From: Chitinophaga filiformis
GTDB taxonomy: Bacteria; Bacteroidota; Bacteroidia; Chitinophagales; Chitinophagaceae
Assembly: GCF_023100805.1 (NCBI RefSeq)
Contig: NZ_CP095855.1
Span: 1,488,001 to 1,552,000 of the forward strand
Direction: 5' to 3'
DNA length: 64,000 nt
Part shown: positions 1 through 64,000 of the stretch, piece after piece
Position numbering within the stretch: the first letter of the stretch is position 1
How the letters are laid out: the number at the start of each line of letters is the position of its first letter
Notes under the pieces: generated by a model
Database searches by the model: none
What the model was told of the DNA's origin: nothing
What the model saw: the letters and a program-made list of their open reading frames with translations, nothing else
Translations under genes and position numbers: made by a program

Positions 1-2
1 AT

Positions 3-1862
3 AATGTCAATGATCTGAAGGTGGTAACGATCACTGCCGGAAGTTTTGAAGCAAGTGATGAAGGGAAGACCACCGTACTGAAACCCCTTGACATCGTGAC
101 CACTGCCGGCGCAGGCGCTGATATCGTGAATGCACTGAAAACCTTACCTGGTACACAGCAGACGAACGACAGGGAAGGGTTGTTCGTACGTGGAGGTACC
201 GGCTACGAAACACAGACCTACATAGACGGTATGATGGTGCGTAACCCGTTTTACTCCGGTCTCCCCGATCAACCCGGCCGCGGCCGTTTCTCTCCCTTCC
301 TGTTTAAAGGCACGACCTTCAGCAGCGGTGGATATTCTGCCCAGTATGGTCAGGGCCTGTCCTCTGCGCTGATCCTCGAATCGACCGATCTGCCTCAGCG
401 CTCTTCTTATTCCCTGGGCGCCTCTGTGATAGGAGTGAGTGGTGGACTGGAAGAATTGTCGAAAGATAAAAAAGGCTCCTATGGTCTTGAAGCTGATTAT
501 ACCAACCTGGGACCCTACCTGGATGTACTGAAGCCAAAGTATAAATTCAGTGCCAATCCCGAAATAATGGGCGCTTCCGCCAATTTCCGGAGAAAGACTT
601 CAAAAACTGGTATGCTTAAGTTCTATGGATACGGTAACAGGACCCATATGGGTACTATCCGTCCCAGCCTGGAGCATCCGGGTTATGATGAGCAGTTTGA
701 ATTGAGGAACCATAATATCTATACCAACCTGACATACAAAGAAAGCCTGGGCAATGATTGGAAGTTCAATGCGGGCCTCTCTTACAGCGTGAATGTTGAT
801 AAGATTGACCTGGACACACTGAATAAGAGTGAGCCTGCCAAAGTAAAGAACCAGTCAGAACTGGCACAGGTAAAAGCCATGCTGACAAAAGGCCTGGGAC
901 AATATTCCCTGCTGCGTTTCGGAGGAGAATATCAGTATGCAGTGGAAAAGTCTGCCTTTAATAACTGGCCGGCCAACTATGCCGACAACTATGCTGCCGG
1001 TTTCGTGGAAGGTGATATTTATGTTACGCCACGATTGGTAGGCCGCTTTGGTGGCAGAATGGAATACTCTTCCAGACTGGATAAAGCAAATGTGGCGCCC
1101 CGTGTATCGTTGGCTTATAAACTGACAGGCTTAAGCCAGGTATCTCTCGCTTACGGCGATTTTTATCAGAAGCCGGAACAGCAATACCTCCGTTTCAAAC
1201 CTGATCTGGGTTACATGAAGGCAACACATTACATCGCTACTTATCAGTGGGTGGCTAAGCACTACACATTAAGAGTGGAGGCCTTTTACAAGAAATATCA
1301 TGACCTGGTTAAAACCAGTCCCGATACTACCACTTCGGGCACAGGCTACGCCAAAGGTATTGAGTTGTTCTGGCGCGACCGCAAAACGATCAGAAACACC
1401 GATTACTGGATCTCTTATTCTTACCTGGATACAAAGCGTAACTACCTGAACTATCCTTTCGAGGTGCAGCCTGATTTCGCGGCAAAGCATACTTTCAGCG
1501 TGGTATATAAATACAATATCCCGGCTATATCCACCAATTTAGGTATTACATATACTTTCTCAACAGGAAGACCATATTACAACCCGAATCTGCCGGATAG
1601 CAAGTTTATGTCTGAAAAAACCATGACCTATAATTCCATCGGATTAAGCGCCAGTTACCTGACTTCCATCCGCAAAGCATTTACCATATTTGTACTGTCA
1701 GTGTCCAATGCACCGAACTTCAGACAGGTATATGGTTACCGCTATTCATCAGATAAATTGCGGAGGCAGGAAATCGTGCCTAATATTCCCCGGTTCATTT
1801 ACCTCGGTATGTTCATGAACTTCGGAATAGACAGAAGGCAGGATGTGATCAATAATCTATAG
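3..1862 (+). CDS. TonB-dependent outer-membrane receptor, 5' end outside window
   Basis: The reading frame is open from the first bases of the window, so the true start and any signal peptide or carboxypeptidase-like N-terminal domain lie upstream. The visible part begins in a plug domain (VRGG and YIDGM motifs about 60-80 residues in) and continues as a long stretch of alternating aromatic strands typical of a 22-strand outer-membrane barrel, ending in an aromatic-rich segment. Such proteins import bulky ligands using TonB energy; the ligand cannot be told. No SusD-like partner follows. The next gene starts 53 bp downstream with no terminator between, so the two are probably cotranscribed. 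Confidence 0.9.
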   Translation, partial: NVNDLKVVTITAGSFEASDEGKTTVLKPLDIVTTAGAGADIVNALKTLPGTQQTNDREGLFVRGGTGYETQTYIDGMMVRNPFYSGLPDQPGRGRFSPFLFKGTTFSSGGYSAQYGQGLSSALILESTDLPQRSSYSLGASVIGVSGGLEELSKDKKGSYGLEADYTNLGPYLDVLKPKYKFSANPEIMGASANFRRKTSKTGMLKFYGYGNRTHMGTIRPSLEHPGYDEQFELRNHNIYTNLTYKESLGNDWKFNAGLSYSVNVDKIDLDTLNKSEPAKVKNQSELAQVKAMLTKGLGQYSLLRFGGEYQYAVEKSAFNNWPANYADNYAAGFVEGDIYVTPRLVGRFGGRMEYSSRLDKANVAPRVSLAYKLTGLSQVSLAYGDFYQKPEQQYLRFKPDLGYMKATHYIATYQWVAKHYTLRVEAFYKKYHDLVKTSPDTTTSGTGYAKGIELFWRDRKTIRNTDYWISYSYLDTKRNYLNYPFEVQPDFAAKHTFSVVYKYNIPAISTNLGITYTFSTGRPYYNPNLPDSKFMSEKTMTYNSIGLSASYLTSIRKAFTIFVLSVSNAPNFRQVYGYRYSSDKLRRQEIVPNIPRFIYLGMFMNFGIDRRQDVINNL

Positions 1863-1915
1863 CCCATTCTAAAACCGTTATTATAAACTACAATTAACAC
1901 TTAAACACTTTTACA

Positions 1916-2563
1916 ATGAAGCGTATTTTGTTTTCCATTTGTCTGTTCGTTGGACTTGCATCAGCATCTATGGCGCAGAGCGCCCAGTACGAGGGTGTTA
2001 TGGCAAAAAATGTTGCCATGCTGGATGACTCCACGAATTTTAACCCTGACAGATTACTCGAGATCGGTAACACTTTTGAGCGTATCGGTGCAGCAGAAAA
2101 AACACAGTGGTTGCCCTTTTATTATGCCAGTTATTGCTATGTAATGAGCGCATTCATGCAACGTGATAATGATAAAGTAGACGACCTGGCAGATAAGGCA
2201 GCAGTAAATATTGAGCAGGCGGAAGCAATCAGTCCTAAGAATGACGAGATAAACTGCATCAAGTCATTGATAGCGTCTTCCCGTATTCGTGTAGATCCAG
2301 CCAACAGAGGTATGAAATATGGCATGGAATCAGTCGAATTATTGACACAGGCTAACCAGATCAACCAGGAGAATCCGAGAGTGTATATGCTGCAGGGACA
2401 ATCTCTGTTCTATACACCGGAACAATTCGGTGGCAGTAAGACTGAAGCCAAAAAGAAATTCGAGATAGCGCTGCAAAAGTTCAGCACATTTAAGCCAGCC
2501 AGCAGTATAGCGCCTCATTGGGGAGAAGCATATACAAAAGGGCTGTTAGCGCAGATAAAATAA
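1916..2563 (+). CDS. Secreted TPR-like protein of unknown function
   Basis: This 215-residue protein opens with a clear Sec signal peptide (basic MKR, hydrophobic core, cut near SMAQ at about residue 21). The rest is helical and reads like degenerate tetratricopeptide repeats, including AEAISPKNDE and an FGGSKTEAKKKFEIALQKF block near the C-terminus. It is probably periplasmic. It lies 53 bp after the TonB receptor and is followed by a terminator, so it is likely an accessory protein of that transporter. That role is inferred from position only; I recognise no catalytic motif. Confidence 0.8.
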   Translation: MKRILFSICLFVGLASASMAQSAQYEGVMAKNVAMLDDSTNFNPDRLLEIGNTFERIGAAEKTQWLPFYYASYCYVMSAFMQRDNDKVDDLADKAAVNIEQAEAISPKNDEINCIKSLIASSRIRVDPANRGMKYGMESVELLTQANQINQENPRVYMLQGQSLFYTPEQFGGSKTEAKKKFEIALQKFSTFKPASSIAPHWGEAYTKGLLAQIK

Positions 2564-2587
2564 CAGACCGGAAATCAGGCATCCCGA

Positions 2588-2636
2588 GCCAGGAATTTAA
2601 CGCGGATTATCTTCCCGTTAATTCCTGGCTTTTCTC
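2588..2636 (+). terminator. Intrinsic terminator after the TonB/TPR pair
   Basis: An inverted repeat (GCCAGGAATTTAACG at 2588-2602 against CGTTAATTCCTGGC at 2616-2629, one bulged T) is followed directly by TTTTTCTC. It lies 25 bp after the stop of the TPR-like gene. Confidence 0.75.
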
Positions 2637-2743
2637 TGTCCATTCAGCTCACCTGCAATACGGTATCAGTTATTCGGGGTATCTTTAATGAGACGCGTTA
2701 ACAAATTAACCCTGTCATCTGTTAACCTTGAAAAGTAAATTCC

Positions 2744-3595
2744 ATGAAAACTGGTGGTGTGAACAAGCTGAGCGTGGCCTCCACTTCTGCACTGGTACTG
2801 ACCTATGTCAAAAGTTTGTACGAAGAAGGACTGGGAAGAGAATATCTTGCCCATATTGATTTCAGCCAGGTAAAGAACCTGGCAGATGAATTGAGCCGTA
2901 TTACTCCTTTATTCCGCGAAGCATTATTACTGAGAAAAAGAATGATCAGGTACCTGATCAAACAACTGATGGCGCAGCATCCCCGTCAGCAGGTGTGTAT
3001 CCTCGCGGCTGGCCTGGATCCTCTTGCCCTGCAGCTGACAGAATATTTCCCTGAGCAGCAGCTTGCAGGTATTTACGAGGTGGACAGCGCCAATATGCGG
3101 GAAAAGCAGGAGATATATGCAGCTATTGCTTTCCACGATGAAAGATTACATACGTTGCAGGCCGACATTAATAATACCCACCAGCTGATGAATACATTGA
3201 TTGATGCGGGATATGATCCGCAACAGCCGGCATTGATCATATTTGAGGGTATCATACATTATATCTCTGAAGAGCAGTTCCTGAGCATTATGCGGAACTT
3301 CTGCTCAAGAACGAAAACAAATGCAGTAATTATGGATTATATGGTCCATGCGGAAGGCTTGCCCCTCGGCTCCACCTCAAAGGCAGAAGAAATGCTGGAT
3401 ACTATGGAGAGTTATATAGGCAGCCGTTTGCAGCAGTTCAGCCGCAAAAAGATACAGAACCTGTTATCACTGCTGGACGCCGATCAGCTGGATATATATG
3501 ATATGCAGGCTGCTGAAAATGTGCTGAATGGCCAGAACAAGATCTACCGTGGAGAGCGGAAGGGTTTACTGGAGATTATTTCCTTTCATATCTAA
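2744..3595 (+). CDS. Class I SAM-dependent methyltransferase, leucine carboxyl methyltransferase-like
   Basis: The 283-residue protein matches the LCMT/polyketide O-methyltransferase-like family: an N-terminal helical cap, the SAM-binding motif I VCILAAGLDPLALQL (about residues 85-99), an acidic residue ending the second strand (YEVDSANMREKQ), and FEGIIHYISEEQ as the post-strand motif. It probably transfers a methyl group to a small-molecule hydroxyl or carboxyl; the substrate is unknown. It stands alone, between two terminators, with a TATCTTTA sequence upstream that is one base off the local -7 consensus. The ATG at 2744 is the first in frame. Confidence 0.8.
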   Translation: MKTGGVNKLSVASTSALVLTYVKSLYEEGLGREYLAHIDFSQVKNLADELSRITPLFREALLLRKRMIRYLIKQLMAQHPRQQVCILAAGLDPLALQLTEYFPEQQLAGIYEVDSANMREKQEIYAAIAFHDERLHTLQADINNTHQLMNTLIDAGYDPQQPALIIFEGIIHYISEEQFLSIMRNFCSRTKTNAVIMDYMVHAEGLPLGSTSKAEEMLDTMESYIGSRLQQFSRKKIQNLLSLLDADQLDIYDMQAAENVLNGQNKIYRGERKGLLEIISFHI

Positions 3596-3600
3596 ATCTG

Positions 3601-3654
3601 ATTGTAAAAAGAAAGGGAGTGCTGTGTGAACGGCACTCCCTTTCTTTTTACAAT
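3601..3654. terminator. Bidirectional terminator between methyltransferase and pdxA
   Basis: Perfect 22-bp arms at 3601-3622 and 3633-3654 surround a 10-nt loop. The arms carry A-rich and T-rich outer parts, so the hairpin works as an intrinsic terminator on both strands. It sits between two convergent genes. Confidence 0.9.
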
Positions 3655-3661
3655 TTATAAC

Positions 3662-4735
3662 TTAAGCTAACTTTTCTGAAACCAGTTCTATTTTCTTCAG
3701 AGGATTGCTGGTATTCTCTGCATATGTTTCTCTTTTTTCCAGGATGTCCAGGCAGGTAAAGATGGCCTGGCGGAAAGAGTCGGCATCTGCCAGGTTCTTA
3801 CCGGCAATGTCAAATGCGGTACCATGATCCGGAGAGGTGCGTACAATAGGGAGACCGGCTGTATAGTTGATGCCGCTGCCGGTAGCCAGCGATTTGAACG
3901 GGATCAGGCCCTGATCGTGGTACATGGCCAGCACACCGTCGAACTGGCTGTGCATATCACGGGCGAAAAATGCATCGGCACTGTAAGGGCCAAAAGCGAG
4001 AATGCCTGTATTTTTCGCCTGCTGGATAGCGGGGACGATCTCTTTGATCTCTTCCTGTCCTATCAGGCCATCGTCTCCGGCATGAGGGTTCAGGCCCAGC
4101 ACAGCAATCCGGGGTTTATCAATCCCAAAGTCCCTGATCAGGCTATCCCTCATCATCTGGAGCTTGGCAAGGATATTTTCCTTTGTCACGTATTTCGAAA
4201 TATCTGCCACCGGCACATGTTCGGTGAGCAGGCCCACCCGCATGTTTTCTGCTGTCATGAACATGAGCACGTCTTTCGCTTCGAAAGCATCCCGCAGGTA
4301 GGGAGTATGGCCGGTATAATTGAATTGCTCGCTCTGGATATTCTTTTTGTGGATAGGAGCGGTGATCAGGCCCTGGATATGGCCTTCTTTCAGGCACTCA
4401 ATGGCCGCTGCCAATGAACGGGCTGCATATTTACCACCTACTTCATTCAGAACGCCGGGGGTGATCTGTACTTCTTCCTCCCAGCAGTTGAAAACATTCA
4501 CCTGTTTGTGGTTCAGACGGGTGAAGTCTTTCAGGCTCTGGTAATTGAAGTTGTTTTCATTCATCAGCTTCCTGTAGAAGTTGATGGTTTTATTGGAAGC
4601 AAATATCACCGGCGTACAAAACTCCAGCATTCTGTTGTCTGCAAAGGTCTTGATGATGATCTCAGCGCCGATGCTGTTGATATCGCCGACAGTAATGCCG
4701 ATTACCGGTTTATTTGTGTGGGTGTTGCTACTCAT
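3662..4735 (-). CDS. pdxA: 4-hydroxythreonine-4-phosphate dehydrogenase PdxA
   Basis: PdxA oxidises 4-phosphohydroxy-L-threonine in the DXP-dependent pyridoxal 5'-phosphate pathway. Family marks are IGITVGDINSIGAEI near the N-terminus and the metal-binding regions TGHTPYLRD, LNPHAGDDGLIG and MYHDQGLIPFKSL. The frame extends to 4900, but the start at 4735 (MSSNTHTNK) is chosen because it gives the usual family N-terminus and because a TATATTTG promoter element lies between the two candidate starts. The protein is then 357 residues, normal for Bacteroidota. It is divergent from rsmA; in E. coli the two genes share an operon. Confidence 0.95.
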   Translation of the reverse strand: MSSNTHTNKPVIGITVGDINSIGAEIIIKTFADNRMLEFCTPVIFASNKTINFYRKLMNENNFNYQSLKDFTRLNHKQVNVFNCWEEEVQITPGVLNEVGGKYAARSLAAAIECLKEGHIQGLITAPIHKKNIQSEQFNYTGHTPYLRDAFEAKDVLMFMTAENMRVGLLTEHVPVADISKYVTKENILAKLQMMRDSLIRDFGIDKPRIAVLGLNPHAGDDGLIGQEEIKEIVPAIQQAKNTGILAFGPYSADAFFARDMHSQFDGVLAMYHDQGLIPFKSLATGSGINYTAGLPIVRTSPDHGTAFDIAGKNLADADSFRQAIFTCLDILEKRETYAENTSNPLKKIELVSEKLA

Positions 4736-4754
4736 GTGTATTGAGAATAATAGG

Positions 4755-4762
4755 CAAATATA
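4755..4762 (-). promoter_or_regulatory. pdxA promoter, -7 element
   Basis: TATATTTG on the minus strand matches the Bacteroidota consensus TAnnTTTG and ends 19 nt before the chosen pdxA ATG. No convincing -33 TTG is present at the usual spacing. Confidence 0.55.
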
Positions 4763-4804
4763 AGAATAATAGCCGGGAAGCTGTACAGGCAGTTCCCCGG
4801 TATC

Positions 4805-4837
4805 TTGCAGCATTGCGCCAAGTTTTCCGTAATTTTG
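4805..4837 (+). promoter_or_regulatory. rsmA promoter, close to the start codon
   Basis: TAATTTTG at 4830-4837 matches TAnnTTTG, with TTG at 4805-4807 and a 22-nt spacer. The ATG of rsmA is only 10 nt downstream, so the mRNA leader would be a few nucleotides long. Confidence 0.5.
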
Positions 4838-4847
4838 CGGGCTAATC

Positions 4848-5597
4848 ATGTATACACTCAAAAAATCGCTGGGGCAGCATTTCCTGAAAGATGAGAACAT
4901 CTGCAGGAAGATTGTGGACTCCTTACCTGTAATTCCTGGTCAGCAGATAGTAGAAGTAGGTCCGGGCGCGGGCGCTATTACCAAATATCTGCTGGAAATA
5001 CCTGATGTTCACTTCAAGGCAGTGGAACTGGATGCTGAAAAGGTGCAATACCTGGAAAAGACCTACCCTGCCATACAGGGAAAGATCATACATGAAAGCA
5101 TCCTGGATACGCCTGTGCCTTACGAAGGTCAGTTCACGGTGATCGGTAATTTCCCCTATAATATCTCTTCCCAGATCATGTTCCGCATCCTGGAATGGAA
5201 GCAGCAGGTGCCAACGGTAGTGGGTATGTTTCAGAAAGAAGTGGCACAGCGTATTGCGGCTACGAAAGGGAAGGAATATGGGATATTGAGTGTACTGATC
5301 CAGGCTTACTACAGGGTGGAATACCTGTTTGAGGTGCATGAGAACTGTTTTAATCCGCCTCCCAAGGTGAAGTCGGCAGTGATCAGGTTGCACCGGCTGG
5401 AGCAACCATATGATATCGCCAGCGACCGGAAATTCTTCGTACTGGTAAAAACAGCTTTTGGCCAGCGTCGGAAGCAGTTACGCAATCCGTTAAAGCCGCT
5501 GTTTGACAAGGAATATCTTCAGGACAGCATTTTTAATAAAAGGGCAGAAGAGCTGAGTATAGCAGATTTTGCAGCATTATCCCATAAGATGATATGA
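4848..5597 (+). CDS. rsmA: 16S rRNA (adenine1518-N6/adenine1519-N6)-dimethyltransferase RsmA (KsgA)
   Basis: RsmA dimethylates two adjacent adenines near the 3' end of 16S rRNA in late 30S assembly. The 249-residue protein shows the family N-terminus KKSLGQHFLKDENI, SAM motif I VEVGPGAGAITKYL (about residues 36-49), the catalytic NFPYNIS motif, and FNPPPKVKSAVIRL in the C-terminal part. Length is typical. The ATG at 4848 directly precedes the conserved N-terminus. The stop overlaps the next gene by 4 nt (ATGA), suggesting translational coupling. Confidence 0.96.
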   Translation: MYTLKKSLGQHFLKDENICRKIVDSLPVIPGQQIVEVGPGAGAITKYLLEIPDVHFKAVELDAEKVQYLEKTYPAIQGKIIHESILDTPVPYEGQFTVIGNFPYNISSQIMFRILEWKQQVPTVVGMFQKEVAQRIAATKGKEYGILSVLIQAYYRVEYLFEVHENCFNPPPKVKSAVIRLHRLEQPYDIASDRKFFVLVKTAFGQRRKQLRNPLKPLFDKEYLQDSIFNKRAEELSIADFAALSHKMI

Positions 5598-6523
5598 GCA
5601 GGAAAGTATTGATCACCGCGAAGGTGCACGATTATTTAATCAACAAACTGGAAGAAAAAGGATATGAAGTAAGCTACCGTCCATCCATCACATACGATGA
5701 GGTGGTGGCAGCCATCCCTGAATTCATGGGAATGATCGTCACTACCAGGATAAAGGTAGATAAAGGGCTGATAGACCGCGCTGGTCAGCTGCAGTGGATC
5801 GGCAGGCTGGGAAGTGGTATGGAGCTGATTGATGTGCCTTATGCAGAGAGTAAGGGCATTCACTGTGCCAGCAGTCCTGAGGGGAATTGTGATGCCGTGG
5901 GAGAACAGGCATTGGGCATGTTACTAAGCCTCATGAATAATATTCAGAAAAGTAACCTGGAGCTCCGGCAGGGTATCTGGGAACGGGATGGTAACCGGGG
6001 CTTTGAGCTGAACGGGCTGACGGTAGGTATCATTGGCTTTGGTAATACAGGTGGCGCCTTTGCCCGCAAGCTCAGAGGCTTTGACGTGGAGATCCTGGCG
6101 TATGATAAATATAAGACGGGTTTCAGTGACAACTATGTGCAGGAAGCAACAATGGACCAGCTGTTTGAAAAAGCAGATGTGGTAAGTGTACATCTGCCGC
6201 TCACAGCAGAAACGCACCACCTGGTCAATACCGCCTTCCTGCAGTCTTTTAAGAAACCGGTATGGTTCATTAACGCCGCCAGGGGAAAGATCGTTAATAC
6301 GGATGATATGTTGAATGCTCTTGAAGCGGAAACAATAAGAGGAGCCTGTCTCGACGTGCTGGAAAATGAAAAATTATCTACTTACAGCCCGGCGGAAAAA
6401 GAGCGCTTCGAAAAGCTCCTACATATGCCAAATGTGATCATTACCCCGCATATAGCAGGTTATTCCCATGAGGCCAGCGTAAAGATGGCCAGGATCGTAC
6501 TGGAGAAATTGCATGTGATCTAG
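5594..6523 (+). CDS. D-isomer-specific 2-hydroxyacid dehydrogenase (SerA-like)
   Basis: The 309-residue protein has the two-domain fold of NAD-dependent D-2-hydroxyacid dehydrogenases: substrate-binding segment LGSGMELID, Rossmann motif VGIIGFGNTGGAFARKL (about residues 143-159), the catalytic Arg in NAARGKIVN, and the catalytic His in TPHIAGYSHEA. It is shorter than full SerA and has no ACT domain, so it may be 3-phosphoglycerate dehydrogenase or a related 2-ketoacid reductase. It overlaps rsmA by 4 nt, so it is cotranscribed with it. Confidence 0.85.
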   Translation: MSRKVLITAKVHDYLINKLEEKGYEVSYRPSITYDEVVAAIPEFMGMIVTTRIKVDKGLIDRAGQLQWIGRLGSGMELIDVPYAESKGIHCASSPEGNCDAVGEQALGMLLSLMNNIQKSNLELRQGIWERDGNRGFELNGLTVGIIGFGNTGGAFARKLRGFDVEILAYDKYKTGFSDNYVQEATMDQLFEKADVVSVHLPLTAETHHLVNTAFLQSFKKPVWFINAARGKIVNTDDMLNALEAETIRGACLDVLENEKLSTYSPAEKERFEKLLHMPNVIITPHIAGYSHEASVKMARIVLEKLHVI

Positions 6524-6614
6524 GTGATTTTACATTTCAGCCTCTTCTATTATAAATACCGTAAATATGACAATATTTGTTAGGGGTATTTAAACAAGGT
6601 GATGTAAAAAATAT

Positions 6615-6622
6615 TATATTTG
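6615..6622 (+). promoter_or_regulatory. greA promoter, -7 element
   Basis: TATATTTG is a perfect TAnnTTTG match 76 nt upstream of the greA ATG. It places the transcription start just before the hairpin at 6639-6666. The -33 region has no clear TTG. Confidence 0.55.
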
Positions 6623-6638
6623 CGGTATACCAATTTTA

Positions 6639-6675
6639 CAACGCTTCTGTGCAAACGGGGGCGTTGATTTTTTTT
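6639..6675 (+). terminator. Attenuator-like hairpin in the greA leader
   Basis: A continuous 12-bp stem (6639-6650 with 6655-6666, three G-U pairs) is capped by the GNRA tetraloop GCAA (6651-6654) and followed after one A by eight T (6668-6675). It has all the parts of a strong intrinsic terminator, but lies downstream of a promoter element and 24 nt upstream of greA. It may therefore act on greA itself, or end transcripts from the 2-hydroxyacid dehydrogenase gene 115 nt upstream. Confidence 0.75.
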
Positions 6676-6698
6676 CTTTATTCTAAAACAATAACGTT

Positions 6699-7172
6699 AT
6701 GTCTGGTATAAACTACGTTACCAAAGAGACCCTGGACCAGATGCGGGAAGAGCTCAACTACCTCAAGACCAAAGGTCGCGCGGAGATTGCCAGAGCTATT
6801 GCAGAAGCGCGGGAAAAAGGTGACCTCAAAGAAAATGCTGAGTATGATGCCGCCAAAGAGGCGCAGGGAATGCATGAAGCAAGACTTGCCTCGCTGGAAA
6901 GTGCGATTGCAACGGCAAGAGTGGTGGAAGCTGATTCCATTGATACCTCCAAAGTCTCCATATTATGTAAGGTAACTATTACAAATATGGCTAATAAGAA
7001 GACGGTTACCTACCAGTTGGTTTCTGAAAAGGAAGCTGATCTGAAACTGAACAAGATCTCAGTGACCTCTCCTATCGGAAAAGGCCTGTTAGGCAAGACT
7101 GTAGGTGACATTGCAGACGTGCAGGCGCCAAACGGTAGTTTGAAATTTAAGATTGAGAATATTACAGTATAA
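6699..7172 (+). CDS. greA: Transcription elongation factor GreA
   Basis: GreA enters the secondary channel of RNA polymerase and stimulates cleavage of backtracked RNA. The 157-residue protein has an N-terminal coiled coil with the tip motif ARAIAEAREKGDLKENAEYDAAK (acidic tip residues in GDLKENAEYD, about residues 43-52), and a C-terminal FKBP-like domain with SPIGKGLLGKTVGD. Length and start are standard. It has its own promoter and an attenuator-like leader, and ends in a strong terminator. Confidence 0.96.
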   Translation: MSGINYVTKETLDQMREELNYLKTKGRAEIARAIAEAREKGDLKENAEYDAAKEAQGMHEARLASLESAIATARVVEADSIDTSKVSILCKVTITNMANKKTVTYQLVSEKEADLKLNKISVTSPIGKGLLGKTVGDIADVQAPNGSLKFKIENITV

Positions 7173-7192
7173 ACGTATAAGATCATTATATG

Positions 7193-7232
7193 AAAAGCCC
7201 GCCTTTGTTCGACAGGGGCGGGCTTTTTTTTA
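7193..7232 (+). terminator. greA terminator
   Basis: AAAAGCCCGCC (7193-7203) pairs with GGCGGGCTTTT (7217-7227) and is followed by a run of T. It starts 21 nt after the greA stop. Confidence 0.9.
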
Positions 7233-7261
7233 TACCTTTATGTGCATTAAAAATGAGGACC

Positions 7262-7657
7262 ATGACTGTTTTTACAAAGATCATCAAAGGTGAGATCCCC
7301 AGTTACAAAATAGCCGAAAACGATAGCTTTTATGCCTTCCTGGATATTTTCCCCTTGGTCAAAGGCCATACCCTTATCGTACCTAAAGTAGAAATAGATA
7401 AGTTTTTTGATGTAACCGACGATCTGCTGGGAGAGTGGTTATTGTTTGCAAAACCTATTGCAGAGTCCTTAGAGCGTCATTTCCCCTGCAATCGTGTAGG
7501 TGTAAGCGTTGTCGGTCTGGAAGTACCACATGCACATATGCATCTGATACCGATCAATACGGCTGACGACATGAACTTTTCACGCCCCAAGCTAAAGTTG
7601 TCGGAGGAAGAATTTAAAGCAATACAGCAGAAGATTACAGCTGACCTGGGACGTTGA
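7262..7657 (+). CDS. HIT family protein (histidine triad nucleotide hydrolase)
   Basis: This 131-residue protein is a HINT-type nucleotide hydrolase or transferase. It has the N-terminal TVFTKIIKGEIPSYKI block, FLDIFPLVKGHTLIVPK, and the catalytic triad VPHAHMHLIP near residue 90. The open frame starts at 7190, but that part overlaps the greA terminator. The ATG at 7262 gives the usual family N-terminus; a second ATG at 7253 is possible. The 3' end overlaps the convergent response regulator gene by 23 bp. Confidence 0.92.
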   Translation: MTVFTKIIKGEIPSYKIAENDSFYAFLDIFPLVKGHTLIVPKVEIDKFFDVTDDLLGEWLLFAKPIAESLERHFPCNRVGVSVVGLEVPHAHMHLIPINTADDMNFSRPKLKLSEEEFKAIQQKITADLGR

Positions 7658-8339
7658 AGCGGAAACCTACTCCATGAAGGGTTTCCAGTTTGATGGAGGG
7701 GTCTGAGCGGAAATGTTTTCTGAGTTTGGTAATGAATACGTCCATGCTGCGGCCAAGGAAGTAGTCATCTTTGCCCCATACATGAAATAATATTTCCTCC
7801 CTTTTCAGTGTCTTATTGGCATTATCGCAGAGATATTTCAGAAGGTCGGCTTCCTTTTGGGTAAGTGTACTGGAAACGTCTCCGTTCTTTTCACGGAGTA
7901 TGAGGTCATTGTAGTCAAAGGTCAGTTTGCCTATATTGTATTGCGTACGCTTTTCCGCTGCGCTGTTTGCAGTTTTACTCCTTTTCAGGAATACTTCAAT
8001 GCGCAGCAGGAGTTCCTGCATACTAAAAGGCTTGGTAATATAGTCGTCGGCGCCGGTTTTGAAACCTTTGATCTTATCCTCATCCAGCGCTTTCGAGGTC
8101 AGAAAGAGTATGGGAATGAAGTCATTTTTTCTACGGATCTGCTCTGCCAGTGTAAAGCCATCTTTTTTCGGCATAACAACATCCAGTAAACATATGTCAA
8201 AGGTCCGCGACTGGAACTGTTCCCAGGCCATTTGTCCGTCTGTGCTATGTACCACATCGTAGCCCGCTTCTTCTAATCGTTTCTTTGTTACCGCACCAAC
8301 ATTTTGATCATCTTCCACCAATAGGATTCTTGCTTTCAT
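7635..8339 (-). CDS. OmpR-family DNA-binding response regulator (orphan)
   Basis: The 234-residue protein has a receiver domain (acidic pocket EDD at 9-11, phosphoacceptor Asp53 in LLDVVMPKKDG, Thr and Lys in LFLTSKA and YITKPF) and a C-terminal winged-helix domain (about 133-234) with TLKREEILFHVWG and SMDVFITKLRKHF. It resembles the RprY-like regulators of Bacteroidota. No histidine kinase is adjacent, so its partner is elsewhere. Its coding end overlaps the HIT gene tail to tail by 23 bp, so each gene's transcript would run into the other. Confidence 0.92.
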   Translation of the reverse strand: MKARILLVEDDQNVGAVTKKRLEEAGYDVVHSTDGQMAWEQFQSRTFDICLLDVVMPKKDGFTLAEQIRRKNDFIPILFLTSKALDEDKIKGFKTGADDYITKPFSMQELLLRIEVFLKRSKTANSAAEKRTQYNIGKLTFDYNDLILREKNGDVSSTLTQKEADLLKYLCDNANKTLKREEILFHVWGKDDYFLGRSMDVFITKLRKHFRSDPSIKLETLHGVGFRFNVPGQL

Positions 8340-8496
8340 AGCTTGTGATGCTGATTATAAATACCATAGTTCATGGTGTAAAGCCCCAATTACCGTCTGG
8401 GAGCGTTTATGAAGATTTTAATTCAAAGTAAATACAATTTATCAACTTCTGGAAAAACGTCCGCCTTAAACCTGGAATTATCTGTCATAACAATGA

Positions 8497-9057
8497 TTAT
8501 TCTGCTATTCTTTCGGGGTTCTGTTTGAGGAACTGTTCCCAGCCCTTGGCTTTGCGTGTATCCGGTAAAACACTTGACTCCTGGAAGAAATGGCACACCG
8601 CAACGGCGAGAGCATCAGACGCATCCAGGAATTCAGGTCGCTCCTTGAAATGTAGTATTCTTTGTAACATCTGCCAAATCTGCTCTTTATCTGCATTACC
8701 ATTACCCGTAATGGATTGTTTAACTTTTTTGGGAGAGTACTCGGTCACAGGCACTCCTGCCTGCATTGCAGTGGCAATAGCTACGCCTTGAGCACGGCCC
8801 AGCTTTAACATACTTTGCACATTCTTACCAAAGAAGGGAGCTTCAATTGCACAGGAAACCGGTTTGTGCACACGTATCAGTTCATTTACACGGGCGTGTA
8901 TCAGTTGTAGCCTTTCGTAGTGGTCTTTATGACGGGACAGCTTCAGCACATCCATTTCCAGCAGGCTGGCCTTAGATCCTTCCACCAGTATCAGTCCGTA
9001 ACCCATCACAAGCGTACCGGGGTCGATGCCCAGAATTATTTTTGACTTGTTTGCCAA
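8497..9057 (-). CDS. ruvC: Crossover junction endodeoxyribonuclease RuvC
   Basis: RuvC resolves Holliday junctions with RuvAB. The RNase H-like fold shows IILGIDPGTLVMGYG (catalytic Asp), the second acidic residue in AIEAPFFGKNVQS, and the C-terminal DASDALAVAVCH motif. The open frame reaches an ATG at 9117, but a TATTTTTG promoter element sits between that ATG and the conserved part. A TTG at 9057 gives the family-like N-terminus ANKSKIILGIDPG, so I choose TTG, giving 186 residues. ruvB lies separately at 15.6 kb. Confidence 0.93.
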   Translation of the reverse strand: MANKSKIILGIDPGTLVMGYGLILVEGSKASLLEMDVLKLSRHKDHYERLQLIHARVNELIRVHKPVSCAIEAPFFGKNVQSMLKLGRAQGVAIATAMQAGVPVTEYSPKKVKQSITGNGNADKEQIWQMLQRILHFKERPEFLDASDALAVAVCHFFQESSVLPDTRKAKGWEQFLKQNPERIAE

Positions 9058-9093
9058 CCACAGTTTATTTTTGCCAAAATCTTGATGTCTGAA

Positions 9094-9101
9094 CAAAAAT
9101 A
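9094..9101 (-). promoter_or_regulatory. ruvC promoter, -7 element
   Basis: TATTTTTG on the minus strand matches TAnnTTTG, 36 nt before the TTG start. It lies inside the longer open frame and supports the shorter RuvC. Confidence 0.5.
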
Positions 9102-9133
9102 CCAAAATAATTCTCAATTATCTGCTGGGAGCA

Positions 9134-10081
9134 GTGCTTTTTACCTGGTTAGCCTATTCCATCTATACACAATTGCTGCATCACCCCAACCTGAAGGCAT
9201 CTTTGTGGCAAATGATGACCACCCTGGAAACCAGGGGGGCTATGGGTTTGCTGGCAGTGGTGGCGGGGATGTTCCTCAATTGGGGCCTGGAAGCCCGCAA
9301 GTGGCAGTTGCTGGTCAAGCCGTTACAACATATATCTTTCCTCCGGGCGTTCAGTGCGGTGCTCTCAGGCGTGTCCTTTTCCATTAATACCCCTAACCGT
9401 ATCGGTGAGTACGGAGGAAGAGTGTTATACCTCAGGAATAACAGGAGTAAGCTTAAAGCCATTGCTGCCACCATGGTGGGCAGTTTCAGCCAGCTTATCG
9501 TCACTATTATCTTTGGGTTAACTGGCCTGTGCTATTATATCAACAAATTCCCGCTGGTAAAGGGAAATGGCTATTTCGCTCCCCATTTCTGGGAGAAAAT
9601 ACTGTTAGGATTGTTAATAGTTATTTGTGCCTTGGTCATATTGTTATATTTTCGGTTACAGATCATCCTGGCGATATTTGAAAAGATCCCATTGTTGAGA
9701 AAAGCCCGGATATTTGTCCAGATCATTGTTCGTTACTCAGCCGGCGACCTTGAGCATCTACTGCTGCTTTCCGCCATCAGATACATTGTCTTCTCGGCAC
9801 AGTATTTGATTTTGCTTGACACATTGGGCGTGGAGATGCTTTGGTGGCAAGGTTTTTTGATGAATGCTGTTGTTTATCTTGTAATGGCCCTGGTACCTAC
9901 TATCGCTATTGCGGAACTTGGACTCAGAGGAAAGGTCAGCCTGTACTTTATGGGATTACTGAGTACCAATAGTCCCGGAATTATCGCAGCCACTGTATGC
10001 ATCTGGTTTATCAACCTGGTTCTGCCAGCTATCCTGGGAAGTGTGTTGTTGCTGGGAATAAAGATTTTTAAGGAAAAATAG
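9134..10081 (+). CDS. Flippase-like integral membrane protein (AglD/LPG synthase transmembrane family)
   Basis: The protein has about seven to eight hydrophobic segments and family blocks such as LNWGLEARKWQLLV, SFSINTPNRIGEYGGR (about residues 81-96) and the late VPTIAIAELGLRGKVSL. These match the lysylphosphatidylglycerol-synthase membrane domain family, often called flippase-like, of unclear substrate. The first usable start is GTG at 9134, but the frame is open back to 9086 and encodes a typical basic N-terminus (NKNTKIILNYLLG) that would complete the first helix. A CTG at 9089 is therefore a possible real start. The next gene follows after 9 bp. Confidence 0.85.
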   Translation: MLFTWLAYSIYTQLLHHPNLKASLWQMMTTLETRGAMGLLAVVAGMFLNWGLEARKWQLLVKPLQHISFLRAFSAVLSGVSFSINTPNRIGEYGGRVLYLRNNRSKLKAIAATMVGSFSQLIVTIIFGLTGLCYYINKFPLVKGNGYFAPHFWEKILLGLLIVICALVILLYFRLQIILAIFEKIPLLRKARIFVQIIVRYSAGDLEHLLLLSAIRYIVFSAQYLILLDTLGVEMLWWQGFLMNAVVYLVMALVPTIAIAELGLRGKVSLYFMGLLSTNSPGIIAATVCIWFINLVLPAILGSVLLLGIKIFKEK

Positions 10082-10090
10082 CTTTCATCA

Positions 10091-10879
10091 ATGAGGTGTC
10101 TTCTACTGATTATCATTAGTCTGGCCGCTATCCGTCCCGCAATTGCACAGAACGAATTCTGCGGAATTACCAATACCAGTTTTAAAGCCGGGGAAAGCAT
10201 AACGCTCAAAGTTTATTATAACCTCGGCAAACTCTTTATAGGCGCCGGCGAAGCCGTATTTAACTGCCAGCTGGAAAAACTCAACGGGAGAGACGTCTAC
10301 CATGTAACAGGGGAAGGTAAAACATTCCGTACCTATGACTGGTTCTTTAAAGTAAGGGACAAGTACGAAAGTTATATAGACACCGCCACGCTGCTGCCCC
10401 AACACTTCGTCAGGAACGTAGATGAAGGCGGTTATAAGATATACAACAACGTTACCTTCGACCACGTGCATAATACCGCTGTCAGCGAGAAAACTACCAT
10501 TAAAACCCCCGCCTGCGTGCAGGATGTCATCAGCGCTATCTATTATGCAAGGAACATCAATTTCGATAAATACAAACCCGGCGACAAAATTCCCTTTGAC
10601 ATGTACCTGGATGATAAGATCTACAATATCTATATCCGTTATATAGGCAAAGAGACCATTGAAACCAAGTTTGGCAAGTTCCGCGCTATCAGGTTCGCAC
10701 CACTGCTCATCCAGGGAACGATGTTCGAAGGAGGTGAAAAAATGACCGTATGGGTAAGTGACGACGCCAACAAAGTGCCCCTGCGTATCGATAGCCCTAT
10801 CTCCGTAGGCAGCGTAAAGGTGGATATGGTGGCCTATAAGAACCTGCGTTATAACTTTACATCCCTGATCAGTAAATAG
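10091..10879 (+). CDS. DUF3108 domain-containing secreted protein
   Basis: The 262-residue protein begins with a signal peptide (MRCLLLIIISLAAIRPAIAQ). The mature part matches DUF3108: FKAGESITLKVYYNLGKLFIGAGEA near the N-terminus, then YDWFFKVRDKYESYID, and a C-terminal VPLRIDSPISVGSVKVDM block. It is probably a periplasmic beta-rich protein; function unknown. It starts 9 bp after the flippase-like gene and is almost certainly cotranscribed with it, which hints at a shared envelope role. Confidence 0.88.
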   Translation: MRCLLLIIISLAAIRPAIAQNEFCGITNTSFKAGESITLKVYYNLGKLFIGAGEAVFNCQLEKLNGRDVYHVTGEGKTFRTYDWFFKVRDKYESYIDTATLLPQHFVRNVDEGGYKIYNNVTFDHVHNTAVSEKTTIKTPACVQDVISAIYYARNINFDKYKPGDKIPFDMYLDDKIYNIYIRYIGKETIETKFGKFRAIRFAPLLIQGTMFEGGEKMTVWVSDDANKVPLRIDSPISVGSVKVDMVAYKNLRYNFTSLISK

Positions 10880-10905
10880 CCCCGGAAGGGACGCCCCTTA
10901 TACCC

Positions 10906-10923
10906 TTTTTACCTAATTTTAAC
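10906..10923 (+). promoter_or_regulatory. Pair of heptads in 11-bp phase upstream of a response regulator promoter
   Basis: TTTTTAC (10906-10912) and TTTTAAC (10917-10923) are exactly 11 bp apart and lie 24 bp upstream of the -33 element of the next gene. They resemble the larger heptad array at 13889-13958. The sequence is T-rich, so this pair alone is weak evidence. Confidence 0.3.
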
Positions 10924-10946
10924 TTTCTGTATGCAAGGGCCTGGCA

Positions 10947-10975
10947 TTGGCGCACTGTAATAATACCTATATTTG
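10947..10975 (+). promoter_or_regulatory. Promoter of the response regulator at 11001
   Basis: TTG at 10947-10949 and TATATTTG at 10968-10975 with an 18-nt spacer match the Bacteroidota TTTG/TAnnTTTG promoter. The predicted transcription start is about 20 nt before the ATG at 11001, which rules out the longer open frame starting at 10947. Confidence 0.7.
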
Positions 10976-11000
10976 TTTGCACATTAATACTTTATTGAAT

Positions 11001-11702
11001 ATGGAAGAACGTAAACCAAAAATATTGCTGGCGGAAGATGATACCAACCTGGGAATGGTGTTGAAGAATTATCTTGAACTGAATGACTATGACGTAGAGT
11101 TGTGCCGCGATGGTATACTTGCGCTGGCAGCCTTCAGACGCGAGAAATTTGATATCTGCCTGCTGGACATCATGATGCCCAATATGGATGGTTTTAAGCT
11201 GGCAGAGGAGATCCGTGACGTGGATCCCGACATTCCGCTGTTCTTCCTCTCTGCCAAAACAATGAAGGAAGATGTGATCCATGGTTATAAACTGGGCGCT
11301 GACGACTATATAGCAAAACCTTTCGACAGCGAACTGCTGCTGCTGAAAATAAAGGCTATCCTGAAGCGTAACCAGGAGCTCAACAGTAAAGAAGAAGAGC
11401 AGCATGAATTCAGGATCGGGCGTTATGCATTCAATGCCCGCCTGCGTACCCTGACAAGAGACGGTGACTCCCATACATTGTCTCCTAAAGAAAACGAACT
11501 GCTGCGCATGCTGTGCGAGCACAAGAATGACCTGCTGCCGAGAGAACTGGCCCTGAAAAAGATCTGGGGTAGTGATACCTATTTCAATGGACGTAGTATG
11601 GATGTATACATCGCCAAACTCCGCAAATACCTGAAGGAAGATCCGGATATCGAGATTGTCAATATTCACGGCAACGGCTTCCGCCTGGTGGTAAAGGACT
11701 GA
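11001..11702 (+). CDS. OmpR-family DNA-binding response regulator (RprY-like, orphan)
   Basis: The 233-residue protein has a receiver domain (AEDD at 11-14, phosphoacceptor Asp56 in CLLDIMMPNMDG, LSAKT and YIAKPF) and a winged-helix domain with LSPKENELLRMLCEH and SMDVYIAKLRKYL. It closely resembles the regulator at 7635-8339 in layout. The start is set by the promoter at 10947-10975. No kinase gene is adjacent; the following pair at 11804 has its own kinase and a hairpin lies between. Confidence 0.92.
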   Translation: MEERKPKILLAEDDTNLGMVLKNYLELNDYDVELCRDGILALAAFRREKFDICLLDIMMPNMDGFKLAEEIRDVDPDIPLFFLSAKTMKEDVIHGYKLGADDYIAKPFDSELLLLKIKAILKRNQELNSKEEEQHEFRIGRYAFNARLRTLTRDGDSHTLSPKENELLRMLCEHKNDLLPRELALKKIWGSDTYFNGRSMDVYIAKLRKYLKEDPDIEIVNIHGNGFRLVVKD

Positions 11703-11726
11703 TTATATTAAGACAGTTATTGGGAT

Positions 11727-11772
11727 AGCTCCCGGCGAAGAAACCTGAGCGTTTCAGCTTCCGCCTGGAGCT
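11727..11772 (+). terminator. Terminator-like long hairpin after the RprY-like gene
   Basis: An imperfect stem (AGCTCCCGGCGAAG against CTTCCGCCTGGAGCT) encloses a second small stem GAAAC/GTTTC. It is followed by TTCTGTTTG rather than a clean T-run, so termination is plausible but not certain. Confidence 0.4.
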
Positions 11773-11803
11773 TTCTGTTTGTAGGAAATCATATCAGAGA
11801 TGT

Positions 11804-12508
11804 ATGAAACTTTTACTTATTGAAGATGAACCATCAGTGGTGTCGTTCATACGCCGTTATCTTTCAGAAGCGGGGTACGATGTAAGCGTAGCACTGGATG
11901 GCCAGTCTGGGCTGCAAATGGCCACGGAGCATAGTTTTCAGCTGATCATCCTGGATGTGATGCTGCCCGGTATGAATGGAATGGCGGTTTGCAAGGCATT
12001 GCGCAAACAGAACGATACAACACCCATTCTCATGCTCACTGCCCTTGGCTCAACGGAGAATGTGGTGGCCGGCCTGGACAGCGGTGCAGACGACTATCTT
12101 GTCAAACCTTTCAAACAGGCCGAATTACTGGCGCGCATACGCTCACTGCTGCGCCGTAATCCTGATAACGCCGCCAATACAACAACCAATAATCATCATA
12201 ATGCCAATGTGCTGAAGGTTGCCGATCTTGAACTGGACCTGAATACCAAAAGCGCCAGCCGTTATGGCGAAAACATTGTGCTTACAGCTACTGAATACAG
12301 GCTGCTGGAATATATGATGAGAAACCCCCGCCGCGTGCTCTCCAGGATGGAAATACTGGAAAACGTATGGGGTATTGATTTTAATATGAACACCAAAGTA
12401 GTGGACGTTTATGTCAACTATCTGCGGAAGAAGGTAAACCGTAAAGAACAACCTGCCCTGATCCAGACTGTAGTAGGAATGGGTTATATGCTGAAAGAAG
12501 AAGAATGA
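11804..12508 (+). CDS. OmpR-family response regulator of a two-component pair
   Basis: The 234-residue protein carries a receiver (EDE at 7-9, phosphoacceptor Asp51 in LDVMLPGMNG, LTALGS, YLVKPF) and a winged-helix output domain with LTATEYRLLEYMMRNPRRVLSRMEIL and VDVYVNYLRKKV. The class resembles CzcR/ArlR-type regulators. Its stop overlaps the kinase start by 4 nt (ATGA), so the two are translated together. The heptad array directly after the kinase gene is a candidate target. Confidence 0.94.
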   Translation: MKLLLIEDEPSVVSFIRRYLSEAGYDVSVALDGQSGLQMATEHSFQLIILDVMLPGMNGMAVCKALRKQNDTTPILMLTALGSTENVVAGLDSGADDYLVKPFKQAELLARIRSLLRRNPDNAANTTTNNHHNANVLKVADLELDLNTKSASRYGENIVLTATEYRLLEYMMRNPRRVLSRMEILENVWGIDFNMNTKVVDVYVNYLRKKVNRKEQPALIQTVVGMGYMLKEEE

Positions 12509-13878
12509 CCATACGTAACAAAATATTAGGTTTATTCATCGCCCTCACCATCTCCATTATCCTGATGATGGCGGCTTTCGCCTATTTCCTTGTTAGTCGT
12601 CAGTCTTTCGACGACTTCTATAAACGGCTGGAGATCCGCGCATATATTGCCGCCAGGGCCAGGTTTACACAAGACAAAGACAATAGCGCTGCTTATGCCG
12701 AGATCCGGAACGAGCACCTGGAGCGCCTGCCTCACGAAAAAGAATATTTCCTGAGAATAGATACAACCGGTAGCCCTGCTCCTGATCCGGGCCTTAAGCC
12801 CCTGCGCCAGAGCTTCTATGAAAAGGTAAAGGCCCAGGGAAAGGCTACTTACCGCCACAGGGATATTTTTTACCAGGGAGTATTGTTTGAGAACGAAGCG
12901 GGGAAATATGTTGTAATAGTTTCTGCCAATAATGAATACGGTCAGCACTTTATGACCGAACTGAGAAGAACCCTCATTATCTGCATGGCCATTGCTGCAG
13001 TAGTGATCGTTACTGCCGGGCTTTTCTTTTCCCGCTATATCCTGCAGCCCGTCCGCCAGATCACTTCCCGGGTAAAAGATATCCGGGCACATAACCTGCA
13101 CCTGCGGCTGGATACACCAACCAGTAAAGATGAAATGACAGAACTGGCTCAGACCTTCAACAATATGCTGGACCGCCTGGAGACAGCCTTCGAAACACAG
13201 AACAACTTCGTAAGTAATGCCTCCCACGAGCTGGGCACTCCGCTCACGGCTATTATCGGGGAGGCAGAACTGGCGCTGAACAGGCAACGCAATGAAGAGC
13301 ATTACCGGCAATCACTATCAGTGATACTGAAAGAGGCCGAAAGACTTGAACATATCACCAAAAGTTTGTTGAGCCTTGCCCAGACAGGCTTTGACGGAAA
13401 ACGGCAACAGCTGGAGAAAATACGTACAGATGAACTGATCTTTACAGTAAAAGAAACAATAGATCGTATCAACCCCGACAACAAGGTGGCCATTGACTAT
13501 ACCATGCTGCCTGAAGAGGAAGATAAGCTCGTCATATTAGGGAATGCGCAACTATTGCAACTGGCGTTAAGTAATATTGTACAGAATGCCTGTAAATACT
13601 CAGACAACCGCCCGGCATCTGTGGCCCTGGCTGCTACAGACAAGAACATTATCATTATTATCAAAGACAATGGTATAGGTATCCCTGCCCAGGATATGCC
13701 TTTTATTTACGATCCTTTTTACCGTGCTTCCAACACCGGCGGATATAAAGGCTATGGTATAGGCCTGCCGCTGGCACGCAATATTATACGCCTGCATGGA
13801 GGAAATATCATCGTCAATAGTAAAGAGAACCAGGGAACGGAGATCAGGATTGTATTGCCGACATATATTCGTTCATAA
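12505..13878 (+). CDS. Sensor histidine kinase, partner of the upstream regulator
   Basis: The 457-residue protein has two membrane segments (about 8-30 and 156-176) around a periplasmic sensor of about 125 residues. These are followed by a HAMP linker, a HisKA domain with phospho-acceptor His241 in NASHELGTPLTAI, and a HATPase domain with the N box (NIVQNACKY), G1 (IKDNGIGI) and G2 (YGIGLPLARNI). The F-box-like PFIYDPFYRA is present. The periplasmic part has no recognised sensory fold; the signal is unknown. It overlaps the regulator gene by 4 nt. Confidence 0.94.
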   Translation: MTIRNKILGLFIALTISIILMMAAFAYFLVSRQSFDDFYKRLEIRAYIAARARFTQDKDNSAAYAEIRNEHLERLPHEKEYFLRIDTTGSPAPDPGLKPLRQSFYEKVKAQGKATYRHRDIFYQGVLFENEAGKYVVIVSANNEYGQHFMTELRRTLIICMAIAAVVIVTAGLFFSRYILQPVRQITSRVKDIRAHNLHLRLDTPTSKDEMTELAQTFNNMLDRLETAFETQNNFVSNASHELGTPLTAIIGEAELALNRQRNEEHYRQSLSVILKEAERLEHITKSLLSLAQTGFDGKRQQLEKIRTDELIFTVKETIDRINPDNKVAIDYTMLPEEEDKLVILGNAQLLQLALSNIVQNACKYSDNRPASVALAATDKNIIIIIKDNGIGIPAQDMPFIYDPFYRASNTGGYKGYGIGLPLARNIIRLHGGNIIVNSKENQGTEIRIVLPTYIRS

Positions 13879-13888
13879 TAATGTTTCA

Positions 13889-13958
13889 TTCTTACCGTTT
13901 TCTTACCTGTTTTTGACCTCATTCTTACACCAACGGTGTTTTCTTACTGCATTTTTAC
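13889..13958 (+). promoter_or_regulatory. Array of TTCTTAC heptads in 11-bp phase, candidate response regulator site
   Basis: TTCTTAC occurs at 13889, 13900 and 13922, with the near-copy TTTTGAC at 13911, so four heptads start exactly 11 bp apart. A second block has TTCTTAC at 13941 and TTTTTAC at 13952, again 11 bp apart. OmpR/PhoB-type regulators bind such head-to-tail repeats with a period of about 11 bp. The array starts 11 bp after the kinase stop and lies 55-124 bp upstream of the -7 element of the Usp-like gene. Regulation by the adjacent pair is inferred. Confidence 0.6.
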
Positions 13959-14012
13959 CCTTTTTTTAAGTTGCTTTTATGCGGAGCTTACCTGTTCCTA
14001 ACCCCGGGCTGG

Positions 14013-14020
14013 TAGTTTTG
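14013..14020 (+). promoter_or_regulatory. Promoter of the Usp-like gene, -7 element
   Basis: TAGTTTTG matches TAnnTTTG and ends 17 nt before the ATG at 14038. There is no good -33 element, which fits a promoter that needs an activator bound upstream. Confidence 0.55.
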
Positions 14021-14037
14021 TGTTAAAAGAATTACCC

Positions 14038-14517
14038 ATGAAGCATGTATTGATTCCTACAGATTTTTCTATCCGGTCTCTTCGCGTAGTGCACGGTGTG
14101 GTTGAGCGCTTTGGTGGTGAACCACTTAATATTGTCCTGATGCACGCAGTAGAAATGCCAGGTTCTATCATGGATCTGATGATGCTGTCAAGAAGGTCAT
14201 CACACTATGATCTCATTACTGCCGACTATAAAGATGCCTGCGAGATCATAAAAAATAAATACGCCTCCGTTATTCAATCGTTGAAAACTGAATTTCTGGT
14301 AGGTAATGGTAAAGGTCTGTTCAGAAACTTCCTCTTATATCATAACATAGACGTGATAGCCTGTGCCGCAAAGGATGAATTCCGCAAAGCAGGCCCTCAC
14401 AGCTACAATCCGGCAGAATTGATCAGGAAGTGCAAATACCCGGTACATCATATAGCGCTGACGCCAAGGAAGGAGAAATACCTGGTGTCTGCCATGTCTG
14501 AATTGTTTGAAGTATAG
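14038..14517 (+). CDS. Universal stress protein-like protein
   Basis: The 159-residue protein begins MKHVLIPTDFSIRSLRVVHGVVER, as in Usp/UspA-fold proteins, and has the middle strand LNIVLMHAVEMP. The C-terminal half (DVIACAAKDEFRKAG and the final VHHIALTP strand) fits the fold, but the ATP-binding G-2x-G-9x-G motif is not evident. The open frame starts at a TTG at 14020 that overlaps the promoter, so the ATG at 14038 is used. It is followed after 20 bp by the bestrophin gene, probably as one operon. Confidence 0.75.
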   Translation: MKHVLIPTDFSIRSLRVVHGVVERFGGEPLNIVLMHAVEMPGSIMDLMMLSRRSSHYDLITADYKDACEIIKNKYASVIQSLKTEFLVGNGKGLFRNFLLYHNIDVIACAAKDEFRKAGPHSYNPAELIRKCKYPVHHIALTPRKEKYLVSAMSELFEV

Positions 14518-14537
14518 AACCATTAAACCGTTACAAG

Positions 14538-15449
14538 ATGTTATTGAAGAAGAATATCCCGTTCAAATATGTTTTCGGGAAAATAAAGTATGAGGTTTTG
14601 CTCGTAGCGGTATATACGCTGGTGGTGGTATTACTGCACGACAGGTTTAATCTGAAGCACATGGCTATTCCATTGTCTGTGCCGATGATCATGGGGACTG
14701 TTATTTCGCTGTTGCTGGCATTCCGTTCCAATCAGGCGTATGACCGCTGGTGGGAGGCAAGAACAGTGTGGGGCGCTATTGTAAATGATTCGCGTACGTT
14801 TTCAAGGCAGGTGCTTTCATTCATAGATCATGCTTACGATGGAGAAGAGGTAGGGCATTTCAGGGAACGTATGGTACGCAGGCAGATCGCCTGGTGTTAT
14901 GCGCTCGGCCAGTCCCTGCGTGGACTGGATGGCAGGGAAGGGCTTGACAGGCACATCCCCAAGCGGGAGATATCGCATGTATGCAGGTATACCAATATAC
15001 CCATGGCGTTGCTGGAATTGCATGCCCGCGATCTTAATTATGCATTGAAACAGGGATGGATCAATGAATACCAGCAGGTACAGCTGGACCAGACCCTTAG
15101 CCGTTTGTGCGATGCAATGGGTAAGTGCGAGCGTATCAAGAATACCGTCTTCCCCGCTACTTATAGTCTTTACATCCATTTCGCCCTGAACTTTTTCATC
15201 CTGCTGTTGCCATTTGCCCTGATAGAATATTTCGGGTTTGTGGAAGTGCCTATGGTAGTAGCGATTGCCGCTTCTTTCCTGCTGATAGAAAAAATGGCGA
15301 TCCACCTGCAGGATCCGTTCGACAATAAGCCTACTGATACGCCGATGACGGCAATATCGAGGAATATTGAGCGTGACCTGAAACAGATGCTGAACGATCA
15401 TCACTTACCTGAAACTGTTAACGCAGAATACAAATTCTATGTGATGTAA
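14538..15449 (+). CDS. Bestrophin family (YneE/UPF0187) ion channel protein
   Basis: The 303-residue membrane protein has the bacterial bestrophin pattern: early helices (VLLVAVYTLVVVLLHD and the PLSVPMIMGTVISLLLAFR block), the signature SNQAYDRWWEARTVWGAIVNDSR (about residues 64-86), a central helical region, two more helices near residues 215-250, and the conserved tail IHLQDPFDNKPTDTPM. Bacterial homologues form pentameric cation channels in the inner membrane. It shares an operon with the Usp-like gene, downstream of the heptad array. Confidence 0.92.
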   Translation: MLLKKNIPFKYVFGKIKYEVLLVAVYTLVVVLLHDRFNLKHMAIPLSVPMIMGTVISLLLAFRSNQAYDRWWEARTVWGAIVNDSRTFSRQVLSFIDHAYDGEEVGHFRERMVRRQIAWCYALGQSLRGLDGREGLDRHIPKREISHVCRYTNIPMALLELHARDLNYALKQGWINEYQQVQLDQTLSRLCDAMGKCERIKNTVFPATYSLYIHFALNFFILLLPFALIEYFGFVEVPMVVAIAASFLLIEKMAIHLQDPFDNKPTDTPMTAISRNIERDLKQMLNDHHLPETVNAEYKFYVM

Positions 15450-15607
15450 TAACTGTTTTAAAACCTACACTTACTTTACTCTGTTGGAGAAGGGATAACG
15501 TTCCGGTGCATACGAACAATAGCACGATCAGGGATTAACGGAAGGATTACTACAGCGCCGGACGTCATTCCAACATGGATATAGAGTGTTATATGGAGGA
15601 AACAAGT

Positions 15608-15634
15608 AAGGGAGCTTTCGCTCCCTTTTATTTT
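15608..15634. terminator. Terminator between bestrophin and ruvB
   Basis: AAGGGAGC (15608-15615) and GCTCCCTT (15620-15627) form a stem around a TTTC loop, followed by TTATTTTTTAT. It lies about 160 nt after the bestrophin stop and 14 nt beyond the convergent ruvB stop. Confidence 0.8.
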
Positions 15635-15647
15635 TTATAGCATACTA

Positions 15648-16673
15648 TCAGAATAACAAGCCGCTGCCGCCTCCTCTGGGCGCTTTGCCCAGGTGTATGT
15701 AAGCTTTCTCTGTCACTTCCCTGCCACGTGGCGTACGTTTGATAAAACCTTCCTGTATCAGGAACGGCTCATAGACCTCTTCCAGTGTGCCGGCTTCTTC
15801 CCCTACAGCGGTAGCAATGGTAGTTATACCTACGGGGCCGCCTTTGAAATTTTCAATGATCACCTGGAGAATGCGGTTGTCCATTTCATCCAGGCCGTAT
15901 TCATCCACATTCAAGGCTTTCAGGCTGAACTGTGCTATCTCCAGGTCAATAACGCCATTGCCTATCACCTGTGCAAAATCGCGTACACGCCTGAGCAGGC
16001 CATTGGCAATACGCGGTGTGCCCCTGGAGCGCCGGGCTATTTCCATTGCAGCATCTGAAGTGATCTTCGATTGTAACAGGCCCGCTGCCCGCCAGATGAT
16101 CTTTTGCAGGGTGGCGGCACTATAATATTCCAGTCTTGACTTGATACCGAAACGGGAGAGCAGTGGCGCCGTCAGTAATCCTGAGCGGGTGGTAGCGCCT
16201 ATCAGCGTGAAAGGATGCAGTGTGATCTGTATGGAGCGTGCACTGGGACCGGTATCGATCATGATATCAATACGGTAATCTTCCATGGCTGAATACAAGT
16301 ACTCTTCCACTACCGTGCTAAGGCGGTGGATCTCGTCGATGAAGAGCACATCCTTATCTTCCAGGTTGGTGAGCAGGCCTGCCAGGTCGCCGGGTTTTTC
16401 TATTACCGGTCCGGAAGTTTCCTTGATATTTACGCCCATTTCATTGGCCACAATGCGGGAAAGGGTGGTTTTACCCAGGCCCGGAGGGCCATGGAACAGG
16501 ATATGATCCAGGGCTTCTCCCCGTAATTTGGCTGCCTTGATAAATATTTTCAGGTTATCAATGATCTGGTCCTGCCCGGAGAAATCCACGATCTCCCGGG
16601 GCCGGATGCTATTCTCAAACTCCTTTTCTGCCGCGCTCTGGCGATTTTCTTCTGGTCTTAGCGGATTAGACAT
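15648..16673 (-). CDS. ruvB: Holliday junction branch migration helicase RuvB
   Basis: RuvB is the hexameric AAA+ motor that drives branch migration with RuvA. The protein shows Walker [16 protein letters not shown], Walker [11 protein letters not shown], sensor 1 [19 protein letters not shown] and the C-terminal winged helix [20 protein letters not shown]. The frame extends to 16754, but [10 protein letters not shown] at 16673 is the usual N-terminus and a TATTTTTG element precedes it closely, giving 341 residues. Confidence 0.97.
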
Positions 16674-16690
16674 ATCGGGGCGAAAGTTAC

Positions 16691-16698
16691 CAAAAATA
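16691..16698 (-). promoter_or_regulatory. ruvB promoter, -7 element
   Basis: TATTTTTG on the minus strand, 17 nt before the ruvB ATG. No clear -33 element. Confidence 0.5.
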
Positions 16699-16774
16699 TG
16701 GCGCTTGCAAGACGCCGGTAATACATTGTGTGGTATATTTATGCAGCGCCACAAAATTTAACCCGCTTAACACT

Positions 16775-18076
16775 ATGAGAAAATATTATACATTACTACC
16801 TGCCCTATGCCTGATCACGCTCATGACCCAGGGACAGCAGATTAAAAAATCAGAAGTAAAACGCATATTATCCACATTAGCTGCTGATGATATGCAGGGA
16901 CGTGAAACCTTCAAACCTGGTGCGGAAAAGGCCGCTACATTCCTGGAAAAGGAATTTGCAGCGGCAGGGTTACAGCCCCTGGCAGGAGATAATGACTTCA
17001 GACAATCATTTTTTCAGTACGACACTAAACCGGTAAAACAGGAATTGGTACTGAACGGACAAGCAACCCAGGGAGAAAGAGTGTTTGTAAGCAGTGTGGA
17101 AGCTAATATCAGCTGGACACAGGACACTGAAGTGGAAATAGCCCATATCAACGCGGGCGATAATTTCGATAGCAAGGTACGGGAGCTGAAACGTACGCCT
17201 AAAAATACCCTTGTATGGGTGGACAGCACGCAAACCGAAAAATTCAATCAATATGCCGGCGGATTACAGCAGCATGGCGCCAGTAAACAGGATAGTACTG
17301 CTACCGTTGTATTTGTTTTAAAACAGCAGGCGTCTGACGATGCAGGTAAATGGTCCGTTCAGGCTTCGCAGGAAGTTACCCGCCTGCCACTTTGTAATGT
17401 AGCCGGCATGATCACCGGCAGCGGTAAACCGGATGAATATGTGATCTTTTCCGGTCACTATGATCATATCGGGATCCTGGCGCCGGTAAAGCAGGACAGT
17501 ATTGCCAATGGTGCGGATGATGATGCGAGCGGGGTGACTGCTGTATTGATGCTGGCCAGGTATTTTAAAACACACCCGCCTGTACGCAGTATTCTGTTTG
17601 TCGCATTTACCGGTGAAGAGATCGGCGGTTATGGTTCACGTTATTTTTCACGCCAGCTGGACCCTGAAAAGATCGTGGCAATGTTTAACATAGAAATGAT
17701 TGGCAAGGAGTCTAAATTCGGTAAGAACAGCGCCTTTATCACGGGTTATGAACGTTCCGACTTCGGGCAGATACTGGGCCGCAACCTGGAATCTTCCGCA
17801 TTTCATTTCTATCCTGACCCTTATCCAGAGCAGCAGCTTTTTTACCGTTCAGACAATGCTACCCTGGCAAGACTGGGAGTGCCGGCACATACCATCTCCA
17901 CTACACAGATCGATAAAGATACCCTTTACCACAGTGTGAATGACGAGATAGAAAGCATGGACTTTGATAATATCACCAGCATCATACAGGCCATCGCTAC
18001 CAGTGCTACCTCTATCGTAAATGGTAAGGATACACCCAGCCGGATAGACAAAGCGGCTGTAAGCAGCCGTCGATAA
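16775..18076 (+). CDS. Secreted M28 family metallopeptidase
   Basis: The 433-residue protein starts with a signal peptide (MRKYYTLLPALCLITLMTQG). The mature chain ends in an M28 zinc aminopeptidase domain with the metal ligands in SGHYDHIG, GADDDASGVTAVL (bridging Asp), TGEEIGGYGSRYF (Glu pair) and FNIEMIG. It has a long N-terminal region (about 25-190) before the catalytic part. It likely acts on peptides in the periplasm or outside the cell. The frame begins at 16730, but only the ATG at 16775 gives a signal peptide. It ends 1 nt from the convergent M23 gene's stop codon. Confidence 0.92.
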   Translation: MRKYYTLLPALCLITLMTQGQQIKKSEVKRILSTLAADDMQGRETFKPGAEKAATFLEKEFAAAGLQPLAGDNDFRQSFFQYDTKPVKQELVLNGQATQGERVFVSSVEANISWTQDTEVEIAHINAGDNFDSKVRELKRTPKNTLVWVDSTQTEKFNQYAGGLQQHGASKQDSTATVVFVLKQQASDDAGKWSVQASQEVTRLPLCNVAGMITGSGKPDEYVIFSGHYDHIGILAPVKQDSIANGADDDASGVTAVLMLARYFKTHPPVRSILFVAFTGEEIGGYGSRYFSRQLDPEKIVAMFNIEMIGKESKFGKNSAFITGYERSDFGQILGRNLESSAFHFYPDPYPEQQLFYRSDNATLARLGVPAHTISTTQIDKDTLYHSVNDEIESMDFDNITSIIQAIATSATSIVNGKDTPSRIDKAAVSSRR

Positions 18077-18077
18077 A

Positions 18078-18752
18078 TTAAGGGATCATCTGGAGAATAA
18101 TATTCGGATCCGGGCAATTGGCCAGGTATTTTTCCCTTTCGCTGTAACGGCATACACCGGGGTAATCTCCCTTGTTGCCTTCCATGTCAATAATGATCTG
18201 GAAATGCAGGTGAGGAGGCCAGTGGCCATTCTCCGGAATATCTCCGAAATGGGCTATCTGCTGGCCGGCTACGATCCGCATATTCTCCTGCAGGCCTTCC
18301 AGGTCGCGCAATGAAAGATGGCCATACAGTGTATGGAAAACATATCCCTCCAGCTGGTGACGAAGAATGATAGTAGCGCCGTAGTCGCCATGTATATCAT
18401 TAAACCGGAAACTATGGACGGTGCCTTCCAAAGGGGCAAATACGGGTGTTCCGGGCTCACCCCATATATCAATGCCCAGGTGCAGGCGACGGGGTTCATC
18501 AGCTGTAGAGAAGTGCTCGCTGCGTGCATAAATTGTCCTGTGTTCTGCATAGCCTCCTATGCCAAACCTGCACTGATGTGCTGCCAGCAGCTGATTTACA
18601 TAGTCGGTGAACTTTTGGGTATCATCCAGTATTGCTGTAGTAAGTGTGGCATTCCGGTCAGTGAAGTCCATAGCCAGCAGGCTGTCATTTTCCGGATCAA
18701 ACAATACTACCGGCTGAAAGGGCTGATAACGCTTCAGGATCTGTTCTAACAT
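18078..18752 (-). CDS. M23 family metallopeptidase (LytM-like)
   Basis: The 224-residue protein has a C-terminal LytM domain with the zinc motif HLGIDIWGEPGTPVFAPLEG (His and Asp ligands, about residues 91-110), TLYGHLS, and the closing HLHFQ. It has no signal peptide or membrane anchor that I can see, which is unusual for a peptidoglycan hydrolase. Similar stand-alone cytoplasmic-looking M23 proteins exist, and a related domain occurs inside some class III aminotransferase fusions, so the substrate may not be peptidoglycan. It follows leuS but a strong terminator separates them. Confidence 0.85.
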   Translation of the reverse strand: MLEQILKRYQPFQPVVLFDPENDSLLAMDFTDRNATLTTAILDDTQKFTDYVNQLLAAHQCRFGIGGYAEHRTIYARSEHFSTADEPRRLHLGIDIWGEPGTPVFAPLEGTVHSFRFNDIHGDYGATIILRHQLEGYVFHTLYGHLSLRDLEGLQENMRIVAGQQIAHFGDIPENGHWPPHLHFQIIIDMEGNKGDYPGVCRYSEREKYLANCPDPNIILQMIP

Positions 18753-18826
18753 ACTGATGGGTTGAGAGGGGCAAATTACAAAAAGTGCGCTTTTTGTTAT
18801 AATCAGTAAGATTAATAAACCCTTGG

Positions 18827-18874
18827 TATAAAACGAAAATGCCGCGGTACATACCGCGGCATTTTCGTTTTATA
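18827..18874 (-). terminator. leuS terminator, near-perfect palindrome
   Basis: Perfect 23-bp arms (18827-18849 and 18852-18874) with only two central bases. The GC-rich core GCCGCGGTA is flanked by A/T-rich tracts, so it can terminate on either strand. It begins 10 nt after the leuS stop. Confidence 0.9.
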
Positions 18875-18883
18875 GCTTGATCA

Positions 18884-21652
18884 TTAGATGACTATGTTGA
18901 TCATCCTGCCTTTTACGATCACTACTTTCTTTACAGGCTTGCCATCGATCCATTTCTGAACGGCCTCGTTCACCAACACTTCTTTTTCAATGGTCTCATT
19001 GTCTGCATCGAGCGGGAAGCTCAGTTCAGTACGTGTTTTACCATTCACCGCTATCGGGTAGGTGAAGGCGCTTTCCTTAGTGTATTTTTCTTCAAATACC
19101 GGATAGGGGGCGTCCAGGATACTGGTGGTATTGCCCAGCTGATGCCACAACTCTTCGGCAATATGTGGTGCATATGGCGCCAGTAATATCAATACCGGTT
19201 CCAGTATGCTGCGTTTATTACATTTCAGGCTGCTCAGTTCATTCACACAGATCATGAACTGGCTGACTGCTGTATTGTAAGAGAAATTCTCCGTATCAGC
19301 ATCTATTTTCTGTATGGTCTTGTGCAGTGTTTTCAGCTCTTCAGGCGTAGCTGCAGCATCTGTTACAATGATGCCTTTTTGTTCATCAGCAAACAGGCGC
19401 CATAGTTTTTTCAGGAAGCGGTGTACGCCTTCAATACCTTTAGTATCCCAGGGTTTAGACTGTTCTACCGGTCCGAGGAACATTTCGTACATACGGAAAG
19501 TATCAGCACCGAAACGCTCCACTACGTCATCGGGGTTGACAGTATTGTACTTCCCTTTACTCATTTTTTCGAGTAACACACCACAGATGTATTTTCCATC
19601 TTCCAGTATGAATTCTGCATCTTTATTGGCAGGCCTCCAGTTTCTGAAAGCGGCTATATCGAGCTCCAGACCATCTACAATGTTGACATCGGTATGCAAT
19701 TCGTCTGTCTCGTATTGATCTTTCAAGCCATGGGAAACATACGTATTCGTACCACGCACGCGATACACCATGCGGGAGCTTCCGCCGATCATGCCCTGGT
19801 TGATCAGTTTCTTATAAGGCTCCTGGAAGCTGATATATCCCAGGTCAAACAGTGCTTTTGTCCACATACGGGAGTACAGCAGGTGGCCTACAGCATGTTC
19901 GGTACCTCCCACATAAACATCTACCTGGTTCCAGTAGTCGGTTGCTGCACGGTCTGCAAACACAGCTGTGTTCTTAGGATCGGCATAACGCAGGAAGTAC
20001 CAGCTGCTGCCGGCATAGCCAGGCATCGTATTGGTTTCACGCCTGGTGTCGGCATCGATATTTACCCAGTCGGTAATGTTGGCCAGCGGCCCTTCGCCTT
20101 CTTCGCCGGGCTTATAGTTCTCTACGTGCGGCAAGGTAACGGGGAGGTCTTTCTCTTCCAGTGCGTAAGGTATACCGTTCTTATATACGATTGGGAACGG
20201 CTCGCCCCAGTAACGCTGACGGCTAAAGCCAGAGTCCCTCATCTTATAGTTGATCTGGCGTTTGCCAATACCCATTGCCTCTATTTTGTCTGCCACCACA
20301 TCCATCGCGGCGCGCATGGTCATGCCGTCGAGGAAATCGCTGTGCTGCAGGATCGCATCTTTTGTAGGGTTGGCCTCTTCTCCGTTAAAGGCATCTCCGA
20401 TAATGTTGGTGATCGGGATGTTGAAGTGTTTGGCAAAAGAGTAGTCACGCTGGTCGCCGCAAGGCACCGCCATGATAGCGCCTGTACCATATCCGGCCAG
20501 TACGTATTCAGAGATCCATACCGGGATGCGGCGTTTGTTGAACGGATTGAGCACATATGCGCCGGTAAAGCAACCGGTGATCTGTTTCACTTCCGCCAGG
20601 CGCTCACGTTCTGAGCGGCTCTGTACATAGTCCAGGTATTTTTCCACTTCTGCTTTCTGGTCTGCGGTAGTGATGCGGCTCACCAGGTCATGCTCCGGCG
20701 CCAGTACCATGAAATCCACACCGAAGATGGTATCGGGGCGGGTGGTATATACCGTTACGCTGCTATCTGCCACGCTATCAAAAGCAAACGTGATTTCAGC
20801 CCCCTGGCTCTTACCGATCCAGTTGCGCTGCATTTCCTTCATGGCGTCACTGTACTCGACGGTTTCCAGTCCTTCCAGCAGGCGGTTGGCGTACTCTGTA
20901 ATGCGGAGGAACCACTGCCTCATCTTCTTTTTAACAACAGGGTAGCCACCACGCTCACTTACACCATTCACCACCTCATCGTTGGCCAGTACGGTACCCA
21001 GGGCCGCGCACCAGTTCACCTCGGCAAAGGCCAGGTAGGCCAGGCGGTAGTGCATAAGGATCTCACGCTGGCGTGTTTCACTGAATTGCTTCCATTCTTC
21101 TGCAGTAAAGCTGATATTGCGGTCGCCGGGACATTCATAATCCTTATTACCTGCCTTTTCAAAAGCAGCTATCAGGGTTTCAATGCGTTCTGCTTTCTGC
21201 AGGGCGCGGTTGAACCAGCTATCGAAGAGCTGCAGAAAGATCCACTGTGTCCATTTGTAATAACCGGGGTCGCTGGTTTTTATTTCGCGGTCCCAGTCAA
21301 AACTGAACCCTATATTGTCCAGCTGCCTGCGGAAGGCAGCCAGGTTGTTAGCTGTAGTAACTGCGGGGTGCTGACCGGTTTCCAGTGCATACTGTTCTGC
21401 CGGCAGGCCAAAGGCGTCCCAGCCCATTGGGTGGAGTACATTAAAGCCTTTTAATCTTTTATAACGGGCATAAATATCGGATGAGATATACCCCAGTGGG
21501 TGCCCCACATGGAGCCCTGCCCCCGATGGGTAGGGAAACATATCCAGTACATAACATTTGGGTTTGGGGCTGTTGTTGCTAACCTGGTAAGCCTTTGTGT
21601 TTACCCAGTGTGCCTGCCACTTTTTCTCAATCGCCCTGAAATTGTATTCCAT
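18884..21652 (-). CDS. leuS: Leucine--tRNA ligase
   Basis: LeuRS charges tRNA-Leu and edits mischarged products. The 922-residue protein has the HIGH-like motif FPYPSGAGLHVGHPLGY (about residues 40-56), a CP1 editing domain with TTRPDTIFGVDFMVLAPEH and the region GTGAIMAVPCGDQRD, and the signature loop KMSKGKYNTVNPDD (a KMSKS variant). The tRNA-binding helical domain and C-terminal extension follow. Length is normal. It stands as a single gene divergent from ftsX and ends at a strong terminator. Confidence 0.97.
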   Translation of the reverse strand: MEYNFRAIEKKWQAHWVNTKAYQVSNNSPKPKCYVLDMFPYPSGAGLHVGHPLGYISSDIYARYKRLKGFNVLHPMGWDAFGLPAEQYALETGQHPAVTTANNLAAFRRQLDNIGFSFDWDREIKTSDPGYYKWTQWIFLQLFDSWFNRALQKAERIETLIAAFEKAGNKDYECPGDRNISFTAEEWKQFSETRQREILMHYRLAYLAFAEVNWCAALGTVLANDEVVNGVSERGGYPVVKKKMRQWFLRITEYANRLLEGLETVEYSDAMKEMQRNWIGKSQGAEITFAFDSVADSSVTVYTTRPDTIFGVDFMVLAPEHDLVSRITTADQKAEVEKYLDYVQSRSERERLAEVKQITGCFTGAYVLNPFNKRRIPVWISEYVLAGYGTGAIMAVPCGDQRDYSFAKHFNIPITNIIGDAFNGEEANPTKDAILQHSDFLDGMTMRAAMDVVADKIEAMGIGKRQINYKMRDSGFSRQRYWGEPFPIVYKNGIPYALEEKDLPVTLPHVENYKPGEEGEGPLANITDWVNIDADTRRETNTMPGYAGSSWYFLRYADPKNTAVFADRAATDYWNQVDVYVGGTEHAVGHLLYSRMWTKALFDLGYISFQEPYKKLINQGMIGGSSRMVYRVRGTNTYVSHGLKDQYETDELHTDVNIVDGLELDIAAFRNWRPANKDAEFILEDGKYICGVLLEKMSKGKYNTVNPDDVVERFGADTFRMYEMFLGPVEQSKPWDTKGIEGVHRFLKKLWRLFADEQKGIIVTDAAATPEELKTLHKTIQKIDADTENFSYNTAVSQFMICVNELSSLKCNKRSILEPVLILLAPYAPHIAEELWHQLGNTTSILDAPYPVFEEKYTKESAFTYPIAVNGKTRTELSFPLDADNETIEKEVLVNEAVQKWIDGKPVKKVVIVKGRMINIVI

Positions 21653-21792
21653 ATATTAATTAAATAATCTGTCTTATCCGAACACAGGCCTTTGTTTAGC
21701 GCCTATGTGCTGAGCTTAAAATAACGTTAAAGGACGACAAAAGTAAACATAACTGCTAATTTTTATTATTTTCGCCATTAAACGGTAGATTA

Positions 21793-22668
21793 ATGGCGCA
21801 GCAACCCGGCAAATCATCATCAAAAAAATCCAAACCTTCCTATCTCTACTCTATTATTGGGGTGGCCTTAGTGCTTTTTCTGCTGGGGACGCTCGGTCTG
21901 ATTGTCATACATGCCAATAAACTGAGCGAGTTTTTCAAGGAAAGTATTGAAATACAGGTGATTCTGAGGGATAATGTAAAGGAAGAGCAGGCCATTGCCC
22001 TGCGGGATTCCATCGCATCCCGTCCTTACGTGAAGTCTATAGAATACGTCTCCAAGGATATGGCTGCCGAGCGCTTTAAAAAGGAATTCGGAGAGGATTT
22101 TATTACCCTCCTGCAATACAACCCCTTATATGCCAGCATCAACATCAAGGGAAATGCCCCTTATGTGAATCCTGACAGCCTGAAAGTGATAGAGGCTAAT
22201 CTCACCCAGCAGAATATCGTCAGGGAGATCTCCTATCAGAGAGGACTGGTCAGCAAACTGAACGAAAATGTAAGAAAGATCGGCCTGGTGATCCTGGGCA
22301 TCTGTATACTACTCTCACTGGTCGTGATCGTGTTGATCGACAATACCATCCGCCTGGCGATGTTCAGCAACCGTTTCCTGATCAAGACCATGCAGATGGT
22401 AGGGGCTACCCGCTGGTTCATTGCCAAACCATTCGACCTGCGTAGTATTATAAACGGGGCATTAAGCGCATTGATCGCCATTGCCGGCGTAGTCGGCATT
22501 GTGTATGGGGCCGACCAGCTGTTGCCCGAACTGGCAGGTATGAGGGATTATTTCATGATGGCGCTGCTGTTCATCGGCATGATCATCATCGGGATCTGTA
22601 TCTCACTGGTCAGTACACACCGCTCCGTCATGAAGTACCTGCGTCTGAAACTGGACGATCTATATTAA
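21793..22668 (+). CDS. ftsX: Cell division protein FtsX
   Basis: FtsX is the membrane half of the FtsEX complex that controls peptidoglycan hydrolases at the septum. The 291-residue protein has an N-terminal helix (about 17-38), a periplasmic domain (about 40-165), and three more helices with the conserved block LIKTMQMVGATRWFIAKPF. The ATPase gene ftsE is not next to it, as is common in Bacteroidota. It heads a run with DUF3098 and uppP. Confidence 0.94.
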   Translation: MAQQPGKSSSKKSKPSYLYSIIGVALVLFLLGTLGLIVIHANKLSEFFKESIEIQVILRDNVKEEQAIALRDSIASRPYVKSIEYVSKDMAAERFKKEFGEDFITLLQYNPLYASINIKGNAPYVNPDSLKVIEANLTQQNIVREISYQRGLVSKLNENVRKIGLVILGICILLSLVVIVLIDNTIRLAMFSNRFLIKTMQMVGATRWFIAKPFDLRSIINGALSALIAIAGVVGIVYGADQLLPELAGMRDYFMMALLFIGMIIIGICISLVSTHRSVMKYLRLKLDDLY

Positions 22669-22694
22669 TCTGATAATTTTCACCATACGATACT

Positions 22695-22961
22695 ATGAGT
22701 AAAGCATCCAAGCATATCACCGTTGAAAAGGCAGGCGTAGAGGAACGCCCTGTTTTTGCAAAAGAGAATTACAAATTCATGATCGCCGGACTGGCTATCG
22801 TGCTCGTAGGTTTCCTGTTAATGATGGGAGGCAACAGCGATGATCCCAATACCTTCAAACCTGAAGAAGTATACAGTTTCCGCCGTATTACCCTGGCGCC
22901 GATCGTTATCGTGCTGGGCCTGATAGTAGAGATCTACGCTATCATGCGCAGACCTAAATAA
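22695..22961 (+). CDS. DUF3098 family small membrane protein
   Basis: The 88-residue protein has two hydrophobic segments (about 29-46 and 67-84) separated by GGNSDDPNTFKPEEVYSFRRI, the hallmark of DUF3098. This family is found in Bacteroidota and typically sits between ftsX and uppP, exactly as here. Function unknown; the neighbourhood suggests cell envelope or division. It starts 26 bp after ftsX. Confidence 0.92.
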   Translation: MSKASKHITVEKAGVEERPVFAKENYKFMIAGLAIVLVGFLLMMGGNSDDPNTFKPEEVYSFRRITLAPIVIVLGLIVEIYAIMRRPK

Positions 22962-22989
22962 GCGCGGATATAAAATATTGAATGTTCAC

Positions 22990-23018
22990 GGCGATGAAAT
23001 GCTCATCGCCTTTTTTTT
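22990..23018 (+). terminator. Terminator after ftsX-DUF3098
   Basis: GGCGATGA (22990-22997) pairs with TCATCGCC (23003-23010) and is followed by eight T. It separates ftsX-DUF3098 from uppP. Confidence 0.9.
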
Positions 23019-23056
23019 GATAACAGTACTTCAGAACTTAAATTCTTTTAATTGTC

Positions 23057-23857
23057 ATGGATATCTGGCAGGCGATTATTATTGCGATAGTGGAAGGATT
23101 AACCGAATTCTTACCTGTATCGTCAACAGGTCATATGGTGATCACCAGTGCATTGTTAAAGCTCAACAAAGACGAATTCACCAAACTGTTTGAAGTTTGT
23201 ATCCAGCTGGGAGCCATCCTGGCAGTGGTCGTTTTATACTGGAGAAAATTCCTGGTATTCGATAAGAACAGGATCAGTTTTTATATAAAGCTGATCGTCG
23301 CTGTATTACCGGCGCTGATTGTCGGTTACTTATTTGCAGACCGCATTGATGCATTGCTCGAAAGCCCCCTGGTGGTAGGTATCACCTTATTGCTTGGAGG
23401 GATCGTACTGCTGTTTGTCGACAACTGGTTTACCCGGCCCACTATAGAAAAGGATGAACAAATTAGCCTCTTTAAGGCCCTGCGCATCGGTTTCTGGCAG
23501 TGTGTGGCCATGATACCGGGCGTGAGCCGCAGCGCCGCTACCATCATCGGTGGTATGCAGCAAAAGCTGACCCGTAATGTAGCTGCGGAATTTTCCTTCT
23601 TCCTGGCAGTACCCACCATGGCGGCAGCCACCGGTTATAAGCTGCTGAAGGGACGTGAACTGCTGATGTCCAACACTGAAAACCTGAAACTCCTGTTGAT
23701 AGGAAACGTCGTGGCATTCATCGTGGCCATGATCGCTATAAAATTCTTCATCAATGCCCTCAAGAAATATGGTTTCCGGGTATGGGGATACTATCGTATT
23801 GTGGTAGGCATCGCAATCCTGGTGGCTATCGGGCTCGGTTACAAATTATCTGTATAA
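23057..23857 (+). CDS. uppP: Undecaprenyl-diphosphatase UppP (BacA)
   Basis: UppP removes a phosphate from undecaprenyl pyrophosphate so the lipid carrier can be reused for peptidoglycan and other polymers; it is also linked to bacitracin resistance. The 266-residue membrane protein shows both family signatures: [15 protein letters not shown] (about residues 13-27) and [15 protein letters not shown] (about 152-166). About eight hydrophobic segments are present. A terminator precedes it, so it may have its own promoter. Confidence 0.96.
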
Positions 23858-23873
23858 CTAAACTTTAAAATAA

Positions 23874-23906
23874 AAGGCAGGTCCCGGATCGTATGGTCCG
23901 GGCCTT
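23874..23906 (+). terminator. Weak terminator-like hairpin after uppP
   Basis: CCCGGA (23883-23888) pairs with TCCGGG (23897-23902), with flanking AAGG/CCTT. There is no T-run, so this is tentative. Confidence 0.3.
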
Positions 23907-23929
23907 ACTATTTAATCATCTGTACCTGT

Positions 23930-25174
23930 ATGAGAGTTATTTCCCTCTTCCTGTGCTGTATGCTGATCAGCTACGCTGCCGTGGCGCAACGTAATTATGT
24001 TCCCGGCACGATCGTTACCCTGAAGAATGATTCACTGAAAGGTTTTATAGACTTCCGCAACTGGTATCAGTCGCCGGGCGAAATTGTCTTTAAAGGAAGC
24101 CTGTCCGACGCGAATGAGCAACGATTCAAGCCGGCAGATATTAACGGGTTCAAAGTAGCGGAACCTGACGTTGAATATGTAAGCCGGAAATTGCGTATCG
24201 ATATTACCAGGCAGGATATCAAAAGCCTGAATGAAAGCACTGAGCGTATCGTACAGGATACCCCGGTATTCCTGATGAGAATAGTGACAGGGCCGTATAA
24301 CCTGTATCAGTATATAGATCCGTTTTCAAGGGCGCACTATATTTATGATGCCGTTGATGTGCCGGCCAGAGAACTGGAGTATATACAGCAATATGTAGAG
24401 CGCTCCTCGGGCAGCGGCATCTTTACAGATGAAAGATATAAAGACCAGTTAGCGGCTTTGTTTGCAGATAATGCCGAACTGTCGGAAAAGGCCGGGAAAG
24501 TACCTTACAGGGAAGCGAACCTGAAAAAACTGTTCCTGGCTTACAACACCTATAAGGCGCCGGGAAGCGGAACGCAGCAGCCGGTAAGGGTTCAGAAGAA
24601 AGCGCATCTGCCGGTGACTTACGGCATCATGGGGGGAATAGCGTTTAACAGCTATCCTTTTAGCGGAGCTGCCTTTTTAGGACAGGGGGAATATGAAAAT
24701 ACCCAAAGCCCTGTAGGCGGTATCTGGACCGATATTCCCCTGGGCCGTAACGGACGTAATATCTCCTTCGTCGCAGAGTTGCTATATAAAAAACTGGAGG
24801 CTAACGGGGATTTGCATGGTGTGTACAACGGTGCTGTTGTAAAGTTTGCGTTCAGCTATTTACAGTTAAATACATTGTTCCGTTATACCTATCCGACTAA
24901 AACAGCAATAAGGCCTTATATCAATGCCGGCATCGGGAATGGGTTCGTAATTAAAACGAGTGAGAACAGGATACTGAGAAGCCGCGACACGCAATGGCAG
25001 GTTGCAATAGACGGGCCCCGTAAATATGAACAGACATTAGTAGGAGGTATAGGCGTAAAGATCTATAAAGTGAACGTTGAAGCAAGGTATACAACAGGCA
25101 ATGGCTTCTCTCCTTATCCCGGAGGGAAATCTGCTATTCACAGCTTTCAGATCCTGGCCGCCTATGGTTTCTAA
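23930..25174 (+). CDS. Secreted protein with a probable C-terminal outer-membrane beta-barrel
   Basis: The 414-residue protein has a signal peptide (MRVISLFLCCMLISYAAVAQ). Residues 25-200 form a soluble region that begins with GTIVTLKNDSLKGFIDFRNW, a motif common to a group of uncharacterised Bacteroidota envelope proteins. Residues 225-414 show alternating strands with Gly and aromatic residues (TYGIMGGIAFNSYP, FVAELLYKK, the terminal FQILAAYGF), typical of a small porin-like barrel. Function unknown. The stop codon overlaps that of the convergent alanine dehydrogenase gene by 3 nt. Confidence 0.8.
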   Translation: MRVISLFLCCMLISYAAVAQRNYVPGTIVTLKNDSLKGFIDFRNWYQSPGEIVFKGSLSDANEQRFKPADINGFKVAEPDVEYVSRKLRIDITRQDIKSLNESTERIVQDTPVFLMRIVTGPYNLYQYIDPFSRAHYIYDAVDVPARELEYIQQYVERSSGSGIFTDERYKDQLAALFADNAELSEKAGKVPYREANLKKLFLAYNTYKAPGSGTQQPVRVQKKAHLPVTYGIMGGIAFNSYPFSGAAFLGQGEYENTQSPVGGIWTDIPLGRNGRNISFVAELLYKKLEANGDLHGVYNGAVVKFAFSYLQLNTLFRYTYPTKTAIRPYINAGIGNGFVIKTSENRILRSRDTQWQVAIDGPRKYEQTLVGGIGVKIYKVNVEARYTTGNGFSPYPGGKSAIHSFQILAAYGF

Positions 25175-26388
25175 CCTTTCACTGCCAGCAGTAATTCCAG
25201 GTCTGTATATTTCAGTTTGAACTTTTCACTGAGATGATAATTGGTCAGTGCACCTTTATAGAGATAGATACCATTGCGTACACCGCGCTTGATCCATACA
25301 AGATTTTCAAAGCCGCCATCATCGGCCGCTTCCAGCAACAGGGGCATCAGTACATTACTGATCGCTTCTGATGCGGTGCGGGCAAAGCCTGAGGGGATGT
25401 TAGGTACGCAATAATGCACGACATCATATTTTTTGAAGACAGGATTCTCATGACTGGTGATCTCTGAGGTTTCGAAACAACCACCACGGTCGATGCTGAC
25501 ATCCACGATCACTGATCCTGCTTTCATATTGCTGACCATCGCCTCTGTTACAACGATAGGTGTACGACCGCTCTGGGATGACAATGCACCCACTGCCACA
25601 TCTGCATTGCGGAGTTGTTCCGCCAATACCTTAGGCTGCATAACAGATGTGAATATACGTACGCCGATATTGTTCTGAAGGCGTTTCAGCTTGTATATAT
25701 TGTTGTCAAATACCTTTACAGAAGCGCCTAAGGCCATTGCCGTTCTGGCCGCGAATTCGCCTACAATACCCGCCCCGATGATCACTACCTTGGTAGGCGG
25801 AATGCCGGTCACACCACCCAGCAGAATACCTTTCCCTTTATTACCATTACTGAGGTACTGACCTGCAAGCAACATCACCGCACCGCCGGCTATTTCGCTC
25901 ATAGCCCTTACAATAGGGTACGTACCTGCATCATCTTTCAGGTTCTCAAAAGAGAGCAATGTGATCCTTTTTTCCATCATCTTCTGTACCTGCTCTATCT
26001 TCAGGGCAGCAAGGTGGATAGGGGAAATAACGATCTGATGAGGGTGCAGCAGTTCTATTTCTTCATCATTCAGCGGCGCAGACTTTACGATGATCTCCGC
26101 TTTGAATACTTCCTTTTTATCATACAGGATCTCGGCGCCGGCCTCTGAGAAATCGGTATCATAGAAATGTGAGCCGTCGCCGGCTTTATGTTCTACTACA
26201 ATATGATGACCATTGCTGGCTAATATGCTAACCGCATCGGGTGTTAATGCAATGCGGTTCTCCTGGAAGGACGTCTCTTTAGGTATGCCAATAAATAAAC
26301 GGGAGTTTTTTTGTGGAATATCTAACGTTTCTTCCAGTGGTGAATACGTAAAGCCAGCACTCACAACAGGTTTTTGCCTTTGCTCCAT
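25171..26388 (-). CDS. ald: Alanine dehydrogenase
   Basis: The enzyme reversibly deaminates L-alanine to pyruvate with NAD. The 405-residue protein belongs to the alanine dehydrogenase/transhydrogenase alpha family: FIGIPKETSFQENRIALTP (about residues 32-50), Lys and His in VEHKAGDG and SPIHLAAL, Rossmann motif VVIIGAGIVGEFAARTAMALGA, and the later VDVSIDRGGCFETS and HYCVPNIPSG. It is longer than Bacillus Ald because of an N-terminal extension. It lies 67 bp downstream of tsaE and has its own promoter element in that gap. Confidence 0.92.
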   Translation of the reverse strand: MEQRQKPVVSAGFTYSPLEETLDIPQKNSRLFIGIPKETSFQENRIALTPDAVSILASNGHHIVVEHKAGDGSHFYDTDFSEAGAEILYDKKEVFKAEIIVKSAPLNDEEIELLHPHQIVISPIHLAALKIEQVQKMMEKRITLLSFENLKDDAGTYPIVRAMSEIAGGAVMLLAGQYLSNGNKGKGILLGGVTGIPPTKVVIIGAGIVGEFAARTAMALGASVKVFDNNIYKLKRLQNNIGVRIFTSVMQPKVLAEQLRNADVAVGALSSQSGRTPIVVTEAMVSNMKAGSVIVDVSIDRGGCFETSEITSHENPVFKKYDVVHYCVPNIPSGFARTASEAISNVLMPLLLEAADDGGFENLVWIKRGVRNGIYLYKGALTNYHLSEKFKLKYTDLELLLAVKG

Positions 26389-26429
26389 ATGATTATCAAG
26401 ATTGGTCCGGGTGATTTTTTCCGCGTATC

Positions 26430-26437
26430 CAAAGATA
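26430..26437 (-). promoter_or_regulatory. ald promoter, -7 element inside an inverted repeat
   Basis: TATCTTTG on the minus strand matches TAnnTTTG. It lies within CGTATC/GATACG (26424-26429 and 26434-26439), whose arms are four bases apart. The ald ATG is 41 nt downstream. Confidence 0.5.
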
Positions 26438-26455
26438 CGTCATTTGTTTAAAGCA

Positions 26456-26878
26456 TTATCCGGCGCGTAAAAGCCTTTTTTTGTCAGGTAACACCGATAG
26501 CTGCAGCCGGACGGTATCCGGTGGCAGTAGGTCATTGATGATGTCAGGCCATTCTACAAAACTGATGGCATGATCGTGATATAACGTGTCTTCAACGCCC
26601 GCTGCTATGGCTTCTTCCTCGTCCTTTAGCCGGTAGAGGTCCAGGTGGTAAATGGTGTATTCCTGACCGTTTTCCCGGAATGCATATTCATTGATGATCG
26701 AAAAAGTAGGACTTGCTGTAGCATCTTCCACACCTCTGGCGCTGCAAAGCGCTTTTATAAAGGTGGTCTTACCTGCTCCCATCGGCCCTTCCAGGGTGAA
26801 TATATGTTGCCCCTTGTAATGTTGCCAGAAGCTTTCTGCAGTTGCCGGCAGCTCTTCCTGAGAAAATGTCCATTCCAT
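26456..26878 (-). CDS. tsaE: tRNA N6-adenosine threonylcarbamoyltransferase complex ATPase TsaE
   Basis: TsaE is the ATPase that works with TsaB and TsaD in making t6A at position 37 of ANN-decoding tRNAs. The 140-residue protein has Walker A LEGPMGAGKTTFIKALC (about residues 31-47), the switch SPTFSIINEYA, HLDLYRL, and FVEWPDIINDLLPPD. Length and order of motifs are typical. It is upstream of ald on the same strand. Confidence 0.94.
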   Translation of the reverse strand: MEWTFSQEELPATAESFWQHYKGQHIFTLEGPMGAGKTTFIKALCSARGVEDATASPTFSIINEYAFRENGQEYTIYHLDLYRLKDEEEAIAAGVEDTLYHDHAISFVEWPDIINDLLPPDTVRLQLSVLPDKKRLLRAG

Positions 26879-26920
26879 GCAGTAAATTTAGCTAATTACT
26901 ATATCATTGGTTGCTACGGA

Positions 26921-27068
26921 GTTGCATTAAAAGTTGAACCTGCCGGAATGAATTGATTCTCTGTACAATAAGCAGTTATGCCGATACTCCGTTGCATTAA
27001 TATTTTATTCGCTAAAAACAGTGCTTGGTACCTTTGTGTAAGGTATTATGATATTAATTTTATTCGCT
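26921..27068 (+). repeat. Two pairs of direct repeats between tsaE and copA
   Basis: GTTGCATTAA occurs at 26921-26930 and again at 26991-27000, exactly 70 bp apart. TTTTATTCGCT occurs at 27003-27013 and at 27058-27068, 55 bp apart; both copies of the second repeat are preceded by AT-rich ATTAAT tracts. The second pair brackets the copA -7 element, so these could be regulator binding sites for the copper pump. No known copper-regulator operator is recognised. Confidence 0.5.
27029..27036 (+). promoter_or_regulatory. copA promoter, -7 element
   Basis: TACCTTTG matches TAnnTTTG, 37 nt before the copA ATG. No -33 element at normal spacing, which is common where an activator is needed. Confidence 0.5.
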
Positions 27069-27073
27069 GAATC

Positions 27074-29179
27074 ATGGAAACGATCAGTTGTAAAGTAAGA
27101 GGTATGCATTGCACCAATTGCGCGCAATCGGTGTCAAAATACCTTGAAAATAAAGGGATGCAGGACGTGAACGTGAGCTTTGCCACAGAAGAGTTGAGCT
27201 TTACCCTGCCCGCAGGGATCACCTCTGCCAATGATGTGCTGAATGGCATAAACCAGATGGGCTACCAGATTATATTGCCGAACCAACCTCAGCCCGGGAA
27301 TTTATTCCTCAATACCCTGACCTTTAAATTCTTCTTCTGCGCTGTTTTTACTGCTCCCTTACTGCTGCATATGTGGGTAAACTGGGCCTGGCTCCACGAT
27401 ACCTATGTACAGTTAGCCCTGGCTACTCCGGTATACCTGATGGGTATGTGGCATTTCGGTCGCAGCGCCTGGCGGTCGCTGGTGAACAGGCTGGCCAATA
27501 TGGACGTACTGATCACACTGGGCGCCACAGCTGCTTACGGGTACAGCCTCACAGGCACCCTGCTGCAACTGGGCAGCGATTATATGTTCTACGAAACGGC
27601 AGCAGCCATCATTACCCTGGTATTCCTGGGCAACCTGCTGGAAGAACGTTCCGTAAAGCAAACCACCACCGCCATTGCCGACCTGGCAAGGATGCAGGTG
27701 ACCACCGCAAGACGGATCGAGGAGCATGGCGATCATGAACATATTCATGTGGTAGACAACCAGACCCTTAAACCGGGAGATAAGGTACTCGTAAATACCG
27801 GCGACAAGATCCCGATGGATGGTACTATCTATTGGGGCAGCGGTCATATCAATGAATCGATGATAACCGGTGAAAGTGCTCCCGTAGCCAAAAGCGAAAA
27901 GCATAAGGTTATCGGCGGTACCATACTGGAAGATGGCAGTATCAAGATGTTCGTTACGGCCACCGGGAAGGACACAGTATTGTCTTATATCATAGAACTG
28001 GTAAAACAGGCGCAGAGTGCCAAGCCCAATATGCAAAAGCTGGCCGACAGGATCAGCGGCATTTTCGTGCCCCTGGTGCTGGGCATTGCTATTGCTACCT
28101 TCCTCGGTTGGGCCATTTTCGGGAATGTGAGCACCGGCGAAGCTATTATGAAAAGCATTGCAGTGCTGGTTATTGCATGCCCCTGTGCCATGGGATTGGC
28201 TACACCTGCCGCTGTAATGGTAGGGCTGGGGCGCGCTGCCAATAACGGGATACTCATCAAAGGAGCTAATACGCTGGAGGCATTCAAGGATATCAGGTAT
28301 GTGGTGCTGGATAAAACCGGTACACTTACCACGGGTAAATTGCAGGTAGGGAACTATCACTTTGAAGGAATGACAGAACAGGAATTCAAAAAGATGGTCT
28401 ATAGCCTGGAAAAATATTCTTCTCATCCCATTGCCCGCTCCCTTTCCGGTTTGTGGAAAGGGGAGGGCGAGACACCCTTACAACAGGTGAGGGAAATAAA
28501 AGGCCGGGGCATGCAGGCGAAAGACGTTGCAGGCAATGAGTGGCAGCTCGGCTCTTTTATGATGGCGGAAAAGGTTACCTCAGATGACAGTCATAACATC
28601 TATCTTCTGAAGAACGGGCAACTGGCAGGCTGGATCGATCTTACTGATGAGATCAGGCCCGATGCAGCGCTGATGGTGAAGCAACTGCAGCAAAGGGGCA
28701 TTAAGCCTGTATTGCTGAGTGGAGACACTGAGCGTAAATGCCGGGAACTGGCCAACCAGACAGGTATAACGGAAGTGTTCGCGGGACAGACACCTGAACA
28801 GAAACTACAGAAAATAGACGCGCTCATGAAAGAGGCTGCAGTAGCGATGGTGGGAGATGGCATTAACGATGCGCCGGCCCTGGCCAGGGCCAGCATTGGC
28901 ATCTCACTGAGTGATGCTACGCATGTGGCCATGCAAAGCGCCAATGTTATACTGCTGAACAACCGTCTTTCCTCACTGCCACTGGCACTCGGGCTGGGGC
29001 GTCATACCTATCTTACCATCAAACAGAATCTTTTCTGGGCCTTCATTTATAATATCATTGCTATTCCTTTTGCGGCTTTCGGCGTTTTAAGCCCGATATC
29101 CGGAGCTGGTGTGATGGCGCTTTCAGATATTGTACTGGCAGTGAATTCTGTAAGACTGCGCTATAAGAAGGTGATCTGA
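27074..29179 (+). CDS. copA: Copper-exporting P1B-type ATPase
   Basis: The 701-residue pump exports Cu(I) across the inner membrane. It has one N-terminal heavy-metal domain (GMHCTNCA, Cys13 and Cys16), membrane helices, the actuator motif TGES (about 265-268), the transport-site motif Cys369-Pro-Cys371, the phosphorylated Asp413 in DKTGTLTTGK, the SSHPIARSL HP motif and the hinge MVGDGINDAPAL. A His-rich stretch EEHGDHEHIHV (about 216-226) sits between the second helix pair and the actuator domain and is unusual. No chaperone or copper regulator is adjacent. Confidence 0.95.
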   Translation: METISCKVRGMHCTNCAQSVSKYLENKGMQDVNVSFATEELSFTLPAGITSANDVLNGINQMGYQIILPNQPQPGNLFLNTLTFKFFFCAVFTAPLLLHMWVNWAWLHDTYVQLALATPVYLMGMWHFGRSAWRSLVNRLANMDVLITLGATAAYGYSLTGTLLQLGSDYMFYETAAAIITLVFLGNLLEERSVKQTTTAIADLARMQVTTARRIEEHGDHEHIHVVDNQTLKPGDKVLVNTGDKIPMDGTIYWGSGHINESMITGESAPVAKSEKHKVIGGTILEDGSIKMFVTATGKDTVLSYIIELVKQAQSAKPNMQKLADRISGIFVPLVLGIAIATFLGWAIFGNVSTGEAIMKSIAVLVIACPCAMGLATPAAVMVGLGRAANNGILIKGANTLEAFKDIRYVVLDKTGTLTTGKLQVGNYHFEGMTEQEFKKMVYSLEKYSSHPIARSLSGLWKGEGETPLQQVREIKGRGMQAKDVAGNEWQLGSFMMAEKVTSDDSHNIYLLKNGQLAGWIDLTDEIRPDAALMVKQLQQRGIKPVLLSGDTERKCRELANQTGITEVFAGQTPEQKLQKIDALMKEAAVAMVGDGINDAPALARASIGISLSDATHVAMQSANVILLNNRLSSLPLALGLGRHTYLTIKQNLFWAFIYNIIAIPFAAFGVLSPISGAGVMALSDIVLAVNSVRLRYKKVI

Positions 29180-29231
29180 GCATCGGCATGTGCAGATGTG
29201 AGCAATTCTTTATTTTTACAGCTGCACTGAT

Positions 29232-31136
29232 ATGGCCAATCCATCCGACATACTCAAAAAATACTGGGGATACACGCAATTCCGTCCTTTACAGGAAGAG
29301 ATCATCCAATCTGTCAGCAAGGGTACAGACACACTGGCCCTGCTACCAACAGGCGGCGGAAAATCCATCTGTTTCCAGGTGCCGGCTATGCTCAGCGAAG
29401 GCCTGTGTATAGTGGTCACACCGCTTATTGCCCTGATGAAAGACCAGGTGGCTAACCTGCAAAAGCGGAATATACCCGCAGTAGCTATCTATGCAGGTAT
29501 GTATTACCAGGATGTGGAAAGACTGCTGGAGGAAGCCCGCAGGGGAAAGTACAAATTCCTCTATCTCTCTCCCGAACGCCTGCAAAGCAAGCGTTTCCTG
29601 GAATATTGTGATGGTATGCCCGTGAACCTGCTGGCCATTGATGAAGCACACTGTATCTCTCAGTGGGGATATGATTTCAGGCCGGCCTACCTTGAAATTG
29701 CTACTATCCGGACTTATTTTCCCGGGGTGCCGCTACTGGCGCTGACGGCATCGGCTACTCCCCGAGTACAGCAAGACATCTGTGAGAAGCTGTTAATGAA
29801 ACAGCCGGCTATATTCACAAAAAGCTTTGCCCGTCATAATCTTTCCTATAGCGTTATTGAAGAAGACAATAAACCGGAGAAATTAAAGCACATCCTGCAG
29901 CGGGTGCAGGGCAGCGCTATTGTATACTGCCGAAACAGGAAGCGTACGCGGGAAGTGGCTGAGATGCTGGAACAAAGTGGTATTGCTGCCACCTATTACC
30001 ACGCAGGCCTGACCGGCGAGGAACGTGCGGTGCGACAGGAGCTATGGCTGAATAACCGTATCAGGGTAATGGCTTGTACCAACGCATTTGGTATGGGCAT
30101 AGATAAGCCCGATGTGCGCGTGGTGATCCACTACGATGCTACGGATGGACTTGAATCATATTACCAGGAAGCGGGTCGTGCAGGAAGGGATGAAAAGAAG
30201 TCTTATGCCGTCTTGATGTATCAACAACAGGAACTGACGGAAATGGTCAGGATGATGGCGCTGCAGTTCCCCGAAGCAGAGGAGATCCGCGAGGTGTACC
30301 AATGCCTGGTCAATTACCTGCAGGTGGCCGTAGGAAGCGCAGAAGGCGTTTATTATGATTTCGACATCAATGACTTTGTCCGGAAATTCGAACTGAATAT
30401 TACCACTGCATATAGCGCGTTGAAGATACTGGAGCAGGAAGGTATCCTGCAGCTGAGCGAAAGTGTGTTTATGCCTTCCCGTGTAGAGTTCATCATCAGC
30501 AAACAAACGCTGTATGACTTTACAGATATGCAGCCGGCATACGACCCCCTGTTGCAGACATTGCTGCGTACCTACGAAGGCATCTTCGATACGCCTGTAC
30601 CGGTGTATGAAAAGCAGGTGGCAAGACTTATGAGAAAACCGGAATCGCAGGTCATAGAATGGTTGCAGCAATTGCATCAGCGCCGGATCCTGAAGTATAA
30701 CCAGCGCAAGGAAGAACCTCAGCTATGCTTCACACAGGAGCGTGTTTCCGCACAACACCTGCGTATCGATACCAACAGGATAAAAGAGCGTATGAAAGTG
30801 TACAAAGAGCGCCTGGATGCCATGATCGACTATATCCGGAACAGGGAAGTGTGTCGTACACAGATGCTGGTACGGTATTTTGGCGAGAAGAGCACAGCTG
30901 ACTGCGGTGTCTGTGACGTGTGTATAGAGAAAAAGAAAAAGCCGCTGGAGGGAAAGGAAGCCGAAGCAATAGCTGTCCAACTATTGGCGCAGCTACAGGC
31001 CGTGCCAATGGAGTGGGCGGATGTACGTAACAGGTTATTGACGATAAAGGAAGACGCTTTACTGGAAGTGATGCAATTCCTGATAGCAGAGGGAAGAGCG
31101 GGCAGGGACGCACTCGGGAGAGTACATTTGTTGTAG
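29232..31136 (+). CDS. recQ: ATP-dependent DNA helicase RecQ-like
   Basis: This 634-residue helicase has motif 0 YTQFRPLQEEII, Walker A PTGGGKSICFQ (about residues 40-50), DEAH in LAIDEAHCISQWGYDFRP, the helicase C-terminal domain ending QEAGRAGRD, and the RecQ zinc site (CRTQMLVRYFG then CGVCDVC, about 542-563). No HRDC domain follows: the region after the zinc site is only about 70 residues. It is one of the short RecQ proteins common in Bacteroidota. It acts in recombination and fork repair. Confidence 0.93.
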   Translation: MANPSDILKKYWGYTQFRPLQEEIIQSVSKGTDTLALLPTGGGKSICFQVPAMLSEGLCIVVTPLIALMKDQVANLQKRNIPAVAIYAGMYYQDVERLLEEARRGKYKFLYLSPERLQSKRFLEYCDGMPVNLLAIDEAHCISQWGYDFRPAYLEIATIRTYFPGVPLLALTASATPRVQQDICEKLLMKQPAIFTKSFARHNLSYSVIEEDNKPEKLKHILQRVQGSAIVYCRNRKRTREVAEMLEQSGIAATYYHAGLTGEERAVRQELWLNNRIRVMACTNAFGMGIDKPDVRVVIHYDATDGLESYYQEAGRAGRDEKKSYAVLMYQQQELTEMVRMMALQFPEAEEIREVYQCLVNYLQVAVGSAEGVYYDFDINDFVRKFELNITTAYSALKILEQEGILQLSESVFMPSRVEFIISKQTLYDFTDMQPAYDPLLQTLLRTYEGIFDTPVPVYEKQVARLMRKPESQVIEWLQQLHQRRILKYNQRKEEPQLCFTQERVSAQHLRIDTNRIKERMKVYKERLDAMIDYIRNREVCRTQMLVRYFGEKSTADCGVCDVCIEKKKKPLEGKEAEAIAVQLLAQLQAVPMEWADVRNRLLTIKEDALLEVMQFLIAEGRAGRDALGRVHLL

Positions 31137-31438
31137 GCAGGATGTTTTTATTATCCCTCTTGTCGCTCTGCCTGTACAATTTTCGAACTTGTTTCCCCAT
31201 GATTTAAGGCATTTGGCAAATATCGCGGTTTGAAAACAAAGGTTCAGCCGCTTTTCTATTTCTATCATAACCACTACCCGATTCCCTCCGGTCATTTCAG
31301 ACAGATAACCTATTACTATTCTAATATCATCTATTAATAGAGTGATTTCCCAATGATCGTGGAGCATTCTAATTTTAGGTTAAGTCAGTACTGCTACCCA
31401 TATATCGCTTAATCCATCACTAATCAATTTTTCAAATT
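31137..31438. other. Intergenic region between recQ and the DJ-1 cassette
   Basis: About 300 bp without a credible gene. I see no clean terminator after recQ and no perfect TAnnTTTG element before the DJ-1 gene; the short minus-strand frames here lack any protein-like features. Confidence 0.5.
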
Positions 31439-32107
31439 ATGAAAAAGAAGATCTTGTTCGTTGTCTCCAGCACCCATGTAATTGGGCCTAACCAGCGTCG
31501 TACAGGCAATTTGCTGCCTGAGGTAGCCCACCCCTACGAAGTTTTTAAAAAAGAGGGATATGAGATCGACGTCTATAGCGTCAAAGGCGGCGAGGCCCCT
31601 ATAGAAATGGTTGAGCCGGAAGATCCGGTCAATCAGGCTTTTCTAAAAGGTGATGGGCCGGAGAAATTTAAGAATAGCGGCAGCATTGAAGAGGTGAGCA
31701 CAGATAAATACGATGCTGTCTTTGTACCCGGTGGTCTTGCGCCTGTGGCCGACCTGCCGGATAATCCGACGGTTCAGAAAATATTGTCCACCATGTATGA
31801 GAATGGCAAAGTAGTGAGCGCCGTTTGTCATGGGCCGGTGTGCCTGATCAACGTCAGATTGAACGACGGCTCTTATCTGATCAAAGGAAAAAAGGTAACC
31901 GGCTTCAGTATTACAGAGGAATTCGACTATGCAAGAGGAGACGTTCCATTCGAGCTGGAAGACGCTTTGAAGGAGCGTGGCGCCGACTATAGCTGTATCA
32001 CTCCCTGGAAGGCGTACAGCATTACCGACGGGAGGCTGGTGACCGGCCAGAACCCGGCTTCCGCACAGGGGGTGGCCCAAAGGGTCGTTACTATTTTAGA
32101 ATCCTGA
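31439..32107 (+). CDS. DJ-1/PfpI family protein (type 1 glutamine amidotransferase-like)
   Basis: The 222-residue protein has the Hsp31/PfpI fold: an N-terminal strand KILFVVSSTHV, VFVPGGLAPVADL, and the nucleophile elbow SAVCHGPVCL with Cys130 next to His131. Family members act as glyoxalase III, chaperones or deglycases in aldehyde and oxidative stress. The Hsp31-like insert EVSTDKYDAVFVPGG is present. It opens a three-gene cassette with gaps of 27 and 5 bp, pointing to a joint stress or detoxification role. Confidence 0.88.
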   Translation: MKKKILFVVSSTHVIGPNQRRTGNLLPEVAHPYEVFKKEGYEIDVYSVKGGEAPIEMVEPEDPVNQAFLKGDGPEKFKNSGSIEEVSTDKYDAVFVPGGLAPVADLPDNPTVQKILSTMYENGKVVSAVCHGPVCLINVRLNDGSYLIKGKKVTGFSITEEFDYARGDVPFELEDALKERGADYSCITPWKAYSITDGRLVTGQNPASAQGVAQRVVTILES

Positions 32108-32134
32108 GCCCTTCCGGCATAAAAACGAATAATT

Positions 32135-32437
32135 ATGGCAACGTCACCTGTTTACGTATTTGCGCGTTGGAAAGTCAAAGAAGGCAAAATGCAGGAGCTG
32201 CTACAGCTGCTGACATCGCTCCGGATGCAAACACAGGCTGAAGAAGGCAACCTCTTTTACACCGTGTGTCAGGACAATTCTGATGCCAACACATTGCTGC
32301 TGTCTGAAGGTTACACAAGTGCCACAGCGCAGCAGGCGCATGTAAGTTCGGATCGTTATAAAAAATTAGCAGCCGGCGGGATCATTCCCCTGCTCAATGA
32401 ACGCGAAGTGTTTTTAACAACTCCAATTATAAAATAA
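32135..32437 (+). CDS. ABM domain protein, putative quinol monooxygenase
   Basis: The 100-residue protein has the ferredoxin-like ABM fold: YVFARWKVKEGKMQELLQLL, EGNLFYTVCQDN, and the closing LLLSEGYTSATAQQAHVSSDRYK with a conserved His. Relatives include YgiN quinol monooxygenase and enzymes that oxidise aromatic polyketides. It lies between the DJ-1 gene and the hydrolase with no room for separate promoters. Confidence 0.85.
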   Translation: MATSPVYVFARWKVKEGKMQELLQLLTSLRMQTQAEEGNLFYTVCQDNSDANTLLLSEGYTSATAQQAHVSSDRYKKLAAGGIIPLLNEREVFLTTPIIK

Positions 32438-32442
32438 AAGTC

Positions 32443-33198
32443 ATGAAAACAGTACATACGCTCTTGCTTTTAAGTTCTATGTTCGCTACGGAAGTTTCAG
32501 GACAATCGGGCGATGGTGAAAAGCCAACGATCATTTTTGTACATGGCATATGGGCCGACGGCTCTTGCTTTACCCAGCAGATAGAACAACTGCAGGCAAA
32601 AAACTATCATGTAATGTCTATTCAAAATGGGGTAACCAGTCTGGCGGATGATGTGGCCGAAACGCAAAAGGCCATCGACATGGTCAAAGGTAAGGTAATA
32701 CTTGTCGGTCATTCCTGGGGAGGCATGGTGATTAGCCAGGCGGGCAACGATCCGAAAGTGGTCGGCCTGGTCTACCTGGCCGCCTATGGTCCTGAGAAGG
32801 GAGAGTCAGTGTTGTCCGTATCGGCCAACGCGCCCCAGACCGAACTGACCAAGTACCTCGTAACATCGGGCGGAACCGTTTTCATTACAGAAGAAGGGGT
32901 AAAGAAGGTGTTTGCGGACGACCAGAGCGCCCAAAAGCAGGCACTGTTATATGCAACACAGACACCGGCGGTACACACCGTGTTTGACGATAAAGGTGGA
33001 GAGCCTGCATGGAAGACCAAGCCTAGCTGGTACATAGTAGCGAAGAACGATAAGACGATCCATCCGGACCTGGAGCGTTTTATGGCCAAAAGGATGAATG
33101 CAAGGACCCTCGAGATCCCTTCCGCTCATGTCATGATGCTGTCGCATCCCATGGAAGTGCTTAAAGTCATCGAAGAAGCCGCTAACTACAAGCACTGA
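32443..33198 (+). CDS. Alpha/beta hydrolase, probably exported
   Basis: The 251-residue protein has an N-terminal signal-like segment (MKTVHTLLLLSSMFATEVSG), then the oxyanion region FVHGIWADGSCF, the nucleophile elbow GHSWGG with Ser91, an acidic residue in KNDKTIHP and the catalytic His in SAHVMMLSHP. The pattern fits the plant-esterase-like or pyrethroid-hydrolase-like group acting on small esters. It starts 5 bp after the ABM gene. The export signal separates it in space from its two cytoplasmic neighbours. Confidence 0.87.
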   Translation: MKTVHTLLLLSSMFATEVSGQSGDGEKPTIIFVHGIWADGSCFTQQIEQLQAKNYHVMSIQNGVTSLADDVAETQKAIDMVKGKVILVGHSWGGMVISQAGNDPKVVGLVYLAAYGPEKGESVLSVSANAPQTELTKYLVTSGGTVFITEEGVKKVFADDQSAQKQALLYATQTPAVHTVFDDKGGEPAWKTKPSWYIVAKNDKTIHPDLERFMAKRMNARTLEIPSAHVMMLSHPMEVLKVIEEAANYKH

Positions 33199-33266
33199 TG
33201 CTGTCAGTTCATGGGAATGCCGGCCCCCAGGCCCTTTGAAATCTCATTCAATTGATGATTGGAACA

Positions 33267-33344
33267 GGTGAAATTTCACCCTTAAGGTGGTGCCCGATCT
33301 GCTTCCGGTGCGGCAAATTACTCACCGGAAGCAGATCTGAGGGC
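33267..33344. repeat. Palindrome and long hairpin between convergent genes
   Basis: A perfect 14-bp palindrome GGTGAAATTTCACC (33267-33280) is followed by perfect 15-bp arms GATCTGCTTCCGGTG (33296-33310) and CACCGGAAGCAGATC (33323-33337). Neither has a T-run on either strand. They probably mark the end of both convergent transcripts, but are not standard intrinsic terminators. Confidence 0.6.
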
Positions 33345-33370
33345 TATATCCAATACTACAAGTATTGCTG

Positions 33371-34417
33371 TTACAACTTGATGATCTTACCTTCTTTACT
33401 GCTCTGGAAAGCGGCCTCGATCACCCGGATCACATTTACGGCATCTGCCGGTTCTACAGGCACAGGGGCTCCCTGCGTGAGCGCCTTGTGCATGCCATCA
33501 AAATATTCCAGGTAGTCGCCTTTGGGAGAAGGCAGGTACTTCCTGATCACCTCACCGTCTTTCTCAGTATGCAGCAGGCCCCATTCATGGATGCCTTCCA
33601 CGCCCCATCCCGGAGCGCCTGGCATCAGGCCCTGTTGCAGCATGGTTTCCTGTGTATCGGCTTTCGTTTTAATGAAAGAACCTTTACGGCCATGAAACTG
33701 ATAGGAGGGGATAGGCTCCCTGGTGATATAACTGCATTTCAGGCGTACACGTAATTTATCATAGAAGAATACCAGCTCGAAATAGTCATCCACAATAGAT
33801 TCCGGGCGGATGATGCGGATATCTGCCCAGATGGCATCCGGTAAGCCGAATAGCTGAAGTGCCTGGTCCACCAGGTGTGAGCCCAGGTCGTACAGCCCTC
33901 CGGTGCCTGGTAAGGCAGCTTCTTTGTGTTTCTTATAACTTAATTCCTCACGGTAACGGTCGTAGTGGATCTCTGCCTCCAGGATCTCTCCCAGGTCGCC
34001 GCTGGCAATTACCTGTCGAACGATCTTGAAGTCACTATCAAAGCGGCGGTTGTGATATACACTCAGCAAGAGGCCCTTGCTTTTGGCGAGTGCTGTTAGT
34101 TCCTGTCCTTCTGCGGAGTTGACGGTGAAAGGCTTTTCAACGATCACATGTTTACCGGCATTCAATGCCGCTTTCGTATATTCATAGTGGGTATAATTGG
34201 GCGTATTGACAACGATCAGTTCCAGGGACTCGTCCTGGAGCATCTCTTCCACACTTTTGTAAACTTTCACGTCCGGATACCTTTCCTGTGCCATGTGTTT
34301 GCTTCTTTCCACCACAGCCGTGAATGCAAACCCCGGATGTACATGTATAAAGGGAGCGTGAAAAATATGGCCTGACATGCCATATGCACATATACCGGTC
34401 TTGATAATTCTTTCCAT
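33371..34417 (-). CDS. Gfo/Idh/MocA family oxidoreductase
   Basis: The 348-residue protein has an N-terminal Rossmann domain (TGICAYGMSGHIFHAPFI, about residues 6-23), the conserved EKPF motif in GKHVIVEKPFTVNSAEG, and the GGLYDLGSHLVDQAL motif of the C-terminal domain. Such enzymes oxidise or reduce sugar-like substrates with NAD(P). It resembles the YdgJ/YvaA-type members; substrate unknown. It is a single gene between the HerA-like gene and a convergent cassette. Confidence 0.9.
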   Translation of the reverse strand: MERIIKTGICAYGMSGHIFHAPFIHVHPGFAFTAVVERSKHMAQERYPDVKVYKSVEEMLQDESLELIVVNTPNYTHYEYTKAALNAGKHVIVEKPFTVNSAEGQELTALAKSKGLLLSVYHNRRFDSDFKIVRQVIASGDLGEILEAEIHYDRYREELSYKKHKEAALPGTGGLYDLGSHLVDQALQLFGLPDAIWADIRIIRPESIVDDYFELVFFYDKLRVRLKCSYITREPIPSYQFHGRKGSFIKTKADTQETMLQQGLMPGAPGWGVEGIHEWGLLHTEKDGEVIRKYLPSPKGDYLEYFDGMHKALTQGAPVPVEPADAVNVIRVIEAAFQSSKEGKIIKL

Positions 34418-34472
34418 GAAAATCCTGGTTTTGTTCAGTTAGGGCAATAAGATAGTGAATATTCGGTATTTC

Positions 34473-36035
34473 TTAGAACCAACTGCTTTTCTTACTGCTT
34501 TTACCGCCCAGGCCCAGCGCGCCCAACAGGCTGCGGGTTATGATATTTGCCGCAGTACGGCCTGCCTGCCGTGCAGCAGAACTGGTAAGTACGGTTTCCA
34601 GGATGCCCTTTTCTTCTTTCTGTCTGCCACCACCTTTGGAAGATGCCTTTTCTTCCGTTTCTTTAGCCGTTTTTTCGGCCGCTTCCTCCAGTTTGGCACT
34701 TAGTATCTCATACGCACTTTCGTTGTCTATTTCACGGTTATATTTCTTTACCAGCTTAGAGGTATTGACAATAGCATCTGCCTCCGCATCTGACAGTACG
34801 TCCATACGGGAGCGTGGCGCTACCAGCATGGTGGCCGCCAGTGGTGTAGGCTGACCTTTTTCATTCAGACAGGTGATGAGCGCTTCGCCGATACCGATCT
34901 GTGTGAGCAGCTCATCTGTTTTATAATATTCAGACAGGGGATAGTTCTCCGCCGTTGTTTTGATGGCTTTCCTGTCATTGGCGGTAAATGCGCGTAGTGC
35001 ATGCTGCACTTTCAACCCCAGCTGACCCAGTACAGATGGAGGTACATCCATCGGGTTCTGTGTACAGAAGAAGATACCCACGCCCTTGGAACGGATCAGT
35101 TTAATGATCGTCTCAATCTGTTGCAGCAAGGCTGTACTGGCTTCCTGGAATATCAGGTGGGCTTCGTCGATGAACATCACCAGTTTTGGTTTTTCAAGAT
35201 CGCCCTCTTCCGGTAATGTAGCATACAGTTCTGCCAGCAGGCTTAACATGAACGTGGAGAATAACTTCGGACGATCCTGTATATCGGCCACCCTTACAAT
35301 GGAAATAATACCCCTGCCATCATCGCTGATGCGCATAAGGTCATCCACTTCAAAAGAAGCTTCTCCGAAGAAGAGATCAGCGCCCTGCTGTTCCAGGCCG
35401 ATCACCTTACGGAGAATGGTACCCGCCGATGTGGTAGAGATCTTACCATAATCTTTTTCCATTTCAGCCTTTCCTTCATCACTTACAAACTGCAACACTT
35501 TCTTAAAATCTTTCAGGTCCAGCAGGGGCAGTTTCTGGTCATCGCAGTATTTAAATATCATAGATACCAGGCCTTCCTGCGTATCGTTCAGTTCAAGTAT
35601 TTTGGAGAGCAGCACCGGTCCGAATTCACTCACAGTAGCGCGGAGGCGCGCGCCCTTTTCCTTACTCAGGGAAAGTAGCTCTGTTGGATAAGCGGAGGGC
35701 GACCAGCTGCCGCCTATTTTCTGATAACGTTCTTCGATCTTGGGATTGCCTGTTCCTGCTGCAGCAATACCGCTAAGGTCTCCTTTGATGTCCATCAGCA
35801 ATACAGGTACGCTGGCATCGCTCAATGCTTCTGCAATTACCTGCAGGGTCTTGGTTTTACCGGTACCGGTGGCGCCGGCTATAAGGCCATGCCTGTTCAG
35901 TGTTTTCAGGGGCAGGGATACATCGGCTCCGGCGACTACTTCGCCATTGAGCATGGCACATCCCAGTTTTATATGTTCACCTTTAAAGGAATAACCATTT
36001 TGTATGTACTCCAGAAATGCTTCTTTCGTTGCCAT
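34473..36035 (-). CDS. HerA-like P-loop ATPase (DUF853, YjgR family)
   Basis: The 520-residue protein has HGLIAGATGTGKTKTLQ (Walker A, near residue 50), VLLMDIKGDLSG, the Walker B region LVMFIDEAHLIF, the FFCTQNPMDVPPSVLGQLG sensor region, and a C-terminal segment rich in Lys, Glu, Gly and Ala ending GGKSSKKSSWF. This family is related to HerA/FtsK motors; the role of YjgR is not established. The frame extends to 36083, but MATKEAFLEYIQNGY at 36035 is the likely N-terminus. Confidence 0.88.
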   Translation of the reverse strand: MATKEAFLEYIQNGYSFKGEHIKLGCAMLNGEVVAGADVSLPLKTLNRHGLIAGATGTGKTKTLQVIAEALSDASVPVLLMDIKGDLSGIAAAGTGNPKIEERYQKIGGSWSPSAYPTELLSLSKEKGARLRATVSEFGPVLLSKILELNDTQEGLVSMIFKYCDDQKLPLLDLKDFKKVLQFVSDEGKAEMEKDYGKISTTSAGTILRKVIGLEQQGADLFFGEASFEVDDLMRISDDGRGIISIVRVADIQDRPKLFSTFMLSLLAELYATLPEEGDLEKPKLVMFIDEAHLIFQEASTALLQQIETIIKLIRSKGVGIFFCTQNPMDVPPSVLGQLGLKVQHALRAFTANDRKAIKTTAENYPLSEYYKTDELLTQIGIGEALITCLNEKGQPTPLAATMLVAPRSRMDVLSDAEADAIVNTSKLVKKYNREIDNESAYEILSAKLEEAAEKTAKETEEKASSKGGGRQKEEKGILETVLTSSAARQAGRTAANIITRSLLGALGLGGKSSKKSSWF

Positions 36036-36090
36036 GGTGCTTACAAATTTTTGCTGAAGATATGGAAAAGCCGTTTCGGACAAAAGGGGG

Positions 36091-36161
36091 AATAAAAAAA
36101 TCAGGAACTAACGCATAAGGAATAGTGCAAATGCATTTATTCTTCATGCTTAGTTCCTGAT
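36091..36161 (-). terminator. Terminator of the GroES-like gene
   Basis: On the minus strand a long hairpin has 12-bp outer arms (36150-36161 and 36100-36111), partial inner pairing, and a T7 tract directly after (36093-36099). It lies 28 nt after the stop of the GroES-like gene. Confidence 0.85.
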
Positions 36162-36189
36162 GTATCTTTTTTGCTGTGCGCTGACAGTC

Positions 36190-36570
36190 TTATAGTTCTT
36201 CTTCTCTCTCAAGCATCAGTATGGCGCCCTGCGGAACGATGAAATATTTCTCGCCCTGGTACACCACTTCTGTGGAGCCGCTGATCAGAAAGATGGCCAG
36301 ATCTCCCTCTTTTGCCTGGAGGGGGATATATTTTACCTTTTCTTCTTCCGGTTTCCATGCCTCATCGTCTTCGCTTGGCAATGGCAATGCATAACCAGGC
36401 CCGGTTTTGATCACATATCCCTGTTGCACCTTCTCCTTTTCCTGCATGCCGGGCGGAAGATATAAGCCGCTTTCTGTGCGCTCGTTAGGGGTGGTTGGTT
36501 TAATCAGCACCCGGTCTCCTACAACTATTAGCTTCTTCAATTTATTGTCTTGAGTCAAATGTATAGCCAT
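36190..36570 (-). CDS. GroES-like co-chaperone without a neighbouring GroEL
   Basis: The 126-residue protein has the cpn10 core: VVGDRVLIKPTTPNERTESGLYLP, then VIKTGPGY, and EVVYQGEKYFIVPQGAILML at the end. It carries extra acidic sequence (LPSEDDEAWKPEEEKVKYIPLQ, about residues 64-85) not seen in standard 95-residue GroES. No groEL is nearby, so it is probably a paralogue, not the main co-chaperone. The frame extends to 36639; MAIHLTQDNKLKK at 36570 is the family-like start, with a GGAGG 9-13 nt upstream, rare in this window. Confidence 0.82.
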   Translation of the reverse strand: MAIHLTQDNKLKKLIVVGDRVLIKPTTPNERTESGLYLPPGMQEKEKVQQGYVIKTGPGYALPLPSEDDEAWKPEEEKVKYIPLQAKEGDLAIFLISGSTEVVYQGEKYFIVPQGAILMLEREEEL

Positions 36571-36640
36571 GGTAAAGTACCTCCGGCAAAAGGTATTGCA
36601 AAATGCGTGCAGCAGAGCGTTCTGATGCCAATATGGCACT

Positions 36641-37480
36641 TTATACGTCTGCCAGCCGGAAGGTATCAGCCACCCTGATGCCTTTTTCTGTCAACTGCAG
36701 GCTACAACACTCTGTAAAAGGGTCATGCTCGAAAAAGAGGATGTAGTTGTTCTCCACAGCCTCCTGTAAAAAGCTCTTTTTCTCCTGCAGGGTTGTCAGT
36801 GGGAACATATCGTATGCCATTACGTAAGGAATGGGGATATGCCCGGTGCTGGGCAGCAGGTCGGCCATATATACGATCGTTTTGTCTTTGTACCTGATCT
36901 GTGGCAGCATCATCGAATCCGTATGCCCGAATACAAAGCGGATATTGAAGTCATTGCTGAATGGAATACCTTCCTCCCTTGGAATGAATTTCAACTGCCC
37001 GCTTTCCTGGATGGGCTGGATATTTTCCTTCAGGAAAGAGGCTTTTTCCCGATCGTTGGGTTTGGTTGCCCATTCCCAATGTTCCTGGTTGCTCCAGAAA
37101 CTCGCGTTTTTAAAGGCGGGCGCCAGTTGCTCTCCCCGTCTTTCTATGGCGCCGCCACAATGATCAAAGTGCAGATGTGTCAGGAATACATCGGTGATAT
37201 CGTCACGGTGAAATCCATGTTTTGCCAGGGAGGTGTCAATACTGGCGTCTCCATGCAGGTAATAATGGCTGAAGAACTTTTCATCCTGCTTATTGCCTAT
37301 GCCGGTGTCTACCAGGATGAGGCGGTCGCCGTCTTCTATCAGCAGGCTGCGCATGGCCCATGAGCACATATTGTTCTCATCCGCCGGGTTTAGCTTGTTC
37401 CAGATGCTTTTAGGCACTACGCCAAACATGGCGCCTCCGTCCAGTTTAAAATGGCCTGTATCTATGCTGTATAAGTTCAT
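36641..37480 (-). CDS. MBL fold metallo-hydrolase
   Basis: The 279-residue protein has the metallo-beta-lactamase zinc motif THLHFDHCGG (about residues 95-104) and later ligands in FGHTDSMMLPQI, VYMADLLPS and FFEHDPFTEC. It resembles the lactonase-like AttM/MBL branch, which hydrolyses lactones or similar esters, but the substrate is not clear. It lies upstream of the GroES-like gene with a 70-bp gap and may share its transcript. Confidence 0.88.
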   Translation of the reverse strand: MNLYSIDTGHFKLDGGAMFGVVPKSIWNKLNPADENNMCSWAMRSLLIEDGDRLILVDTGIGNKQDEKFFSHYYLHGDASIDTSLAKHGFHRDDITDVFLTHLHFDHCGGAIERRGEQLAPAFKNASFWSNQEHWEWATKPNDREKASFLKENIQPIQESGQLKFIPREEGIPFSNDFNIRFVFGHTDSMMLPQIRYKDKTIVYMADLLPSTGHIPIPYVMAYDMFPLTTLQEKKSFLQEAVENNYILFFEHDPFTECCSLQLTEKGIRVADTFRLADV

Positions 37481-37515
37481 GATTGGATCCGTTTGGATGC
37501 TGAAGTTCGTGAATT

Positions 37516-38817
37516 TCAGCTTCCTGTAGTAAGCCTTTTTTGTTTTTGCAGCGCCGCATAGAGCCAGATGAGGCCTGTGAAGAAGAACGCGATCAGCGCC
37601 AGCACAGAGTTACGCATGCTGCCTGTCAGCTCATGGATATAACCGAAAGTGATCATCCCTATGGCGATAGATAATTTCTCTACCACGTCATAGTAACTGA
37701 AGAACGATGCAGTGTCGTCTGTTTCAGGCATTAGCTTGGCATAGGTAGAACGGCTGAGGGATTGTACACCACCCATTACAAGGCCGACCACTACCGCCAG
37801 TATATAGAAATCTGTGGCTGTCTGCATACGATATCCGACCAGGCAGATGACCATCCATAATATGACAACGACCATTAATACCGGGAGGTTACCAAATTTG
37901 CCCGACAGCCTGGCTATACCCCATGCGCCAAGTACAGCTACTACCTGGATGGCTACTACAGCCATTATCAACTTGTCGGCAGGCAACCCCAGCTCCTGGC
38001 TTCCGAAGATGGTCGCCGCCATCATCACCGTCTGAACGCCCATGCTGTAAAAGAAGAATCCACGCAGGAACCTTTTCAATACCGGCATTACCTTCACCTG
38101 TGCATATACTTTTTTGAGCTCGCGGAAGCCTTCTGTCAGTGCGCTGGCGCTATGTTGCTGTACGGTTGCCTTAGAAGCGGGCAGGCGCATAAAGGTGATC
38201 TGTGCAAAGCCTATCCACCAGAGGCCAGTCAACAGGAAGGTGATACGTACCGGCATACCTCCGTCAATACCGAAGGGTTTTACCACCACAAGCGCAAAAC
38301 CTATCAGCTGTAACAGTACACTACCTATATATCCCATTGCATATCCCCTGGCACTGATGCGGTCGCGGTCTTCTATCGCAGCTATTTCCGGCAGATAAGA
38401 ATTGTAAAATACCAGGCCTCCGCAATATCCAAGCGTAGCCAGTATAAAGAAGATGGCGCCGTATTCAACGCTGGGGTCCGGTCCTTTGAAATTGAACAAA
38501 GCACAGCAGCTTAATCCGCCCAGCCAGGTGAACAGCATGAGATATCTTTTCTTATTGCCCCGTGTATCCGCTATGGAAGAGAGTATGGGCGACAGCAGCG
38601 CTGCAAGCATAAAGGCGGCGGCCATGGAGTAGTCGTACAATGCAGAGTTCACGAACGTTCTTCCGAAGAAGCTTACATTGTCGCCTGTGGTATCAGAGTG
38701 CGTAATGGTCGTGAAATAAATAGGGAAAAAAGTGGTGGTAATTACGAGGTTGTATACTGAGTTGGCCCAGTCATACATTGCCCAGCCATTGATTACTTTT
38801 TTACTGGCAGTTTGCAT
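37516..38817 (-). CDS. MFS transporter, UMF1/Atg22 family
   Basis: The 433-residue protein has 12 hydrophobic segments. Its start KVINGWAMYDWANSVYNLVITTTFFPIYF is the signature of the UMF1 (Atg22-like) family, and it has the loop RISARGYAMGYIGSVLLQ and the late GGVQSLSRSTYAKLMPE. Atg22 exports amino acids from yeast vacuoles; bacterial members are mostly uncharacterised. It has its own promoter at 38840-38847. Confidence 0.9.
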   Translation of the reverse strand: MQTASKKVINGWAMYDWANSVYNLVITTTFFPIYFTTITHSDTTGDNVSFFGRTFVNSALYDYSMAAAFMLAALLSPILSSIADTRGNKKRYLMLFTWLGGLSCCALFNFKGPDPSVEYGAIFFILATLGYCGGLVFYNSYLPEIAAIEDRDRISARGYAMGYIGSVLLQLIGFALVVVKPFGIDGGMPVRITFLLTGLWWIGFAQITFMRLPASKATVQQHSASALTEGFRELKKVYAQVKVMPVLKRFLRGFFFYSMGVQTVMMAATIFGSQELGLPADKLIMAVVAIQVVAVLGAWGIARLSGKFGNLPVLMVVVILWMVICLVGYRMQTATDFYILAVVVGLVMGGVQSLSRSTYAKLMPETDDTASFFSYYDVVEKLSIAIGMITFGYIHELTGSMRNSVLALIAFFFTGLIWLYAALQKQKRLTTGS

Positions 38818-38839
38818 ACGTAGTAAGTAAGTTAATGAT

Positions 38840-38847
38840 CAAAAATA
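38840..38847 (-). promoter_or_regulatory. Promoter of the Atg22-like gene, -7 element
   Basis: TATTTTTG on the minus strand, 22 nt before the ATG at 38817. Confidence 0.5.
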
Positions 38848-38893
38848 AGGAATATGGAGCCCATTGGATCAATGCATTCCCCCCGGCGGGCGT

Positions 38894-39511
38894 TTATTTA
38901 TAATCCTGTATCCTGATGTGGTTCGGACACATGAAGTATTCCTGCTCATCATTTGAACTGACAATGATAAGACGGTCGCCGCTATAATCGGTAATAAGTT
39001 GCTGATAGAGCCGGATACCTGCGGCATCCAGGTTAGTACAGGGTTCATCCAGCAGCAGCACAGGAACATCTGAGAAAATGGTCAATGCCAGTTTCAGTCT
39101 TTGTTTCATGCCGGATGAAAAATAGCGGATCTGTTTATTCATGGATTTCTCCAGGCCCACCAGGGCCACAGCATCTGCGGGAGTGATAGCAGGAATGAAT
39201 TGTTTGAACTGCAGGTGGAACTGCAGACTTTCTGCCAGTGTAAATTCCTCTACCAGTTCGAGGTAAGGAGCAGCAATGGCACAATGCCGGAAGAACTGAT
39301 CAGGGCTGAGCGGTTCTTCCGGTGTGCTATAAGTAACGGAGCCTTCATTGTGATGGAGGTGTCCGCTGATAACTTGTAAGAGTGTGGATTTCCCCGAGCC
39401 ATTGGGACCCAGTATGGCATACCTTCCGCCTGCCTCAAAGGTGGCGGATACACGACGGAAGATCCAGTCGTAGTTAAATCGTTTGCCTGTCTGGTGCAGC
39501 GTTATTTTCAT
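38894..39511 (-). CDS. ABC transporter ATP-binding protein (stand-alone)
   Basis: The 205-residue ATPase has Walker A LGPNGSGKSTLLQ (about residues 34-46), a variant signature FSSGMKQRLKLAL, Walker B VLLLDEPCTNLD and the late switch LIIVSSNDEQEY with no His. It has no fused membrane domain and none is adjacent. It overlaps lpxA by 4 nt and closes the lipid A operon. The missing switch His raises the question of whether it works as a normal transporter motor. Confidence 0.88.
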   Translation of the reverse strand: MKITLHQTGKRFNYDWIFRRVSATFEAGGRYAILGPNGSGKSTLLQVISGHLHHNEGSVTYSTPEEPLSPDQFFRHCAIAAPYLELVEEFTLAESLQFHLQFKQFIPAITPADAVALVGLEKSMNKQIRYFSSGMKQRLKLALTIFSDVPVLLLDEPCTNLDAAGIRLYQQLITDYSGDRLIIVSSNDEQEYFMCPNHIRIQDYK

Positions 39512-40302
39512 TCGTCGCTGGCTAGTGACGTATAACCTTTCATAATGCCCCTGCCGGATTCACGTATGAAGGAAAGTATCTCATCCCTTTCATCTGTGGC
39601 AGGATATTCCGCTTCAATGATACTGATAGCTTTTGACAGCTTGTATCCTTTCACGAATATGATGCGGTAGATGTCCAGTACATGATTGATCTTTTCGAGA
39701 GAGAAACCTCTTCTCTTGAGACCAATGGAGTTCACGCCTACGTATGACAGTGGCTCACGCGCTGCCTTTACGTAAGGTGGTACGTCCTTTCTAACGAGGG
39801 AACCACCTGTAACAAAGGCATGTGCGCCTATTTTACAGAACTGCTGAACGGCTACCATGCCCGCCAGTACTACGTGGTCGCCCACGGTGATATGGCCTGC
39901 CAGGGTAGTGTTGTTGGAAAATACACAGCTATCGCCCACTTCACAATCGTGTGCAATATGGCTGTAGGCCATGATCAGGCAGTTCCTGCCGATAACGGTT
40001 TTCCATTTATCCTTGGTTCCTCTGTTTATGGTTACGTACTCTCTGATGGTGGTGTTGTCTCCGATTTCAGTTGTGGTTTCTTCGCCTGCAAATTTCAGAT
40101 CTTGCGGGATGGCGGAAATTACAGCCCCGGGAAAGATACGGCAGTTCTTACCGATCCTGGCGCCTTCCATGATGGTGACATTGGAGCCGATCCAGGTGCC
40201 GTCTCCGATTTCAACATTCTTATGAATGACGGTGAAGGGATCGATCTTTACGTTTGGCGCAACTTTGGCGTCCGGGTGAATGTAAGTTAGCGGATGGATC
40301 AT
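39508..40302 (-). CDS. lpxA: Acyl-ACP--UDP-N-acetylglucosamine O-acyltransferase LpxA
   Basis: LpxA starts lipid A synthesis by adding a 3-hydroxyacyl chain to UDP-GlcNAc. The 264-residue protein is a left-handed beta-helix of hexapeptide repeats (HPDAKVAPNVKIDPFTVI onward), with the catalytic His in AYSHIAHDCEVGD (about residues 120-132), followed by a C-terminal helical part. It is 9 bp downstream of lpxC-fabZ and overlaps the ABC gene by 4 nt. Confidence 0.96.
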   Translation of the reverse strand: MIHPLTYIHPDAKVAPNVKIDPFTVIHKNVEIGDGTWIGSNVTIMEGARIGKNCRIFPGAVISAIPQDLKFAGEETTTEIGDNTTIREYVTINRGTKDKWKTVIGRNCLIMAYSHIAHDCEVGDSCVFSNNTTLAGHITVGDHVVLAGMVAVQQFCKIGAHAFVTGGSLVRKDVPPYVKAAREPLSYVGVNSIGLKRRGFSLEKINHVLDIYRIIFVKGYKLSKAISIIEAEYPATDERDEILSFIRESGRGIMKGYTSLASDE

Positions 40303-40311
40303 TGCTATTGT

Positions 40312-41727
40312 TTAGCTTTCTCTTGTTTTAATGATTTGAGCGGTCAGATCACCTTCAGTTACTACCTTGTTACCTACAAATACGGTTCCTCTCATTTCTA
40401 CTATGCCTCTTCTGATGGGGCTCAGCAATTCCATCTTCAGGATCATTGTGTCTCCTGGAAATACTTTCTGCTTGAACTTACAGTTGTCGATCTTAATAAA
40501 ATAGGTATCGTAATTCTGAGGATCGGGAACAGTGTTGAGCGCAAGAATACCTCCGCACTGTGCCAGCGCTTCCACCTGCAATACGCCCGGCATTACGGGA
40601 TTATTAGGGAAGTGGCCCTGGAAGAAGTGCTCGTTGAAGGTAACGTTTTTGATACCTGTTACCTGTGTATCGGTAAGATCGATGATTTTATCCACCAGCA
40701 GCATCGGATAACGATGCGGCAACGTTCTTTCGATACGCGGCAGATCAAAGATCGCTGGTTTATTAGGATCATATACGGGCACATCTTTGATGTGCCTGTT
40801 CTTTTTGATATACTGTTTGATCTTACGGGCAAACTCCACGTTGGAAGCATGTCCGGGACGGTTTGCAATGATATGCGCCTTAATAGGAACGCCTACCAGC
40901 GCCAGGTCGCCCACGATGTCCAGCAGCTTGTGACGCGCTGGTTCATTCGGGAAGTGAAGCTGTATGTTGTTGAGGATACCTTCTCTTTGCGCTACGCTGA
41001 TATTCTTACGTTTGAATACCTTGGCAAGGCCGTCCAGTTGTTCATCGCTTACCGGTTTGTCAACAATCACGATAGCGTTGTTGATATCACCACCTTTGAT
41101 CAGGTTGTTGGAGATCAGGTATTCCAGTTCGTGCAGGAATACGAAAGTACGGCAGGGCGCTACTTCCTGTCTGAAATCCTGCAGGCTGTTCAGATTAGCA
41201 TGTTGTGTTCCTAAAACAGGAGAATTGAAATCGATCAGGCAGGTAATGCGGTAATCCACTGCCGGAAGGGCCACCATCTCTACGTTCTTTGAATCGTCGT
41301 AGTAATTGATGTTAGTGTCAATAGAATACCATACCTTCTTGGCATCCTGTTCGGCAATACCAGCTTCCTCTATCTTCTGGATAAAGGGATAGGAACTACC
41401 ATCCATGATCGGAATTTCAGGACCATCGATCTCGATGTGTACGTTATCAACCCCTGTTCCTACCAGGGCAGCCATAATATGCTCAATCGTACTCACGCGG
41501 GCGCCGTTGTGTTCGAGGGTCGTGCTGCGTGAAGTATCCACGACATAATCGACATCGGCTTTAACTACAGGTTGTTCAGGCAGATCTACACGCTGAAATT
41601 TAATACCGTAACCGGGAGTGGCCGGCTTCAGGGTCATGTTTACATGCGCTCCTGTGTGTAAACCAACACCCGATATGGTAACTGGGGCTTTTATCGTGTG
41701 TTGGTTAGACGACTGTTGACTATCCAT
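40312..41727 (-). CDS. lpxC: Bifunctional UDP-3-O-acyl-GlcNAc deacetylase / 3-hydroxyacyl-ACP dehydratase (LpxC-FabZ)
   Basis: Residues about 1-310 are LpxC, the zinc deacetylase that commits the cell to lipid A: VGLHTGAHVNMTL, STIEHIMAALVGTGVDN (zinc His) and HKLLDIVGDLALVG (zinc His and Asp). Residues about 320-471 are FabZ with LPHRYPMLLVDKI and the catalytic HFPNNPVMPGVLQVEALAQ. The fusion is typical of Bacteroidota and joins fatty-acid elongation to lipid A. The length of 471 fits known fusions. Confidence 0.97.
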   Translation of the reverse strand: MDSQQSSNQHTIKAPVTISGVGLHTGAHVNMTLKPATPGYGIKFQRVDLPEQPVVKADVDYVVDTSRSTTLEHNGARVSTIEHIMAALVGTGVDNVHIEIDGPEIPIMDGSSYPFIQKIEEAGIAEQDAKKVWYSIDTNINYYDDSKNVEMVALPAVDYRITCLIDFNSPVLGTQHANLNSLQDFRQEVAPCRTFVFLHELEYLISNNLIKGGDINNAIVIVDKPVSDEQLDGLAKVFKRKNISVAQREGILNNIQLHFPNEPARHKLLDIVGDLALVGVPIKAHIIANRPGHASNVEFARKIKQYIKKNRHIKDVPVYDPNKPAIFDLPRIERTLPHRYPMLLVDKIIDLTDTQVTGIKNVTFNEHFFQGHFPNNPVMPGVLQVEALAQCGGILALNTVPDPQNYDTYFIKIDNCKFKQKVFPGDTMILKMELLSPIRRGIVEMRGTVFVGNKVVTEGDLTAQIIKTRES

Positions 41728-41760
41728 ATTTTTTTATAACTGTTTATCCTACTTTATTCT

Positions 41761-42810
41761 TCAAACACCTTCCCGCACGGAAAGCAGTTGTTTTACCATA
41801 TCTTCCAATTCCTTCACACGTTTTTCAAGGTCGGGCAAATTTCTAAAAATTGCCTGACTTTTCAGTGAACTTTTGTAATCAAAGGCAGGAGATCCCATCA
41901 GTGCTGTATTGGGTTCCGCTATCGATTTGGACAAACCGCTCTGCGCATTGATCTTGGTACCGTCTGCCAGCTGAATATGTCCCACCAGGCCTACCTGTCC
42001 ACCTATCACACAGTTCTTGCCGATCTTGGTACTGCCGGAAATACCGGTCTGTGCCGCTATTACAGTGTTGGTATCCACATCCACATTGTGCGCTATCTGG
42101 ATCAGGTTATCCAGTTTAACACCCTGGCGGATGATGGTAGAGCCCATTGTAGCGCGGTCTATTGTAGTATTTGCCCCTATTTCTACATCATCGTGAATGA
42201 TCACGTTACCGATCTGCGGCACTTTCTTATAGGTTCCGTCAGGCTGCGGTGCAAAGCCAAAACCATCGCCACCGATCACACAGCCCGCATGCAGGATCAC
42301 CCTGCGGCCTAATATACAGTTGTCATATACCTTTACGCCGGGGAAAATGACAGTATCATCATTCACAGTAACATTATCGCCAAGGTATACGCCGGGATAT
42401 ATTTTAACATTGTTTCCAAGCACCACATTCTCACCCAGGTAAGCAAAAGCGCCGATGAAGACGTTCTGGCCGGTCTTAACTGATGCAGGCACATAGGACG
42501 GTTGCTGAATACCGGTTTTGTTGCCCACCATCTGTTTATATTTTTCCAGGAGAAGGGCAAAGCTGCTATATGCATCTTTTACCCTGATCAGGGTTGACTT
42601 AACAGGTTTTTCCGTTACAAGGCTCTCATTCACTATCAGTATCGAAGCATTGGTAGTATAAATGAACTCTTCGTATTTAGGATTGGCAATGAAACTGAGC
42701 ATCCCTTCACCGGCCTCTTCAATCTTGGCGATGTTGCTCACTTTTACGTCCGGGTTGCCTTCCAGCTTACCATCCAGCATGGTAGCCAATTGTAATGCGC
42801 TAAACTGCAT
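41761..42810 (-). CDS. lpxD: UDP-3-O-(3-hydroxyacyl)glucosamine N-acyltransferase LpxD
   Basis: LpxD adds the second acyl chain in lipid A synthesis. The 349-residue protein has the N-terminal uridine-binding domain (about 1-100), then hexapeptide repeats (FIGAFAYLGENVVLGNN onward), the catalytic His in LDNLIQIAHNVDVDTN (about residue 242), and a C-terminal helix (LPDLEKRVKELEDMVKQLL). It is the second gene of the operon, 33 bp before lpxC-fabZ. Confidence 0.96.
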   Translation of the reverse strand: MQFSALQLATMLDGKLEGNPDVKVSNIAKIEEAGEGMLSFIANPKYEEFIYTTNASILIVNESLVTEKPVKSTLIRVKDAYSSFALLLEKYKQMVGNKTGIQQPSYVPASVKTGQNVFIGAFAYLGENVVLGNNVKIYPGVYLGDNVTVNDDTVIFPGVKVYDNCILGRRVILHAGCVIGGDGFGFAPQPDGTYKKVPQIGNVIIHDDVEIGANTTIDRATMGSTIIRQGVKLDNLIQIAHNVDVDTNTVIAAQTGISGSTKIGKNCVIGGQVGLVGHIQLADGTKINAQSGLSKSIAEPNTALMGSPAFDYKSSLKSQAIFRNLPDLEKRVKELEDMVKQLLSVREGV

Positions 42811-42910
42811 AGTTATTAATTAATAATGTTACCCGATCTGACCAGCTACCAAATTGTACCTATTCCACAACTCGCATTTCCGGAATTTGTAATTGATAAT
42901 TAGCCATTCA

Positions 42911-44137
42911 TCAGATTTTTGGATGACAAATGTAGAATTTTTTTACGGGTATAGCCAGCGTATGACTAACCAGTGCATTGTCAATAGACGAAATGTCTTT
43001 TACAGTTCCGTCTTTAAAGAGAATATTGATCTTCTCATTATTCACATTGTAAGCACTGAGACAGGCTGTGCCCGTGAAGACGAAATAGTCCAGGTCCCTA
43101 CCGCTAATGCCGTACTGCTGCTGCACTTTCTGCTTCATGAGGTGAATACTTTCCGTATCGAAGGCCTCATTGCTCAGCACGCACTTGAACAGATGCCTGT
43201 TGATGAGCCAGTTACAAAGCAGCGATAATATTTTATCCGGGTGTTGCGCCCAGACCTTGATCGCTCCCATGATGTCATAATCATCCAGCAGGCAGAACTG
43301 TTGCAGACAATGCGGCTCCTGTTCAAAGTTGGCGGCGGTGATCGTATGATAGAGAAAATACTCCAAAGCCGGCGAAGCATACAGGGATACGCCCTGTAAA
43401 GCCAGTTCCTTGGCCCTGCGCAGTATTTTTACCAGCATATTCTCCGCGCTCAGCACCGTTTTGTGCAGGTAAACCTGCCAGTACATCAGGCGGCGCGCTA
43501 CAATGAACTTCTCTATCGAATAGATCCCCTTCTCTTCCACCATGAGCTCATCACGGTGTACTGTCAGCATTTTTATTATTCTGTCATATCCAATCACGCC
43601 TTCAGAAACGCCCGTATAAAAACTGTCCCGGTTCAGATAATCCATCCTGTCTACGTCTAACTGGCTGGAAACCAGCTGATGCAGAAAGGTTTTGTGATAA
43701 CGGCCGTTAAAGATCTCTATCGTCAGCGTCAGCGCCCCGTTCATTTCCCTATTCAGCTCTTCCATCAGCCACTGGCTGATCTTTTCGTGAGATACGCCCT
43801 CAATGATGCCATTCTCCAATGCATGTGAGTAAGGACCATGACCTATATCATGCAAAAGTATGGCCATCTTTGTAGCAACCTCTTCCTCTGCCGTGATCTG
43901 TACACCCTTGGCCCGAAGCTCCATTAAGGCAAAACACATCAGGTGATAGGCGCCCATGCTATGATGAAAACGGGTATGCATTGCGCCCGGATATACCAGG
44001 TGTGCCAGGGCCATCTGGTGGATCCTGCGCAAACGCTGATAATATGGATGGGAGATCAATGTAAAGATCAACGGATGGTCAATCGTAATGAAGCCATATA
44101 CCGGATCGTTCACAATTTTACGCTTGCGTTCTGCCAT
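42911..44137 (-). CDS. HD domain phosphohydrolase (SAMHD1/dGTPase-like)
   Basis: The 408-residue protein has the HD motif set: His in HTRFHHSMGAYHLM, the HD pair in ILLHDIGHGPYSHALEN (about residues 92-108) and the late Asp in SSQLDVDRMDYLNRDS. The layout matches HD-domain proteins related to dNTP triphosphohydrolases; the substrate is unproven. The family N-terminus KIVNDPVYGFI is intact. It heads the lipid A operon and is divergent from porX, a gene order I believe recurs in Bacteroidota. Confidence 0.9.
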   Translation of the reverse strand: MAERKRKIVNDPVYGFITIDHPLIFTLISHPYYQRLRRIHQMALAHLVYPGAMHTRFHHSMGAYHLMCFALMELRAKGVQITAEEEVATKMAILLHDIGHGPYSHALENGIIEGVSHEKISQWLMEELNREMNGALTLTIEIFNGRYHKTFLHQLVSSQLDVDRMDYLNRDSFYTGVSEGVIGYDRIIKMLTVHRDELMVEEKGIYSIEKFIVARRLMYWQVYLHKTVLSAENMLVKILRRAKELALQGVSLYASPALEYFLYHTITAANFEQEPHCLQQFCLLDDYDIMGAIKVWAQHPDKILSLLCNWLINRHLFKCVLSNEAFDTESIHLMKQKVQQQYGISGRDLDYFVFTGTACLSAYNVNNEKINILFKDGTVKDISSIDNALVSHTLAIPVKKFYICHPKI

Positions 44138-44159
44138 TTACCGTTCTCCTTTAGCTAGA

Positions 44160-44167
44160 CAAAGCTA
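44160..44167 (-). promoter_or_regulatory. Promoter of the HD-lpx operon, -7 element
   Basis: TAGCTTTG on the minus strand matches TAnnTTTG, 22 nt before the ATG of the HD gene. Confidence 0.55.
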
Positions 44168-44351
44168 CGTTAAGGAATTATTATCTGTAACTTTTTCTAA
44201 TGTATAGACGCGGGAAGAAAGGAATCCCCCTATCTTCCCCATGATTTTCCCTATTTTTATGATCGAAATTATTAATATTTAATCACTGGTCATAGAACAT
44301 ATTGTTTTTTAACAATTTATTGTGCCCGGATGAGCTGCCGGGAACGGTTTT

Positions 44352-44401
44352 TGACAACTTAGAATCGTAACTTGGGTAGGATAGTTGTCACTGCCAACTA
44401 T
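44352..44401. promoter_or_regulatory. Inverted repeats upstream of porX, candidate operator
   Basis: ATAGTTG (44381-44387) and CAACTAT (44395-44401) form perfect 7-bp arms around 7 bases. A further TGACAACT at 44352-44359 is inverted relative to AGTTGTCA at 44383-44390. The right arm runs into TATAATTTG (44399-44407), which resembles a -7 element with one extra base. The site lies 30-80 bp upstream of the porX ATG, so a repressor or autoregulator is plausible. Confidence 0.5.
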
Positions 44402-44431
44402 AATTTGCTTTATCACAAACACCTTACTTGA

Positions 44432-45985
44432 ATGAGTCAAATAAATATACTTTGGGTAGACGATGAAATAGAATCACTGAAATCCCAGATCATGTTCCTG
44501 GAAACCAAGGGGTATAAGGTATCCGCCCTCACCAACGGGTACGACGCCCTTGAATTCCTGCGTGACCAGGTGGTGGATGTTGTGTTGCTGGATGAATCTA
44601 TGCCGGGTATAACAGGGCTCGAAACCCTGGGGAAGATCAAAGAGATCGACCAGCAGATCCCCGTGGTAATGATCACCAAGAATGAGGCAGAAAATGTGAT
44701 GGACGATGCGATCGGCTCCCAGATCACAGACTACCTGATCAAGCCGGTGAACCCCAACCAGGTGCTCCTTTCCCTGAAAAAGATCATTGACAACAAACGC
44801 CTGGTGGCCGAAAAGACCACCATTGCCTACCAGCAGGAGTTCCGCACACTGTTCATGGCCCTGAACTCCAACCCGGACTATAACGAATGGATGGATATCT
44901 ATAAGAAACTGGTATACTGGGAAATGGAAATGGGCAAAACAAACAGCCCCGAAATGCTGGAGGTGCTGAACTCCCAGAAAGCTGAAGCTAATACCGAGTT
45001 TGCCAAATTCATCAGCCGGAACTATGCCAGCTGGGTAAGCCCGAAATCAAAAGAGGCGCCTGTGATGTCGCATACCCTGTTCCGGGATAAGATCCTGCCG
45101 GCGCTGGACAGCGAGGTGCCTAATTTTATTATCATCATAGACAACCTCCGCTGGGACCAGTGGAAGGCGATACTGCCCATTTTCCTGGAGTCTTACCGCC
45201 TGGTGCAGGAAGATACTTTTTACAGTATCCTGCCCACCTCTACCCAATACAGCCGTAATGCCATTTTTGCCGGCATGCTGCCCGTAGAGATAGAACAACG
45301 CTTCCCGGAAGAGTGGAAAAATGACGACGAGGAGGGTGGAAAGAACCTGCATGAAGAAATATTCTTTGCAGATCAGCTCCGCCGCCTGAAACTGGACAGC
45401 CGTTTTTCATATACAAAGGTGACCACCCACAACGACGGGCAGCACCTGGTCAACAATGTCCATAACCTGATGTCTTACCCCATCAATGTGATTGTGTATA
45501 ATTTCGTGGATATGCTCAGCCACGCCCGTACAGAAATGGAAGTGCTGAAAGAACTGGCGGCCGATGAAATGTCCTATCGCTCTATTACGGCGAGCTGGTT
45601 CGAACATTCACCGCTACACCAGGCCCTCCGTAAGCTGGCAGATAAAAAGATCAACCTCATCGTGGCCACCGACCATGGCAATGTGAGGGTGAAAACACCT
45701 GTAAAAGTGATCGGCGACAAGCAAACCACTACCAATCTCCGGTATAAGCACGGCCGTAACCTGAACTACGATGCAAAGGAAGTACTGGCTTTCCGCGATC
45801 CCAAAGAGGCAGGTCTGCCCAGGCCCAATGTGAATTCCTCCTACATCTTTGCCAAAGAGGACGGTTATCTCTGCTATCCGAATAACTATAATTACTTCGT
45901 TAATTTCTACCGGAATACTTTCCAGCACGGCGGTATCTCACTGGAAGAAGTGATCGTGCCCGTGGCAAGGCTGGTGAGTAAATAG
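44432..45985 (+). CDS. porX: PorX, response regulator with PglZ/alkaline phosphatase-like effector domain
   Basis: PorX controls the type IX secretion system together with the kinase PorY in Porphyromonas. The 517-residue protein has a receiver domain (WVDDE at 8-12, phosphoacceptor Asp54 in LLDESMPGITG, MITKNEAE, LIKPVNP), a helical linker, and a PglZ-type domain with FIIIIDNLRWDQW, PTSTQYSRNAIFAG and VATDHGNVRVKTP as metal and nucleophile regions. The domain order and length match known PorX. It stands alone and is divergent from the lipid A operon. Its presence implies T9SS genes elsewhere in the genome. Confidence 0.94.
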   Translation: MSQINILWVDDEIESLKSQIMFLETKGYKVSALTNGYDALEFLRDQVVDVVLLDESMPGITGLETLGKIKEIDQQIPVVMITKNEAENVMDDAIGSQITDYLIKPVNPNQVLLSLKKIIDNKRLVAEKTTIAYQQEFRTLFMALNSNPDYNEWMDIYKKLVYWEMEMGKTNSPEMLEVLNSQKAEANTEFAKFISRNYASWVSPKSKEAPVMSHTLFRDKILPALDSEVPNFIIIIDNLRWDQWKAILPIFLESYRLVQEDTFYSILPTSTQYSRNAIFAGMLPVEIEQRFPEEWKNDDEEGGKNLHEEIFFADQLRRLKLDSRFSYTKVTTHNDGQHLVNNVHNLMSYPINVIVYNFVDMLSHARTEMEVLKELAADEMSYRSITASWFEHSPLHQALRKLADKKINLIVATDHGNVRVKTPVKVIGDKQTTTNLRYKHGRNLNYDAKEVLAFRDPKEAGLPRPNVNSSYIFAKEDGYLCYPNNYNYFVNFYRNTFQHGGISLEEVIVPVARLVSK

Positions 45986-46004
45986 GCACTCCGGGCTTTT
46001 TCCT

Positions 46005-46012
46005 TATTTTTG
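46005..46012 (+). promoter_or_regulatory. -7 element abutting the gene at 46017
   Basis: TATTTTTG matches TAnnTTTG and ends only 4 nt before the ATG, so transcription would begin at or next to the start codon (leaderless mRNA). Confidence 0.45.
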
Positions 46013-46016
46013 TTGA

Positions 46017-46364
46017 ATGAACTTTAAAGTCACACCCAATAACCTGACCCGCCTCGAAAAGATCTTTGGAGAGGCCAAGTACGAGTTGCGTTTCGAAAAG
46101 GGAACGTTCAACTCCGGCTATTGTGTACTTGAGCACAAGAAGGTGGTTGTTATCAATAAATTCCTCAACCTGGAGGGACGTATCAATACCCTGCTGGATA
46201 TCCTTTCCACGATGGCGCTGGATGAAACCTTGCTGACTCCGGAGTCGCTGAAACTGTACAGGCAGATCGTCGAAAACAGGAATGCGGCAGATGCGGCGGC
46301 GGCGGCCGACAACAACGATGAACCATCATTACCACCTTCACCAGAACAACCTTCAGAGAATTGA
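46017..46364 (+). CDS. Conserved hypothetical protein, Bacteroidota type
   Basis: The 115-residue protein has a well-ordered part (about 1-88: NNLTRLEKIFGEAKYELRFEKG, then YCVLEHKKVVVINKFLNLEGRINTLLDIL) and an Ala/Pro/Glu-rich tail that is probably disordered. I know of no function. Its stop overlaps the TTG start of the next gene by 4 nt, so the two products are likely linked. There is no other Met until about residue 66, so the ATG at 46017 must be used. Confidence 0.82.
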   Translation: MNFKVTPNNLTRLEKIFGEAKYELRFEKGTFNSGYCVLEHKKVVVINKFLNLEGRINTLLDILSTMALDETLLTPESLKLYRQIVENRNAADAAAAADNNDEPSLPPSPEQPSEN

Positions 46365-47125
46365 AAGTCACCTTTTTAGGAACAGGTACATCACAGGGCG
46401 TACCTGTTATAGCTTGTGGTTGCCGGGTCTGTACCTCATCCGATCCGAGAGATAAACGCCTGCGCAGCAGCATCCTGATATCTGATACGCCCGCCGGTAA
46501 CATTGTTATCGATACAACGCCCGACTTCCGTTACCAGATGCTCAGGGTAGGGTTAAAACACCTGGAAGCGGTGCTGATCACCCATTCCCATAAAGATCAT
46601 ATTGCCGGCATGGACGATATCCGTGCCTTTAACTATTTTCAGCAACGGGCTATTGACATCTATGCCACAGAATTTACACAGCAGGTCATCCGTAATGAAT
46701 TCTCCTATGCCTTTACCGAACAGAAATACCCCGGCATCCCGGAACTGAACCTTCGTACCATCGGTGCCGCTCCTTTTAATGTGAATGGCCTCGATATCAT
46801 TCCTGTCAATGTGATGCATCACCGGATGCCCGTGCTGGGCTTCCGTTTCAATGATTTTACCTATATAACGGACGCTAATTTTATAGCAGAAGAGGAAAAA
46901 GAGAAGATCAGGGGCTCTAAAGTGCTTGTGCTCAATACCCTGAGAAAAGAGAAACATATTTCCCATTTTACGCTGGACGAGGCAATTGCCATCGGCCGTG
47001 AACTGGAGATCCCCCAGGTTTATTTTACCCATATCAGCCATCAGCTGGGCTTACATGAAGAAATTTCTGCAGAATTGCCTGCAGGCATGGCGCTGGCCTA
47101 CGACGGGCTGGAAGTGATACTGTAA
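46361..47125 (+). CDS. MBL fold phosphodiesterase (PhnP-like)
   Basis: The 254-residue protein begins KVTFLGTGTSQGVPVIACGCRVC, which is the PhnP-like branch of the metallo-beta-lactamase fold, and has the zinc motif ITHSHKDHIAGMDD (about residues 73-86), VMHHRMPVLGFRF and YFTHISHQLGLHEE. PhnP opens cyclic phosphodiesters; in Bacteroidota this homologue is present without a phn operon, so the real substrate is unclear. The start is TTG, within TTGA shared with the previous gene's stop; no ATG or GTG fits the conserved N-terminus. Confidence 0.9.
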   Translation: MKVTFLGTGTSQGVPVIACGCRVCTSSDPRDKRLRSSILISDTPAGNIVIDTTPDFRYQMLRVGLKHLEAVLITHSHKDHIAGMDDIRAFNYFQQRAIDIYATEFTQQVIRNEFSYAFTEQKYPGIPELNLRTIGAAPFNVNGLDIIPVNVMHHRMPVLGFRFNDFTYITDANFIAEEEKEKIRGSKVLVLNTLRKEKHISHFTLDEAIAIGRELEIPQVYFTHISHQLGLHEEISAELPAGMALAYDGLEVIL

Positions 47126-47225
47126 CTTTCCCCCGGCGCTGACCGTTTTACAGGAAAGCTCCTTTAGTGCGATCAGCAGCTGTAATATGCCTGTTCGTAT
47201 GCTTATCAGGAAAATATTCTTTACC

Positions 47226-47585
47226 ATGAAACCTATCCCTGTATTTCTCTGTATAATATTACTCATACTTACCGCGGCTTGCCGGAAGAATGAAGAGGGC
47301 GGAAGGCGGATCCTGCAAAAAGGATTAAGAGGAAAGATCGTGTATACTTCCTGCGCTACTACCGTTGTCCAGGTACTTAACAAAGATATCGGTACAGACT
47401 GGACCAGCTGCACAGACAAGAAAACGTATGAGCATGTAGTTGATGCCAATATTGTGAACAGGAACGGCCTGGTGGCAGAAGTGGAGTTCAGTTTCAATAT
47501 TGTTGAGAATGAACCGGTATTCAGGTGCGATATGCTGGATTGTATTCCCGCCACATCTGCCACCATTGTTATCACAGGAGATTAA
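47226..47585 (+). CDS. Small lipoprotein of unknown function
   Basis: The 119-residue protein has a lipoprotein signal (MKPIPVFLCIILLILTAACRKNEE) with lipobox LTAAC, Cys at about 20. The acidic residues soon after the Cys recall Bacteroidota surface-export signals, although the match is loose. The mature part has four cysteines (YTSCATT, WTSCTDK, FRCDMLDC) that could form two disulfides. The frame begins at 47187, but only the ATG at 47226 gives a proper signal. I do not recognise the family. Confidence 0.7.
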   Translation: MKPIPVFLCIILLILTAACRKNEEGGRRILQKGLRGKIVYTSCATTVVQVLNKDIGTDWTSCTDKKTYEHVVDANIVNRNGLVAEVEFSFNIVENEPVFRCDMLDCIPATSATIVITGD

Positions 47586-47646
47586 CTTCGCATTAACCCT
47601 TTTTCTTTTTTTATGCTATAACTTGCTCAGCTTTAAATGTTAACCC

Positions 47647-48627
47647 ATGAAGCAGACGTTATGGAAAGCTTACAATAGTTTTTCGCGAAAGGAAAGGCAG
47701 GGTATTTTATTCCTGTTGCTACTGACAGGTACCTGCATGGCCGTACCTTCCCTGTGGGAGCGCTTTCTGCCTGTACAGGCAGAAGTATATACGGCAGATA
47801 GTACCCTGTCTGCCGAGGTAGCCGCCTTCCGTAGTGCGCTGTTGAACAGCGGAAAGGTTTTCCCGGGGGATGCTGGTAGCGATGTTCACCGCCGCCGGTT
47901 CACCTTCGATCCGAATACAATAGACGCTACGGAGTGGGAGACCCTGGGACTGGAAAAAAAGGTGATCAGTAATATACAGCGCTATATTGCCCGGGGCGGC
48001 CGGTTTCGCCGGAAAGAAGATCTGCAGAAGATCTATGGATTGCCGCCGGGGCTTTGTGATGAACTGATGCCTTTTGTCCGGATCGGCGGACAGCCGCCGG
48101 GTGCCTTCCGGCGTTATATGGGCTACAGGCAGGACACAGCGCATGGGAGGTATGGTCAGTATGTTCGTCACGGGCAGGAGGAAGGGCCCTACCGGAAAGC
48201 TTATAATAACAGGATACCTGTGCTGGACATCAATACGGCCGATTCCTCACTGTGGGAATCACTACCGGGAATAGGACCTGTGCTGGCAGCCCGCATTGTA
48301 AAATTCCGGGACAAGCTGGGCGGCTTTTACGCTATCAGCCAGGTAGGAGAAACCTACGGCCTGGCGGATAGTACATTTAATAAAATTCAACCTTCTCTGC
48401 GATTGCATAAGGTTTCACTAAAAAAAATCGACCTCAACCAGATGGATGAAAAATCTTTGGCACAACATCCATACATACGACATAAACTGGCGCGGTTAAT
48501 AGTACTGTATCGCAGTAACCACGGGCCTTTCAGGCAAGCGGAAGACCTTCTTGGCATACCATTGGTAGATGATAGTATTTATCGTAAAATTGAACATTAC
48601 ATCAAAACAGAAAATTCCCCATTATGA
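47647..48627 (+). CDS. Helix-hairpin-helix protein (ComEA-like)
   Basis: The 326-residue protein has one N-terminal membrane segment (GILFLLLLTGTCMAVP, about 20-35), then three helix-hairpin-helix modules: around residues 98-146 (FDPNTIDATEWETLGL), 194-255 (LDINTADSSLWESLPGIGPVLAARI) and 260-322 (IDLNQMDEKSLAQHPYI). The middle one is the best conserved, with the DNA-binding LPGIGPVLA hairpin. ComEA binds incoming DNA in competent cells; here the role is inferred only. It overlaps the acyl-CoA dehydrogenase gene by 4 nt. Confidence 0.85.
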   Translation: MKQTLWKAYNSFSRKERQGILFLLLLTGTCMAVPSLWERFLPVQAEVYTADSTLSAEVAAFRSALLNSGKVFPGDAGSDVHRRRFTFDPNTIDATEWETLGLEKKVISNIQRYIARGGRFRRKEDLQKIYGLPPGLCDELMPFVRIGGQPPGAFRRYMGYRQDTAHGRYGQYVRHGQEEGPYRKAYNNRIPVLDINTADSSLWESLPGIGPVLAARIVKFRDKLGGFYAISQVGETYGLADSTFNKIQPSLRLHKVSLKKIDLNQMDEKSLAQHPYIRHKLARLIVLYRSNHGPFRQAEDLLGIPLVDDSIYRKIEHYIKTENSPL

Positions 48628-49763
48628 ACTTTGAGCCTACAGAAACGCAGCAGCAGATTACACAGGTGATACGCGACTTTGGAAAAATTCACATGCAACC
48701 CTACGTACTGGAATGGGATGAGAATCAGACTTTTCCGGCACATTTGTTTAAACAACTGGGCGAACTTGGCTTAATGGGGGTATTGGTTCCGGAACAATAT
48801 GGCGGCAGCGGACTGGGATACCTGGAATATGTGACCGTCATCAGCGAGATCGCTAAGATCTGTGGCGCCATTGGGTTGAGCGTGGCCGCCCATAACTCAT
48901 TGTGTACCGGTCATATCTTGCAATTCGGATCAGAAGCGCAGAAACAACGTTATCTCCCCAAACTGGCCAGCGCAGAATGGATCGGCGCCTGGGGCCTGAC
49001 AGAGCCCAATACCGGTTCTGACGCCATGAACATGAAATGCGTAGCGCACAAGGATGGCGACGAGTGGGTAATAAATGGCACCAAATGCTGGATCACCCAT
49101 GGTAAAAGCGGAGATGTGGCAGTGGTGATAGCCCGCACCGGGAATGTGCGCGACAGCCATGGAATGACAGCATTTGTGGTAGAGCGCGGAACGCCCGGTT
49201 TCAGCGGTGGCAAGAAGGAGAATAAACTGGGTATGCGTGCATCCGAAACAGCGGAAATGATCTTTGATAATTGCCGTATACCGGCGGCCAATATGTTGGG
49301 AAATGAAGGCGAGGGGTTCATACAGTCGATGAAGGTACTGGATGGCGGGCGTATCTCTATTGCAGCCCTGTCACTGGGCATTGCAAAAGGCGCCTATGAA
49401 GCGGCGTTGAAATATGCACAGGAACGCCATCAGTTTGATAAACCGATAGCCAGCTTCCAGGGTATCTCATTCAAACTGGCTGATATGGCCACAGAGATCA
49501 TGGCGGCAGAACTGCTGACCATGCAGGCGGCCGATACGAAAACCCGGGGTGGCGCGGTAACACAACAGGCCGCGATGGCTAAGTATTATGCCTCTGAAGT
49601 GGCCGTGAAAACGGCCAACGATGCTGTACAGATCTTTGGAGGGTATGGCTATACGAAAGATTTTCCCGTAGAGAAATTCTATCGTGACGCAAAGCTGTGT
49701 ACGATAGGAGAGGGTACTTCCGAAATACAAAAACTGGTCATTGCGCGCGAAGCCTTGAAATAA
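48624..49763 (+). CDS. Acyl-CoA dehydrogenase
   Basis: The 379-residue flavoenzyme introduces a trans-2 double bond into acyl-CoA. It shows family signatures GAWGLTEPNTGSDA (about residues 121-134), GTKCWITHG, and the C-terminal QIFGGYGYTKDFPVEKFYRDAK and IGEGTSEIQKLVIAREAL with the catalytic Glu in GEGTSE. The type is short/branched-chain. It is coupled by a 4-nt overlap to the helix-hairpin-helix gene, an odd pairing with no evident shared function, and ends at a strong terminator. Confidence 0.94.
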   Translation: MNFEPTETQQQITQVIRDFGKIHMQPYVLEWDENQTFPAHLFKQLGELGLMGVLVPEQYGGSGLGYLEYVTVISEIAKICGAIGLSVAAHNSLCTGHILQFGSEAQKQRYLPKLASAEWIGAWGLTEPNTGSDAMNMKCVAHKDGDEWVINGTKCWITHGKSGDVAVVIARTGNVRDSHGMTAFVVERGTPGFSGGKKENKLGMRASETAEMIFDNCRIPAANMLGNEGEGFIQSMKVLDGGRISIAALSLGIAKGAYEAALKYAQERHQFDKPIASFQGISFKLADMATEIMAAELLTMQAADTKTRGGAVTQQAAMAKYYASEVAVKTANDAVQIFGGYGYTKDFPVEKFYRDAKLCTIGEGTSEIQKLVIAREALK

Positions 49764-49811
49764 TACCGGGTATCCGTTCCCGTTCAGATATTTCGTTGTT
49801 TACCGTTTAAC

Positions 49812-49849
49812 AAAGAGGTTGTATCGAAAAGAAGATACAGCCTCTTTTT
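49812..49849 (+). terminator. Terminator of the acyl-CoA dehydrogenase operon
   Basis: AAAGAGGTTGTATC (49812-49825) pairs with GATACAGCCTCTTT (49834-49847), with one G-U pair, and continues into TT. It lies 49 nt after the stop. Confidence 0.85.
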
Positions 49850-49946
49850 GTTTGGATGCCTACTCACTCTTCGTAATCCATGTGTTTTGCTCACCTGACT
49901 ACGCTCTACCCGTAAATGGCTCATCATACAAGATCGTTTTTAAATT

Positions 49947-49968
49947 AAATCGATGAGCCTATCGATTT
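49947..49968 (+). promoter_or_regulatory. Perfect inverted repeat upstream of the GapN-like gene
   Basis: AAATCGAT (49947-49954) and ATCGATTT (49961-49968) have six bases between them, about 30 bp upstream of the -7 element at 49999. It could be an operator. The rest of the interval 49850-50116 holds no gene. Confidence 0.45.
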
Positions 49969-49998
49969 TTGTTATCGCTTTCATCCGTGCAACGCCTT

Positions 49999-50006
49999 TA
50001 CCTTTG
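49999..50006 (+). promoter_or_regulatory. Promoter of the GapN-like gene, -7 element
   Basis: TACCTTTG matches TAnnTTTG. It predicts a leader of about 105 nt before the ATG at 50117, longer than for most genes here. Confidence 0.5.
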
Positions 50007-50116
50007 GGCACAGTTGTAGCATAAAAGGAATTTCTTATAAATTTCAAAGACTGTTAATTGAGTATCATAGTCTTAAAAGTCCTTTTATTATCTTCAACCA
50101 ATTAAATAACTATGTC

Positions 50117-51742
50117 ATGAGCTTTGAAGAACAATTACACCACATGTTCCCCACTGCAGATGCTATCCCGGCCGAATACCAGTTGCCGGCAGAAGTACAC
50201 CAGCGGGAATATCTGTCAGGTGGCGAAATGAAACCATGGAATGGCGATGTGCATACGGTATTATCTCCGATCTGTATACAGACACCGAATGGGTTGGAGA
50301 GAAAAGTGATCGGTTCCTATCCTTTATGCGGAGAGGCAGAAGCAATGGCTGCACTGGATGCGGCTGTGCTGGCCTATAATGATGGCCGTGGAGAATGGCC
50401 GACGATGACGGTATCTGAACGTATTGCCTGTATGGAGAAGTTTACCGGCAAGATGATCGAGAAGAAAGCAGAGATTGTAAAACTGATCATGTGGGAGATC
50501 GGTAAATCATATACAGATTCCATTAAGGAATTTGACCGTACGGTAGAGTACATCAATACCACAATTGATGCATTAAAAGACCTGGACCGCAATTCCAGCC
50601 GTTTCGAGATACAGCAGGGAATCATCGGTCAGATCAGGCGTTCTCCTTTGGGAGTGGTGCTTTGTATGGGACCATTCAACTATCCCCTGAATGAGACCTT
50701 TACGACATTGATCCCGGCGCTGATCATGGGTAACACGATGCTGTTCAAACCACCGAAGCACGGTACTTTATTACATTACCCGCTGCTGGAGGCGTTTGCC
50801 AGCTGTTTCCCGAAGGGAGTTGTAAATACTATCTACGGCCGTGGCAATATCATCATCGGGCCGCTGATGGAATCAGGAAAGATCAATGTGCTGACGTTGA
50901 TAGGCAGCAGCAAGGTAGCTAACCAGTTGAAGAAAATGCATCCGAAGGTGAACCGCCTGCGGGCCATCCTGGGGCTGGATGCCAAGAATGCCGCTATTAT
51001 CACAGATAAGGCCGATCTTGACCTCGCCGTACAGGAAACAGTACTTGGCTCATTATCTTTCAACGGACAGCGTTGTACAGCCTTAAAGATCGTTTTTGTG
51101 CACAGCAAGGTAGCAGATGTATTCCTGCAGAAACTGAGCGCCGCCATCGGTCAGCTGAAAATGGACATGCCATGGGAGAAGGGCGTGTTCCTGACACCCT
51201 TACCGGAGCCCCAGAAACCGGCTTACCTGAAGGAGTGTATCGACGATGCTATTGCCAACGGTGCAAAAGTGATCAATGAGAACGGTGGGGCCATCTTCGA
51301 ATCTTTCGTATACCCGGCAGTTTTATACCCGGTAAATAAGAAGATGAAGTTATACAGGGAGGAACAATTCGGACCACTGGTGCCGGTCTTGCCTTTCGAC
51401 GACATTGAAACACCAATTGAGTACCTGATAGAATCTGATCACGGGCAGCAGGTAAGCCTGTTCTCCAATGATGCAGACGAGCTGGCGTCCCTGATAGATC
51501 CGCTGGTGAACCAGGTAAGCCGTGTAAATATCAACTGTCAGTGTCAGCGTGGTCCGGACGTATATCCATTCACCGGTCGTAAGGATTCAGCAGAAGGAAC
51601 GCTGAGCGTACCGGATGCCTTACGTGCCTTCTCTATCCGCTCTATGGTGGCTACAAAACAAACTGAACAGAACAAAAATTTGCTGAATAAGATCGTAAAC
51701 GATCAGACTTCCAACTTTTTGTCAACAAAATATATCTTTTAG
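50117..51742 (+). CDS. Aldehyde dehydrogenase, GapN-like (NADP-dependent glyceraldehyde-3-phosphate dehydrogenase type)
   Basis: The 541-residue protein resembles non-phosphorylating GAPDH, which oxidises glyceraldehyde-3-phosphate to 3-phosphoglycerate with NADP. Visible parts are the oxyanion Asn188 in GPFNYPLNETFTTLIPAL, Lys211 in FKPPKHG, the nucleophile Cys320 in NGQRCTALK and the late EEQFGPLVPVLPF. Oddly, the general-base Glu normally found in the ELGG motif about 34 residues before the Cys is not there: the matching stretch reads ILGLDAK (284-290) with no Glu within 271-300. It also has an N-terminal extension of about 40 residues. Confidence 0.88.
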   Translation: MSFEEQLHHMFPTADAIPAEYQLPAEVHQREYLSGGEMKPWNGDVHTVLSPICIQTPNGLERKVIGSYPLCGEAEAMAALDAAVLAYNDGRGEWPTMTVSERIACMEKFTGKMIEKKAEIVKLIMWEIGKSYTDSIKEFDRTVEYINTTIDALKDLDRNSSRFEIQQGIIGQIRRSPLGVVLCMGPFNYPLNETFTTLIPALIMGNTMLFKPPKHGTLLHYPLLEAFASCFPKGVVNTIYGRGNIIIGPLMESGKINVLTLIGSSKVANQLKKMHPKVNRLRAILGLDAKNAAIITDKADLDLAVQETVLGSLSFNGQRCTALKIVFVHSKVADVFLQKLSAAIGQLKMDMPWEKGVFLTPLPEPQKPAYLKECIDDAIANGAKVINENGGAIFESFVYPAVLYPVNKKMKLYREEQFGPLVPVLPFDDIETPIEYLIESDHGQQVSLFSNDADELASLIDPLVNQVSRVNINCQCQRGPDVYPFTGRKDSAEGTLSVPDALRAFSIRSMVATKQTEQNKNLLNKIVNDQTSNFLSTKYIF

Positions 51743-51898
51743 TCAAAATTATATTAGTGACTGAAAAGCTTATTACGGGGTTAAACACGAGCGTTTTAAT
51801 CATGTGATAAAATATTAATGTATTATTGCCTTTCGTACTTTTTTACAGAAAAATGAGTATTAGTTGATTCGGGTGATGGAATTGTGGATTAAGAACGT

Positions 51899-51906
51899 TA
51901 AATTTG
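51899..51906 (+). promoter_or_regulatory. -7 element in a long intergenic region
   Basis: TAAATTTG matches TAnnTTTG, about 160 nt after the GapN stop and 82 nt before a strong terminator. No coding gene follows on this strand. Confidence 0.4.
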
Positions 51907-51911
51907 GGTTA

Positions 51912-52016
51912 ATTCATCACTCTTTACCATTTATCAACCTTCAACAAAGAAAGACAATCGAAACATTTTTACGCAACCCAAGAAGAGCATCCGCTGAATA
52001 AGCGGATGTTTTTTTT
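51912..52016 (+). ncRNA. Candidate small RNA between gapN-like gene and clpX operon
   Basis: A promoter-like element (51899-51906) and a strong terminator (51988-52016) bracket about 105 nt with no open frame of note. The distance from the GapN stop to the terminator, 246 nt, is long for a simple 3' end. Alternatively, this is only the 3' untranslated region of the GapN-like gene. The remaining bases 51743-51898 hold nothing that I recognise. Confidence 0.3.
51988..52016 (+). terminator. Strong intrinsic terminator
   Basis: CATCCGCT (51988-51995) and AGCGGATG (52001-52008) enclose GAATA and are followed by eight T. Confidence 0.92.
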
Positions 52017-52094
52017 GAAAAGCTAAGATCTGTCACGATTTCCAACTGTTCAATTTGTCCCTGGTATGTTATTTACGACCGGACACTGTAAACT

Positions 52095-52129
52095 AAAAGG
52101 CCGATCTGTCACTGACAGATCGGCCTTTT
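52095..52129 (-). terminator. Terminator of the tig-clpP-clpX cluster
   Basis: A 17-bp perfect palindrome (52095-52111 with 52113-52129) with AAAA and TTTT ends lies 16 nt beyond the stop of the small gene at 52146. It can act on both strands. Confidence 0.88.
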
Positions 52130-52145
52130 ATCATTTGAATATTTT

Positions 52146-52355
52146 CTAGTGTTCCAGGAAGTCGTTGTCTTTATTCTCTTCCGCAGAGCCCTTGGCGCCT
52201 GCTCTTTTTTCGATGTCTGCAAACCATTTTTCAACGGTGCCTGACAGAAAACCGGGCACTTTACCCCTCACATATTCTTTGAGGATCTCGAAGGTTTTTA
52301 AGGCCTGCTCATTGGAGAGCCCTGCTTTTTCCTGAAGTTCTTTTAAGAGGTCCAT
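52146..52355 (-). CDS. Small conserved protein downstream of clpX
   Basis: The 69-residue protein is helical and charged: LLKELQEKAGLSNEQALKT, then FEILKEYVRGKVPGFLSGTVEKWF, then an acidic tail. It resembles short uncharacterised Bacteroidota proteins with the pattern of a DUF2267-like helical bundle; I am not sure of the family. It begins 21 bp after the clpX stop and ends at a terminator, so it belongs to the clp transcript. Confidence 0.72.
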   Translation of the reverse strand: MDLLKELQEKAGLSNEQALKTFEILKEYVRGKVPGFLSGTVEKWFADIEKRAGAKGSAEENKDNDFLEH

Positions 52356-52376
52356 ATCGTATTGCTTTGAGTTATT

Positions 52377-53612
52377 TTAAGCCACTTTAAGCTGTACAAG
52401 CGTGGATTTATCCAGTCTTTCTTCTGCATAACCTCTTGTCAGTACAAAAGTACTTTCGCTGGAAGAAGGCAGGTTAAACATGGCGTCGCTGAGCACCACT
52501 TCACAGATGGAGCGGAGACCACGGGCGCCGAGTTTATACTCCATTGCTTTCTCCACGATATAATCCAGTGCATCGTCTTCGATGATCAGTTCTATGCCTT
52601 CTACCTTGAACAGTTTCTTGTATTGCTTTACAAGTGCATTCTTAGGTTCTGTCAGGATCGCTTTCAGTGCGTCGGCGTCGAGAGAGTTCAGGTAAGTTAC
52701 CACCGGCAGACGGCCCAGTAATTCAGGGATCAATCCGAAGGCTTTCAGGTCCTGGGAATTCACATAGCGCAGGATGTGTTTTTTGCTTTCTTCTTCCCTG
52801 TCGGTATTCACGTTGAAACCGATGGAGTGGGTCTGTACCCTGCGGCTGATGATCTTATCAACACCGTCAAACGCACCACCGCATATAAACAGGATATTCT
52901 GTGTATTTACCTTGATAAGTTTTTGTTCAGGGTGTTTACGGCCACCTTGCGGGGGAACCAGCGCTTCTGTACCTTCCAGCAGTTTCAGGAGGCCCTGTTG
53001 TACGCCTTCGCCGCTCACGTCGCGGGTAATGGAAGGATTATCGCTCTTACGGGCGATCTTGTCTATCTCGTCAATATATACGATACCTCTTTCGGCAGCT
53101 TCCACATCGTAGTTACAAACCTGCAGCAGGCGGGTAAGGATGCTTTCAACGTCTTCACCTACATAGCCGGCTTCTGTAAATACAGTAGCGTCTACGATAG
53201 TGAAAGGCACATTGAGCAGGCGGGCGATGGATTTAGCCAGCAGGGTTTTACCCGTACCGGTTTCGCCTACCATGATAATGTTTGATTTCTCGATCTCCAC
53301 ATCATCATCCCCAACCTGTTGGTTAAGGCGTTTATAGTGATTATAAACGGCTACTGCCAGTATTTTCTTTGCATCATCCTGACCAATCACATATTCGTCC
53401 AGGAACTTCTTTATTTCAACTGGCTTAGCCACTTTAGGAACAAAGTGGGAAGGGGCTTTTTTGCCCTGTTGCTGAAACAACTCCTGTTCTATGATCTCCT
53501 GCGCGTTTGCGACGCAGTTCTCACAGATATGACCTTCTGCACCGGCAATCAGTATTTGCACTTCATCTTTTGAACGGTTGCAAAATGAGCAACGGATTTT
53601 AGACTCTTTCAT
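52377..53612 (-). CDS. clpX: ATP-dependent Clp protease ATP-binding subunit ClpX
   Basis: ClpX is the AAA+ unfoldase that feeds ClpP. The 411-residue protein has the N-terminal zinc site (Cys8, Cys11, Cys30, Cys33), [16 protein letters not shown], Walker [18 protein letters not shown], Walker [12 protein letters not shown], and the [26 protein letters not shown] region with pore loops. The length is typical. It is preceded by a hairpin and by its own promoter element, so it can be expressed apart from clpP. Confidence 0.97.
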
Positions 53613-53618
53613 AGCTTA

Positions 53619-53626
53619 CAAAGGTA
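53619..53626 (-). promoter_or_regulatory. clpX promoter, -7 element next to the start codon
   Basis: TACCTTTG on the minus strand matches TAnnTTTG and ends 6 nt before the clpX ATG, predicting a leader of only a few bases. Confidence 0.5.
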
Positions 53627-53657
53627 CGTTAAATGGGGGAAAGGGGAACTTCATGAA

Positions 53658-53698
53658 ATGAAAAAGGGTGCAAAAAAGACATTCGCACCCTTTTTCAT
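53658..53698 (-). terminator. Hairpin between clpP and clpX
   Basis: Perfect 14-bp arms (53685-53698 and 53658-53671) with a 13-nt loop; the 3' arm on the minus strand contains CCCTTTTTCATTT. It probably ends most clpP transcripts before clpX. Confidence 0.75.
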
Positions 53699-53716
53699 TA
53701 CTTTTTCCGTAATCTC

Positions 53717-54418
53717 TTATTGCGGATTGTTTTCCTGCTGTTTTCTCGGATTCTTGCTGAGTACGTCATCGATGATGCCGTATTCTTTTGCCTCGTCGGC
53801 TGTCATCCAGTAGTCACGGTCAGAGTCTTTCTCTACTTTTTTCACCGGCTGGCCACAATGGGTGGCGATGATCTCGTTCAGCTCTTTTTTCAGCTTAACG
53901 AACTCACGTGCAGTGATCTCGATATCGGAAGTCTGGCCTTCTGCACCACCATGAGGCTGGTGAATCATAACCCTGGCGTGTTTCAGTGCAGTACGCTTAC
54001 CTTTTGCACCTGCTACCAGCAATACGGCGCCGAAAGAAGCGGCCATACCGGTACAGATAGTAGCTACATCGGGAGCGATGATCTGCATGGTGTCATATAT
54101 ACCGAGGCCCGCATAAACGCTACCACCGGGGCTGTTGATATACATCTGTATATCGCGGGTACGGTCGGTAGACTCCAGGAACAGCAACTGTGCGGTAATA
54201 ATATTGGCTACGTAGTCATTTACAGGGTCTCCCATGAAGATGATACGATCCATCATCAAACGCGAGAACACATCCATTATTGCCATGTTCATCGGGCGTT
54301 CCTCGATGATGTTTGGCGTTAAGGCATTAATCTGATGACGGGTATAGCTATCTACTACCAGGCTGCTGATCCCTCTATGCTGGATGGCATATTTCCTGAA
54401 TTCGTTATTAATGTTCAT
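53717..54418 (-). CDS. clpP: ATP-dependent Clp protease proteolytic subunit ClpP
   Basis: ClpP forms the double-ring serine protease used by ClpX. With the start at 54418 (MNINNEFRKY) the protein has 233 residues, with MDVFSRLMMDRIIFMG, YINSPGGSVYAGLGIYDTM, catalytic Ser128 in GMAASFGAVLL, catalytic His153 in MIHQPHGG, and the catalytic Asp region DRDYWMTADEA. The frame reaches 54448, but that start would lie deeper in tig. It overlaps the tig end by 11 nt, suggesting coupling. Confidence 0.96.
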   Translation of the reverse strand: MNINNEFRKYAIQHRGISSLVVDSYTRHQINALTPNIIEERPMNMAIMDVFSRLMMDRIIFMGDPVNDYVANIITAQLLFLESTDRTRDIQMYINSPGGSVYAGLGIYDTMQIIAPDVATICTGMAASFGAVLLVAGAKGKRTALKHARVMIHQPHGGAEGQTSDIEITAREFVKLKKELNEIIATHCGQPVKKVEKDSDRDYWMTADEAKEYGIIDDVLSKNPRKQQENNPQ

Positions 54419-55784
54419 GATGGTGATGTTTATTAGGTAATTTAGCAAATTCTTCGGCTGTTACTTCCTCTTCCTTCACATTTACCTTATTTTCTGCCCA
54501 ATCAAACAATTTCTGTGTCACCATCTCGCGGTAGGTCTGGTCCACGAATTTCTCATCCTGCAGCAGGCGCTCCAGGTAGCTGTCCAGCCAGTCTGCGCCA
54601 TCAGTAGCGGCGGCGCCACCAAAATAGCCCAGTACTTTCTGTTTGGCTGCTTCTTTCACTTCGTCGAAAGAAACGTCCAGCTGATTTTCGCGGATCAGTT
54701 TATCGCTGATTAATGTCCAGCGTAACTGATGATCAAAACCTGGATATTCCTTGTCAGCTTCTTCAGCGGTTTTTGGTTTTTCACCGCCGGTTTGCAGCCA
54801 ACGTTTCAGAAAATCCTTAGGCAGCTCTATCGGCGTTTCGTGAACCAGCACTTCGAACAGGTCGTTGTGCAGGCGGTTGCGGCTTTCGGCATCCCAGGAT
54901 TTTTCTATTTCTGATTGCAGTTTTTCGCGGAAGGCTGCTTCAGTAGTGATTTCTTCTGCAGGGAACACTTCTTTGAAGAACTCTTCGTTCAGTTCTCTTT
55001 TTTCTATTAATTCTACCTTGGTAATAGTCAGCTTGTAATATTTAGCAGCTATATCCTCGTGCAGGCCCAGTATATCGTGCTGGAACCAGGTCAGCTTGTC
55101 AGCGTCAATGGCAGCAGAAGCCTGTACCACTATGCTGTCGTCTTTTTTCTTACCCTGCAGCTGGGACTGGGTAGCCGCAGAGAAGTTTTTAACCAGGAAA
55201 GTGATGTCTTTTTCAAGACCACCTTCCACAGCAGTACCCTGTGCGTCTGTTTCAACAACATTCAGGCCGAGAACGTTATCAGCGCTGGTAACGGACTCAA
55301 CTTCTGTTGATTTACCACCCCTTAACTGCAGACGCTCGATCTCTTCGTTCAGCATTTCAGGAGTAGCTTTGATCTTGTAACGGGTCAGGGTAGTTTTACC
55401 CGGAGCCAGCGGAGTAACCTCGAAAGCTGGTTTCAGGCCGATTTCGAAATCAAAGTCGTATTCAGATGGATTATTGTGGTCGAAAGTTTTAGCTTCTTTA
55501 TCCAGGGAAAGCGGCTGGGCAAATATTTCCACTTTTTCGTTCTGGAGATATCCCATTAACTCTTTTTCTACTGTTTTCAGTATTTCATCTGCGAAAATGG
55601 CCTGGCCGTGCATTTTCTTCACCATGCCAGCAGGCACCATGCCTTTACGGAATCCAGGTATATTAGCGGTTTTGCTGAGTTGCTTTACTGCCTTGTCAAA
55701 ATTCGGAAGGTAATCTTCCTGGCTCACTTTCACAGTGATCTTATCATTCAATAAACCGATGTTTTCTCTGGTAACGGTTGCCAT
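54408..55784 (-). CDS. tig: Trigger factor
   Basis: Trigger factor is the ribosome-bound chaperone that meets nascent chains. The 458-residue protein has the ribosome-binding signature NIPGFRKGMVPAGMVKK (about residues 38-54), a divergent middle (PPIase-like) domain and a helical C-terminal part. It ends in an unusual His-rich tail, NKHHHHEH, which might bind metal. It heads the tig-clpP(-clpX) cluster, the standard order in bacteria. Confidence 0.94.
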   Translation of the reverse strand: MATVTRENIGLLNDKITVKVSQEDYLPNFDKAVKQLSKTANIPGFRKGMVPAGMVKKMHGQAIFADEILKTVEKELMGYLQNEKVEIFAQPLSLDKEAKTFDHNNPSEYDFDFEIGLKPAFEVTPLAPGKTTLTRYKIKATPEMLNEEIERLQLRGGKSTEVESVTSADNVLGLNVVETDAQGTAVEGGLEKDITFLVKNFSAATQSQLQGKKKDDSIVVQASAAIDADKLTWFQHDILGLHEDIAAKYYKLTITKVELIEKRELNEEFFKEVFPAEEITTEAAFREKLQSEIEKSWDAESRNRLHNDLFEVLVHETPIELPKDFLKRWLQTGGEKPKTAEEADKEYPGFDHQLRWTLISDKLIRENQLDVSFDEVKEAAKQKVLGYFGGAAATDGADWLDSYLERLLQDEKFVDQTYREMVTQKLFDWAENKVNVKEEEVTAEEFAKLPNKHHHHEH

Positions 55785-55946
55785 AATAGTTTAAATGTTC
55801 TTGTATGAAGCAATAATAATTCCTTGTTTGAATTTTCTGCCATGAAGTCACAAAGGCACGAAGGAATGGCAGCTGTGTGGGAGTTACTTGGTGACTTAGC
55901 GCCTTAATGGCAAGTATTTGAAGCCGGGTACCGCGGATTGCCGGAT

Positions 55947-56009
55947 AAAAAAAACGCTTAATGCTGAGGCAGAGTCTGCGTTAAGCGGTCAGCATCGGGC
56001 ATTAAGCGT
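55947..56009 (-). terminator. Terminator after tRNA-Leu
   Basis: On the minus strand, ACGCTTAATG (56009-56000) pairs with CATTAAGCGT (55963-55954), with an inner ATGCTGA/TCAGCAT pairing, and is followed by eight T (55954-55947). It begins 8 nt after the tRNA 3' end. Confidence 0.85.
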
Positions 56010-56017
56010 CAAAAAAG

Positions 56018-56099
56018 TGCGGGTGATAGGACTCGAACCTACATGCCGTGAAGCACCAGATCCTAAGTCTGGCGTGTCTACCAATTTCACCACACCCGC
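56018..56099 (-). tRNA. tRNA-Leu (anticodon TAG)
   Basis: The minus strand folds as a class II tRNA: acceptor GCGGGTG with CACCCGC, a D arm, anticodon stem CAGA/TCTG with loop CTTAGGA (anticodon TAG at 56065-56063, reading CUN codons), a long variable arm, and the T arm with TTCGAGT. The discriminator base is A, at 56018. CCA is not encoded: TTTTTT follows the discriminator almost directly. A single tRNA gene, ended by its own terminator. Confidence 0.97.
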
Positions 56100-56104
56100 A
56101 GCAA

Positions 56105-56137
56105 TATTTATAAGAACTTCATTCCCCAACATGCAAA
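56105..56137 (-). promoter_or_regulatory. Possible tRNA-Leu promoter with hairpin
   Basis: On the minus strand TTTG (56137-56134) and TATAAATA (56112-56105) are 21 nt apart, just before the tRNA. The TTTG overlaps a perfect hairpin CCCAACAT-GCAA-ATGTTGGG (56125-56144). Confidence 0.4.
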
Positions 56138-56227
56138 TGTTGGGAAAAGGATTGCGAAGGTATTGTTTTTTTATTTATTAAAAAAATCGTACCGGCCAGT
56201 TTTTTTAATTGTTATTCAAACCCTTAA

Positions 56228-56354
56228 CTGCCGGCCTTAACAGGCGGGGCAACCGCCCGATCCGGAAGCCATCCGGTCCTGCCCGGTCATTGTCAGAAGA
56301 CCAGCGGTAATGCATGTATCCCCGGATGGCCGGCAGCTCAGTTTAAACTGCCGG
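56228..56354. other. GC-rich structured non-coding island
   Basis: CTGCCGGCC (56228-56236) can pair with GGCCGGCAG (56328-56336). Inside are a hairpin GGCGG/CCGCC (56243-56247, 56253-56257) and CCATCCGG/CCGGATGG (56269-56276, 56322-56329), giving a branched fold. A second CTGCCGG (56348-56354) can compete with the first for CCGGCAG (56330-56336), and a palindrome CAGTTTAAACTG lies at 56339-56350. The GC content is clearly above that of the AT-rich flanks. No protein frame is convincing. It may be an unknown RNA or a decayed element. Confidence 0.45.
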
Positions 56355-56424
56355 ATGTTGGGTGGTTGCCGAAGGCGCTTTAAGGTATATGACAAGTGTA
56401 CAGTTCCGTATTAGTCGGGCTTTA

Positions 56425-56533
56425 ATACCTATATCAATATTACATTAAAACGATATTTAGAGGTCACCTCAATATCCAATCGATATATAAGTACCCTTTA
56501 GATGCCCTTTTGGTGACATTATAGTATAGGTAT
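56425..56533. repeat. Nested inverted repeats in the tRNA-Leu/MFS intergenic region
   Basis: ATACCTATA (56425-56433) and TATAGGTAT (56525-56533) are perfect 9-bp inverted ends 109 bp apart overall. Inside lies a hairpin GATATT-TA-GAGGT / ACCTC-AATATC (56452-56476). No target-site duplication is visible at the ends. The rest of 56100-56600 has no gene. Confidence 0.45.
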
Positions 56534-56602
56534 CAGACCGGAGACTAAGCGGTAGTTCACCAAACACTGGAAGGAGGATCAATACATCCGGATGATCTTT
56601 AA

Positions 56603-56637
56603 AAAAGACGCCCTCCCGGCGATAATTCCGGGAGGGC
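56603..56637 (-). terminator. Terminator of the AraC-M20-MFS transcript
   Basis: On the minus strand, GCCCTCCCGG (56637-56628) pairs with CCGGGAGGGC (56619-56610), followed by GTC and a T6 tract. It lies about 160 nt after the MFS stop. Confidence 0.85.
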
Positions 56638-56796
56638 ATACGTTTTTACAGAACGTAAAAGGGTGTGTGGTGTGGCATGGCGATGACGCGCTGTAAAGAC
56701 ATAGTCAACCAGGACCAGGTCGATCCCTGGCCAGCTTACATCAGACATAGTTCAACCAATACAGGCGCGAACCCTGATTGGCCAACGCTAATCTTT

Positions 56797-57996
56797 TCAG
56801 GCCTTTTGAACGGCAAGCTCCGCCTTGCGGGCGGTTTTTGCCTTATTTCTGAAGAAGAGGAAAATGTTTACCAGGATAACCCCGCTACAGCCTGCACATA
56901 CTGCCGGCCAATTCCCCAGATTCCAGAGGAACAGTCCGAAGGCAGACCCAGTAGCGCCACCTATAAAAGTGGAGGTCATAAAAACGGTATTAAAACGGTT
57001 CCTCGCCTCAGGAAGGATGGAGTAGATGATGGTTTGATTGGTAACCTGGACGGACTGGTGTCCCACATCCAGTATAATGATGCCGGCCAGTATGAGAAAT
57101 ATGCTGCTGCCGGTAAAGTAGAATCCTATAAAGCTTAACAACTCGCAGACCAACCCTATGATGATGTTATTCCCCGGATCCCTGCCATCACTGATCTTTC
57201 CTATAAGCGGTGCGGCAAGTGCGCCTGCGGCGCCTGCAATGCCGAACAGGCCGATCTCGAAAGATTTAAACCCGAAAGGTGGTTGGGACAGGAAAAGCAC
57301 CATGGTAACCCAGAAGGCACTTACTACTGCAAACGACAAGGCATTGGTGATGGCAGCCTGCCTGAGTAATGGCTGTGTCATGGCATAATGTGCCACAGAC
57401 TTCATGAGGTGCCCGTAATGCCCATTGAAAGACGGCTGGCTCTTTGGAAAACGCAGGCGCATCAATACCAGCAGGACCAGGCATACCCCTGCGGCGATAT
57501 AGTACATGGCCCGCCAGCCATATAAAGACCCGACGGTTCCGCTAAGACTGCGGGAGGCCAGAATACCGACCAGTAAACCTGCCATAATGGTACCAATAGT
57601 ACTGCCCCGCTTATGGTCGGATGTCAGATGGGCGGCCAGGGGCAGGATCAGTTGTGGAACGATGGAGGAAACGCCAATGAGCACACTGGCGATCTGTAAG
57701 GTGAGGAAATTAGGGGCAGTTGCTGCCAGCAACAATGCCAGTACAGAACACCCGGTACTGAACAGGATCTGTTTCCTTCGTTCCAGGATATCTCCCATGG
57801 GAACGATCAGTAACAGCCCGAGCGCATATCCGATCTGGGTAAGATAGGTAACCCTGCCGGCTACGCTTTCATGTAAGCCCCATTCTTTTGAAATGAGAAC
57901 AATTAAAGGCTGGCAATAGTAAATGTTGGCAACAATAAGTCCTGTACAAGCCGCCATAAATGCCGTATCTCCCTTTCCTAAATGTTTCTTCTCCAT
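56797..57996 (-). CDS. MFS transporter (drug/metabolite exporter type)
   Basis: The 399-residue protein has 12 hydrophobic segments. It includes the loop 2-3 motif A form MGDILERRKQILFSTG (about residues 62-77), DHKRGSTIGTIMAGLLVGI and LPEARNRFNTVFMTSTF, which place it in the DHA1-like exporter group. It follows the M20 hydrolase gene by 36 bp and the AraC gene by two places, so it probably moves the substrate or product of the hydrolase. Confidence 0.88.
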   Translation of the reverse strand: MEKKHLGKGDTAFMAACTGLIVANIYYCQPLIVLISKEWGLHESVAGRVTYLTQIGYALGLLLIVPMGDILERRKQILFSTGCSVLALLLAATAPNFLTLQIASVLIGVSSIVPQLILPLAAHLTSDHKRGSTIGTIMAGLLVGILASRSLSGTVGSLYGWRAMYYIAAGVCLVLLVLMRLRFPKSQPSFNGHYGHLMKSVAHYAMTQPLLRQAAITNALSFAVVSAFWVTMVLFLSQPPFGFKSFEIGLFGIAGAAGALAAPLIGKISDGRDPGNNIIIGLVCELLSFIGFYFTGSSIFLILAGIIILDVGHQSVQVTNQTIIYSILPEARNRFNTVFMTSTFIGGATGSAFGLFLWNLGNWPAVCAGCSGVILVNIFLFFRNKAKTARKAELAVQKA

Positions 57997-58032
57997 CCTG
58001 TTTCGATCAAATAAGGCCGCAAGTTACAACAA

Positions 58033-59202
58033 TTAGCGGAAGCCTTCGAGGAGCTCTACAGCGCCCCTGGCCAGGAAGGATGCTCCCAGGGGGAGACATT
58101 GTTCATTGAAGATCACTTTTGGATGGTGGAGATAGTAGCCCGGAGATGTAGGGTCCTGGGCGCCCAACAGGTAAAACATGGAAGGCACTTTCCGGGAATA
58201 GTAACAGAAATCCTCGCCCGCCAGCAAGGGCACTTTTTCCAGGGCATTCTGCTGCCCGAACACACTATGCAGGCTACGCTGCAACTTTCCATGCACCTCC
58301 CCGTTATTGAGTACGCTGGGAATGCTGAAATAGAGATCAAAAATGATATCGGTCTGATGAATAAGACCCAGCCCTTCACCGAGCTTCCTGAGGCGACTGA
58401 TCACTTCTTCGTAAACATCCAGGTTCAGTGCCCGGATCGTTCCTTCCAGCACAACCCTATCGGCAATTACATTGGGTGCAACACCCCCGTTGATCCTGGT
58501 AAAGGACAATACGGCAGTTTCCATTGGAGGGGTATGCCTGGACACAATAGTTTGTGCGGCCTGTACCAGTTGAGATGCAATCACCACCGCATCAATGCCC
58601 AACTGAGGGGAAGCGCCCGCATGCGCCGCCCTGCCTTTCACTTCTATTGTAAAGAAGCCCGTGCATGCCAGGGCAGGGCCAATGGCATAAGAGATCTGTC
58701 CTACGGGAAGAGATGGATCTACATGCAGGCCGAGGGCTGCCTGCACATCGTCCAGGTGACCGGCTTCCACAAAGCGGCGTGCACCGCTCTTTTTCTCCGG
58801 GTCAGTGCTGGGGCCCTCTTCCGAAGGTTGAAAGAGCAGTTTTATTGTTCCCTGGAAATCTGTTTGTTTTAACAGCGCTGCTGCGCCTATGAGCATGGTA
58901 GTATGCAGATCGTGACCGCAGGCATGCATTTTTCCGCTCACCTTTGAGGCAAAGGGCAGGCCTGTTTCCTCTTGCATGGGCAAGGCATCCATGTCTGCAC
59001 GGATGGCTACACAGGGCCCCTTGCCCCGGGTCAGGGAGGCAATAACGCCTGTGCCCGCAATATTGGAGATGTAATCTATTCCCAGCAGGTCCAGTTCCTG
59101 TTTTACCAGGCCGGAAGTATGTTCTTCTTCGTAGCCTAACTCCGGTTGCGCATGGATTTGTCTTCTGATATCAATAAGCCTGTCCGTTAATTGTGCGTCC
59201 AT
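58033..59202 (-). CDS. M20 family amidohydrolase (N-acyl amino acid or hippurate hydrolase-like)
   Basis: The 389-residue metalloenzyme has RRQIHAQPELGYEEEHTS (about residues 13-30), AIRADMDALPMQEETGLPF, the metal Cys and His in HACGHDLHTTMLIG, the catalytic Glu pair in FQPSEEG, and the dimerisation domain with RAAHAGASPQLGIDA. No signal peptide, so it is cytoplasmic. It is in a tight cluster (16 bp after the AraC gene, 36 bp before the MFS gene), suggesting catabolism or detoxification of an N-acylated compound. Confidence 0.92.
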   Translation of the reverse strand: MDAQLTDRLIDIRRQIHAQPELGYEEEHTSGLVKQELDLLGIDYISNIAGTGVIASLTRGKGPCVAIRADMDALPMQEETGLPFASKVSGKMHACGHDLHTTMLIGAAALLKQTDFQGTIKLLFQPSEEGPSTDPEKKSGARRFVEAGHLDDVQAALGLHVDPSLPVGQISYAIGPALACTGFFTIEVKGRAAHAGASPQLGIDAVVIASQLVQAAQTIVSRHTPPMETAVLSFTRINGGVAPNVIADRVVLEGTIRALNLDVYEEVISRLRKLGEGLGLIHQTDIIFDLYFSIPSVLNNGEVHGKLQRSLHSVFGQQNALEKVPLLAGEDFCYYSRKVPSMFYLLGAQDPTSPGYYLHHPKVIFNEQCLPLGASFLARGAVELLEGFR

Positions 59203-59218
59203 CTATCAGCATTTTCCG

Positions 59219-60223
59219 TCAAGTTAAGCGGTTTTTCCGATATTCTCTGGGAGAACAACGGTAGCGCTTGCGGAAAACAGCGGTGAAATAATTGGCGCCC
59301 CGGTATCCGGTGCTGTAGCTGATCTCTTTAATACTGAGCGTAGTCTGCGACAGAAGGGAGGCTGCTTTTTTTAAGCGCAGGTGTTCAATATATCCGCGTG
59401 GAGAAACGCTGAGCAGTTCCTTGAAAGCCCGCTCAAATGTATTGATATGCATACCGGCCTGCTTACTCAGTTCTGCTATGCTCAATGGCTGGTGGTAATG
59501 ATTCTGGATGTAGATGCATATCTGGCGTAGCTTCTGGGCCTGATCGCCGTTCTGCAGGTACTTGGGCGTGAGCGCGCTGAAATACAGGGATAGCAACTCA
59601 TTCAGCCTTGCTTCCAGGTAAGGCTTCAGCGCCTGGTCTCCCTCGGGCGACTGGCGCATTTCATGCAATACTTTCAGGTCTGACACATCCATCCTGATGG
59701 CAGGTAAGAGGGCTGCCCTGCGGGCCTGCCGTTGTTGCTGCTGGTAGATCTCCTCAAAGGAGGGATGATGCGCGATGAACTTCCGGAAGAAGGAGGGCGA
59801 AAAAGAAATACAAATCATTTCATAATATCCCGGGCGCAGGTCTGCGATATTCTGGGAATTAGCAGGGAGGTAATAGATACCGAATTCTTTTTCTATCAGC
59901 ATTAATTTCCCTTTTCCCTGCAAACGGCAGGAGATATTGCCCTGCAGGATGCAACACATTGCAAGCATGGGTTGTGTAACGGAGGGACGCAATCTGATCT
60001 TTTCCTTTACAAAGCATTGTTGCCAGCTGATAATCCAGTCAGGATCTCTGATCTCCTGGGTGATGTAACTGCCGAAAGGTGCTTCTACGTAGGTGGAATT
60101 TGTTGACTGTGCGATCCGGTATTGCTGATATCTGTCCGGCAGGCTCTCGGACACCCGGACATGTGGCTGCATTTTTTCAGGTATCCCGAAATGTAGCGCG
60201 GGGGGATATAAGCTGGAGGTCAT
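59219..60223 (-). CDS. AraC family transcriptional regulator
   Basis: The 334-residue regulator has an N-terminal sensing region (about 1-225) and a C-terminal AraC DNA-binding domain: QPLSIAELSKQAGMHINTFERAFKELL is the first helix-turn-helix and LSIKEISYSTGYRGANYFTAVFRKRYRCSPREYR the second. It is the first gene of the cluster with the M20 hydrolase and MFS exporter, 16 bp before the former, and likely controls it and itself. Confidence 0.92.
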   Translation of the reverse strand: MTSSLYPPALHFGIPEKMQPHVRVSESLPDRYQQYRIAQSTNSTYVEAPFGSYITQEIRDPDWIISWQQCFVKEKIRLRPSVTQPMLAMCCILQGNISCRLQGKGKLMLIEKEFGIYYLPANSQNIADLRPGYYEMICISFSPSFFRKFIAHHPSFEEIYQQQQRQARRAALLPAIRMDVSDLKVLHEMRQSPEGDQALKPYLEARLNELLSLYFSALTPKYLQNGDQAQKLRQICIYIQNHYHQPLSIAELSKQAGMHINTFERAFKELLSVSPRGYIEHLRLKKAASLLSQTTLSIKEISYSTGYRGANYFTAVFRKRYRCSPREYRKNRLT

Positions 60224-60610
60224 GTTCAGGCATTTAACCGGTGACTGTAATAATTCTGGTTGTATAAATTCAGGTTACTACCCAAATATATGTCCCGGTA
60301 CTGCGATGATACTTCAGATAGATGCGGCTTTTTTTTATTGCGTCTTCGCAGGCAGTTTTTATGTATGCTTTACTGTAAAGCGCCAGCAGCCTCCTCTTTT
60401 CACAGGGCCCGGAAGCTGATATTGTTTTTTGTGATGCCGGAATATACTATCCATCAGAAAAAGCGCACAATGGGAGATATGCCTGCTGGCATAATGAGTT
60501 GTTTTCCGGAGGGTCATCGCAGCTAAAGATGTCAACAATACAATTAAAAGAAGGATTGCTTCAGTTGGGGAACTGCGTTGATATATCTGAAGGTGAATGT
60601 GCGAACAGGA
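60224..60610. other. Upstream region of the AraC gene
   Basis: About 390 bp with no credible gene on either strand and no clear -7 element. The segment at 60573-60610 weakly resembles the repeat units that follow. Confidence 0.4.
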
Positions 60611-60942
60611 GTATGTCGTTGAAATATTTCATCAGGCCTGTGCTGGAATATATTACCAGGCTATGCTGGCATAGTGGCGAAGGAACGGTCTGGGATCAAG
60701 TGAAGGCGTAAAGAGAGAGTATGTCGTTGAATATCTTACCAGCCTATGTTGGCATTGTGGTGGGGAACGGTCTGAGGAGAGTATGTCGTTGGAATATATT
60801 ACCAGGTTTTGCTGGCATTGTGATGAAGGAACGGTCCGGGATTAAGTGAAGGTGTAAAGAGCCTATGTCGTTGAAATGTCTTACCAGCCTGTGTTGGCAA
60901 CTGGTGAGGGAACGGTCTGGTATTTGATGGGAGAGAGCAGGA
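60611..60942 (+). repeat. Degenerate tandem-repeat array, four units
   Basis: The sequence (G)TATGTCGTTG begins each unit, at 60611, 60719, 60781 and 60864 (the last lacks the G). Each unit continues with an AAT/ATT tract, TTACCAG, a TGYTGGC block, then GGAACGGTC; units 1 and 3 also share GTGAAGG and TAAAGAG. Unit lengths are 108, 62, 83 and about 79. Unit 1 holds an extra copy of the CAGG-TGCTGG part. CCAG and CTGG/TTGG in each unit can form a small hairpin. There are no spacer-like unique segments, so this is not CRISPR. No protein frame is convincing. Confidence 0.8.
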
Positions 60943-61072
60943 AGAGAAGAAGCGGAGAAGACGGAGAGAACAAGGAGCGTATAAGCTGTCTTTTGTGAAG
61001 TAAGGAACAATAACACAACAATGACGCCTGTAATATGTTAATTTAATTCAAACTCCAAAATCCACCAGCATT

Positions 61073-61432
61073 ATGACAACACAAGAAATTGCAACCCGCC
61101 TTGCAGAGCTCTGCAAAAAAGGAGAATTCGAAGCTGCACAGAAAGAATTTTTTGCCCAGGATGCTATCAGCATCGAACCAGAGGATACACCTGAATTTGC
61201 AAAGGAAACAAAGGGCCTTGACAAGATCTTTGAAAAGGGAAACAAATTTATGTCCATGGTAGAGGCTGTACATGGAATAGATGTTTCTGCACCATTGATT
61301 GCAGGAAATTCATTTGCCTTTGTACTGATGATGGATATAACCATGAAAGGAAGAGACAGAATGAAGATGCAGGAGCTATGTGTATATACAACAAAAGATG
61401 GAAAGATAATTTCCGAACAGTTTTATATGTAG
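61073..61432 (+). CDS. SnoaL-like (NTF2-fold) protein
   Basis: The 119-residue protein reads as an NTF2-like cone: TTQEIATRLAELCKKGEFEAAQKEFFAQDAISIEP at the start, KGLDKIFEKGNKFM, then strands VHGIDVSAPLIAGNSFAFVLMMDITMKG and MQELCVYTTKDGKIISEQFYM at the end. SnoaL-like proteins range from polyketide cyclases to isomerases, but many have unknown roles. It stands alone after the repeat array. Confidence 0.85.
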   Translation: MTTQEIATRLAELCKKGEFEAAQKEFFAQDAISIEPEDTPEFAKETKGLDKIFEKGNKFMSMVEAVHGIDVSAPLIAGNSFAFVLMMDITMKGRDRMKMQELCVYTTKDGKIISEQFYM

Positions 61433-61506
61433 CACAGCGGGCTCTCAGGAATGATGACCTGCCCGGGAGGGCCGGACCCGGGGACTGCTGAAAAAAATAG
61501 TGTAAA

Positions 61507-61534
61507 AAAGGGCCGCAGATCAGTGCGGCCCTTT
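61507..61534. terminator. Bidirectional terminator between convergent genes
   Basis: AAAGGGCCGCA (61507-61517) and TGCGGCCCTTT (61524-61534) form a perfect 11-bp stem. On the minus strand it is followed by a T-rich tract ending the DUF4240 gene; on the plus strand the T-run is weaker. Confidence 0.85.
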
Positions 61535-61537
61535 CTG

Positions 61538-62020
61538 TTACCAGCCCCTCGAATTGGAGCCGGATTCAATACAATGGAGGCAATATCGTTCAAATTCTTC
61601 GCCGAATTGTTCCTCATATACGCTGTAGCCAATGAATCCGATGTCCCCTGCGGACACGTTCATAGTGGCTGTGGCTGGATTTTCGTCAATCATATTATAA
61701 TACCGTTCTCCCATACCGACTATAAAGCATCGTCGGTGAAGGAAGCCCTCATCAGATCCGTTCACACGTTCATGGATCTCTTCACGGTCTATGTGGAAGA
61801 GCTTTTCTTCCATGACGTGATTGAACCTGGTCAGCTCCCGCTCATCCATATAAAGAAGCTGTTGCCTGATATGGCTGGCAATGTCGTTGGAAACGATATT
61901 GCCAAGCTGCCTGATTAAAATGGGATCATTGGTCGTAAGCGCTGTTTCTCTTAAATTGAATAAATATCTATCTGTTGTCCACGCGGTTTCAATGATTTCC
62001 CAGAATCTTGTTGCGTTCAT
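61538..62020 (-). CDS. DUF4240 domain-containing protein
   Basis: The 160-residue protein begins MNATRFWEIIETAW, the usual DUF4240 start (FW-I-E), and has a helical middle with FNHVMEEKLFHIDREEIHE and a conserved segment around SDEGFLHRRCFIVGMGERYY. These proteins are common in Bacteroidota and other bacteria and are often found near toxin-immunity genes, but no toxin gene is visible here. Function unknown. Confidence 0.85.
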   Translation of the reverse strand: MNATRFWEIIETAWTTDRYLFNLRETALTTNDPILIRQLGNIVSNDIASHIRQQLLYMDERELTRFNHVMEEKLFHIDREEIHERVNGSDEGFLHRRCFIVGMGERYYNMIDENPATATMNVSAGDIGFIGYSVYEEQFGEEFERYCLHCIESGSNSRGW

Positions 62021-62203
62021 AAAAGACAGATTTATTATGTCGTGGAATAAGTGCGCCAGGCATAATCAATGTATTTACGTGGGCACCTTTACTATAACAA
62101 CGGAGTGGTAGCAAAGTTCATCCCATATTTTCCATGTATACCGCCGATTTTACTATTTTGTCGATGACCAGAATAATAACATTTCTAAATCGCATATTAT
62201 TTT

Positions 62204-64000
62204 ATGAGACGTCTATTTTTTCTTGCCGCCCTTATTTTCCTGGGACTGGCAACGAGAGCACAGCAAACTCAAAAACCTCCCTTACATGGCAAACACTGGA
62301 TGGCGGTGACCGGTAAACCCCTGGCAGCCACAGCAGGCTCGATGATATTCCAGAAAGGCGGAAATGCCGTGGATGCGGCCTGTGCCATGCTGGCAGCCAC
62401 CTGTACCATGTGGGATGTGTTAAGTTGGGGAGGGGAGACGCAAGCCCTTATTTACAATCCTAAAACCAAAAAAGTTATTGCGATCAATGCCCTGGGCGTT
62501 GCGCCTACCGGGGCTACCGTGGAATTCTTTAAAAGTAAGGGATACGGTTTCCCTCCTGAATACGGCCCGCTGGCGGCGGTAACACCCGGTACGCCCGGAG
62601 GCCTGTGCTATATGCTGGCTGAATACGGTACCCTGAGCCTGAAAGAGGTGCTGGCGCCGGCTATGGAAATGGCCGCCGGTTACCCTATCGAGGCGCAGAC
62701 GGCCAACAGCATGGAAAGAAGCAAGGACCGCCTGAAACAATGGCCTTACAGCAAAGCGGTGTTCCTGACCCATCCGGGTGAAAAAAGGGAGGCGCCGGAA
62801 GCAGGGGAGATCTTTGTACAGAAAGACCTGCTGGCTACGCTCACGAAAATGGTAGAGGCAGAGCAAATGGCGCTGAAGAATAAAAAATCCCGTAAAGAGG
62901 CTATTATGGCTGCTTACGATCGCTTTTACAAAGGCGATATTGCGAAGGAATTTGTACGCGGCTGTAAGGAACAGGGAGGGCTGATCACAGAGCAGGACCT
63001 GGCAAAGTGGAAACCGATAGAAGAGGAGCCGCTGCATGTAAATTATAAGGGAATAGAAGTATACAAACTTCAATCTTGGACACAGGGGCCGATGTTGCTG
63101 CAAAGCCTGAATATCCTGGAGAATTTTGATCTGAAAGGAATGGGATACAATTCCGCTCAATATATACATACCCTGTACCAGACCATGAACCTGACCTTTG
63201 CCGACAGGGATTTTTATTATGGAGATCCTTATTTCACCCCTAAGACGCCGATCGAGGGACTGTTGAGCAAAGCCTATGCAAAGGAAAGGGCGAAACAGAT
63301 CAACCCTGATCATAATGATGCTGCGGCTGCTCCCGGCGACCCTTATCCTTTTGAGGGCAAAACGAATCCTTACCTGAGGTTATTAAAGCAGCGCAGTGCG
63401 CTGACAGACACGTCTGCACAGAAAAAGCCGGAAGGCTTTGTGCCGAAGCATGATGCTGCAGGTCTGCTGAATGTGCCGGCTACTGACAGGATGTATGCTG
63501 CCAATGATGCAGACAGCCTGTATATGGACCGTTTATGGAGAGGAACCACCAGCGTGGAAGCCGCAGATGAGGAAGGCTGGGTAGTATCTGTAACGCCAAG
63601 TGGCGGATGGACGCCGGCATGTATTGCGGGCCACACAGGGGTGGGCATGAGCCAGCGTTTACAAAGCTTTGTACTCGACAGCGCTTTATGTCCATTCAAT
63701 GTAATAGCACCCGGTAAACGACCAAGAGTAACGCTGACGCCGTCTATGGCATTGAAAGATGGTAAACCATACCTCTCTTTTGCAGTGCAGGGTGGCGATA
63801 CGCAGGATCAGAACCTGTTGCAGTTCTTCCTGGATGTAGTGGAATTTGGTATGACAGTACAACAGGCAACAGAAGCTGCCAATATTAATACCAATCAGCT
63901 GTGGCTTTCATTGGGAGGCACCAGCATAAAAGAACGTATGCCGCATCCCGGTAGTATATTGCTGAATAACAATACGCCGGAATCAGTAAGAGAAACATTG
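62204..64000 (+). CDS. Gamma-glutamyltransferase family protein, 3' end outside window
   Basis: The frame runs from ATG at 62204 to the last base without a stop (599 codons). A signal peptide (RRLFFLAALIFLGLATRAQ) precedes the large-subunit part (AATAGSMIFQKGGNAVDAACAML, about residues 46-68, and AVTPGTPGGLCYML). The probable autoprocessing site is WRGTTSVEAADEEGW (about residue 445), where the second Thr or its neighbour would be the nucleophile; classical GGT has TTHFS. Later GGDTQDQNLLQFF is the family motif in the small subunit. The variant nucleophile context places it in a divergent branch, so the substrate may not be glutathione. Confidence 0.9.
   Translation, partial: MRRLFFLAALIFLGLATRAQQTQKPPLHGKHWMAVTGKPLAATAGSMIFQKGGNAVDAACAMLAATCTMWDVLSWGGETQALIYNPKTKKVIAINALGVAPTGATVEFFKSKGYGFPPEYGPLAAVTPGTPGGLCYMLAEYGTLSLKEVLAPAMEMAAGYPIEAQTANSMERSKDRLKQWPYSKAVFLTHPGEKREAPEAGEIFVQKDLLATLTKMVEAEQMALKNKKSRKEAIMAAYDRFYKGDIAKEFVRGCKEQGGLITEQDLAKWKPIEEEPLHVNYKGIEVYKLQSWTQGPMLLQSLNILENFDLKGMGYNSAQYIHTLYQTMNLTFADRDFYYGDPYFTPKTPIEGLLSKAYAKERAKQINPDHNDAAAAPGDPYPFEGKTNPYLRLLKQRSALTDTSAQKKPEGFVPKHDAAGLLNVPATDRMYAANDADSLYMDRLWRGTTSVEAADEEGWVVSVTPSGGWTPACIAGHTGVGMSQRLQSFVLDSALCPFNVIAPGKRPRVTLTPSMALKDGKPYLSFAVQGGDTQDQNLLQFFLDVVEFGMTVQQATEAANINTNQLWLSLGGTSIKERMPHPGSILLNNNTPESVRETL

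Follow-up and report, generated by a model that had tools for sequence, protein, structure and literature searches.

The window analysed here, 64,000 nucleotides at positions 1488001-1552000 of the single-contig Chitinophaga filiformis genome, carries four forward-strand genes encoding a response regulator (positions 11804 to 12508), a sensor histidine kinase (12505 to 13878), a protein with a predicted Usp fold (14038 to 14517, with an alternative GTG start at 14020), and a bestrophin (14538 to 15449). The regulator matched the receiver and Trans_reg_C domains (PF00072, 108.6 bits; PF00486, 91.5 bits), in line with an earlier, sequence-only reading that had placed it in the OmpR/PhoB family, and its recognition helix contains Lys198. 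Its scores were below the cut-offs of the PhoB equivalogs (TIGR02154, 210.6 against 296.2 bits; NF053854, 186 against 270 bits) and of the heavy-metal CztR/SilR/CopR model (TIGR01387, 226.3 against 279.2 bits). The kinase matched only HAMP, HisKA, and HATPase_c; the top NCBIfam models for both proteins were heavy-metal ones, each under its cut-off (221 of 292.55 bits for the kinase). Directly upstream, at 11001-11702, lies a gene for an RprY-like regulator (305.9 bits against a cut-off of 370), which was 93-100% identical in the related loci L010-L024 and more conserved there than the adjacent two-component pair. The bestrophin matched PF25539 at 224.8 bits (cut-off 27), the top PDB bestrophin gave an E-value of 1.3e-33, and the gene is predicted to encode an ion channel. 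The Usp-fold protein had no Pfam or NCBIfam match at E<=0.001. Its AlphaFold2 model had a mean pLDDT of 83.1, and the top Foldseek matches were PH0823 and UspA proteins (best E 1.7e-7, TM about 0.4-0.6), with the KdpD Usp domain (PDB 7ji4) also among them; the nearest solved structures were mostly universal stress proteins, suggesting a Usp fold for the modelled protein. ATP-binding universal stress proteins have the motif GxxGx9G(S/T), which by eye is absent from the window protein.

Ten 7-bp units, spanning 13889-14002, lie head-to-tail on the forward strand between the kinase and Usp-fold genes. The distal block (13889-13928) consists of four heptads starting at 13889, 13900, 13911, and 13922, and the proximal block (13941-14002) of six starting at 13941, 13952, 13963, 13974, 13985, and 13996; both keep an 11-bp step, and the jump from one block to the other is 19 bp. 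TTCTTAC is found exactly at 13889, 13900, 13922, and 13941, with the variants TTTTGAC at 13911 and TTTTTAC at 13952. These six units had been recognized in the sequence-only reading and were present exactly as claimed, but the array extends beyond them: four more units in phase with the second block (TTTTTAA at 13963, CTTTTAT at 13974, AGCTTAC at 13985, and TCCTAAC at 13996, with 4 or 5 of 7 letters matching) make ten rather than six. The six units nearest the promoter form the core of the array, and only two of these had been noted at first. Head-to-tail units on an 11-bp step are the arrangement of an OmpR/PhoB-type direct-repeat operator.

Downstream of the array, the -7 promoter element TAGTTTTG (14013 to 14020, forward strand) fits the consensus TAnnTTTG, which the accessible part of PMC9723704 reports for flavobacteria. 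The distance of 55-124 bp originally given between repeats and -7 element was correct for the portion of the array then known. Between the final heptad, TCCTAAC at 13996-14002, and the -7 element the distance is 17 bp from the start of the heptad and 10 bp from its end; a proximal unit ending about 10 bp before the -10/-7 element is the PhoB-like class II geometry. By eye, no good -33 element is left upstream of TAGTTTTG, as the first description of a poor -33 element had it. A small hairpin with a T tail lies between the two blocks (13927 to 13939, forward strand; one found, 0.6 expected from shuffles), and its palindrome was kept, by eye, in only some relatives. This hairpin is perhaps a terminator of the kinase operon that pushed the heptad blocks apart.

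The array was compared with the remainder of the 8.26-Mb genome and with random sequence. TTCTTACnnnnTTCTTAC occurred once without mismatch, at the window array, and nine times with at most one mismatch, two of them at the array. The triple TTCTTAC-TTCTTAC-TTTTTAC, with at most three mismatches, was found at four places in the genome, three in the array and one weak site at 1920780; its reversed control gave one match. A looser TTCTWAY scan was not discriminating at three mismatches, because it gave 13 matches (three at the array) against 27 for the reversed control. Neither scan yielded another convincing array in the window genome. A larger regulon in this genome was rejected, the extra site at 1920780 being weak and equalled by the single match of the reversed control, and a site at 6975665 was dismissed as an unrelated simple 11-bp tandem repeat. 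Within the window, the six-step lattice scored best against TTCTTAC at 13941 (32) and at 13889 (31), compared with 23 for the other strand; no score above 26 was seen in 200 windows simulated with a first-order Markov model and scored on both strands. Among 16 aligned sequences, conservation was 0.915 in the proximal heptad columns and 0.661 in the spacer columns; the true phase gave the largest heptad-spacer difference of all eleven phases, and none of 20,000 column permutations gave one as large.

The sequence-only reading had proposed searching related genomes for the array, and this check was carried out; the idea withstood it, since the heptads proved to be conserved among close relatives. 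Relatives of the Usp-fold gene were found at 16 loci, of which one (L025, a 42-residue match) was excluded and 15 (L010-L024) were kept. In all 15 of these Chitinophaga-type loci, which carry the whole gene, the array precedes the usp and bestrophin genes, and all six proximal units are present. The distal block was, by judgement, comparable in 11 of the 16 aligned sequences, shortened in L017 and L018, and absent in L019, L021, and L022.

At the family level, a bestrophin search of 195 genomes matched 96, and the 43 best loci besides the window's own and the 17 next best were examined. The regulator and kinase genes lay beside bestrophin in 41 of the 43 best loci (36 in the window order with a usp match, one divergent, and four without a usp match). 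L073 retains the kinase, and the start of the contig cuts the locus beyond it. In L087 (G171), a usp-like frame, an array at the 17-bp distance (score 32), and bestrophin lie at the start of a contig, and no kinase was found in the approximately 550 bp of contig before the array. The regulator was found in none of the 17 next-best loci, and a kinase match only in L119 (23%); the array was absent from 16 of the 17 loci of this next bestrophin clade, which is without the two-component genes. At the class level, 27 of 395 genomes matched in the bestrophin search. The best 13 of 20 loci, all from other families, comprised seven with regulator, kinase, and usp, three with regulator and kinase, two with regulator and usp (L280 and L281, where bestrophin was also matched and no kinase match lay within 8 kb), and one with usp alone (L274, with neither a regulator nor a kinase match). 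None of the three genes was found in the remaining seven loci (43-48% identical). The lattice score before usp was at least 30 in six of the seven class-level loci with all three genes and 29 in L271; in L279-L283, scores in the gap before bestrophin were 26-29, and the arrays there are therefore weak or rearranged. The array, regulator, kinase, Usp-fold protein, and bestrophin thus recur together in Chitinophaga, in its family, and in some other families of the class.

Each locus was also tested with the motif TTCTWAY against 300 dinucleotide shuffles; some species are present in more than one locus set. A value of p<=0.01 was reached in 85 of 89 loci scored as linked (from L060-L119 and L186-L233), in all 15 of L010-L024, and in one (L106) of 17 loci scored as unlinked (L087 and L103-L118). 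Four linked loci fell short of this: L119, linked by the 23% kinase match only, L091, L094, and L102 (p 0.07). In L091 and L094 usp was unmatched, so these loci were scored before bestrophin; the arrays in their kinase-bestrophin gaps score 33 and 34. L087 was placed among the unlinked loci because its usp likewise gave no match. A -7-like element, in places degenerate, was present in 83 of the 89 linked loci, and in 81 of these 83 the lattice stood in the same phase to it (17 bp modulo 11). Counting all 83, 69 loci have a distance of exactly 17 bp and 11 loci one of 39 bp. When the strict TAnnTTTG was required, the phase was the same in 48 of 49 loci. In L010-L024 it was the same in 12 of 15, and the best chains of the other three were the distal block or a locally shifted one.

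Gene order varied around the array. The two-component genes were divergent, with the array in between, in 12 of 46 loci of one bestrophin set and in L062. In L193 and L194 the end of the kinase gene is 2.6 kb upstream, and usp still follows directly on the array. The array therefore belongs with usp and bestrophin, keeping its place beside them in either of these arrangements of the two-component genes. Across 79 Chitinophaga genomes (bestrophin at E<=1e-90, regulator at E<=1e-70), bestrophin was found in 66 and the regulator in 68: both genes were present in 66, neither in 11, the regulator alone in two (G225 and G239), and bestrophin alone in none. In G239, which is 80% complete, the bestrophin of locus L229 is frame-broken into several pieces, and the array, usp, and regulator remain. 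The genus was scanned with the triple pattern at no more than two mismatches, a site counting as at the locus when it lay within 800 bp upstream of bestrophin on the same strand. Such sites were present at the bestrophin locus in 50 of the 66 genomes with both genes, and the pattern was found in none of the 11 genomes with neither gene. Of all 92 sites, 87 were at the locus and five elsewhere; the reversed control gave seven. The arrays of the other 16 genomes score 32-36, and none of 300 shuffles scored as high.

The heptad type changed together with one residue of the recognition helix. The regulator and bestrophin occurred together at 115 loci, 105 of which had a lattice score of at least 30; the ten low-scoring loci, all with Asn198, were dropped beforehand, and in two of them (L091 and L283) at least half of the few units that match well have a terminal C. 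Lys198 was found in all 64 loci where C is the last letter of at least half of the well-matching heptads (TTCTTAC-like), and Asn198 in all 41 loci where it is the last letter of no more than a third (TTCTAAT-like); residue 198 was the only fully separating column among 234. At heptad position 5, T was found in 0.73 of units with Lys and A in 0.60 with Asn. Loci at odds with taxonomy keep to this pairing: L193, L194, and L202 belong to the genus and are Asn/TTCTAAT, and L081 and L096 lie outside it and are Lys/TTCTTAC. In a kinase and bestrophin tree of 90 rows, from which the regulator was left out, both traits switch twice, and one switch is forced by supported branches. We rejected this co-switch as statistical proof, which would need more independent events than the tree holds; because only two changes are needed, one of them firmly supported, it is without statistical power and stands as a consistent correlation. 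In the accessible part of PMC4832192, the residues of the Mycobacterium tuberculosis PhoP recognition helix that contact bases are Asn212, Val213, Glu215, Ser216, Tyr217, and Tyr220, and Asn212 touches the central bases of the motif. Judged by residue order, residue 198 would correspond to the Asn212 described there.

We looked for the same type of array elsewhere. In the 200 bp before the regulator of tandem loci, scores equalled by at most 1 of 100 shuffles were seen in 8 of 102 sequences on the forward strand and in 3 of 102 on the reverse strand; four of the forward cases (L065, L076, L077, and L078) are close relatives in the kinase and bestrophin tree, and none was in the window. Autoregulation by this type of array was therefore rejected as a general feature and is possible in some lineages. 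In 28 other genomes of the family, 21 sites in 13 genomes matched a TTCTWAY triple with no more than one mismatch (control, one); 14 were at the bestrophin locus and seven elsewhere. Of these seven, three are next to a gene for an ABC-transmembrane protein. Two more (L294 in G185 and L311 in G055) are flanked on one side by a different kinase, 33-37% identical to that of the window, and on the other by a frame that is TolC-like by eye. Given this neighbourhood, the same operator code may be read by related regulators as well, and sister systems outside Chitinophaga probably share it. TTCTWAY arrays beside the ABC-transmembrane protein were seen in L234, L235, and L238 and, with distant homologues, in L303, L305, and L308. 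The L235 copy (337 aa) matches the ABC transmembrane family only, with no ATPase; an HlyD-like frame follows, by eye, in L234 and L235, and in L305 a fourth unit lies 17 bp before TATCTTGC. This gene was rejected as a second regulon member: only 3 of 12 Chitinophaga ABC loci score, the L234 heptads point away from the operon, and the genus scan had five off-locus sites against seven control matches. As a second target, it is a possible, weak lead.

The array, its geometry, its conservation, its linkage to the genes, and the helix/motif co-switch can be read directly from the DNA. On these sequences, we consider it highly probable that usp and bestrophin are activated by the regulator, which would bind the array head-to-tail and act as a class II activator. 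The array would serve the usp-bestrophin operon as its operator and as the upstream part of its promoter. The kinase from the gene immediately before the array would phosphorylate its partner regulator, which would then place one DNA-binding domain on each 7-bp unit, across 4-bp spacers and head-to-tail, occupying the six promoter-nearest units and, in the window lineage, four more upstream. That the neighbouring regulator reads the array is suggested by the residue-198 co-switch and by linkage. The promoter-nearest unit, ending 10 bp before the -7 element, may substitute for the -33 element; the bound regulator would therefore recruit RNA polymerase as PhoB does, and the 10-bp gap argues for activation rather than repression. 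By analogy, the array would be filled from dimers, with the dimer next to the -7 element supplying the missing -33 contact. Strong and weak units alternate in several divergent loci, which hints at a 22-bp dimer period. The switch should be steep if many units are filled cooperatively, and an envelope signal would in this way turn on the Usp-fold protein and the bestrophin channel together. Binding, activation, cooperativity, the signal, and the role of the channel are what we infer from the locus.

Three other functions of the array were considered alongside chance. The same regulator might bind the array and mainly repress or roadblock usp and bestrophin, since a long array over the -33 position could exclude RNA polymerase; we regard this as unlikely, given the fixed spacing to the -7 element, the common phase in 81 of 83 loci, the 10-bp gap of PhoB boxes in the accessible part of PMC1906773, and, by eye, the lack of a good -33 element for unaided polymerase. 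It is also quite improbable that another OmpR/PhoB-family regulator of the same cell is the main reader. A regulator search of the window genome did yield 123 candidate stretches, 36 of which were scored, and similar arrays adjoin a different kinase in G055 and G185; against this stand the co-occurrence of array, regulator, and bestrophin, their adjacency, and the co-switch at residue 198.

We give very little credence to the idea that the repeats function at the RNA level, or that they terminate the kinase operon or serve it as a spacer. The weak terminator-like hairpin between the blocks would fit such a role, but the array also occurs at loci with a divergent kinase or one 2.6 kb distant, and it lies upstream of the -7 element with its spacing fixed to the promoter. 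Chance AT-rich repetition, or a functionless tandem duplication, has a negligible probability: although the units are T-rich and a simple 11-bp tandem repeat does exist at 6975665 of the window genome (G000), the spacers diverge while the heptads stay, the shuffles and simulations speak against it, and the array is conserved in other families of the class. Activation by the neighbouring regulator remains the preferred reading.

Direct-repeat operators of OmpR/PhoB-family regulators are well known, and bacterial bestrophins serve as structural models, their role in bacteria being unclear. Among the matches listed in the open-access literature, as far as their accessible text goes, we found no description of a two-component system tied to bestrophin. 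The array described here is a long and conserved one; its proposed mechanism is not exotic, but the gene set and the putative operator-code switch merit attention. A fuller proposal seems to us evenly balanced: that several families of the class possess a two-component circuit dedicated to a Usp-bestrophin pair, nearly single-target in the case of Chitinophaga, and that its Lys198 or Asn198 and the whole row of six or more operator units (TTCTTAC or TTCTAAT) were rewritten together. If true, it would provide a natural operator-code switch and the first regulatory handle on the purpose of a bacterial bestrophin. A conserved unit of kinase, regulator, operator, and channel would tell when the cell wants the channel; identifying the signal of the kinase would therefore name the relevant stress. 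The locus set also offers a natural test of how a single helix residue in an OmpR/PhoB-family regulator determines the operator code, and of the reason for retaining six to ten units in an operator although a dimer needs only two.

Several known systems resemble the one proposed here. KdpDE is a two-component system controlling a potassium pump, with a Usp domain in the circuit. It is thus similar to the window system in the two-component control of an ion transporter and the involvement of a Usp domain; in contrast, the Usp-fold protein of the window is a protein of its own, whose gene adjoins that of the channel. The PHO boxes of Streptomyces PhoP consist of multiple 11-nt direct repeat units, and they share these 11-nt repeats with the window array, whereas the motif, phylum, and targets differ. 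CusRS/CopRS-type heavy-metal systems are nearest by NCBIfam models, below the cut-off, and the window target is a bestrophin, not an efflux pump. According to the accessible part of PMC1906773, the PhoB boxes of Escherichia coli are 8-bp direct repeats with a 3-bp linker located 10 bp upstream of the -10 element. As far as that text describes them, they are like the window array in having an OmpR/PhoB-family regulator, tandem repeats on an 11-bp step, and a 10-bp gap; PhoB differs in its motif, its phosphate genes, its larger regulon, and a -10 element where the window has the Bacteroidota -7 element. M. tuberculosis PhoP binds as a tandem dimer to 7-bp units with strict 4-bp spacers, and in vitro three and four tandem units were bound more tightly than two, as the accessible part of PMC4832192 reports. 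Its motif there, TCACAGC, and its targets are different, and the window-type arrays have six to ten units.
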